A DNA stretch of 28,600 nucleotides, from IMG/VR virus record IMGVR_UViG_3300010153_000070, positions 1-28,600 of that record; one strand, 5' to 3'. The notes under the pieces are model-generated. The model was not told where the DNA came from. It saw nothing but the letters and a program-made list of their open reading frames with translations, and searched no databases. The number at the start of each line of letters is the position of its first letter. Positions within the stretch are counted from its first letter, which is position 1. Both the position numbers and the translations under genes were made by a program. Origin of the DNA: a virus. This document shows, piece after piece, positions 1 to 28,600 of the stretch.

Positions 1-9
1 AAATTAAAT

Positions 10-501
10 ATGCCAAATAAACTAAATATAACAGAAGAGGTACTAAATAAATTAATTGAGAACGTTCTAAATGTACAATGTGAACATAACTCTCAACACA
101 TAGTACAAATATTATTAAGAGAATTACCTGATTATACTAAAGAAAGTATATTACACTTAGCATGTGTAGGTAAAAAGTATGAACCAGTATACCCAGGAGA
201 CTATGTTAAAGTAGAACCTCCAAACTATCATGCAGGATCAGAGTTTGAATGGGACGTATTAACGGACCTTAAACTAAATCCAGGAGATGGTATGGTCTAT
301 GGTCTAGTTGAAGATGATTGTTCATGGTCATCAGATAAAAAGTATAACCCTTTCTATTCAATGATAAAGGTTAGTCTAATGTATCATGACAAACAAAGTG
401 AGATGAAGTTCCTAGAATATGATTTCTCACCAGTAGATTTAATTAAAGTAGCAGAAGAAGACATTAAATACTTTGATATAATACACCAATTAGATGCCTA
501 G
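10..501 (+). CDS. hypothetical protein, 163 aa, acidic
   Basis: I do not recognise this protein. It is soluble-looking, acidic and free of obvious membrane segments or signal peptide. The N-terminal ~50 residues look helical. The middle (about residues 55-115) is rich in Tyr, Gly, Pro and Asp, as in small beta-rich phage proteins. The start ATG follows the A/T-rich leader AAATTAAAT, as for most genes here. Its end overlaps the ATG of the next gene by 8 nt, which argues for co-translation in an early operon. The operon probably begins upstream of the window. Confidence 0.7.
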   Translation: MPNKLNITEEVLNKLIENVLNVQCEHNSQHIVQILLRELPDYTKESILHLACVGKKYEPVYPGDYVKVEPPNYHAGSEFEWDVLTDLKLNPGDGMVYGLVEDDCSWSSDKKYNPFYSMIKVSLMYHDKQSEMKFLEYDFSPVDLIKVAEEDIKYFDIIHQLDA

Positions 502-679
502 GCTGTCTAAATCACTAGTTGTACATGAGTATAACGGGAGAAAGGATAGACCAGAAGGTACCTTTGGACCATACATGGTAAACAAATACTTCTTAACTGA
601 CGCAGCATTAGCTGAAGAAGCAGATGATAATATGGCAATGTTAAGATTACTGAAAGATCATGTACAAAAAGAAAAATAA
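494..679 (+). CDS. hypothetical small protein, 61 aa
   Basis: This small charged protein has no recognisable domain. The N-terminal half is basic and the C-terminal half is helical and Ala/Glu/Lys-rich. It overlaps the gene before it by 8 nt and the HTH gene after it by 20 nt, in a different frame each time. That packing is typical of a tight phage early operon and supports it as real despite its size. Confidence 0.6.
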   Translation: MPRLSKSLVVHEYNGRKDRPEGTFGPYMVNKYFLTDAALAEEADDNMAMLRLLKDHVQKEK

Positions 680-917
680 AAAAAGATTTGGGATAGTAAA
701 AGACCTAGTAATGTCTGACCCAAGTCTATCTATACAAGCTAAAGGACTATATGCTTTATTGTCCTGTTATGCAGATAAGGATAGGGAATGTTTTCCATCA
801 TTATCAACCTTGGCTGATAGCCTCAATGTTACTCCTGATAGTATCAGTAGGTATATTAGAGAGTTAAAAGCCAATAAATATATAAAAAGAGTAGGAAGAA
901 AGCTAATTATAATTTAA
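660..917 (+). CDS. helix-turn-helix protein (HTH_36 / replication-initiator-like), 85 aa
   Basis: A winged-helix DNA-binding domain spans almost the whole protein. The sequence shows the HTH_36 pattern: LSIQAKGLYALLSCYAD, then CFPSLSTLADSLNV, then SISRYIRELKANKYIKRVGR. This fold occurs in phage and plasmid replication initiators and in small phage regulators. Here the protein stops right after the wing, so it lacks the C-terminal part of an initiator and is more likely a stand-alone regulator or DNA-binding accessory. It is basic at both ends. A promoter-like box follows in the next gap, so it could regulate the downstream genes, but that is inference. Confidence 0.7.
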   Translation: MYKKKNKKRFGIVKDLVMSDPSLSIQAKGLYALLSCYADKDRECFPSLSTLADSLNVTPDSISRYIRELKANKYIKRVGRKLIII

Positions 918-999
918 CGTTAGCTATTATACTGCAATTTTTTTTTGAATTTAGACCAATAAATCTAAATATTATTCCCTCAGACAGGTTTTAATATTA

Positions 1000-1007
1000 T
1001 ACTTTTG
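1000..1007 (+). promoter_or_regulatory. Bacteroidota-type -7 promoter box
   Basis: TACTTTTG matches the Bacteroidota -7 consensus TAnnTTTG exactly. It lies 19 nt before the ATG at 1027, in a 109-nt gap with little other content. No clear TTTG is seen at the -33 spacing, so this is a candidate only. Confidence 0.4.
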
Positions 1008-1026
1008 TTGTTACAATAAACAGCAA

Positions 1027-1299
1027 ATGATAATACAATTACCCAATGGTAGGATAATAGAATGCTCACTAGAGCAGTACTTAGCATTGACAGATGAAGA
1101 GTACAATGACCTTAATGGTTTAAGTTCAGCTTATACTAAAGAAGTGGGTAATCCTTTTTACAACAGCTGTTTAAATACAACTACACCGCCTGAAATCAAA
1201 CAATCAGTAGAATATATTGAAGAGTTTGAACCAGCCTTAGATGAAATAAACGCTTTTGAAAAAATGGATGACCCGTATTTCCATTCAGATGATATATAA
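1027..1299 (+). CDS. hypothetical acidic protein, 90 aa
   Basis: A strongly acidic small protein with no recognised domain. The first ~35 residues read like a short alpha/beta unit (IIQLPNGRIIECSLEQYLAL), and the C-terminal half is largely acidic and probably disordered. It is the first gene after the promoter-like box at 1000-1007 and is followed after 41 nt by the 188-aa gene. Small acidic early phage proteins often bind host proteins, but nothing here shows a target. Confidence 0.65.
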   Translation: MIIQLPNGRIIECSLEQYLALTDEEYNDLNGLSSAYTKEVGNPFYNSCLNTTTPPEIKQSVEYIEEFEPALDEINAFEKMDDPYFHSDDI

Positions 1300-1340
1300 T
1301 CATCAATAAAATCAATTATTAATCACTAAAATTTCTAAAA

Positions 1341-1907
1341 ATGCAAGGAAACGTAAGTATCATTGCTGATGACATGGGTAATGTTATCAGACAATCAAAC
1401 AACAACGCAGAGTACGGTTATGTAAGACTGACTCAACAAAGAGTAACCTTTGGAAACAACGGTTGGGTAAAGAATAGTAACCTATCAACATTATTGTTAG
1501 GTAAACTAGAAGACCTACAAGCTCTAAATTTAACAACAGACACTAAATTAACAGGTAAAATTGTAATTAAGGAGTCTTTATCACCATTTAGTTCAACTGA
1601 ACCAGACAGAGATCTTAAATATGCAGGAGATACAGGTATTGTATGCTGTGTAGATGGAGAACCTATTTATAGGAAAACAGTTTTTACAGCTGATGCGTAC
1701 TCAGAAGATGAACTAATAGCTCACACTAATGGACAAGACATTAGAGAAGCTAATGGCATTACTAGTCAAGTGAAAATGAAAGAGGACGTAAAGCCTGAAG
1801 AAGCATTTGATGTTGATAACCAAGATGATGAGGTAAGTAATGACAGTGAAGAAGTTGTTGAAGATAAAGTAGAAGAGCTTGAAGAAGCAGAAACTTTTGA
1901 ATTATAA
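1341..1907 (+). CDS. hypothetical protein with acidic C-terminal tail, possibly ssDNA-binding, 188 aa
   Basis: The N-terminal ~135 residues look like a compact beta-rich domain (RLTQQRVTFGNNGWVKNSN; KLTGKIVIKESLSPF; GDTGIVCCVDGEPIYRK). They are followed by about 45 residues that are mostly Asp and Glu and end in a short hydrophobic tip, TFEL. A folded beta domain with an acidic tail and hydrophobic tip is the layout of many phage and bacterial ssDNA-binding proteins, which use the tip to recruit partners. I do not see a diagnostic OB-fold motif, so this role is inference. A second SSB-like protein lies at 9314-9988. A large hairpin follows this gene. Confidence 0.6.
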   Translation: MQGNVSIIADDMGNVIRQSNNNAEYGYVRLTQQRVTFGNNGWVKNSNLSTLLLGKLEDLQALNLTTDTKLTGKIVIKESLSPFSSTEPDRDLKYAGDTGIVCCVDGEPIYRKTVFTADAYSEDELIAHTNGQDIREANGITSQVKMKEDVKPEEAFDVDNQDDEVSNDSEEVVEDKVEELEEAETFEL

Positions 1908-1922
1908 TAACTTTTAGACTTT

Positions 1923-1980
1923 AGATAAGAGGGAATCCTGGGGTGTACGGTAATTTATTACCTACCAGGCCCTCTAATCT
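1923..1980 (+). ncRNA. structured intergenic element (long interrupted hairpin)
   Basis: A 58-nt segment folds as one interrupted hairpin. AGAT and AGAGGG pair with CCCTCT and ATCT across one A-A mismatch. After a bulge, CCTGG pairs with CCAGG. After an asymmetric loop, GGTAA-TTTA-TTACC closes the tip. There is no T-run after the stem, so it is not a standard intrinsic terminator. It sits in the 118-nt gap between the 188-aa and 174-aa genes and could be an RNA-processing site, a 5' UTR structure or a small RNA. Confidence 0.5.
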
Positions 1981-2025
1981 ATTATACCACTCACTGAATT
2001 ACTCACTAAATACCACTAAATCATC

Positions 2026-2550
2026 ATGTTATCACAAAATCAATTAACAAAACTGAATAACCAACAGCAATTAAATCTTCTCAAGAAAAGGGAAGAACGC
2101 TATCACTATTATGGTATATTAACTGAATACCAGCTACATCCACCATCAATAGTAAACTCTTTAAACTATTCTAAACTTAATCCATATCAACATTTTTTAT
2201 TTAAACGTGTATTACATGGATTAAAAGTTTATAAACCTGAAGAAGTTAGAAAACTTCACTGGGATAAAAAACGTAGAATAACTAAAGTATGGAAAAGAGC
2301 TCAAAGAGAGATCAATGCATGGAAGCAAATGATTTGTAATAAGAAAATAAATCATTATCTTAGTAAAACTTTTACAGGCAAGACGGTAGAATATATCATA
2401 TCAGTACCAGTTGAAGACTTCTTAGAAGACTATCATAACACTATGACCTTCAAAGCTTTAGGTATAACGTATGAAGATGTAATACTAAAATTTATGTCAT
2501 TAGGTCTCTTGCCAAGAAACTTTTTTACAATAAAAGCTAATGGGCATTAG
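2026..2550 (+). CDS. hypothetical basic protein, 174 aa
   Basis: I do not recognise this protein. It is basic, with a Gln/Asn/Leu-rich N-terminal helix (residues 1-25) and a central Lys/Arg/Trp-rich helical stretch at about 80-110 (KLHWDKKRRITKVWKRAQRE). The second half looks alpha/beta. The basic Trp-rich segment would suit nucleic-acid binding. It overlaps the start of the HNH gene by 11 nt, so the two may be translationally coupled. Confidence 0.65.
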   Translation: MLSQNQLTKLNNQQQLNLLKKREERYHYYGILTEYQLHPPSIVNSLNYSKLNPYQHFLFKRVLHGLKVYKPEEVRKLHWDKKRRITKVWKRAQREINAWKQMICNKKINHYLSKTFTGKTVEYIISVPVEDFLEDYHNTMTFKALGITYEDVILKFMSLGLLPRNFFTIKANGH

Positions 2551-2821
2551 AAACTTTTCTAAAAAGATGCAGAAAGCAAATACAGCCTACAAGAAATTAC
2601 GTGGGCCGTATTTGCTTGAACATCCAATATGTCACGCAAAAATTAATAACTGTACAATACACTCCACAGATGTACACCACAAAAAAGGTAGAGGTGTAAA
2701 CTACTTAAATGTAGATACATGGTTGCCTGTATGTAGAAATTGTCACATGTGGATAGAAGAAAATACAGTAGAAGCAATAGAGCTAGGGTTTTCAACACCT
2801 AGAACTTATGATCAAGAATAA
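2540..2821 (+). CDS. HNH endonuclease-like protein, 93 aa
   Basis: The sequence shows a small zinc-dependent HNH fold. C31 and C38 (ICHAKINNC) with C65 and C68 (CRNCH) form a likely zinc site. The DVHHKKGRG segment supplies the paired histidines of the beta-beta-alpha-metal centre, and NYLNVDTWLPVC follows as in HNH proteins. Such short phage HNH proteins nick or cut DNA during recombination or packaging; this one lies directly before a helicase gene and far from the structural genes. I cannot tell it from a NinG-like or homing type from sequence alone. Confidence 0.75.
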   Translation: MGIRNFSKKMQKANTAYKKLRGPYLLEHPICHAKINNCTIHSTDVHHKKGRGVNYLNVDTWLPVCRNCHMWIEENTVEAIELGFSTPRTYDQE

Positions 2822-2827
2822 AATATT

Positions 2828-3931
2828 ATGAATAATAGAGAGATTGTCCAAGCTGATGCATTAGCAATAGCTATGAAAAATAAAAGATGTGGACTTGGTA
2901 TATCCATGGGTGTAGGTAAAACTAGAATTGCTATACAACATCTACATGAAAATTACCATTCACTTATAACTGCTCTAGTTGTAATACCTAAGCTATCTAT
3001 TAAAGATAGTTGGGTTGATGAACTAAGTATAAGCACTCAATACTGTGATCTATTAGATCATATAACATTTACAACATATTTATCATTAAAGAAACATAAT
3101 CCAAATGATTATGATATAGTATATCTAGATGAATGTCATTCATTACTACCAAGTCATGAAGAGTTTTTATCTAACTTCAAAGGAAAGATATTAGGTTTAA
3201 CCGGTACACCTCCAAGGAATAGGCATTCTGATAAGGGAAGGTTAGTACAAAAGTATTGTCCTATGAAATATCTATTTGATGTAGATAAAGCTACAGACTC
3301 TAAGATATTAAATGATTATCAGATCATTATACATGAGTTATCATTATCAAAACTTCCAACTTTAAAGAAAACTAATAAACAAGGAGGTCATTGGTGGACT
3401 ACAGAGTATAAAGATTATGAATATGTAACAGGAAGATGTAGAGATGCACAGACTCAAAAACAAAAACAGTTTGCTGCAATCATGAGAATGAGAGCACTGA
3501 TGGAATATAACACTAAAGAGATATATACTAAATCCTTATTAAGTAATATGAATGATAAGTGTATTATATTTGCTAACACGCAGAAACAAGCAGATAGAGT
3601 ATGTAAGCATAGTTATCATTCAACAAATAAAAAATCAGATGATAATCTAGAAATGTTTATTGACGGAAGGATTCATCAATTATCTTGTGTGTTACAATTA
3701 TCAGAAGGTGTTACAATAAAAAACCTTAAACAAGGTATTATTATGCATGCCTATGGTAATGAGAAAAAGACTGCTCAAAGGATAGGACGGTTACTAAGAC
3801 TGAATCCAACAGAACGTTCCACGTGTCATATATTATGTTATAAAGGAACACAAGATGAAAGATGGATAGCCTCTGCATTAAAAGACTTTGATGAAAATAA
3901 AATTAAATACTATAACCCTTTAAATAGATAA
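2828..3931 (+). CDS. superfamily 2 DNA/RNA helicase, 367 aa
   Basis: The helicase motifs are visible in order. Walker A is SMGVGKT (residues 26-32), motif II is DECH (101-104), motif III is LTGTPPR (124-130), and motif VI is QRIGR (317-321). The second RecA-like domain contains KCIIFANTQKQADRV. At 367 residues it is a minimal two-domain SF2 enzyme, shorter than most bacterial RecG or SNF2 types and closer to compact phage helicases such as the UvsW type. It starts 6 nt after the HNH gene. A role in branch migration, recombination or replication restart is likely from family and context. Confidence 0.85.
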   Translation: MNNREIVQADALAIAMKNKRCGLGISMGVGKTRIAIQHLHENYHSLITALVVIPKLSIKDSWVDELSISTQYCDLLDHITFTTYLSLKKHNPNDYDIVYLDECHSLLPSHEEFLSNFKGKILGLTGTPPRNRHSDKGRLVQKYCPMKYLFDVDKATDSKILNDYQIIIHELSLSKLPTLKKTNKQGGHWWTTEYKDYEYVTGRCRDAQTQKQKQFAAIMRMRALMEYNTKEIYTKSLLSNMNDKCIIFANTQKQADRVCKHSYHSTNKKSDDNLEMFIDGRIHQLSCVLQLSEGVTIKNLKQGIIMHAYGNEKKTAQRIGRLLRLNPTERSTCHILCYKGTQDERWIASALKDFDENKIKYYNPLNR

Positions 3932-3933
3932 CT

Positions 3934-4194
3934 ATGGGAAAAATGAAAGCAATATTTATGAAAATGTTAGAAGAAGACTATAAAGGAGATCCTGATGCAT
4001 ACATTCAAGAAATGGCTAGAGTGAGTCTTGAAGAGGTAATAGAAGAATCATATAATGTAGTTACTAAACACGTATGCCCTAACTGTTATGATAAGTCATA
4101 CCTTCATAGTATGATTCAAAAAGAAAATGAAGTTGAATGTCTAGATTGTGGACAACAGTATATTGAAGTAGATAACGCATTAAGATTTAAATAA
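3934..4194 (+). CDS. zinc-ribbon protein, 86 aa
   Basis: The C-terminal half has two cysteine pairs, CPNC and CLDC, separated by about 20 residues. This is a typical zinc ribbon that could bind nucleic acid or protein. The N-terminal ~40 residues form an acidic helix. It begins 2 nt after the helicase and its stop overlaps the next ATG (TAATG), so it belongs to the same operon. A second small zinc ribbon lies at 10065-10241. Confidence 0.65.
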   Translation: MGKMKAIFMKMLEEDYKGDPDAYIQEMARVSLEEVIEESYNVVTKHVCPNCYDKSYLHSMIQKENEVECLDCGQQYIEVDNALRFK

Positions 4195-4454
4195 TGGATA
4201 CATTTGAATATATACATGAAGGAATAGAATTAGAAATAGAATATAAATATACACCAGGAGAGAAAGCTATAACATATTATGGTGATGGCAGTGGTTATCC
4301 TGGTAGTGGTCCTGTTATAACAATACATCATATATGGACAGCCCTTTCAGATAATAGGGGACATCTAGTTAGAGTAGATGTAATGGATATAGTTCAAGCA
4401 GATGGTCTTGATTTAGATGTATTGGAAGAGGACATATTAGAATCAATAGAGTAA
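4194..4454 (+). CDS. hypothetical acidic protein, 86 aa
   Basis: I do not recognise this protein. It is acidic and predicted to be beta-rich, with a Gly/Pro/Tyr-rich centre (YYGDGSGYPGSGP) followed by a strand and an acidic C-terminal helix. It is coupled to the zinc-ribbon gene by a TAATG overlap and is the last gene before the structured non-coding region at 4455-4672. Confidence 0.6.
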   Translation: MDTFEYIHEGIELEIEYKYTPGEKAITYYGDGSGYPGSGPVITIHHIWTALSDNRGHLVRVDVMDIVQADGLDLDVLEEDILESIE

Positions 4455-4458
4455 CAAG

Positions 4459-4533
4459 TTATTACGGGGGAGTGTGCATAAACGGCATAAGCCATCAATC
4501 ACGTTAATACTATTGTGCATTCCCACGTAATAA
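4459..4533 (+). ncRNA. structured RNA candidate A
   Basis: TTATTACG at the left end pairs perfectly with CGTAATAA at the right. Inside it GGGAGTGTGCA pairs over 11 positions with TGTGCATTCCC, using a few G-U pairs. An inner AACG/CGTT stem and a GGC-ATAA-GCC hairpin complete the fold. There is no open reading frame and no T-run. It lies 4 nt after the stop of the 86-aa gene and directly before a second fold. The use of G-U pairs favours function as RNA. Confidence 0.5.
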
Positions 4534-4674
4534 AATAAAAATATAGATAAAAGGTATCTAACGTAGGCTGGGTTGATCACCAGCTAGGTAAAAGGATGGT
4601 TGGAGTTAGAGACTGGGAGAAGGTAGTTTTACTGGTAACCTGGGCCTTTTATCTATAAAATAAAATAAAAATAT
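4529..4674 (+). repeat. 16-nt direct repeat flanking RNA candidate B
   Basis: AATAAAATAAAAATAT occurs at 4529-4544 and again at 4659-4674, 130 nt apart. The right copy is the leader and start region of the gene at 4673. The left copy follows structured RNA A but leads into no ATG. Confidence 0.7.
4542..4657 (+). ncRNA. structured RNA candidate B (long-range 13-bp closing stem, multibranch)
   Basis: TATAGATAAAAGG (4542-4554) is perfectly complementary to CCTTTTATCTATA (4645-4657), closing a ~90-nt interior. The interior contains TCTAAC/GTTAGA (4557-4562 with 4605-4610), which encloses a GCTGG/CCAGC hairpin, and a weaker arm near 4621-4642. This suggests a multibranch fold. It ends 15 nt before a 43-aa membrane-protein gene, so it could act as a 5' leader or be a separate small RNA. 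A 16-nt direct repeat flanks it. Confidence 0.5.
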
Positions 4675-4804
4675 GACAGAAGAAGATAAAAAATATAGAC
4701 AAGGTAGAAGAAAAAAACAAGTAGAGGGCCATGCTATAATGGCACTGATCAGTATGACTGGTATAATAATAATGCTTATTCTAATGAGTTGGTTAGCATC
4801 ATGA
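4673..4804 (+). CDS. small single-pass membrane protein, 43 aa
   Basis: The ATG follows an A-rich leader of the type used by other genes here. The first ~20 residues are charged (EEDKK, GRRKKQ). They are followed by a hydrophobic helix of about 20 residues (ALISMTGIIIMLILMSWL) that ends at the C-terminus. The basic flank predicts N-in topology in the host inner membrane. Its stop overlaps the next ATG (ATGA). Function is unknown; tiny phage membrane proteins often modify host envelope functions. Confidence 0.6.
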   Translation: MTEEDKKYRQGRRKKQVEGHAIMALISMTGIIIMLILMSWLAS

Positions 4805-5184
4805 AAGATCAATTATTTGTAGAAGCAAAAATAAAAGATGGAAAGTTACATTTCCCTATAAAAGCCTATGAAACTAAATATAATAATTTCTTAAAGAACC
4901 AACCAGAAGGTGTTCGTATAGAATTATTTATAGGAGTTCAAGATGGTAAAGGTAGTAATCCTCAGCTAGCAAGAATACATGCTATGATCAGAGAGATAGC
5001 TAATGAGTTTGGATATACCTTTGAAGAAATAAAATTACAAGTAAAAAGAAAAGCGGGTCTATGTTTTATGAAGAATAATGTAGAGTTCTGTAAATCTTTT
5101 GCTAAGTGTGATAAAGAAGAATTAAATCTAGCCATTCAAGCAGCTATGGAAATAGGAGACTTTGGTGGAATGCAATTAAGATAA
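4801..5184 (+). CDS. possible NinB-like recombination protein, 127 aa
   Basis: I chose the ATG at 4801 because it overlaps the preceding stop (ATGA). A longer reading from a TTG at 4789 is possible but unneeded. The layout resembles NinB: a beta-rich N-terminal part (FVEAKIKDGKLHFP...RIELFIG), then a helical part with LARIHAMIREIANEFGYTFE, and a conserved-looking end (KSFAKCDKEELNLAIQAAME). NinB proteins bind ssDNA and aid phage recombination. The match is by overall pattern only, and a novel protein is also possible. It converges with the - strand gene ending at 5185. Confidence 0.4.
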   Translation: MKDQLFVEAKIKDGKLHFPIKAYETKYNNFLKNQPEGVRIELFIGVQDGKGSNPQLARIHAMIREIANEFGYTFEEIKLQVKRKAGLCFMKNNVEFCKSFAKCDKEELNLAIQAAMEIGDFGGMQLR

Positions 5185-5319
5185 CTAATGAAACACAGCA
5201 TATATCTTTACACCGTTTTTAGTTTGATTAATCAAATCTTTTCTCTTAGGTAAAGTTTCTTTATTAGAATCTTTAGGTAAGTATTTAGGATTGGTGGAGT
5301 TAAGCTTTCTTTTCTTCAT
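5185..5319 (-). CDS. very small basic protein, 44 aa
   Basis: The ATG at 5319 lies inside the end of the 143-aa - strand gene, in another frame, overlapping it by 20 nt. The reading frame then fills the gap exactly and stops at 5185, next to the convergent + strand stop. The peptide is Lys-rich and Asn-rich (MKKRKLNSTNPKYLPK...NGVKIYAVFH). Codon choice looks like the neighbours and no other feature explains this stretch. I do not recognise a family. A perfect 14-bp palindrome lies within it. Confidence 0.5.
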   Translation of the reverse strand: MKKRKLNSTNPKYLPKDSNKETLPKRKDLINQTKNGVKIYAVFH

Positions 5320-5731
5320 CAGGTTTGTATTCATCAATTTTTTTTGCAAGATGTTGCATAGACTCTACAAGACTACCTTTTTTCTTTGCTTCTTCTGCAA
5401 ACTCTTTTAGTTTCTCATCATCTACAGGAATTTCACTTAATTGTTCAAGATTTTGATCTTTTGCAAATGATTTAAATAAGTGAGTTAAAGAGAATATAGT
5501 ATATATTTCGTGTTCTAATGGAGTTAAAGTAGCATCCTCTCCTGTAATTGTGCCATCTATAATGCCGTGAAACTTAGACACTAATTCACCCATTTCAGAT
5601 GCATCATTATAAAACTCTGAAATATATCTGTAGTATACATTTTGTAGACCAGGAATAAATGCAGTAGAAACTACAACATCTTTGATCACTTTAGTAAAAT
5701 CATATGATACAACTTTTCTTTCTTCAGACAT
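5300..5731 (-). CDS. hypothetical helical protein, 143 aa, on the opposite strand
   Basis: The ATG at 5731 is preferred. An open frame continues much further upstream, but that part runs antisense through the uracil-DNA glycosylase gene and is low-complexity shadow. From MSEERK the protein is acidic and helical, with a possible coiled-coil end (LKEFAEEAKKK...HLAKKIDEYK). No known domain is seen. It is transcribed against the surrounding operons and has its own -7-like box at 5751-5758. This looks like a moron-type or separately timed gene. It is divergent from the UDG gene, with 37 nt between the two starts. Confidence 0.65.
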   Translation of the reverse strand: MSEERKVVSYDFTKVIKDVVVSTAFIPGLQNVYYRYISEFYNDASEMGELVSKFHGIIDGTITGEDATLTPLEHEIYTIFSLTHLFKSFAKDQNLEQLSEIPVDDEKLKEFAEEAKKKGSLVESMQHLAKKIDEYKPDEEKKA

Positions 5732-5750
5732 AATAATTAAATTTAAAAGA

Positions 5751-5758
5751 CAAATATA
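5751..5758 (-). promoter_or_regulatory. Bacteroidota-type -7 promoter box on the - strand
   Basis: On the - strand the sequence reads TATATTTG, an exact TAnnTTTG match, 19 nt before the ATG at 5731. No good -33 TTTG is visible. The placement in the 37-nt divergent gap supports it as the promoter of the two - strand genes. Confidence 0.45.
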
Positions 5759-5768
5759 ATAATAATAT

Positions 5769-6476
5769 ATGAAAAAATTAGATATTGATATAAATAATAT
5801 TAGAGAAAAATTAATTGAGAAACTAGAAAACTCTGGGTGGGAACCTGCATTGTCACCATTCATCAATGGATTAAGCTTTGATATTATTTTAAATAAACTA
5901 GTAACATTGGTTGAAGCTGATAGAAGATTTACACCAAAATTTAAAGAAATCCTTAACGCATTTAAAGAATGTCCATATGATGATCTTAAGGTAATAGTTA
6001 TAGGACAAGATCCATATCCACAGCTAGGAGTAGCTGACGGAATAGCATTTAGTTGTAGTAAAAAAAAGAAACCAGAAGCTTCTTTAAGATATATACTGAA
6101 GGAAACTGAAAAGGATACTAGAGATATATATCCGCCAGCATTATGTGACTTAAGACGTTGGTCTAACCAGGGCGTGCTATTGCTTAATACAGCATTTACA
6201 GTAGAGGTTAATAAAATAGGATCCCATATTGATTTATGGAAACCATTTGTAGAGTATATTTTTGATTTACTTAACAAGCATAAAAAAGATATACCTATCA
6301 TAATGATGGGAAGGAAAGCTGAAGAGTGGGAAAGATACTTAAATAACCATAAACTATATAAAGTAAGTCATCCTGCATCTGCAGCTTATAGAGGTGGAGA
6401 ATGGGATAGTCAAGATGTGTTTAATAAGGTAAATAATCACCTTGAAAAGCAAGGTAAAGATAGGATCGTATGGTAG
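5769..6476 (+). CDS. ung: uracil-DNA glycosylase, family 1
   Basis: It removes uracil from DNA by cleaving the N-glycosidic bond. The family 1 motifs are present: GQDPYP at residues 79-84 with catalytic Asp81, LLLNTAFTVE with Asn140, and HPASAA with His201. The spacing between the Asp and Asn equals that of the E. coli enzyme, and the length of 235 aa is close to its 229. One change is seen: the usual His after GQDPY is Pro84. The long N-terminal helical region is normal. It opens the main + strand replication operon. In phages this enzyme may keep the phage DNA free of uracil or help degrade host DNA; the choice is open. Confidence 0.9.
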   Translation: MKKLDIDINNIREKLIEKLENSGWEPALSPFINGLSFDIILNKLVTLVEADRRFTPKFKEILNAFKECPYDDLKVIVIGQDPYPQLGVADGIAFSCSKKKKPEASLRYILKETEKDTRDIYPPALCDLRRWSNQGVLLLNTAFTVEVNKIGSHIDLWKPFVEYIFDLLNKHKKDIPIIMMGRKAEEWERYLNNHKLYKVSHPASAAYRGGEWDSQDVFNKVNNHLEKQGKDRIVW

Positions 6477-6514
6477 ATTTTTGTATCTTTATAACCAGAA
6501 AAAACCAATAAAAT

Positions 6515-7111
6515 ATGTGGGATTTATTACAGGTAATATTAAAAAAAAATGTTACACCTAATCAAGTGTTGTTAATGTTTGGAATGAAGAAAGGGGTAAG
6601 TGTTTCTCCCAAAAATACCAGAGCTGATGACAAACAACATTTAATTTCAATAGGATATTTAGAAGAGATGAATGGTGTATATAAACTTACACCAGAAGCT
6701 AAGGCTTTCTTAGTTAGATTAGATAATTATTTTATCAAAGCTAAAAAGAAAACTGATATACAACTTATGGGAAAAGACTTTGTAGATAAGATAAATAAAT
6801 ATAGAGAGACATTCCCAGCTAAGAAACTACCAAGCGGTAAACCTGCAAGAAATAATGTTAAAGCTTTAGGAGAAGCATTTAGATGGTTCTTTGAAACCTA
6901 TGATTACTCATGGGATGAAATACATAAGGCTACTAGTATGTATGTAAATGAATATAGAGATAAAGATTATTTATATATGCAAACTAGCCAGTACTTCATT
7001 AGTAAACAGGATAAGCATAAAGTAAAACATTCAACACTTGCAGATTATTGTGATATGATACTAGAAGGTGTCAGTACAGAAGAAGATCATTTTAAAGAAA
7101 ACGTAGTATGA
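6515..7111 (+). CDS. putative helicase loader / replisome organiser, 198 aa
   Basis: The N-terminal ~70 residues look like a winged helix (LLQVILKKNVTPNQVLLMFG...LISIGYLEEMNGVYKLT). The C-terminal part is helical, with WDEIHKATSMYVNEYRDKDY and ASP/LYS-rich ends. It overlaps the DnaB-like helicase gene by 4 nt (ATGA). The order winged-helix protein then DnaB is common for phage helicase loaders or initiators, so I infer that role. No ATPase motif is present, so it is not a DnaC-type AAA loader. Confidence 0.5.
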   Translation: MWDLLQVILKKNVTPNQVLLMFGMKKGVSVSPKNTRADDKQHLISIGYLEEMNGVYKLTPEAKAFLVRLDNYFIKAKKKTDIQLMGKDFVDKINKYRETFPAKKLPSGKPARNNVKALGEAFRWFFETYDYSWDEIHKATSMYVNEYRDKDYLYMQTSQYFISKQDKHKVKHSTLADYCDMILEGVSTEEDHFKENVV

Positions 7112-8061
7112 AAAAAAAGCCATCATGGGTGGGACAATATGCCGCCTTTAATGAAGCACTTAAATATATGTACGCCAGATCAACTGGAGAGGAGAAATCT
7201 ATATATACACCATGGCCTAAATTTAATGATGCTACTACTGATGGATTAGAGTGGAATACATTAACTGTAATAGGAGGAAGACCTGGTTCAGGTAAAACAT
7301 TAATTAAAGATCAAATTATAAGAGAATCATTTGCTTTAAATCCAAATGATAAATTCAGAGTATTAGAATTTCAATTTGAAATGGTTGGGAGAACCTCAGC
7401 CATTAGAGAGTTTAGTTCTATAACAGGTAAGACATATAAAGAATTATGTAGTGCCGGTAGTATACTAAGTACAGATACTCTTAACCAATGTCATTTATAT
7501 GCAAAGGAAAGAGTAAAGCATCCTGTAGATATTGTTTCAACACCTATGACTGTTAATCAAATGCGTGATCAAATAGATCAATACATGACAGAGCATAAAG
7601 GGACCAACACTATGATTACATTAGATCATAGTATGTTAGTTAAAAGAGCACCTTATCAGAATAGTACATTAGATATGCTATTTGAATTAGGGGAATTCTT
7701 TACCCAAGCTAAAAGAGATTATCCTTGTTTATTTATATGTCTATCACAATTAAATAGAAATATAGATAATCCAGATAGAGCAGTAGATGGAAAATATGGA
7801 AACTATATACTTGAATCAGATATATTTGGATCAGATGCAATGCTACAGCATGCGGATACTTTAATAGGTATTAACAGGCCCGCTAAGCAGAAGATTAGAT
7901 ACTATGGTCCAGATAGATATGTAATTGAAAATGATAGAACATTAGTCTTGCATTTCTTAAAAGCCAGAAATGGTGATGCTAGGATGAGTTTCTTCAAAGC
8001 AAAATTTGAACAAATGCAGATAGAAGAAATGGAAACACCAAGACAACAAGAAAGAAGATGA
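7108..8061 (+). CDS. replicative DNA helicase, DnaB-like ATPase domain, 317 aa
   Basis: This is the RecA-fold C-terminal domain of DnaB. Walker A is GGRPGSGKT (residues 56-64). A Walker B strand follows (TMITLDHS). The later segment FICLSQLNRNIDNPD, then ESDIFGSDAMLQHADTLIGINRP, matches the DnaB pattern in which SQLNR precedes the LRES-like and QDAD-like motifs. The N-terminal DnaB domain is missing, and primase is a separate gene at 10241. It would unwind the fork ahead of the family B polymerase. It overlaps both neighbours by 4 nt. Confidence 0.88.
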   Translation: MKKKPSWVGQYAAFNEALKYMYARSTGEEKSIYTPWPKFNDATTDGLEWNTLTVIGGRPGSGKTLIKDQIIRESFALNPNDKFRVLEFQFEMVGRTSAIREFSSITGKTYKELCSAGSILSTDTLNQCHLYAKERVKHPVDIVSTPMTVNQMRDQIDQYMTEHKGTNTMITLDHSMLVKRAPYQNSTLDMLFELGEFFTQAKRDYPCLFICLSQLNRNIDNPDRAVDGKYGNYILESDIFGSDAMLQHADTLIGINRPAKQKIRYYGPDRYVIENDRTLVLHFLKARNGDARMSFFKAKFEQMQIEEMETPRQQERR

Positions 8062-8600
8062 TAAATACTAAAAATATAAATAAAGAAAATATGGGGCTAA
8101 CACCAGCACAACGTAAAGGAAAAGTTGCAAAACTTAGAGAAGAGCATGAAGATTACTTTCAAACAGAAGGTAAAATAAATGCATTATATATTCCTAAGAT
8201 GGCTTATAGACCATCTGGTAAGGATGATCTGCACGTTAGTTTCTTTCCAAGTGAACTGGAAAAGGAACAAGATGTATACACAGAGTTTGTAAGTATAGAC
8301 TATGACAGTGAAGATCCAAAAAGAACTTTATACCTTCATAAATATAATCCACATTGGAAAGAAGAGTATGAACTAATTACTTCTAGCTCAGGATTTGTGA
8401 GACACATAATTCCTGTAAGTGAGTTAAAAGTAATAAATGATGTAACTAGTAGAGGCAAAGCTATAGTAGACTTTGCTAATCCTAGCTTACCTAATCCAGA
8501 TGATAAGAAGATTGAAGATCCACTAATTAATAAATTAGAAGAGATTAACCAAACTTTAAAATCATTAACAAAAGTAATTAATACAATAATCAAAGAATAA
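8058..8600 (+). CDS. hypothetical protein, 180 aa, C-terminal coiled coil
   Basis: I do not recognise this protein. The first ~30 residues are basic and helical, the middle is beta-rich (LHVSFFPSELEKEQDVYTEF; RTLYLHKYNPHW), and the last ~30 residues form a likely coiled coil (LINKLEEINQTLKSLTKVIN). It is coupled to the helicase by an ATGA overlap and is followed by the Sak4-like gene, so a replication or recombination accessory role is likely by context only. Confidence 0.6.
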   Translation: MINTKNINKENMGLTPAQRKGKVAKLREEHEDYFQTEGKINALYIPKMAYRPSGKDDLHVSFFPSELEKEQDVYTEFVSIDYDSEDPKRTLYLHKYNPHWKEEYELITSSSGFVRHIIPVSELKVINDVTSRGKAIVDFANPSLPNPDDKKIEDPLINKLEEINQTLKSLTKVINTIIKE

Positions 8601-8603
8601 ATT

Positions 8604-9287
8604 ATGGCACAAAGCATATTAGTAATTGCTGATTCAGGAACAGGAAAGTCTACCTCAATCAGAACATTAGAACCCAAAGAGACTTTCATTATTAACATTG
8701 CAAATAAACCTTTACCTTTTAAGGGTTATAAGAGTAAGTATACTCAGATATCAAAAGATAATCCTAAAGGAAATATAACTGCAGCGGCCAGTGCGGCTGG
8801 AATTATTAAGGCAATGAAACATGTTGATGAAAAAATGCCACACATCAAGACATTAATTGTAGATGATTGGCAATATATGAGTTCTTTTGAATATTTTGAG
8901 AGAGCTAATGAAAAAGGTTATGATAAGTTCACTCAGATTGCAGCAAACTTAGCTCACGTGGCTAAGATGCCTAAAGATATGAGAGAAGACTTAACTATAA
9001 TTTTTCTAACTCACTCAGAAGATTCAACAGATATTAATGGAAATAGAAAAGTTAAAGCAAAGACTATTGGTAAAATGATTGACAATACTCTAACTTTAGA
9101 AGGACTATTCTCTATTGTCTTATTTGGTAAAGTAAATAAAAATGATGATGGTGAACTAATCTATGGTTTTGAAACACAAAATAATGGAGAGAACACATGT
9201 AAATCACCTATGGGTATGTTTGAGGAAAAGTTTATCCCTAATGACCTAGCGTATGTAAAAGATTGCATACAAAAATATGAAGAATAA
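8604..9287 (+). CDS. Sak4-like RecA-fold ATPase (single-strand annealing recombinase)
   Basis: Walker A is DSGTGKST (residues 10-17) and Walker B is TLIVDDW with Asp87/Asp88. After it comes a long segment with IIFLTHSEDSTDINGNRKVKAKTIGK, which is characteristic of phage AAA_24 / Sak4 proteins of 220-250 aa. Sak4 proteins are minimal RecA-like ATPases that promote strand annealing together with a phage SSB. The SSB-like gene follows at once, which supports this call. The start ATG lies 4 nt after the previous stop in an A/T-rich leader. Confidence 0.8.
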   Translation: MAQSILVIADSGTGKSTSIRTLEPKETFIINIANKPLPFKGYKSKYTQISKDNPKGNITAAASAAGIIKAMKHVDEKMPHIKTLIVDDWQYMSSFEYFERANEKGYDKFTQIAANLAHVAKMPKDMREDLTIIFLTHSEDSTDINGNRKVKAKTIGKMIDNTLTLEGLFSIVLFGKVNKNDDGELIYGFETQNNGENTCKSPMGMFEEKFIPNDLAYVKDCIQKYEE

Positions 9288-9313
9288 TAATTAATCAATT
9301 AAAAAAAGAAACT

Positions 9314-9988
9314 ATGTTAAATACTAAAGACATGTCTGTAGGATCAGGCAGCATTAAACCAGTAATTGGAGTTGGTAATCATAAAGTAAAAATCAATTCA
9401 ATTACATTTGACCAAACACCATATGACGCAGATGCATATAATGTTATGTTACATGTAGAGTCAGAGCCAGTAGATGGAGAATTCAATGGATTCTTAAAAG
9501 ATATGAATAAGCCTGATGGACCACGTTATAAAGGTCAAGTTGGCAGAGTAAGATTCTCACCTTATCCTTATAAAGATACTGTATTACAAAATGGTAATGA
9601 AATCAAAAGAGATAATGAAGTATTAAAAGCTATGGTATATTTAGCTGAGGTTGTTGATAGAAGAACAGATCTAGATAAGATTGAAGCTAAAACAATTGAA
9701 GAATTTATGAATCAGTGTAATGAAGTATTATCTAATACCGGATATGTTAATGCATGTCTAGGGGGCCGTGAATGGGAAAATAAAGAAGGTTATGTAAATA
9801 ATGATTTATTCTTACCAAAAATGAGCAAAGAAGGTATACCTTTAGAAGCTGTTGACACAGAGAATTCTAGACTACTAGTTTTTGATAAAGGAAATACTCA
9901 ACATTTTAGACCATTAGTTAAGAAAGAAGCAACCACAACTACAAGCTTTGAACCAGCTGCAGCTAGTGGTGATGATTTTGATTTGTAG
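9314..9988 (+). CDS. ssDNA-binding-like protein partner of Sak4, 224 aa
   Basis: The protein has a beta-rich core (GNHKVKINSITFDQTPYDADAYNVMLHVES) that is consistent with an OB-fold, an inner helical part and a Thr/Ala-rich linker. It ends with the acidic tip SGDDFDL, as in SSB tails that recruit partners. Position directly after the Sak4-like gene fits the known pairing of Sak4 with a dedicated SSB in phages. The fold is inferred from pattern rather than a conserved motif. A strong terminator follows. Confidence 0.65.
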   Translation: MLNTKDMSVGSGSIKPVIGVGNHKVKINSITFDQTPYDADAYNVMLHVESEPVDGEFNGFLKDMNKPDGPRYKGQVGRVRFSPYPYKDTVLQNGNEIKRDNEVLKAMVYLAEVVDRRTDLDKIEAKTIEEFMNQCNEVLSNTGYVNACLGGREWENKEGYVNNDLFLPKMSKEGIPLEAVDTENSRLLVFDKGNTQHFRPLVKKEATTTTSFEPAAASGDDFDL

Positions 9989-10005
9989 TAATTTTGTGTG
10001 AAGCC

Positions 10006-10043
10006 AAAAAGGGAGACTAGTGTCATAACTGTCTCCCTTTTTT
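10006..10043 (+). terminator. intrinsic terminator after the SSB-like gene
   Basis: AAAAAGGGAGAC pairs perfectly with GTCTCCCTTTTT (12 bp) across a 13-nt loop, and the right arm ends in a run of six T. The A-run on the left would also allow it to work on the opposite strand. Confidence 0.85.
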
Positions 10044-10064
10044 CACTAACTTAATAATATTATT

Positions 10065-10241
10065 ATGGCCGGATTTATAGAATTTAATGTAGTATGTCCT
10101 GACTGCAAAGAAAAAACAGGCATATTAGATGTTGGAAAAGACTATGAAGATTATAAATGTACTAATGAAGATTGTAATTCTTCCCATTCATTTCAATTAC
10201 CAGACTTTGAATGGATCAGAGAAGTTAATCAATCAAGATAA
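10065..10241 (+). CDS. small zinc-ribbon protein, 58 aa
   Basis: Two cysteine pairs are visible: CPDC at about residues 11-14 and CTNEDC at 32-37, forming a compact zinc ribbon. A Trp-containing acidic C-terminus follows. The gene starts after the terminator with the leader TTAATAATATTATT, and its stop overlaps the primase ATG (TAATG). It may act with the primase, whose own N-terminal domain lacks zinc ligands, but this is inference. Confidence 0.65.
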   Translation: MAGFIEFNVVCPDCKEKTGILDVGKDYEDYKCTNEDCNSSHSFQLPDFEWIREVNQSR

Positions 10242-11215
10242 TGTTTAGTACTAAAAATCTAGTTCTTAATCCTTCAGACGTCCCAAGTTATTGGGTATTT
10301 CAATATTATTTAAACTTATCAGAACCCTTAATAGGACAGGATATAAAAATTAAATCAATTTTTAATCCTTTAGAAAAGACACCTAGCTTTTGTGTGTATG
10401 TAGACAAGTCTATTATGCAATACAAATTCAAAGACTTTTCAACCGGTAAGAGTGGGACTAAAGTAGATCTAGTTAAACTAATGTTTAATATAGATTTTCC
10501 TACAGCCTCTAGAAAAATAATAAATGACTATAATGCATATGTGAAAACATCTGATTTTAAAACTCAGACTTTTAAAGCACAACCTAAATGGGAGGTGCAA
10601 TTTATAAAAGAGACTAAGTGGACAGAAGCAGATGCTTCATTTTGGTTACAATTTAATATTGGGAAAAAAATGTTAGAAAAATATAACGTTAAACCAATTG
10701 AATATTATAACCTAGTTAAAGAAGAAAATTATAAGATTAAAAGTTTAAAGATAGAGGGAAGATACATGTATGGATACTATGATAAAGAAGATAAGGTATA
10801 TAAAATATACCAACCTTATAGTAAACATAAATTCCATAAAGTATCTAATCATCTCCAGGGATATGATCAATTAAAATATGATCAACCTTATCTTATAATA
10901 TGTTCATCTCTTAAAGATGCAATGTGTCTTGCTAGCATTGGCTATAATATAGAAACTATAGCACCAGATAGTGAGAATACTATGATTAAACCGCATGTAA
11001 TAGAATACCTTAAAAAGAAATATAAAAAGGTTATAACTCTTTTAGATAATGATGAGGCCGGAATCAAAGCTATGGATAAATATAAATCTGTATATAAGAT
11101 TGATGGTCTAGTATTACCTATATGTAAAGACATTTCAGATGCAGTAAAAAAGTTGGGAGTTAAACAAGTTCATACAAATCTGAAACCCTTATTGAAAGAT
11201 ATACTAAATAAATAA
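10241..11215 (+). CDS. DNA primase with Toprim domain, 324 aa
   Basis: It would make RNA primers for lagging-strand synthesis. The N-terminal ~100 residues follow the order of a CHC2-type primase domain (NPLEKTPSFCVY...KDFSTGKSGTKVDLVKLMF), but the zinc-binding Cys/His set is absent. The Toprim domain follows: LIICSSLKDAM, then TLLDNDEAG with Asp269 and Asp271. The Toprim glutamate normally found in the first motif is replaced by Ser-Ser. The protein has no helicase domain; the helicase is separate at 7108. Related Bacteroidota phage primases may share these changes, which I cannot check here. Confidence 0.78.
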   Translation: MFSTKNLVLNPSDVPSYWVFQYYLNLSEPLIGQDIKIKSIFNPLEKTPSFCVYVDKSIMQYKFKDFSTGKSGTKVDLVKLMFNIDFPTASRKIINDYNAYVKTSDFKTQTFKAQPKWEVQFIKETKWTEADASFWLQFNIGKKMLEKYNVKPIEYYNLVKEENYKIKSLKIEGRYMYGYYDKEDKVYKIYQPYSKHKFHKVSNHLQGYDQLKYDQPYLIICSSLKDAMCLASIGYNIETIAPDSENTMIKPHVIEYLKKKYKKVITLLDNDEAGIKAMDKYKSVYKIDGLVLPICKDISDAVKKLGVKQVHTNLKPLLKDILNK

Positions 11216-11217
11216 TT

Positions 11218-11616
11218 ATGATAAAACGTAGATGGTTTATACCGGGGAATGTACCCAGTAGTAAGAATGGAAGGAGATGGACAGGTAAATACTTTATTGC
11301 TAGCAAAGCTGTAATGAATTACAGAAAAGCTACCAAAGAATATTATACTAAATATACAGAAGACTTCAAAGCTGAAGTTGCTAAACAAGAGCTACCTGTA
11401 AAAGTATCTTTTGAATTCATCAGAGGGTCTAGACATAAGTTTGATTATATTAATCCTGCACAGACAGTGCAAGATGATATGGTTAAGCACGGATGGATTG
11501 AAGATGATAATGCTGAATTTATTATACCTGCCTTTACTCAATATACATATGATAAAAAAAATCCAGGAGTATGGATAGAATTAATAATAGAAAATAATGA
11601 AGAAGAAAAAATCTAG
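11218..11616 (+). CDS. rusA: RusA-type Holliday junction resolvase, 132 aa
   Basis: It cuts four-way DNA junctions. The RusA pattern is clear: IPGNVPSSKNGRR near the N-terminus, then FDYINPAQTVQDDMVKHGWI with Asp76 and Asp86/87, and EDDNAEF with Asp96/97. These are the acidic residues that bind Mg2+ in this family. Length is close to E. coli RusA (120 aa). It starts 2 nt after the primase and overlaps the next gene by 20 nt. Confidence 0.85.
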   Translation: MIKRRWFIPGNVPSSKNGRRWTGKYFIASKAVMNYRKATKEYYTKYTEDFKAEVAKQELPVKVSFEFIRGSRHKFDYINPAQTVQDDMVKHGWIEDDNAEFIIPAFTQYTYDKKNPGVWIELIIENNEEEKI

Positions 11617-11968
11617 AGAAATAATAACAGTTGATGAATTCTTTACACTAAGAGATATGTTGAGTGGTAATGAAGAAGATGCAGCAGTTGCACTAGAAAT
11701 ATATAAGAATAAATATGGATTGGATCAAAAAATATTAAACAGACTAATGTGTAAAGCTCTAAACTTTGAAGATAGAGTTAAGTTCTCAATTGCTGTAAAG
11801 TATTCTTTTGAAATTGGGGGAAGACAGTTTACAACTAATCCTCTAGATTCTGATATGATTACAACCCGGATATTTGCTTATATAGATCATTACAAACTAG
11901 ATGATATCTATAAAGAAATACTAAATAAAATATCAAATAAAAATAAAGATGATACAAATACAAGATAG
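11597..11968 (+). CDS. hypothetical protein, 123 aa
   Basis: I do not recognise this protein. It begins with a Lys-rich stretch and is otherwise mostly helical (FFTLRDMLSGNEEDAAVALEIY...LDQKILNRLMCKAL), ending in a polar Lys/Asn/Asp-rich tail. It overlaps RusA by 20 nt and the metallopeptidase/VWA gene by 20 nt. It may belong functionally with the MoxR/VWA block that follows. Confidence 0.6.
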   Translation: MKKKKSREIITVDEFFTLRDMLSGNEEDAAVALEIYKNKYGLDQKILNRLMCKALNFEDRVKFSIAVKYSFEIGGRQFTTNPLDSDMITTRIFAYIDHYKLDDIYKEILNKISNKNKDDTNTR

Positions 11969-13109
11969 TGTTGCTAAAACAACCAAAACATTAATATTTA
12001 CAGAGCCTTTTTATGGGCTCTTTTTAATTGGTATCAACAAGAAATATAGTTTACAAATTCCAACAGCTGGAGTAAGTAAACATAATGTTGGTGTTCAATT
12101 AACTATAAATCCTGAATTCTACATGGAGCTAAGCCCTGATCATAGGTTAGGACTTATTAAACATGAACTATTACACTTAGCTTTTGGACATTTAGTTTTA
12201 AGAACTAGTTTTTCTGATAAAAGGTTATTCAATATTGCTGCAGATCTAGAGATCAATCAGTATATAGGGTCTAAATATTTACCAGAGGGCGGATTATTAC
12301 TGGAAAGTTTTCCTGAATTAAATCTTCCTAAAAAGGCAGGTACCACTGAATACTATAGACTTTTAAAAGAAGCTCAACAAGATGGGACATCTCCAACATT
12401 AAATTCATTAATGAGTGAAATGGATGGTTCTACACCATATTGTCATACTTCATGGGATGAGTTCAATGAGTTATCAGAAGCAGATAAAAAGTTGGTTCAA
12501 AAACAAATTGAACATCAACTAAAAGAAAGTGCTGAACAAACTATAAAAAAATGTGGTAGCGTTCCAGGAGAACTTTCAGATATTATAGATGCATTATTAA
12601 ATCTTGAACCTCCTAAATTTGATTGGAAAGGTTACCTTAGAAGATTTGTTGGAAACTCTAGTATTATATTTACTAAAAAATTAAGACGTAAATATAATAA
12701 AAGATATAGTGGTAATCCGGGATTAAAGATAAAACATAAAAATCATATTTTAGTGGGTGTAGATACATCCGGTTCAGTTAATAATGATGAACTTAAAGAA
12801 TTTCATAGTGAATTATGCCATATGCATAAGACTGGACATAAAATAACAGTAGCACAATGTGATACTAGCTTGGGTTCTGTAAAAGAATTCAATCCCAAAA
12901 GAGAATGGGAAATACATGGCCGTGGTGGGACAAGCTTTCAACCGGTCATAGATCATTATAATCAAAAAGGGTTTTATACAGCCCTTATATATTTAACAGA
13001 TGGTGAAGCATATACTCCAGAGAACTGCCCAAGAAATACCTTATGGTGTTTAAGTAGCATCTCTGAGATGAATAATGAGTTACCAGGAAAAGTAATAAAA
13101 TTTAATTAA
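11949..13109 (+). CDS. metallopeptidase-like protein with VWA-like domain (DUF2201 / COG3864 type), 386 aa
   Basis: Two domains are visible. The N-terminal one has KHELLHLAFGH: His72, Glu73, His76 and His81, a zinc metallopeptidase-type HExxH-x4-H motif. The C-terminal one has the MIDAS-like DTSGS (272-276), then RGGTSFQPV, then LTDGE with Asp351, as in von Willebrand factor A-like domains. This is the order of COG3864 proteins, which are normally encoded beside a MoxR-type AAA ATPase, as here: the next gene starts 7 nt downstream. In bacteria such pairs act as chaperone-like remodelling systems. The substrate in this phage is unknown. Confidence 0.8.
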   Translation: MIQIQDSVAKTTKTLIFTEPFYGLFLIGINKKYSLQIPTAGVSKHNVGVQLTINPEFYMELSPDHRLGLIKHELLHLAFGHLVLRTSFSDKRLFNIAADLEINQYIGSKYLPEGGLLLESFPELNLPKKAGTTEYYRLLKEAQQDGTSPTLNSLMSEMDGSTPYCHTSWDEFNELSEADKKLVQKQIEHQLKESAEQTIKKCGSVPGELSDIIDALLNLEPPKFDWKGYLRRFVGNSSIIFTKKLRRKYNKRYSGNPGLKIKHKNHILVGVDTSGSVNNDELKEFHSELCHMHKTGHKITVAQCDTSLGSVKEFNPKREWEIHGRGGTSFQPVIDHYNQKGFYTALIYLTDGEAYTPENCPRNTLWCLSSISEMNNELPGKVIKFN

Positions 13110-13116
13110 TAAAAAA

Positions 13117-14388
13117 ATGGCACAAGTAAATTTAAATGTAACGGAATTAAAAGGATTCATTAATCATATCATAGATAACAATAGATTCTTACAGAAAGAT
13201 AATAAGAATTCAGTATCTATTGAGGTAGTAGGTGAATCAGGAATAGGTAAAACTTCTAGTATTCTAGAACTAGCAGAAGAAAATAATTTAAACTTTGTAA
13301 AGCTAAACCTTGCACAAATTGAAGAGTTAGGAGATCTAGTAGGATTCCCTGTAAGACAATTTCAAATGTATAAGGAAAAAACCATAACAAATAAGATAGA
13401 TAACTTAGCTATGGTAACTGCTACACAAAGAGCTGGTGCTAGTAGTCTAGCTAATCTAACCACAAGTACTACAACAAAAAAAGTTGGTATGTGGGTAGAT
13501 GAACTTGCCGTACAAGAGTATCTAAAGAATGGATATAAAATGACCGGTAAGAACAGAATGTCTTATTGTGCTCCTGAATGGATTGCAGATACAAAAGAAG
13601 GAGGCATTCTATTACTAGATGACTGGAACAGAGCTGATGTAAGATTTATACAAGCAGTAATGGAATTAGTGGATAGACAAACTTATATCTCATGGAAGTT
13701 ACCTAAAGATTGGCATATAATTTTAACTGCTAATCCAGATAATGGAGATTATATGGTTAACTCTATTGACTCTGCACAAAAAACTAGATATGTAACAGCT
13801 AATCTAAAATTTGATGTTAATGTATGGGCCCAATGGGCAGAGGGTGCAGGTATTGATACTAGATGTATAAACTTCTTACTATTAAATCCAGAGTTAGTAA
13901 CTCAAGAAACTAATGCAAGATCTATTACTACATTCTTTAACGCTATATCTAGCTTTGAATCTTTTGAAGATAATCTTCCTATGATCCAAATGATTGGGGA
14001 AGGTAGTGTAGGAGATGCATTTGCATCTATGTTCACTACATTCATTAATAATAAGCTGGATAAACTTGTTACTCCTAAAGATTTATTGACACATGATAAT
14101 GAGCAATATATTTTAGGAGAACTACGTAGTTGTATAGGTAAAGATGATACATATCGTGCAGATATTGCATCTACATTAGCTACAAGACTAGGTAACTATG
14201 CAGTAGTATATTCTAAAGAGAATACTATTAATCAGAAAATTACAGATAGAGTTAAAGCTCTTTGTACTCTAGATTATTTTACTAATGATTTACAGTACTT
14301 AATAGTAAGAACTATATTCACTGGAAATAAAGCAAAGTTTAATAAATTAATGATGATCCCTGAGATTATTAAAATGACAATGAAATAA
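13117..14388 (+). CDS. MoxR-type AAA+ ATPase, 423 aa
   Basis: Walker A is GESGIGKTS (39-47). Walker B is ILLLDDWNRAD (164-174), where the second Asp takes the place of the usual Glu. Sensor 1 lies in LTANPDNG (203-210). An insertion between Walker A and B contains KKVGMWVDELAVQEYL. The C-terminal ~180 residues are helical, with an AAA lid-like part. Adjacent to the DUF2201 protein it forms the common MoxR/VWA pair, in which the ATPase ring remodels proteins using the VWA partner as adaptor. The leader TTAATAAAAAAATG is A-rich. Confidence 0.82.
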   Translation: MAQVNLNVTELKGFINHIIDNNRFLQKDNKNSVSIEVVGESGIGKTSSILELAEENNLNFVKLNLAQIEELGDLVGFPVRQFQMYKEKTITNKIDNLAMVTATQRAGASSLANLTTSTTTKKVGMWVDELAVQEYLKNGYKMTGKNRMSYCAPEWIADTKEGGILLLDDWNRADVRFIQAVMELVDRQTYISWKLPKDWHIILTANPDNGDYMVNSIDSAQKTRYVTANLKFDVNVWAQWAEGAGIDTRCINFLLLNPELVTQETNARSITTFFNAISSFESFEDNLPMIQMIGEGSVGDAFASMFTTFINNKLDKLVTPKDLLTHDNEQYILGELRSCIGKDDTYRADIASTLATRLGNYAVVYSKENTINQKITDRVKALCTLDYFTNDLQYLIVRTIFTGNKAKFNKLMMIPEIIKMTMK

Positions 14389-14389
14389 A

Positions 14390-15439
14390 ATGGCAAATAA
14401 AACAGTATATCAAGATTTTGATACTGATGCCTTGGATTATTTTGGACTTGGAACGGATCCCATACACGGGGTCCTTTCCAATAACTCTATTCAAGATGTA
14501 TTAGTAACTCAAGATGTAACAACTTTTAATAACATAAATGAAATATTAGCAAAGCCAACTATTCAAGGAAACCAATTAAGTAATTATAAAAAAGCATTTA
14601 TATTACCTAATTGCAATGTTTCTGCAGATAGAATGAAGGCTGCTCTTAAAGAACATCAAATAACTGTAACCAATGACTATGAGAAAGCTGACGTAATAGT
14701 GGGTCATCTTGCTATAGATGGAGGGACATTAGAAAATGGAATGAATATTCCTAGTAGTATCATGAAATGTAAATTATGGAATTATGAATTAGCTGAGGGG
14801 TTATATTCTGCACCTGCTCCATCAGGCATTCTTACTCTAATTCAAAACTCTAATAGACATGTAATACTAACAAGGAAAATACTAGATACCATATCTTATT
14901 CTAACTTTGAACTAGGAGAAAATCTATATGATGTTTGGATGCTTACAGGGTTGGCTATTAACTTAGCTTGGAAAATTCAAATAGACAACTTAGCAGTTGT
15001 AGATGTTGAAACTGTCTTGCATAGTTCAGCAAATAAAGTTATCTTAGATGAAGAATTATTGGGAGATTTAAGAATACAACATAGTTCTTATAATACTGAT
15101 GATAAAGAAATATTAGGAAAGATTGTTCCTACTATAGATTATACTCAAAACTATCATTTGTTATGGCAATTTTCACAAGATTGTTATAATATAGCAAGTA
15201 GATATAATAGAGATAAGGACATGCAATATTGGATTGGAGAGTCTAGGTTTGAGCAATTTACTCATATGGGTGCTGAAGAGATGATACTATGGTTAGAAGA
15301 AAATGATTTGCTTAATACAAAATCATTTAAATATTTAGAACCAATAGTAAGAAGTGAGATAAGAATACACAACAGAGATCTTTATACTTTTAAAGTATCT
15401 GTTAAGAAAGAATATAAAAAATATTTAAAAAATGTATAA
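14390..15439 (+). CDS. uncharacterised protein of the MoxR/VWA block, 349 aa
   Basis: No known domain is identified. A segment at about residues 66-108 reads KKAFILPNCNVSADRMKAAL and then ITVTNDYEKADVIVGH, which looks like a small Rossmann or BRCT-like unit: strand, helix, strand, then a conserved K-A-D-V. A similar segment is seen in the next gene. The C-terminal half is helical and Tyr/Asn-rich. It starts 1 nt after the MoxR gene and overlaps the next by 8 nt, so it is very likely part of the same functional unit. Confidence 0.65.
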   Translation: MANKTVYQDFDTDALDYFGLGTDPIHGVLSNNSIQDVLVTQDVTTFNNINEILAKPTIQGNQLSNYKKAFILPNCNVSADRMKAALKEHQITVTNDYEKADVIVGHLAIDGGTLENGMNIPSSIMKCKLWNYELAEGLYSAPAPSGILTLIQNSNRHVILTRKILDTISYSNFELGENLYDVWMLTGLAINLAWKIQIDNLAVVDVETVLHSSANKVILDEELLGDLRIQHSSYNTDDKEILGKIVPTIDYTQNYHLLWQFSQDCYNIASRYNRDKDMQYWIGESRFEQFTHMGAEEMILWLEENDLLNTKSFKYLEPIVRSEIRIHNRDLYTFKVSVKKEYKKYLKNV

Positions 15440-16601
15440 AAATTTTGAAGTAGAATTAGACATAAAAGACCCTGAAAAGTGGAAAGATGGTCATCTAACA
15501 GCTGATGCTATCAATATAAAAGAAAATGGTATATTTTTATTAAATACTGATTCGTGGTATTTAACAACAGAAGATCTAAATATGTTAGGGCTTAATGTTA
15601 GTAATGATACCTTAGATCTACAAGGGAAATCATTATATAGATACCCTAAATTAAGTTTACCTAGACAAAAGGTAGATTTATTAAAAGGATCTTATGATGT
15701 AAAAATAACCAGAAATCAAGATAAAGCGGATATTCATGTAGTATCTAAAAAACTTATAGAAAGTTTATTAGAATTTAAATGGACAGCTTCTCATACCAAA
15801 AGACAATTTTATGCTCTTATGATAGATCTTAGAGAAAATGATTTAATCTCTGAGGAATTCATAACAGAAGTACGTAAGATTTTAGAAGAAAGTGATGGCT
15901 CAGATTATTTTAGACTAAATGTCATTTATTGTTATAAAGATGCTACTAAAGTTGAGCAGAAACTTATAACTAAGTGTGAAGGTGTTGTTGAAAATCATCA
16001 GAAGCTTACTAAACAAAGGTCTGCTGTTATAGAAAAGGATAAGGATATTGAAATATATAATAGTTTATCAACTACCTCTGCTCAAATAGTTCTTGATACA
16101 GAAGTTAATAAAAAGATTAGTGAAAGCTTAACTACCTTAACAGAGGATGATTATCAAAACTTGGTAAATCAAATTAATAGTGGTAACATTGAAGATAGAA
16201 GTTTAGCTTTGGAATTAATGGCTAATTCTAACTATGAAGACAGCTTTGATATATTAGCTGCTCTATATTTCTTTAACTTTGATAAATGTAAGTGGACTAA
16301 TAATTGGAATACAGTTAATATTAAAGGTTTTAGAAATAGATTTAAAGTTTTTGAAGGCGGCTGTCAGGAAAGTCATGGTCATACTTATAGTAGATTTATA
16401 AGAAATTTAGTAAAAGAAGAAAAATTAACTGAATTTATAGTAGACTTGTGTAGAGAAAAAGTACATAAGAAAGTATTTCCAATGGCAGGTATATTTAAAG
16501 ATGAAGGATTTTTTGTTAAATTAGAAGATATTCATATATCTGATAAATATAAAGACAAAATTAAAGTAGATAACGTATCAAATGAATACATATGCACATA
16601 G
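15432..16601 (+). CDS. uncharacterised protein of the MoxR/VWA block, 389 aa, possible paralogue of the gene before it
   Basis: No known domain is identified. Near residue 75-105 it reads LSLPRQKVDLLKGSYDVKIT followed by NQDKADIHVVS, echoing the LP...V...ITVTNDYEKADVIVG segment of the 349-aa protein. Further on, the stretch NIEDRSLALELMANSNYEDS followed by a hydrophobic helix resembles the second-half pattern of its neighbour (NTDDKEILGKIVPTIDYTQN). Residues ~165-220 may form a coiled coil. It overlaps the nuclease gene by 10 nt. Confidence 0.65.
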   Translation: MYKNFEVELDIKDPEKWKDGHLTADAINIKENGIFLLNTDSWYLTTEDLNMLGLNVSNDTLDLQGKSLYRYPKLSLPRQKVDLLKGSYDVKITRNQDKADIHVVSKKLIESLLEFKWTASHTKRQFYALMIDLRENDLISEEFITEVRKILEESDGSDYFRLNVIYCYKDATKVEQKLITKCEGVVENHQKLTKQRSAVIEKDKDIEIYNSLSTTSAQIVLDTEVNKKISESLTTLTEDDYQNLVNQINSGNIEDRSLALELMANSNYEDSFDILAALYFFNFDKCKWTNNWNTVNIKGFRNRFKVFEGGCQESHGHTYSRFIRNLVKEEKLTEFIVDLCREKVHKKVFPMAGIFKDEGFFVKLEDIHISDKYKDKIKVDNVSNEYICT

Positions 16602-17584
16602 ATAAAAAGAAAGAGGAAGAGTTTTATTCAAATAAAGACTTTTGTTTTAGCTATTCCTCTTTAAATAAATTATTATTTTCTCCTTATTTATTTTATAAGG
16701 ATTATATACTACAGGATCGTGAGATTAAAACAGATAAGCATTTAATAGAAGGGAAGCTATTACATTGTATGATGTTTGAACCAGAAAACTTTGATAAGAA
16801 ATTTGAGCTGGTTCCTGAAAAACTCCCTAGTGATAATATACGTAAAGTACTTAAAGATATGTCTCATCATACAGATGTAGAAACACTTGCAGAGTGTGAA
16901 GACTTTATTATATTAGACTCACTAAAGTCTATGAATCTATATCAAACTTTAAAAGCTGATGAAGCTAGAGTAAAGAAAATAAAAACTCAAGAGGCAGAAA
17001 TATATTGGAAGTTTTTAAATAATCAAGATAAAGATGTAATAGATAGAGATACATTTGAAAGAGTTGGTGTAAGTATAACTTATCTCAAAAATAATGAGGA
17101 GGTATTAGATTTACTAGTAAATGATGCACCAACAGACTTTGACTTAGATCCTATCTCAACATATAAAGAAGAATATCTAAAGTCAGAGTTAGTTGACTGT
17201 GAGTTTGGTCTACATGGTTATGTAGATTTTTATAAAGTTGATAGTGATAAGAAAGAAGTTATCATATGTGATTTAAAGACAACCGGTAAAACTGTTGTAG
17301 ACTTTACAGAAACAATTGATTTCTATAATTATTGGTTACAAGCGGCTATTTATATGAAGCTTGTATATGATACACTGGGTGATGATAGAGATGAATATAA
17401 TATACAATTTAAATTTATTGTTATAGATAAATATTATCAAGTGTATGTATTTGATGTATCAGACAACACTATAAATGATTGGGCCAATGGTTTAAACCAA
17501 GTTATTAATACTGCAAAATTTCATTATAATAGCAGAAATTATTCATTACCAATGAATATGTTAGTAAATAGAGTTAAATTATAG
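16592..17584 (+). CDS. PD-(D/E)XK nuclease, RecB/exonuclease VIII-like, 330 aa
   Basis: The N-terminal motif FSYSSLNKLLFSPYLFYKDY and the following EGKLLHCMMFEP match the start of phage PD-(D/E)XK exonucleases, where S.S.L..SP...Y precedes a G..H helix. The catalytic core is LHGYVDFYKV with Asp212 and CDLKTTGK with Asp227 and Lys229. A Q-rich helix (YNYWLQAAIYMKLV) follows, as expected for the QxxxY motif. With the Sak4-like and SSB-like proteins it would form a phage end-resection and annealing set. Confidence 0.8.
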   Translation: MHIDKKKEEEFYSNKDFCFSYSSLNKLLFSPYLFYKDYILQDREIKTDKHLIEGKLLHCMMFEPENFDKKFELVPEKLPSDNIRKVLKDMSHHTDVETLAECEDFIILDSLKSMNLYQTLKADEARVKKIKTQEAEIYWKFLNNQDKDVIDRDTFERVGVSITYLKNNEEVLDLLVNDAPTDFDLDPISTYKEEYLKSELVDCEFGLHGYVDFYKVDSDKKEVIICDLKTTGKTVVDFTETIDFYNYWLQAAIYMKLVYDTLGDDRDEYNIQFKFIVIDKYYQVYVFDVSDNTINDWANGLNQVINTAKFHYNSRNYSLPMNMLVNRVKL

Positions 17585-17585
17585 T

Positions 17586-18167
17586 ATGGGGGAAGTATAT
17601 ACAGATTATTTTCAGAAGAGTAAAGTCTTTCTTTATCCACTACTTAAGTTACAGAAGGGACTAAATTATGTTCCTTCTCAAACTTATTGTGGATGGGAAG
17701 ACGTTTATGGACCTGAAGATAAGATGTTTCTGTGTGAGTATCATTCTAAAATGACAAATTCATTTGAAGAATTTGCTACACAGTATTTAAACAATCACCC
17801 AATGTTTAGAGAACATATAAGCTTAGAAGAAGATAGACAATTATTTGTTTTTGATTTTACAAGATTTACATTTGATTGGAATAAATTTTTAAAAGGTTTA
17901 TATTCTCAGTATAGTTTACCAGGAAAGATTAGTATCCTTGATTATTTTGATGCGTCTCAAAGCTCTAAAGAATATATTAAGGGTTTTCTATCCCCAGAAG
18001 ATGTGCATGCAGATTATGCAAAAAAATTGGGAGTAGATTTAAAAACTATGAAAAAAGTCTATGAAGTTTGTAGTGCTCCTGACATGGAAAAAGAAATATT
18101 AGTTGATAATAATTATATTTTATATAAACTATTAGAAGAAAGTTCCATATATTTGTCAAATAAATAA
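17586..18167 (+). CDS. hypothetical protein, 193 aa
   Basis: I do not recognise this protein. It is rich in aromatic residues (Tyr and Phe), with FVFDFTRFTFDWNKFLKGLY near the middle, and probably alpha/beta. The C-terminal third is helical and acidic. It starts right after the nuclease stop and is followed by the 138-aa gene after 6 nt. Context suggests a DNA-metabolism accessory. Confidence 0.6.
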   Translation: MGEVYTDYFQKSKVFLYPLLKLQKGLNYVPSQTYCGWEDVYGPEDKMFLCEYHSKMTNSFEEFATQYLNNHPMFREHISLEEDRQLFVFDFTRFTFDWNKFLKGLYSQYSLPGKISILDYFDASQSSKEYIKGFLSPEDVHADYAKKLGVDLKTMKKVYEVCSAPDMEKEILVDNNYILYKLLEESSIYLSNK

Positions 18168-18173
18168 ATTAAT

Positions 18174-18590
18174 ATGGCACAAGTAGGACAATGCATGATG
18201 CTAGTTAACTCTAGCTTTAGAAATGCAAAATCATTTACACTTATACCAGTGAGCCAAGACTCACCATACGTAGAAGCTATGTTTGACCCAGCGTCAAGCA
18301 TCTTAGCAGTGATCAGTAAAGTAATGAAACAATCATATCACATGGTACCGAAACTTGATGATGAAGGTCAACCACAAAGGTTGAAGAAGCCAAATCCTCA
18401 GACAGGTAAAACACATAAAGAAGAAAGAAGGTTAGTGGATACTTTCTCAGAATTCTATTTAAATGATAAAAGTGATATAGAAACTTTCATTCATATGTTT
18501 GCAGTTAATGCAGACACTTTTGATTACAAACAATATTTTGTAGACGTTAAGGAAACCAAGACGTCTCCAATTATATTACCTGGTCAGTAG
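18174..18590 (+). CDS. hypothetical protein, 138 aa
   Basis: I do not recognise this protein. The N-terminal ~60 residues look like an alpha/beta domain (CMMLVNSSFRNAKSFTLIPV...MFDPASSILAVISKVMKQSY). A Lys/Pro/Gln-rich linker at about 62-85 follows, and then a second short domain. It is the last gene before a terminator and the polymerase gene. Confidence 0.6.
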   Translation: MAQVGQCMMLVNSSFRNAKSFTLIPVSQDSPYVEAMFDPASSILAVISKVMKQSYHMVPKLDDEGQPQRLKKPNPQTGKTHKEERRLVDTFSEFYLNDKSDIETFIHMFAVNADTFDYKQYFVDVKETKTSPIILPGQ

Positions 18591-18615
18591 GAATTCCACA
18601 CTGTTGACTATTAAA

Positions 18616-18645
18616 AAAAGAAGCCTATTGACGTAGGCTTTTTTT
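18616..18645 (+). terminator. intrinsic terminator before the polymerase gene
   Basis: AAGCCTA pairs with TAGGCTT across a 6-nt loop. The stem is extended by one G-T and four A-T pairs, and the right arm is a run of seven T. It ends the transcription block that finishes with the 138-aa gene. Confidence 0.85.
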
Positions 18646-18670
18646 GGCACCATAACTAAAAAATGTAAGA

Positions 18671-20665
18671 ATGAAACACTGGGTAATGGATTATGAAACA
18701 TTATCTAATTGTTTTACAGCTGTGTTTGAACACTATAAGACTCAAGAAACTAGAGTCTTTGTGATACATGATCTGCAAAATGATTTAGATTCCTTCATAG
18801 AATTCCTAAAACAAAATATTAAAAATAAAGAGTGGCATATATCCTATAACGGATTAGCATTTGATGCACAGGTTACTCACTATATATTAGACAATTATGA
18901 AGATTGGGACCCTAATTTAGGTGGAAGTGATATTGCTGCTATAATTTTTAAATACGCTCAGACATGTATTCAGAAAGCAAACAATAAAGAATTCAGTGAT
19001 TATCCTCAATGGAAGATGAGAATGGGTCAAATTGACTTATTTAAAATGCACCATTGGGATAATCCGGCTAAACGTTCAAGTCTTAAATGGATCCAGTATA
19101 GTATGGATTGGGAAAATATCCTAGATATGCCTATTCATCATGAGACTGAAATAACTACTAAAGAAGAGATAAATACTATATTAGAATATTGTATAAATGA
19201 TGTTAGGTCAACTAAAGAAATATACAATAGATCAAAATCAGAGATAGGATTAAGAAAAGAACTTACTAAAACATATGGTATTAATTTATTTAGTGCTTCA
19301 GAGCCCCGTATAAGTAAAGAAGTATTTGGTTATTTCTTAACACGTATGTTAAATATACCTAAAAGAGATCTGAGAGGTCTCAGAACCTATAGAGAAACTG
19401 TAAAAGTTAAAGATATTATTTTACCTTATATCAATTTTACATCTGATACATTTAACATGTTACTTGATAGGTTTAAATCTATAGAAGTGAATGGAGATAA
19501 CCTTAAAGGAAGCTTTAAATATAGTGTAAACTATAAAAATGTGAAGACCCACTTTGGATTAGGAGGTGTTCACGGTGCTGCTTCTAAAGGAGTTTATGAA
19601 AGTGATGATGATATGGTAATAATGTCCTCGGATGTAACTAGTTTTTATCCCAATCTTGCAATTAAAAACAAATTTGCACCGGGGCATTTCCCTAAAGAAG
19701 AGTTTTGTGATCAATATGAGTGGTTCTTTAATGAAAGAAAGAAGATCCCTAAGAGCAATCCAATGAATTATGTATATAAGATTATACTAAATTCAACTTT
19801 TGGCCTTAGCAATGACGCTAAGAGCTTCTTCTATGATCCTGAGCTATGTCTTAAGATTACAATTAATGGTCAACTTACCTTAATGATGCTATATGAGCAG
19901 ATTATGGAAAGAATACCTGAAGCTGTATCCTTATTACATAACACTGATGGGATAGAAACATTGATACCAAGAAGTTCTATGGAAGAATATATGACTATAT
20001 GTAAAGAATGGGAAGACACAACTAACTTAGAGTTAGAACATGATCAGTATCAGAAACTTATATTAGCTGATGTTAATAATTATATTGGTGTAAACAACTA
20101 TATAGATGTTAATATTACTAAATGGAGAGAAGTTAAACAAAGTCAACCTCACTACTTATTTAAAGTAGAGAATGATAAATTTAGCTTTGCACCCGTTAAA
20201 CTTAAGGGACGTTTTGATTTTCATAACTTACAATTACATAAGAATAAGTCTAAGTTAGTTATACCTAAAGCCATATACCAGTACTTTGTACATAATGTAT
20301 TACCAGAAGACTACTTAAATCAGAATAAAAATATTCTAGATTATTGTATTGGAGGTAAATCTAAAGGAGACTGGGAACAAACGGCTAAATATATTGAGAA
20401 AGGTGAGTATTTAGAAAACAAGTTGCAGAAGATTAATAGATATTATATATCCAATCAAGGAGTTAAAATCTTGAAAATCAATAAGAAAGATAAAAGAGAG
20501 ATCCAACTTGAAGCGGGAAGATGGTTACAAACTATTTATAATAAAATGAAGGTGGAACCTAAATGGGAAAACTATGATATAAATAAAGGTTACTATTTAA
20601 ATGCAATTGAGAAAGAAGTAAATGATATTCTTACTGTAAGTGCCAACCAACTTAAACTATTTTAG
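18671..20665 (+). CDS. family B DNA polymerase with 3'-5' exonuclease, 664 aa
   Basis: Exonuclease motifs: DYE with Asp7 and Glu9, YNGLAFDAQ with Asp65, and YCIND with Tyr173 and Asp177. Polymerase motifs: A is SDVTSFYP (Asp321 and 324-327), B is KIILNSTFG (Lys370, Asn374, Gly378), and C is NTDG (Asp426). This is a compact phage PolB, with only about 49 residues between motif A and motif B, so there is no room for the TPR1 insertion of protein-primed enzymes. It is therefore likely to use RNA primers from the primase at 10241. Residues after ~480 form the thumb. Confidence 0.9.
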   Translation: MKHWVMDYETLSNCFTAVFEHYKTQETRVFVIHDLQNDLDSFIEFLKQNIKNKEWHISYNGLAFDAQVTHYILDNYEDWDPNLGGSDIAAIIFKYAQTCIQKANNKEFSDYPQWKMRMGQIDLFKMHHWDNPAKRSSLKWIQYSMDWENILDMPIHHETEITTKEEINTILEYCINDVRSTKEIYNRSKSEIGLRKELTKTYGINLFSASEPRISKEVFGYFLTRMLNIPKRDLRGLRTYRETVKVKDIILPYINFTSDTFNMLLDRFKSIEVNGDNLKGSFKYSVNYKNVKTHFGLGGVHGAASKGVYESDDDMVIMSSDVTSFYPNLAIKNKFAPGHFPKEEFCDQYEWFFNERKKIPKSNPMNYVYKIILNSTFGLSNDAKSFFYDPELCLKITINGQLTLMMLYEQIMERIPEAVSLLHNTDGIETLIPRSSMEEYMTICKEWEDTTNLELEHDQYQKLILADVNNYIGVNNYIDVNITKWREVKQSQPHYLFKVENDKFSFAPVKLKGRFDFHNLQLHKNKSKLVIPKAIYQYFVHNVLPEDYLNQNKNILDYCIGGKSKGDWEQTAKYIEKGEYLENKLQKINRYYISNQGVKILKINKKDKREIQLEAGRWLQTIYNKMKVEPKWENYDINKGYYLNAIEKEVNDILTVSANQLKLF

Positions 20666-20666
20666 C

Positions 20667-20891
20667 ATGGAATTAGGAAGTTTAGAAAAAGGAAAGAAGT
20701 TCAGGATTAAAAAACAAGAACATTATATAGGAAAAAGGCCAGAAAACCTCTTCAGTGCAGATGGAACCCTAATTCTAGGGGAAATATTAACATATGAAGA
20801 GGATGATGGCATCTATTGTATTTGTTCAGACAGTGAGGGTAATAAATTTCATTACCCATCATGGTCTAAAATAACCACAATAGATGATTAA
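20667..20891 (+). CDS. hypothetical small protein, 74 aa
   Basis: The ATG at 20667 directly after the polymerase stop is preferred over a GTG at 20640 inside that gene. The protein looks like a small beta-barrel or SH3-like fold (KGKKFRIKKQEHYIGKRP; DDGIYCICSDSEGNKFHYPS) with alternating basic and acidic parts. No family is recognised. It is followed by a nested terminator. Confidence 0.6.
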   Translation: MELGSLEKGKKFRIKKQEHYIGKRPENLFSADGTLILGEILTYEEDDGIYCICSDSEGNKFHYPSWSKITTIDD

Positions 20892-20896
20892 TTAAC

Positions 20897-20950
20897 GTGT
20901 AAATATAGTATTTAATTTGCTGAGTCAGCATTTTTTTATTATATTTACAC
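20897..20950 (+). terminator. nested terminator: inner hairpin with T-run inside a 14-bp outer stem
   Basis: The inner 13-nt palindrome TGCTGAGTCAGCA (20918-20930) is followed by seven T, a standard intrinsic terminator. It is wrapped by an outer stem in which GTGTAAATATAGTA pairs with TATTATATTTACAC (20897-20910 with 20937-20950, one G-T pair). The outer stem is unusual and may protect the 3' end or regulate read-through. Confidence 0.75.
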
Positions 20951-20968
20951 TTTAAAAGTTTAAACAAT

Positions 20969-21862
20969 ATGGGATACACAAAACCAAAAGAAACAACCAG
21001 GTGGCATTTAGAAAGTGCGGCCCTACCTAACCATGGTAAAACCTACACGGTAATATCACACCGAGAAGTGATAGATAATACATATAAATTACTAGCAGAT
21101 AGTGGATTTATGGTCTCTAGAGAATCATATAGAGCCAGTAAGGACGCTAATGTTGCACAGGGAATATATCATATATATCCACAGTCAACTACTGATATAG
21201 AAATTGAACAAGAAAAAGAACTAGGAATGATGTTTGCTTGGACAAATTCTTATGATAAGTCTAAAAGCTTTGAGTGTGCTATTGGAGCATATGTTCAAGT
21301 TTGTTACAATGGTATGTTATCCGGGGACATGATGAACTATAAAAGAAAACATAGATGGTCTGCCTCAAGAGATATACACATACAAATGTCTGATCAAATA
21401 AAAAATGGTGAGAAATACTATAAAAGACTAATTAAAGATAAAGATCTATTAAAAACTATCACTGTTGATTGTAGAAAAGCATCTGAATTAGCTGGGCGTT
21501 TATTTATTGAAGAGGATCTATTAGATTCTCAACAATTATCTTGCGTTAAAAAAGAGTTAGAGAAAGCTTCTTATAATTATGGTGTAGCAGATGACTCTGC
21601 ATGGGCCTTTTATAATCATGTTACGCATGCATTAAAGAAAGCTCATCCAAGAGAGTGGTTAAATGATCAGCAGAACTTTCATGACTTTATCACAATGGAA
21701 CTAACAGGGTCCCCATCTACTAAGCCTATGTTTGAAAAGCCTGGTGAGTATATAGATCTAGGAGACAAGTCTCAATTAGAAATAGATTTAGTACATGATA
21801 CCGTGGTAGAAGTAGATGAAGAACAATTAATGAGAGAATTTGATATTGAGCTAGGCTTATGA
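20969..21862 (+). CDS. DUF932-like phage protein, 297 aa
   Basis: The sequence follows the DUF932 (TIGR03299) outline: an N-terminal alpha/beta part with TYTVISHREVIDNTYKLLAD, a middle with the core AIGAYVQVCYNGMLSGDMMN followed by KRKHRW, then a long helical part. In this family the C-N-G motif followed by basic residues is conserved. Such proteins are common in phages and plasmids near replication genes, and their function is unknown. Its stop overlaps the start of a 25-aa peptide gene (ATGATGA). Confidence 0.55.
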   Translation: MGYTKPKETTRWHLESAALPNHGKTYTVISHREVIDNTYKLLADSGFMVSRESYRASKDANVAQGIYHIYPQSTTDIEIEQEKELGMMFAWTNSYDKSKSFECAIGAYVQVCYNGMLSGDMMNYKRKHRWSASRDIHIQMSDQIKNGEKYYKRLIKDKDLLKTITVDCRKASELAGRLFIEEDLLDSQQLSCVKKELEKASYNYGVADDSAWAFYNHVTHALKKAHPREWLNDQQNFHDFITMELTGSPSTKPMFEKPGEYIDLGDKSQLEIDLVHDTVVEVDEEQLMREFDIELGL

Positions 21863-21936
21863 TGAAGATGATTGCTATGAGCATCTTAATGTTGCTCTTA
21901 CTTTATGCGGCCTGGAATGATATACTAAATAAATAG
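21859..21936 (+). CDS. micro membrane peptide, 25 aa
   Basis: Starting at the ATG that overlaps the previous stop, the peptide reads as one hydrophobic helix (MIAMSILMLLLLYAAW) with a short polar end (NDILNK). It has the size and shape of a single-pass membrane peptide. Support comes from the start overlap and from similar tiny membrane genes at 22480 and 4673. Its stop lies within the left arm of the next hairpin. Confidence 0.45.
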   Translation: MMKMIAMSILMLLLLYAAWNDILNK

Positions 21937-21984
21937 GAGAAACCAACTGGGGCTAAGTTTTTGCATTCTTGGCCCCACTCCTAT
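21933..21984 (+). ncRNA. structured intergenic hairpin
   Basis: ATAGGAG pairs with CTCCTAT. Inside it GGGGCTAAG pairs with CTTGGCCCC (9 bp with one G-T) around a T-rich loop. No T-run follows the right arm, so it is not a standard terminator. It lies between the 25-aa and 61-aa membrane-protein genes and may control expression or mRNA processing. Confidence 0.5.
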
Positions 21985-22009
21985 ATTATCATCTTAAAGA
22001 TGTAGTAAT

Positions 22010-22195
22010 ATGAGAAAATTTATTGAATTTGCATTAATTTGGTACAGTCAACAGATGGCTATACCGTTCTGGATCGTTGGACATATACATTTATCCGTAA
22101 ATGTGTATCAAGATATCCATGAGATATTAGCTAGCTTAGGTCTTAACATGCTCGTAGCTGTAGGCTTTATAGTAGACTATAGAAAAAATAAATAA
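22010..22195 (+). CDS. small membrane protein, 61 aa
   Basis: Two hydrophobic stretches are visible, about residues 16-32 (MAIPFWIVGHIHLSVNV) and 41-56 (LASLGLNMLVAVGFIV), and the C-terminus is basic (DYRKNK). The protein is probably a two-pass inner-membrane protein. Size and topology would be compatible with a holin or a host-envelope modifier, but it lies far from the structural genes and no motif supports either. Confidence 0.55.
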   Translation: MRKFIEFALIWYSQQMAIPFWIVGHIHLSVNVYQDIHEILASLGLNMLVAVGFIVDYRKNK

Positions 22196-22218
22196 TTAAT
22201 AATTAAATTAAAAAAAAG

Positions 22219-22383
22219 ATGGAAAAGTTTTTAATGAACAAAAAATTTTATGTTAGAATTAAAGATATATTTGAACTGGTAGAAACGTATCCTAATGATA
22301 TGCAACTCGGAGAACAGCTTAGAAAAATATATTGGAAAAATGGTGGTTTAAAAGGAAATCCTAAAGATGTTAAAAAAAGTTAG
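22219..22383 (+). CDS. hypothetical small basic protein, 54 aa
   Basis: The ATG follows the leader AATTAAAAAAAAG. The protein is basic and helical (FYVRIKDIFELVETYPND; EQLRKIYWKNGG). No family is recognised. Its end overlaps the next small gene by 17 nt in a different frame. Confidence 0.5.
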   Translation: MEKFLMNKKFYVRIKDIFELVETYPNDMQLGEQLRKIYWKNGGLKGNPKDVKKS

Positions 22384-22471
22384 AACGTGGTTAAGAGTAA
22401 TCTTTATTAGGATACCTAAAGAAATAAAATATTGGTTACAACAAATGTATGATTTAGAATCATTAAATTAA
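22367..22471 (+). CDS. hypothetical peptide, 34 aa
   Basis: A short amphipathic basic peptide (MLKKVRTWLRVIFIRIPKEI) that starts within the end of the 54-aa gene. It could associate with a membrane surface. Support is limited to packing within the cluster. Confidence 0.35.
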   Translation: MLKKVRTWLRVIFIRIPKEIKYWLQQMYDLESLN

Positions 22472-22479
22472 CAAGAAGG

Positions 22480-22572
22480 ATGGATTTCACAACAGAACAA
22501 GAATTAATTTTGCTAATAATAGGGTGGATACTCTTAATAGCAGGATTTAAAATATGGAATGACTATGAATAA
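22480..22572 (+). CDS. micro membrane peptide, 30 aa
   Basis: A short acidic N-terminus (MDFTTEQE) is followed by one hydrophobic helix (LILLIIGWILLIAGFKIW). This is a likely single-pass membrane peptide. It is preceded by AAGAAGG, one of the few Shine-Dalgarno-like leaders here, and overlaps the next gene by 14 nt. Confidence 0.5.
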   Translation: MDFTTEQELILLIIGWILLIAGFKIWNDYE

Positions 22573-22864
22573 AACTATGGATGCAAAAAAAAGAAAAGAA
22601 AGGCCGGTGTTTACTGGTGTATTAAAATATTTTCCTGATGCTATTATGGAAGTTGCTAGAGTATCGTTAGCTGGTAACCAACAACATCATCCTGATAAAC
22701 CTTTACATTGGGATCGTAGTAAATCAACTGATGACTATGATGCACTTACTAGACATCTTATGGAGGCAGGTAAAATAGATGCTGATGGAATTCGTCACAC
22801 TGCAAAGGTGGCATGGCGTGCACTTGCCTGTTTACAAAAAGAACTTGAAAAAGAAAAACTATGA
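22559..22864 (+). CDS. dATP/dGTP diphosphohydrolase-like protein (DUF5664 type), 101 aa
   Basis: The order of motifs matches the phage family annotated as dATP/dGTP diphosphohydrolase, N-terminal: FPDAIMEVARVSLAGNQQHH, then HWDRSKSTDDYDALTRHLME, then DGIRHTAKVAWRALACLQ. In the family the helices carry His, Asp and Arg residues that bind metal and nucleotide, as expected for MazG-related enzymes. These proteins are thought to act on purine dNTPs and are common in phages that reshape the nucleotide pool. I could not verify the catalytic set. The stop overlaps the next ATG (ATGA). Confidence 0.6.
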   Translation: MTMNKTMDAKKRKERPVFTGVLKYFPDAIMEVARVSLAGNQQHHPDKPLHWDRSKSTDDYDALTRHLMEAGKIDADGIRHTAKVAWRALACLQKELEKEKL

Positions 22865-23046
22865 AATATTGGAGCGTATGGTATATACCCCATCATAAAC
22901 TACTTACTACTGATAATCCAAACTTACATACTCAATGGAGTATAGTTATGGCAGATCATAAAGGAAACGCTAAGAATTTAGCAAGACAAGATGGTCTTGT
23001 TACTAGAGTTGAATTATTAAATAAGAATAATAAAAAGGTGTTTTAA
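22861..23046 (+). CDS. hypothetical small protein, 61 aa
   Basis: A small basic protein rich in aromatic residues at its start (MKYWSVWYIPHHK), probably beta-rich. No family is recognised. It is the last + strand gene and is coupled to the diphosphohydrolase-like gene by ATGA. The convergent junction follows. Confidence 0.55.
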   Translation: MKYWSVWYIPHHKLLTTDNPNLHTQWSIVMADHKGNAKNLARQDGLVTRVELLNKNNKKVF

Positions 23047-23059
23047 CTAAATTAAATGA

Positions 23060-23135
23060 GGGGGAGTGGCAATTTTGCCTAATCTAAACGGATGTATAAG
23101 AGCATCCTTTAATATTAAATGTTTTGCTCTCCCTT
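23060..23135. terminator. structured convergent junction, likely bidirectional terminator
   Basis: The 91-nt gap between the last + strand gene and the last - strand gene folds as a three-way junction. GGGAG (23062-23066) pairs with CTCCC (23129-23133). Inside are the hairpins GGCA-ATTT-TGCC (23068-23079) and GGATG/CATCC (23090-23107). There is no long T-run. Its place at convergent gene ends supports a role in 3' ends of both transcripts. Confidence 0.55.
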
Positions 23136-23137
23136 AT

Positions 23138-23557
23138 TTATTTCCACAATATACTTCCAACAATATCACCTGATGAAACTGTTCCGGTGTTACCATCTGC
23201 AGATCCAGTAGTTAAGTTCATACCTATTCCTAGTTTAAACTCAATACCAACTGGAAGAGATACATTTAAAGAATCATTTGCTGGTACAGCATAGGTTGCT
23301 AGAGATATATCTGCATTAACTGGAATACTGGCCTTATCAAATAATCTTACAAATTTATCAGAATTAGTCTTATTAAAAAGAGTTATACTGTATACAGTAC
23401 CACCACCTTTTTTAATAAAAGTTAGATTAGTTCCCCCTGCTGAGATTACTCTATGAACAGATAGTCCGCCAAATCCATATTGATTTGGAACTGACATGCT
23501 TTTAGGATAGTCTGAGTTTAGACTAGATGATTCTGCTGTATTAAATTTGACTCCCAT
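23138..23557 (-). CDS. small virion/structural-type protein, 139 aa
   Basis: The protein is beta-rich, Gly/Ser/Asn/Val-rich and cysteine-free. The segment GTVYSITLFNKTNSDKFVRL and the end LGIGMNLTTGSADGNTGTVS...ILWK are of a type seen in small phage head- or tail-associated proteins. It is the last gene of the - strand structural operon, directly after the giant fibre. Decoration or fibre-associated roles are possible. Leader: AATAAAATAAAATG. Confidence 0.55.
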   Translation of the reverse strand: MGVKFNTAESSSLNSDYPKSMSVPNQYGFGGLSVHRVISAGGTNLTFIKKGGGTVYSITLFNKTNSDKFVRLFDKASIPVNADISLATYAVPANDSLNVSLPVGIEFKLGIGMNLTTGSADGNTGTVSSGDIVGSILWK

Positions 23558-23589
23558 TTTATTTTATTTTAATTATTATTATTTAAATA

Positions 23590-26500
23590 CTATGAATACA
23601 TAGTAATGTTTATTGCTACTTGTGTTGAACTTATGGTACCGTTTGATGTATGTAATGATACTATAAATCCTGTAGTACTTTTTGATCTAAGTTCTGCATA
23701 GAGTAATCCTGTACCTGATGGAATTTCTAGATTTACATTTATCAAATAATTAGCATTAGGTCTTGTTGCATTTAATGTTACCGTATATAAATTACTGGCA
23801 AAAGATACAGTATTATTACCACTAAAGATTGAATCTCCTTGATTTAATATACCACTTTGATTGAAAGAAAAATAATCAGAAGGTCCTGGATCAGAAACAA
23901 CTAAATGTTTAACTTCAGTATATTTTACTGTATTAGCGTCACTTACATCTTGATATAGTATTAAATCAGAACCATTAGGAATAGATCCAGATGCATTAGT
24001 TGCAGATTGAATTACAGAATCTGTTCCTATATAGTCTACTTCAATATTATTTGCGTTGGTTACTAAACCAGCTCCTCCAGTAACATTTAAAGTTAATGCT
24101 CCTGTAGTGTTACCACCTGCTTCAGAACATCCAGTTCCTGCAGTTAGACTTGTCACTATAGGTAATGCACTAATAGCAGTTCTCTTAACTGCATTATTTG
24201 CACTAGTATCATTAAATAGTACGTGATCAGAAGGATCAGCTGTACCAGTTCCTGGAACTAAAAGCATATTACTTGCTCCCGTATAATTTATTCCTATAGT
24301 AGGATTAACTGTACTTGAACCAGCTTCAAGTTCTAGACCTTCACCTGGAGTTACAGATGTAACTGTACCAGCTGGTGCTGCTGAACCTGGGGTAATTGCT
24401 GTAATATGTCCTGATGCATTATATGTTATAGATGCAGGATAAGCTGCAGTACCTGCTGTAATAGAAGCAGTATGATTAACTGTGACAACGTTTGTATTAG
24501 GTGTTCCGGATATTTCAGAAACTACTGTTGATAAACCAGTTCCACCAGCAATGTCAAATTTCTCATCAGTATTTACTACAACTGTATTTCCTGTATCTGC
24601 TTGTAAGTCAAATCCATTATAAAAACCTGGCATTAAATAAATTTGTTGTCTCTTAAGTGTATTGTTATCAGAAGAATCATTAAACATATACCAATCAAGA
24701 GTAGCTGGGTTTGACTCCACAGCTCTTGCCATAATAAGGTTATCAGTACCTGCAATGTCTACACCAATTGTAATAGTATCTGTGGTGGAAGTATTTACTG
24801 TTAGACCACCAAACGTTGAAGCTTGATTTGCAGCAGCAACTGTAAGGGTACCACCTAAATTAATAGTTTGTGGAGTACTTCCATCATTTACAATAAAGCT
24901 ACCAGCAGCAAAGAAGTTAGGAAGAGTATTCTTTTTAATAGTATCACTATCACTGGCATCATTAAACCAAATAGAATCTGCATCTGTTGGAACCGCAGTA
25001 GCTGCTTCTAGTATAGCATTATCTGCACCAGCGTAATCTACATTAACAATTGGACTACTTGCTGTACCTGTTACAGTAATACCTGTTCCTGCATTAACAG
25101 TGGTACTACCGCCACCTCCAGCTGGAACTTGCCATGTACCATCAGCTCTTAAGAATGTAGTTGATTGAGCAGATCCTGATGAATCTGGAACATATCCTAC
25201 TACATTACCACCACCAAATTTATTCATACTAAGGTTAAGATTACTTCCTGAAATGCTTCCTGCAAAAGGTGTAGTTTGAGCTGTAGTTAAAGATAAATTT
25301 AATGTAGTTAAATTATTAAATGGTAAGTTAGATATTAATGTTTTCTTTATAGTATTACTACCACTCACATCAGAGAGAATCATATAGTCACTACCAGCTG
25401 CAGTTGAGATTGCAGCATTTACTTCTATAAAGTTATCAGTTCCTACAGTATCTAAACTTATAGTAACTGGATTAGGATTAGCACTAGCTGCAGTTACGTT
25501 TAATCCAGCATCCCCTACAAAGTTTATTGTTTCCCCACTACTTATAGTTACCGCTGAGCCACCGTCTCCTTTAATATCAAAACCACTAAATCCTCCTGCA
25601 CCAACAATAGATGCTATAGTTGCACGCTTAACAGTATTATCTGAAAGATCATTGAATATCATCATATCATCAGCCGCAACTGGTGTTGCAGTGGCTGTCT
25701 CTAATATCATATTATCAGCTCCTGCGTAGTCTACTGCTACTGTTACTGTAGGTCCTGAACCGTTAGTAACTGTGATACCTGGTCCTTCTACAACTGATGT
25801 TACAGTACCAGCTCCTGCATTTTTCCATTCAGTACCTGAAGCGGTAGAACTTAACATTTGTCCCGTGGTACCTGGTGCGTTATTACTATCATAGAATGCA
25901 CCTGTAATTCTAGCATTACCTGAAACATGTAATTTTTGTGATGGTGCAGTAGCCATATTAATACCTACTCCTCCATCTTGAATATTTATAGCAGTAGTGG
26001 TTGATCCCATCTGGGCCTGTATGAAACGTAATGCTGAAGAGCCTTGAGCTGCACTATTTACTCCAATTTGTTGTATTGTATTTTTAACAGCTGCTGAACC
26101 TAAACCATCTTCAAATAATATTTGACCAGTAACAGCAGTTGCATCATTTACAGAAGAGACTATTCTTACATTTGTTGATGCATCTTGTGGATTTTGGACA
26201 TGTAAAGTCTGGCCACTTGGACTTGCTGGAACAGCTCCTATAGCTAAACAATCATTTGAATTATGCCAGTATAAATTTGCATCACTGCTTAAAGCACTAG
26301 TTGATGACCAAAAAGCTAGTCTTGTTGCTACACCACTACCTGTTACAACGTTCATACTAGATACTAAGTCTGCAACTTGTACTCTTTTATTTTGAGCAGC
26401 AGAAGAATCATATATAAGTAGTTCATCTGCACCTTGTACAGCTGCTCCTAGATCTACCAGAGAATGTACTGTAACACCAACTGCTATAGTACTTCCTGTA

Positions 26501-27222
26501 GAAACTACATTTCCTCCAAGCACATTATTAGTAGTAGAAGCCTGTATACTTTGATAAGCTACAGTTGTACCATTAGATACAATTAGTTGGCCTGCAGTTC
26601 CTGGAGGTGTGGCTGTTTGTAGATTACTAGAATTACCAACCCAGATATTACCATATGGAAGAGTTACAACTGGATCATCATCTGACCATAAGACTCTACC
26701 ATCAGCTAGAGATCTTAGTACTCTATTAGCAGCACCTGCAGCTGCTCCTGAAGAGTCATGTACTTTGTTATAAAGTGCTGTAAATTTAGTAGTATCACCA
26801 GAAGTACCTAAACTATTGTTTAATTTTAATACACTATCTTTATCAACTTCTAAATTATCATCAACGTTTAAGTTTCCATTAACTATAATTGAATCAGCAA
26901 CAGCATTTTGAATCATAATGCTATCCTTTATAGATGTATTTAAAGTTGCACATACACCAGAAGGATCTGTGTACATAGGAATTCTATACTTAGTTGCTGG
27001 AGTATTAGGGTCTTGTACTATTACCCCAAATAATAAATCACATCTTAGGTCTCCCCATTTAATGATAAAAGGTTCTCCTTTGGGATTATAGGCGGCCCCA
27101 GTATTTAGAAAACTATTAGAATAGATCTTAGCAAATTCAAACCAGTCTCTTTTTTTATCAAGCTTAGTTTGTTTTTTGCTTCTTTTTAGTAGGCCTAATA
27201 CCTCTTGTAAGTAAATACTCAT
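23590..27222 (-). CDS. large repetitive tail fibre / receptor-binding protein, 1210 aa
   Basis: The N-terminal ~65 residues (SIYLQEVLGLLKRSKK...) look like a helical virion anchor. Most of the rest is Ser/Thr/Gly/Ala/Asn-rich beta structure typical of phage fibres. A repeat of about 45 residues occurs six or seven times, with the core VDYAGADN, then D..MIFNDLSDN..KR..I. Between the repeats lie strands like GTVTSV..G.GI.VT. A middle part (SQKLHVSGNARITGAFYDS) resembles segments seen in tail spikes. The last ~95 residues have a different composition (LNQGDSIFSGNNTVSFASN; AELRSKSTTGFIVSL) and may be a globular receptor-binding tip. No chaperone domain or peptidase is seen. Confidence 0.85.
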   Translation of the reverse strand: MSIYLQEVLGLLKRSKKQTKLDKKRDWFEFAKIYSNSFLNTGAAYNPKGEPFIIKWGDLRCDLLFGVIVQDPNTPATKYRIPMYTDPSGVCATLNTSIKDSIMIQNAVADSIIVNGNLNVDDNLEVDKDSVLKLNNSLGTSGDTTKFTALYNKVHDSSGAAAGAANRVLRSLADGRVLWSDDDPVVTLPYGNIWVGNSSNLQTATPPGTAGQLIVSNGTTVAYQSIQASTTNNVLGGNVVSTGSTIAVGVTVHSLVDLGAAVQGADELLIYDSSAAQNKRVQVADLVSSMNVVTGSGVATRLAFWSSTSALSSDANLYWHNSNDCLAIGAVPASPSGQTLHVQNPQDASTNVRIVSSVNDATAVTGQILFEDGLGSAAVKNTIQQIGVNSAAQGSSALRFIQAQMGSTTTAINIQDGGVGINMATAPSQKLHVSGNARITGAFYDSNNAPGTTGQMLSSTASGTEWKNAGAGTVTSVVEGPGITVTNGSGPTVTVAVDYAGADNMILETATATPVAADDMMIFNDLSDNTVKRATIASIVGAGGFSGFDIKGDGGSAVTISSGETINFVGDAGLNVTAASANPNPVTISLDTVGTDNFIEVNAAISTAAGSDYMILSDVSGSNTIKKTLISNLPFNNLTTLNLSLTTAQTTPFAGSISGSNLNLSMNKFGGGNVVGYVPDSSGSAQSTTFLRADGTWQVPAGGGGSTTVNAGTGITVTGTASSPIVNVDYAGADNAILEAATAVPTDADSIWFNDASDSDTIKKNTLPNFFAAGSFIVNDGSTPQTINLGGTLTVAAANQASTFGGLTVNTSTTDTITIGVDIAGTDNLIMARAVESNPATLDWYMFNDSSDNNTLKRQQIYLMPGFYNGFDLQADTGNTVVVNTDEKFDIAGGTGLSTVVSEISGTPNTNVVTVNHTASITAGTAAYPASITYNASGHITAITPGSAAPAGTVTSVTPGEGLELEAGSSTVNPTIGINYTGASNMLLVPGTGTADPSDHVLFNDTSANNAVKRTAISALPIVTSLTAGTGCSEAGGNTTGALTLNVTGGAGLVTNANNIEVDYIGTDSVIQSATNASGSIPNGSDLILYQDVSDANTVKYTEVKHLVVSDPGPSDYFSFNQSGILNQGDSIFSGNNTVSFASNLYTVTLNATRPNANYLINVNLEIPSGTGLLYAELRSKSTTGFIVSLHTSNGTISSTQVAINITMYS
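23900..26470 (-). repeat. protein-level tandem repeats within the tail fibre
   Basis: Repeats with the pattern V-D-x-x-G-x-D-N then F-N-D-x-S-D-N-x-x-K-R appear at about 24020, 24280, 24750, 25030, 25450 and 25725, with a divergent copy near 26430. They alternate between spacings of roughly 90 and 140-160 residues, which suggests two kinds of spacer between them. Confidence 0.7.
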
Positions 27223-27233
27223 GATTTATTTTT

Positions 27234-27578
27234 TTATAAGTACAGTGCAGCTAATTTAATGTTAGCTGTAGCTGAACATGTTATTGTTATCATACCATCT
27301 GCATCATTAAATGCGTCAACTTCAAAAGGTCCTAAGAATCCTTCTTTACCAGCTGCTAAGCTAAGCACTGCATTTTCTTTCTTTAATGTACCTAAAAGTG
27401 GGTCTACCACAGTAGTTACTACTGGTACTACTGTAGCTGTCATAGCTGATCCACTACCATTCTGTACATGAAAAAATTGTATTGCTGTATTCTTAAGTTT
27501 ATCACCCCCTGATGCAGGTGTAACAGTAGTAGGTTCTACTCCTGCTTGTGTAATTTGTTGTGCTGTTAATGTTGCCAT
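27234..27578 (-). CDS. small virion-type protein, 114 aa
   Basis: It is Thr/Ala/Val-rich, cysteine-poor and beta-rich (IQFFHVQNGSGSAMTATVVP; MITITCSATANIKLAALYL). This resembles small phage decoration or head-fibre proteins. It lies directly upstream of the fibre gene in the same operon with an 11-nt gap, in a leader rich in A. No family name can be given with confidence. Confidence 0.6.
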   Translation of the reverse strand: MATLTAQQITQAGVEPTTVTPASGGDKLKNTAIQFFHVQNGSGSAMTATVVPVVTTVVDPLLGTLKKENAVLSLAAGKEGFLGPFEVDAFNDADGMITITCSATANIKLAALYL

Positions 27579-27590
27579 GATTTATTTTTT

Positions 27591-27833
27591 TTAACTATTT
27601 CTATATCCATTTTTAAAAGCTGCTGACTGAACAGGTTCTTTAGCTCTGGTAGATTGTTGTTTAATCTTAATACCAGCCTTTGCAAGTCTTGTTCTTTTTG
27701 CTACTTTTTTTCTATTTCTTTTTTGTTGAGTAGCTTGAGCAACGGAAGTTGGATCAAAATACCCATTAGTTGTTTCTCTTTTATATCTTTCTCCTTGTTC
27801 AGGAAAGGAGATATTTTCTTTTTTTCCTCCCAT
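27591..27833 (-). CDS. basic small protein, 80 aa
   Basis: Strongly basic, with the cluster QQKRNRKKVAKRTRLAKAGI in the middle and polar, low-complexity ends. No fold is recognised. It is the third of three consecutive Lys/Arg-rich genes (with 27836-28096 and 28102-28461). Virion DNA-binding or internal head protein is a reasonable inference. Confidence 0.6.
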   Translation of the reverse strand: MGGKKENISFPEQGERYKRETTNGYFDPTSVAQATQQKRNRKKVAKRTRLAKAGIKIKQQSTRAKEPVQSAAFKNGYRNS

Positions 27834-27835
27834 GA

Positions 27836-28096
27836 TTATTTCTTTTTTTTCATTTTACCTAAAGTTATTGCTAGCCTTGCACGTTCTGCAGTCTTTCCTT
27901 TTCCTTTTGCTTTCTCCCTTAACCAGCTTTTTTTAATATCACCATCAGCCTTTAATGCTCCAGCTCTTTTAGCTGTTGCTCTTAAAGCCCCTGGCTTTTT
28001 AATTGCTCCTTTGATCCAATTTTTCTTAGATCCTGATTTTTTCTTGGCACCACCTTTTTTATACTTGATACCTGCTTTTGTTAAATTTGCTGGCAT
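27836..28096 (-). CDS. highly basic protein with NWIKGAIKKPGALR motif, 86 aa
   Basis: About a third of residues are Lys or Arg, with Ala and Gly making up much of the rest, so the composition is like histone H1. It contains NWIKGAIKKPGALRATAKRA, a motif I recall as recurrent in structural regions of many phages, and ends with a basic helix (TAERARLAITLGKMKKKK). Probably a virion-associated DNA-binding protein; the role is not shown by sequence alone. Confidence 0.6.
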   Translation of the reverse strand: MPANLTKAGIKYKKGGAKKKSGSKKNWIKGAIKKPGALRATAKRAGALKADGDIKKSWLREKAKGKGKTAERARLAITLGKMKKKK

Positions 28097-28101
28097 AATT
28101 T

Positions 28102-28461
28102 CTATTTTTTACGTCTTCCTTGTGCACTAGATCTGTTAGCAGAGTATGCTCTTTTGCCCTTAGACTTTTTCATACCTTTGCTTTCATCTCTACGTGATTT
28201 GAAAGATTGTTTCTTTTTTCCTTTATTTCTCATTCCCAAAGACTCATCTAGCCTAGAGTTGTACCCTTGCTTTTTCTTTTTCTTTTTTACTGATCCACCT
28301 TTTTTCATCATAAAATCCATAGTATCATCTACCAGTTCTATACCCATCTGAGCAAAGTAGTCTATTTGATCTCTATTTGATGATGGTGGTTTATGAAATT
28401 TGTTTCCATCTCCCCAGGTCTTTTTTGGTCCACCCGTTTGATATAATTTTTTTGTTGCCAT
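28102..28461 (-). CDS. Lys/Arg-rich protein with internal repeats, 119 aa
   Basis: The first ~50 residues are mixed (QTGGPKKTWGDGNKFHKPPS; DYFAQMGIELVDDTMDFMMKK). The second half is a set of imperfect ~20-residue repeats: KKQGYNSRLDESLGM, then KKQSFKSRRDESKGM, then a shorter KRAYSANRSSAQGRR. These basic repeats with an S-R-x-D-E-S-x-G-M core could bind DNA or act as a flexible linker in the virion. It is the first complete gene of this strand's operon in the window. Confidence 0.65.
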   Translation of the reverse strand: MATKKLYQTGGPKKTWGDGNKFHKPPSSNRDQIDYFAQMGIELVDDTMDFMMKKGGSVKKKKKKQGYNSRLDESLGMRNKGKKKQSFKSRRDESKGMKKSKGKRAYSANRSSAQGRRKK

Positions 28462-28467
28462 GACTTT

Positions 28468-28600
28468 TTATTTTTTGTTATTACTAATTGACTTGAATTT
28501 TTCCGCCCCTCTGCTTCCAAAGTAGGCCACATAAACGGTAATGAGAAGTGACTTGAGTAAATCTACCCAGCCAACATCTATTCCAAACTCTATGTTAAAA
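28468..28600 (-). CDS. C-terminal part of a holin-like membrane protein (partial)
   Basis: The open frame enters from beyond the window end and stops at 28468. The visible 43 residues contain a hydrophobic helix (VDLLKSLLITVYVAYFG) and then a charged end (SRGAEKFKSI). The pattern of helix followed by SRGxEK resembles the end of three-helix phage holins such as the GTA-type family, and position among structural genes fits. Only the end is seen, so the call is tentative. Confidence 0.5.
   Translation of the reverse strand, partial: FNIEFGIDVGWVDLLKSLLITVYVAYFGSRGAEKFKSISNNKK

Follow-up and report, generated by a model that had tools for sequence, protein, structure and literature searches.

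A MoxR-type ATPase and metallopeptidase-VWA cassette with paralogous, predicted BRCT-like partners is conserved among the recombination and replication genes of a marine phage lineage

We describe a gene cassette that combines a MoxR/midasin-type AAA+ ATPase (AAA), a VWA protein with an intact metallopeptidase domain (VMP) and one or two paralogs with predicted BRCT-like and solenoid parts (P3 and P4), the components being defined by sequence or by structural model. Sequence comparison indicates that the VMP-AAA-P3 core holds its position while its neighbours swap, with the resolvase before it and the exonuclease after it drawn from unrelated families in two clades. The P3/P4 partners and the recombination setting are new here, whereas the motor pair was already known from other phages. 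We tentatively propose that the cassette encodes a single ATP-driven remodelling and proteolysis machine, which could act on the protein-DNA complexes of phage recombination and replication, with P3 (and P4) serving as scaffold or client.

Results

The window, a stretch of 28,600 nucleotides from virus record IMGVR_UViG_3300010153_000070, contains the cassette at positions 11949-16601. As originally predicted, this region encodes a metallopeptidase-VWA protein, VMP (11949-13109, + strand, 386 aa), a MoxR-type ATPase, AAA (13117-14388, + strand, 423 aa), and two large unannotated proteins, P3 (14390-15439, + strand, 349 aa) and P4 (15432-16601, + strand, 389 aa). The prediction that these genes lie in a replication gene block, with a RusA gene before them and a PD-(D/E)XK nuclease gene after them, also proved correct: the upstream flank is a RusA-type Holliday-junction resolvase (11218-11616, + strand; phrog_1682, 6.9e-21; PF05866) and the downstream flank a PD-(D/E)XK exonuclease (16592-17584, + strand; PF12705; phrog_412 exonuclease VIII). 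Consistent with the claim that the genes follow one another with no gap, the median spacing was +1 nt between AAA and P3 and -4 nt between P3 and P4 (155-202 loci). The reading frame of a small protein, ORF123 (11597-11968, + strand), overlaps VMP by 20 nt. In addition, a pattern scan located a terminator-like hairpin (18616-18645, strand not assigned; fold -14.2 kcal/mol, z -2.9) between the cassette's gene block and the DNA polymerase gene. Neither Rfam families nor tRNAs were detected in the window.

VMP matches PF13203 (DUF2201_N, 1.4e-17) and PF09967 (DUF2201 VWA-like, 1.3e-14), both above cut-off, and we therefore assign it the COG3864 architecture, with an N-terminal HExxH zinc metallopeptidase domain of predicted activity and a C-terminal VWA domain with a complete MIDAS (DTSGS, GGT and TDGE). 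The HELLH-x4-H motif (HELLHLAFGH) occupies residues 72-81 and DTSGS residues 272-276. Both motifs had been expected in this one protein, and both are near-invariant among its relatives: across 145 distinct sequences, HExxH..FGH is retained in 143, DTSxS in 145, GRGGT in 145 and TDGE in 143. VMP gave matches in 316 phage records (E<=1e-5). A further match, to phrog_1314, carries the label 'HNH endonuclease', which we rejected because Pfam shows DUF2201.

The adjacent AAA matches Pfam AAA models only below threshold. Its placement in the MoxR/midasin clade rests on matches to PHROG ATPase 1297 (phrog_1297, 4.7e-36) and to midasin, its best PDB match (8.8e-9), which together with Walker A and the sensor support the predicted MoxR-type identity. 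Among the 136 distinct AAA sequences, Walker A (GESGIGKT in the window) was found in all 136, as was the TANPD of the sensor (LTANPD), and the DDWNR of Walker B (LLLDDWNR) in 135. Walker B thus carries Asp at the usual position of the catalytic Glu, DD rather than DE, so that ATPase activity is not assured. Since the homologous gp24 of phage N4 retains DE, we read DDWNR as divergence inside the family.

P3 and P4 are distant paralogs by profile comparison. Their profiles aligned with an hhalign probability of 98.8% (controls <1%), and the N- and C-terminal parts taken separately gave 97% and 98%; single-sequence BLASTP did not detect the kinship (E 0.18), which is seen by profiles only. Confident AlphaFold2 models (pLDDT 90 for P3 and 90.5 for P4) predict that each protein has a BRCT-like core followed by an armadillo/HEAT-like C-terminal solenoid, with fold matches to BRCT and to ARM/HEAT. 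Most known examples of the BRCT fold come from DNA repair proteins of cells. The best 10 fold matches of the P4 model were all BRCT or BRCT-like, headed by the PARP1 BRCT domain (Z 7.4 with rmsd 2.3 over 76 residues, where the tool advises caution below Z 8). Foldseek gave BRCT matches at a probability of 0.92-0.95 but with E >0.1, its E values for BRCT lying above 0.05 in general, and an insert of ~90 residues splits the core. At the level of sequence, Pfam gave no BRCT match for P3/P4 (E<=1), a P4 profile search of the PDB gave no match at E<=10, and comparison with Pfam, PHROG and NCBIfam revealed no recognised catalytic domain. A tblastn search of 50,697 phage records likewise turned up no relative of P3 or P4, not even with the threshold relaxed to E=10 for P4 and a divergent P3. 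P3 matches in BFVD include proteins of crAss-like virus ctYsL76 and Podoviridae ctz6O13.

We counted gene linkage from independent seeds. Of 207 placements seeded with P3, 199 have AAA immediately before P3 and the others have it a short way upstream; VMP is upstream in 203/204 placements, and P3 precedes P4 in 79/80. The exceptions are longer gaps, broken frames or a duplicated P4. Two expectations of the original prediction, that the genes co-occur in other phages and that their motifs are not degenerate in related copies, were borne out: within this lineage the cassette genes occur together almost without exception, and motifs were intact in 143-145 of 145 VMPs and 135-136 of 136 AAAs. Median identities among relatives were 85.6% for AAA and 76.5% for VMP, on par with DnaB (89.6%), Sak4 (85.8%) and polymerase (78.2%), and fell to 32.5% for the fast-evolving P4.

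In clade A the gene order is helicase-Sak4-primase-RusA-[cassette]-PDDEXK-polymerase. The same VMP-AAA-P3 core is found in clade B, in the order primase-SbcD-like-resolvase-[cassette]-5'-3' exonuclease; here the resolvase slot holds a phrog_190 resolvase, of a family other than RusA, and the exonuclease slot a 5'-3' exonuclease (PF02739/PF01367, sub-cutoff) of a family other than PD-(D/E)XK. No locus combined the clade B resolvase or exonuclease with RusA or PDDEXK. Cassettes have two partners, P3 and P4, in clade A and one, P3, in clade B, where P4 was absent from 6 records.

The viruses that carry the cassette form a marine, largely uncultured lineage of bacterial viruses that is crAss-related, with genomes of ~115 kb. 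This kinship was judged by terminase and capsid on a relative of the window (G002) and not on the window itself: the terminase is 25-27% identical to those of Crassvirales and Flavobacterium Fpv3/FpV4, and the capsid 23-28% identical to those of Leptolyngbya phage Lbo-JY46, csAssE-Sib and Cellulophaga phi17:2. A relative of 114.8 kb carries its large terminase, portal and major head genes on one strand and its cassette on the other, within the replication block. Ten reference genomes of crAss-like or related phages gave no match to VMP, AAA, P3 or P4, an absence that for VMP is informative because its profile finds divergent copies elsewhere. A faecal 'phage' contig (L236) was dropped, as its VWA-MoxR genes look bacterial.

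Discussion

The cassette had been put forward as a candidate for an undescribed system. This holds for P3 and P4, two protein families newly reported here and without earlier description, but not for the MoxR/VWA-peptidase pair, which is equivalent to the N4 gp24/gp25 pair and to a published jumbo-phage pair (PMC4193335 Table 3; PMC7824862). The gp24/gp25 genes are core genes of N4-like phages (Schitoviridae), of unknown function (PMC4193335). Their products are homologous by profile to AAA and VMP (hhalign 91% and 99%), with the MIDAS and HExxH motifs in common; in contrast to the window, AAA precedes VMP, there is no P3/P4 beside the pair and no P4 anywhere in N4, and gp24 has DE where the window's AAA has DD. 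The pair of group 2.2 jumbo phages follows the same two-gene logic, with a peptidase fused N-terminally to the vWA protein, whereas the available part of its description (PMC7824862) does not include BRCT/ARM partners and proposes virion assembly. MoxR-vWA ternary systems of multicellular bacteria (VMAP/iSTAND; PMC7159879) share the core, an obligate third protein and a fixed order, but there the third protein is VMAP or an inactive STAND and the vWA protein bears variable effector domains; P3/P4 gave no match beyond noise in Pfam, NCBIfam and PADLOC, the searches by which this likeness was judged. Profile comparison gave no match to P3/P4 for the third gene that accompanies the pair in Moorella phage MTATph1 (353 aa), nor for that in Alteromonas phage AD45-P1 (669 aa). 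In NorQ-NorD, CbbQ-CbbO and RavA-ViaA, a MoxR ring and a MIDAS-bearing VWA protein similarly remodel a dedicated partner, although these systems lack a fused peptidase domain and their clients are cellular and non-viral. We found no knockdown of gp24/gp25 in the part of PMC11879866 that was searched, and no demonstrated function or experiment in the literature for any phage MoxR-VWA-peptidase pair.

By analogy with NorQ-NorD-type systems, AAA would form a hexameric ring plugged by the VWA domain of VMP, whose MIDAS would grip a target; ATP turnover would reshape this target, and the N-terminal peptidase, of predicted activity, could cut it. In NorD, the MIDAS is required for the target and not for NorQ binding (PMC9976466). 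The architecture of P3 suggests that, with P4, it may be a dedicated scaffold by which the machine is recruited to where it acts, and gene context points to recombination and replication complexes on phage DNA as that site, where the machine might assemble, recycle or clear the resolvase, the exonuclease, an SSB/annealing protein or parts of stalled replisomes. This reading draws support from the strict linkage and tight packing of the genes, their intact motifs, the slow evolution of AAA and VMP, the recombination enzymes in the flanking slots of both clades, and the paralogy and fold matches of P3/P4. A shared neighbourhood argues for likely co-expression, not for a substrate. The earlier suggestion that the cassette remodels the phage replisome is thus plausible and strengthened by its recombination-gene context, the target itself being a matter of inference. 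Two observations run against a recombination machine, namely that P3/P4 resemble BRCT at the level of fold only and that Asp replaces the Walker B Glu in AAA.

MoxR-VWA-peptidase pairs, core in Schitoviridae and present in jumbo phages, represent a widespread orphan machine. In this lineage the pair comes with a defined third component and among recombination enzymes whose slots stay in place while the enzymes themselves are swapped, which together yield a testable substrate hypothesis for that machine; P3 and P4, with their BRCT-like cores, are two protein families to name.

A role as virion-assembly chaperone, with AAA and VMP folding or processing structural proteins and P3/P4 as assembly adaptors, appears somewhat unlikely. 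It is the role advanced for the jumbo-phage pairs in PMC7824862, which cites tail assembly in Acidianus two-tailed virus as precedent, and roseophage RPP1 encodes virion proteins near its gp24/gp25 homologs (PMC4193335). In addition, the RaK2 pair lies in another genomic setting, near Hsp70 and virion proteins, and the S-TIM66 pair near Hsp20 and a virion protein, placements that also speak against a recombination machine. However, the opposite strand location of the terminase, portal and major head genes in the 114.8 kb relative, the recombination enzymes filling the neighbour slots in both clades, and the expression of N4 gp24/25 as middle rather than late genes (PMC4193335) all weigh against assembly. 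P3/P4 might instead be the dedicated client complex and themselves perform the DNA work, with AAA-VMP maturing or activating them in the way that NorQD acts on nitric oxide reductase. The genes of MoxR-VWA pairs often sit with those of their client, NorQD-cNOR being an example (PMC9976466), and P3 directly follows AAA. We consider this unlikely, as P3/P4 lack a recognised catalytic domain and P4 evolves far faster than expected of a catalytic core.

By analogy with eukaryotic Spartan/Wss1 acting with Cdc48, the cassette could also clear proteins stuck on DNA, P3/P4 recognising recombination or stalled-fork structures, AAA-VWA unfolding the trapped protein and the metallopeptidase cutting it, although we think this distinctly improbable. 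Least probable is that the cassette takes apart a host complex, in host takeover or in counter-defence. The fast evolution of P4 and ORF123, the lack of P4 in one clade and the occurrence of MoxR-VWA systems among bacterial conflict systems (PMC7159879) speak for such a role; against it, AAA and VMP evolve no faster than helicase and polymerase, the cassette is present among recombination genes in both clades seen, and a defence-library search gave no match except a weak BrxF P-loop hit that we regard as noise. The original idea that the cassette counters host defence is accordingly disfavoured. ORF123 has a median identity of 41% where detected, and over ~40-50 residues it is similar to the part of P3/P4 where their C-terminal helical region begins (hhalign probability 88% to the P4 profile and 73% to P3).

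A conserved motor pair with new partners

The four genes singled out in the original prediction (11949-16601) are intact and lie at exactly the coordinates proposed for them: a metallopeptidase-VWA protein (VMP, 11949-13109), a MoxR/midasin-type AAA+ ATPase (AAA, 13117-14388) and two large partner proteins, P3 (14390-15439) and P4 (15432-16601). VMP matches the DUF2201 family of Pfam over both its halves, a putative metallopeptidase domain and a VWA-like domain, and the HELLH-x4-H motif previously ascribed to it and all MIDAS positions are conserved in nearly all relatives (n=145 distinct). Because Pfam and motifs place VMP in DUF2201, we dropped its identity as an 'HNH endonuclease', a label that such proteins carry in PHROG family 1314 and in many RefSeq phage records (N4, LIT1-like phages, RaK2 and others) and that looks like a widespread misannotation.

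AAA gave no Pfam AAA match above the cut-off; it matches PHROG ATPase family 1297, and a PDB search with its profile retrieved midasin, a MIDAS-associated AAA protein. Among 136 distinct relatives, 135 read DDWNR at Walker B, with Asp replacing the catalytic Glu of the usual DExNR form. In contrast, Walker B of N4 gp24 has DE, and the Glu-to-Asp change is, as far as seen, lineage-specific.

The AAA-VMP pair corresponds to gp24/gp25 of N4, the ATPase and vWFA/metallopeptidase pair of Schitoviridae, which are listed as core genes with no function given (PMC4193335). It also corresponds to a MoxR-vWA-metallopeptidase pair of jumbo phages, for which a role in virion assembly was proposed (PMC7824862), and an AAA-vWA pair is described within the replication/accessory module of halovirus Hardycor1 (PMC7911831). 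P3- or P4-like partners go unmentioned for these pairs in the portions of the three papers that were consulted, and our literature search returned no paper joining phage, MoxR and BRCT. The motor pair is therefore already known; what is new is its partners and an informative setting.

Linkage and gene neighbourhood

Scanning IMG/VR with P3, VMP or P4 as seed yielded several hundred loci, counts that are not independent because some contigs were entered more than once. When only placements with room to see the neighbour were considered, AAA lay directly 5' of P3 in 199/207 P3-seeded placements, VMP was upstream in 203/204, and P3 was directly 5' of P4 in 79/80 P4-seeded placements; the exceptions reflected longer gaps, broken frames or a tandem P4. 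Locus L358:2926-5095 carries a tandem duplication of P4. Median intergenic gaps were 9 nt (VMP-AAA), 1 nt (AAA-P3) and -4 nt (P3-P4). Twelve records (60-116 kb) each have a single P3 gene; the one additional weak match is the P4 gene.

Genes in the window's own clade (clade A) are arranged as DnaB, Sak4, a possible SSB, primase, RusA (11218-11616), the small gene ORF123 (11597-11968), VMP, AAA, P3, P4 and a PD-(D/E)XK exonuclease (16592-17584); two small genes and then a terminator-like hairpin separate this exonuclease from DNA polymerase. In clade B, the arrangement is primase, an SbcD-like nuclease, a Holliday-junction resolvase of a different PHROG family, VMP, AAA, P3 and a 5'-3' exonuclease; P4 is absent (6 records). 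Thus, VMP-AAA-P3 is constant while different enzyme families fill the resolvase slot before the cassette and the exonuclease slot after it, and the two sets were never found together. This exchange of recombination enzymes is the strongest lead to cassette function. The conservation pattern agrees with it, as AAA and VMP evolve at a rate like that of the helicase, annealing protein and polymerase, the variable parts being P4 (32.5%) and ORF123 (41%).

Clade B often carries a spore-photoproduct-lyase-like protein between resolvase and VMP. Genes of this kind are frequent around the replication block in these marine phages, with about 120 ORFs across related loci (PF20903, 2.4e-26 at locus L034:4371-5222), and none was seen in the window.

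P3 and P4 as paralogs

P3 and P4 belong to no family in Pfam, PHROG, NCBIfam or PADLOC, and tblastn of the phage collection found no relative of either. Profile comparison nevertheless shows them to be paralogs (98.8%; N-terminal part 97%, C-terminal part 98.4%, no match in the middle), with four unrelated control profiles scoring <1%. By profile, a stretch of about 45 residues in ORF123 matches P4 (88%) and P3 (73%) where their C-terminal regions begin.

AlphaFold models of P3 and P4 were confident (pLDDT 90.0 and 90.5). In the P4 model, residues 62-231 resemble BRCT domains, with PARP1 as the best match (Z 7.4, rmsd 2.3, 76 residues, long insert), and residues 232-309 resemble armadillo/HEAT repeats; P3 gave both matches more weakly. 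A BRCT plus armadillo/HEAT fold is likely, not proven, as the Z values are moderate and neither protein matches BRCT by sequence. When viral models were searched by structure, P3-like proteins turned up in a crAss-like virus, in Podoviridae ctz6O13, where there are two copies, and in an uncultured tailed phage (E about 1e-6 to 1e-5). The partner family may therefore extend beyond this lineage, as may its duplication.

In NorQ-NorD, the ATPase ring carries the VWA protein, whose MIDAS serves the target, not the ring (PMC9976466). By analogy, we propose that AAA and VMP form a NorQ-NorD-type machine with an added peptidase arm, for which P3 and P4 would be scaffold or client at recombination/replication complexes. 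The linkage of the genes, the integrity of their motifs and the paralogy are observed and the folds are predicted; we infer the machine's assembly, target and order of action.

Phage, host and other genes

A 114.8 kb relative has its replication block on one strand and its terminase, portal and major head protein genes on the other. Its terminase and head protein show crAss-like affinity, and the closest relative of the window's DNA polymerase is that of crAss-like Cellulophaga phage phi14:2. The cassette was not detectable in ten crAss-like or related reference genomes. Matches in bacterial genome collections comprised three MAG contigs (one 114.7 kb), probably binned phage contigs. Start codons in 11597-16592 lack Shine-Dalgarno sequences and have A-rich stretches upstream, which would fit a Bacteroidota host.

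Elsewhere in the window, an HNH endonuclease-like gene precedes a ResIII/Helicase_C helicase gene (2540-3931), and a uracil-DNA glycosylase superfamily protein (PF03167, 1.6e-12; 5769-6476) lies in the replication block. On the minus strand, a 1210-aa gene (23590-27222) with no Pfam or PHROG match was present in only 1/62 related loci compared, many of which end short of that position. Downstream of DNA polymerase is a DUF932 protein (PF06067, 1.3e-14; 20969-21862).
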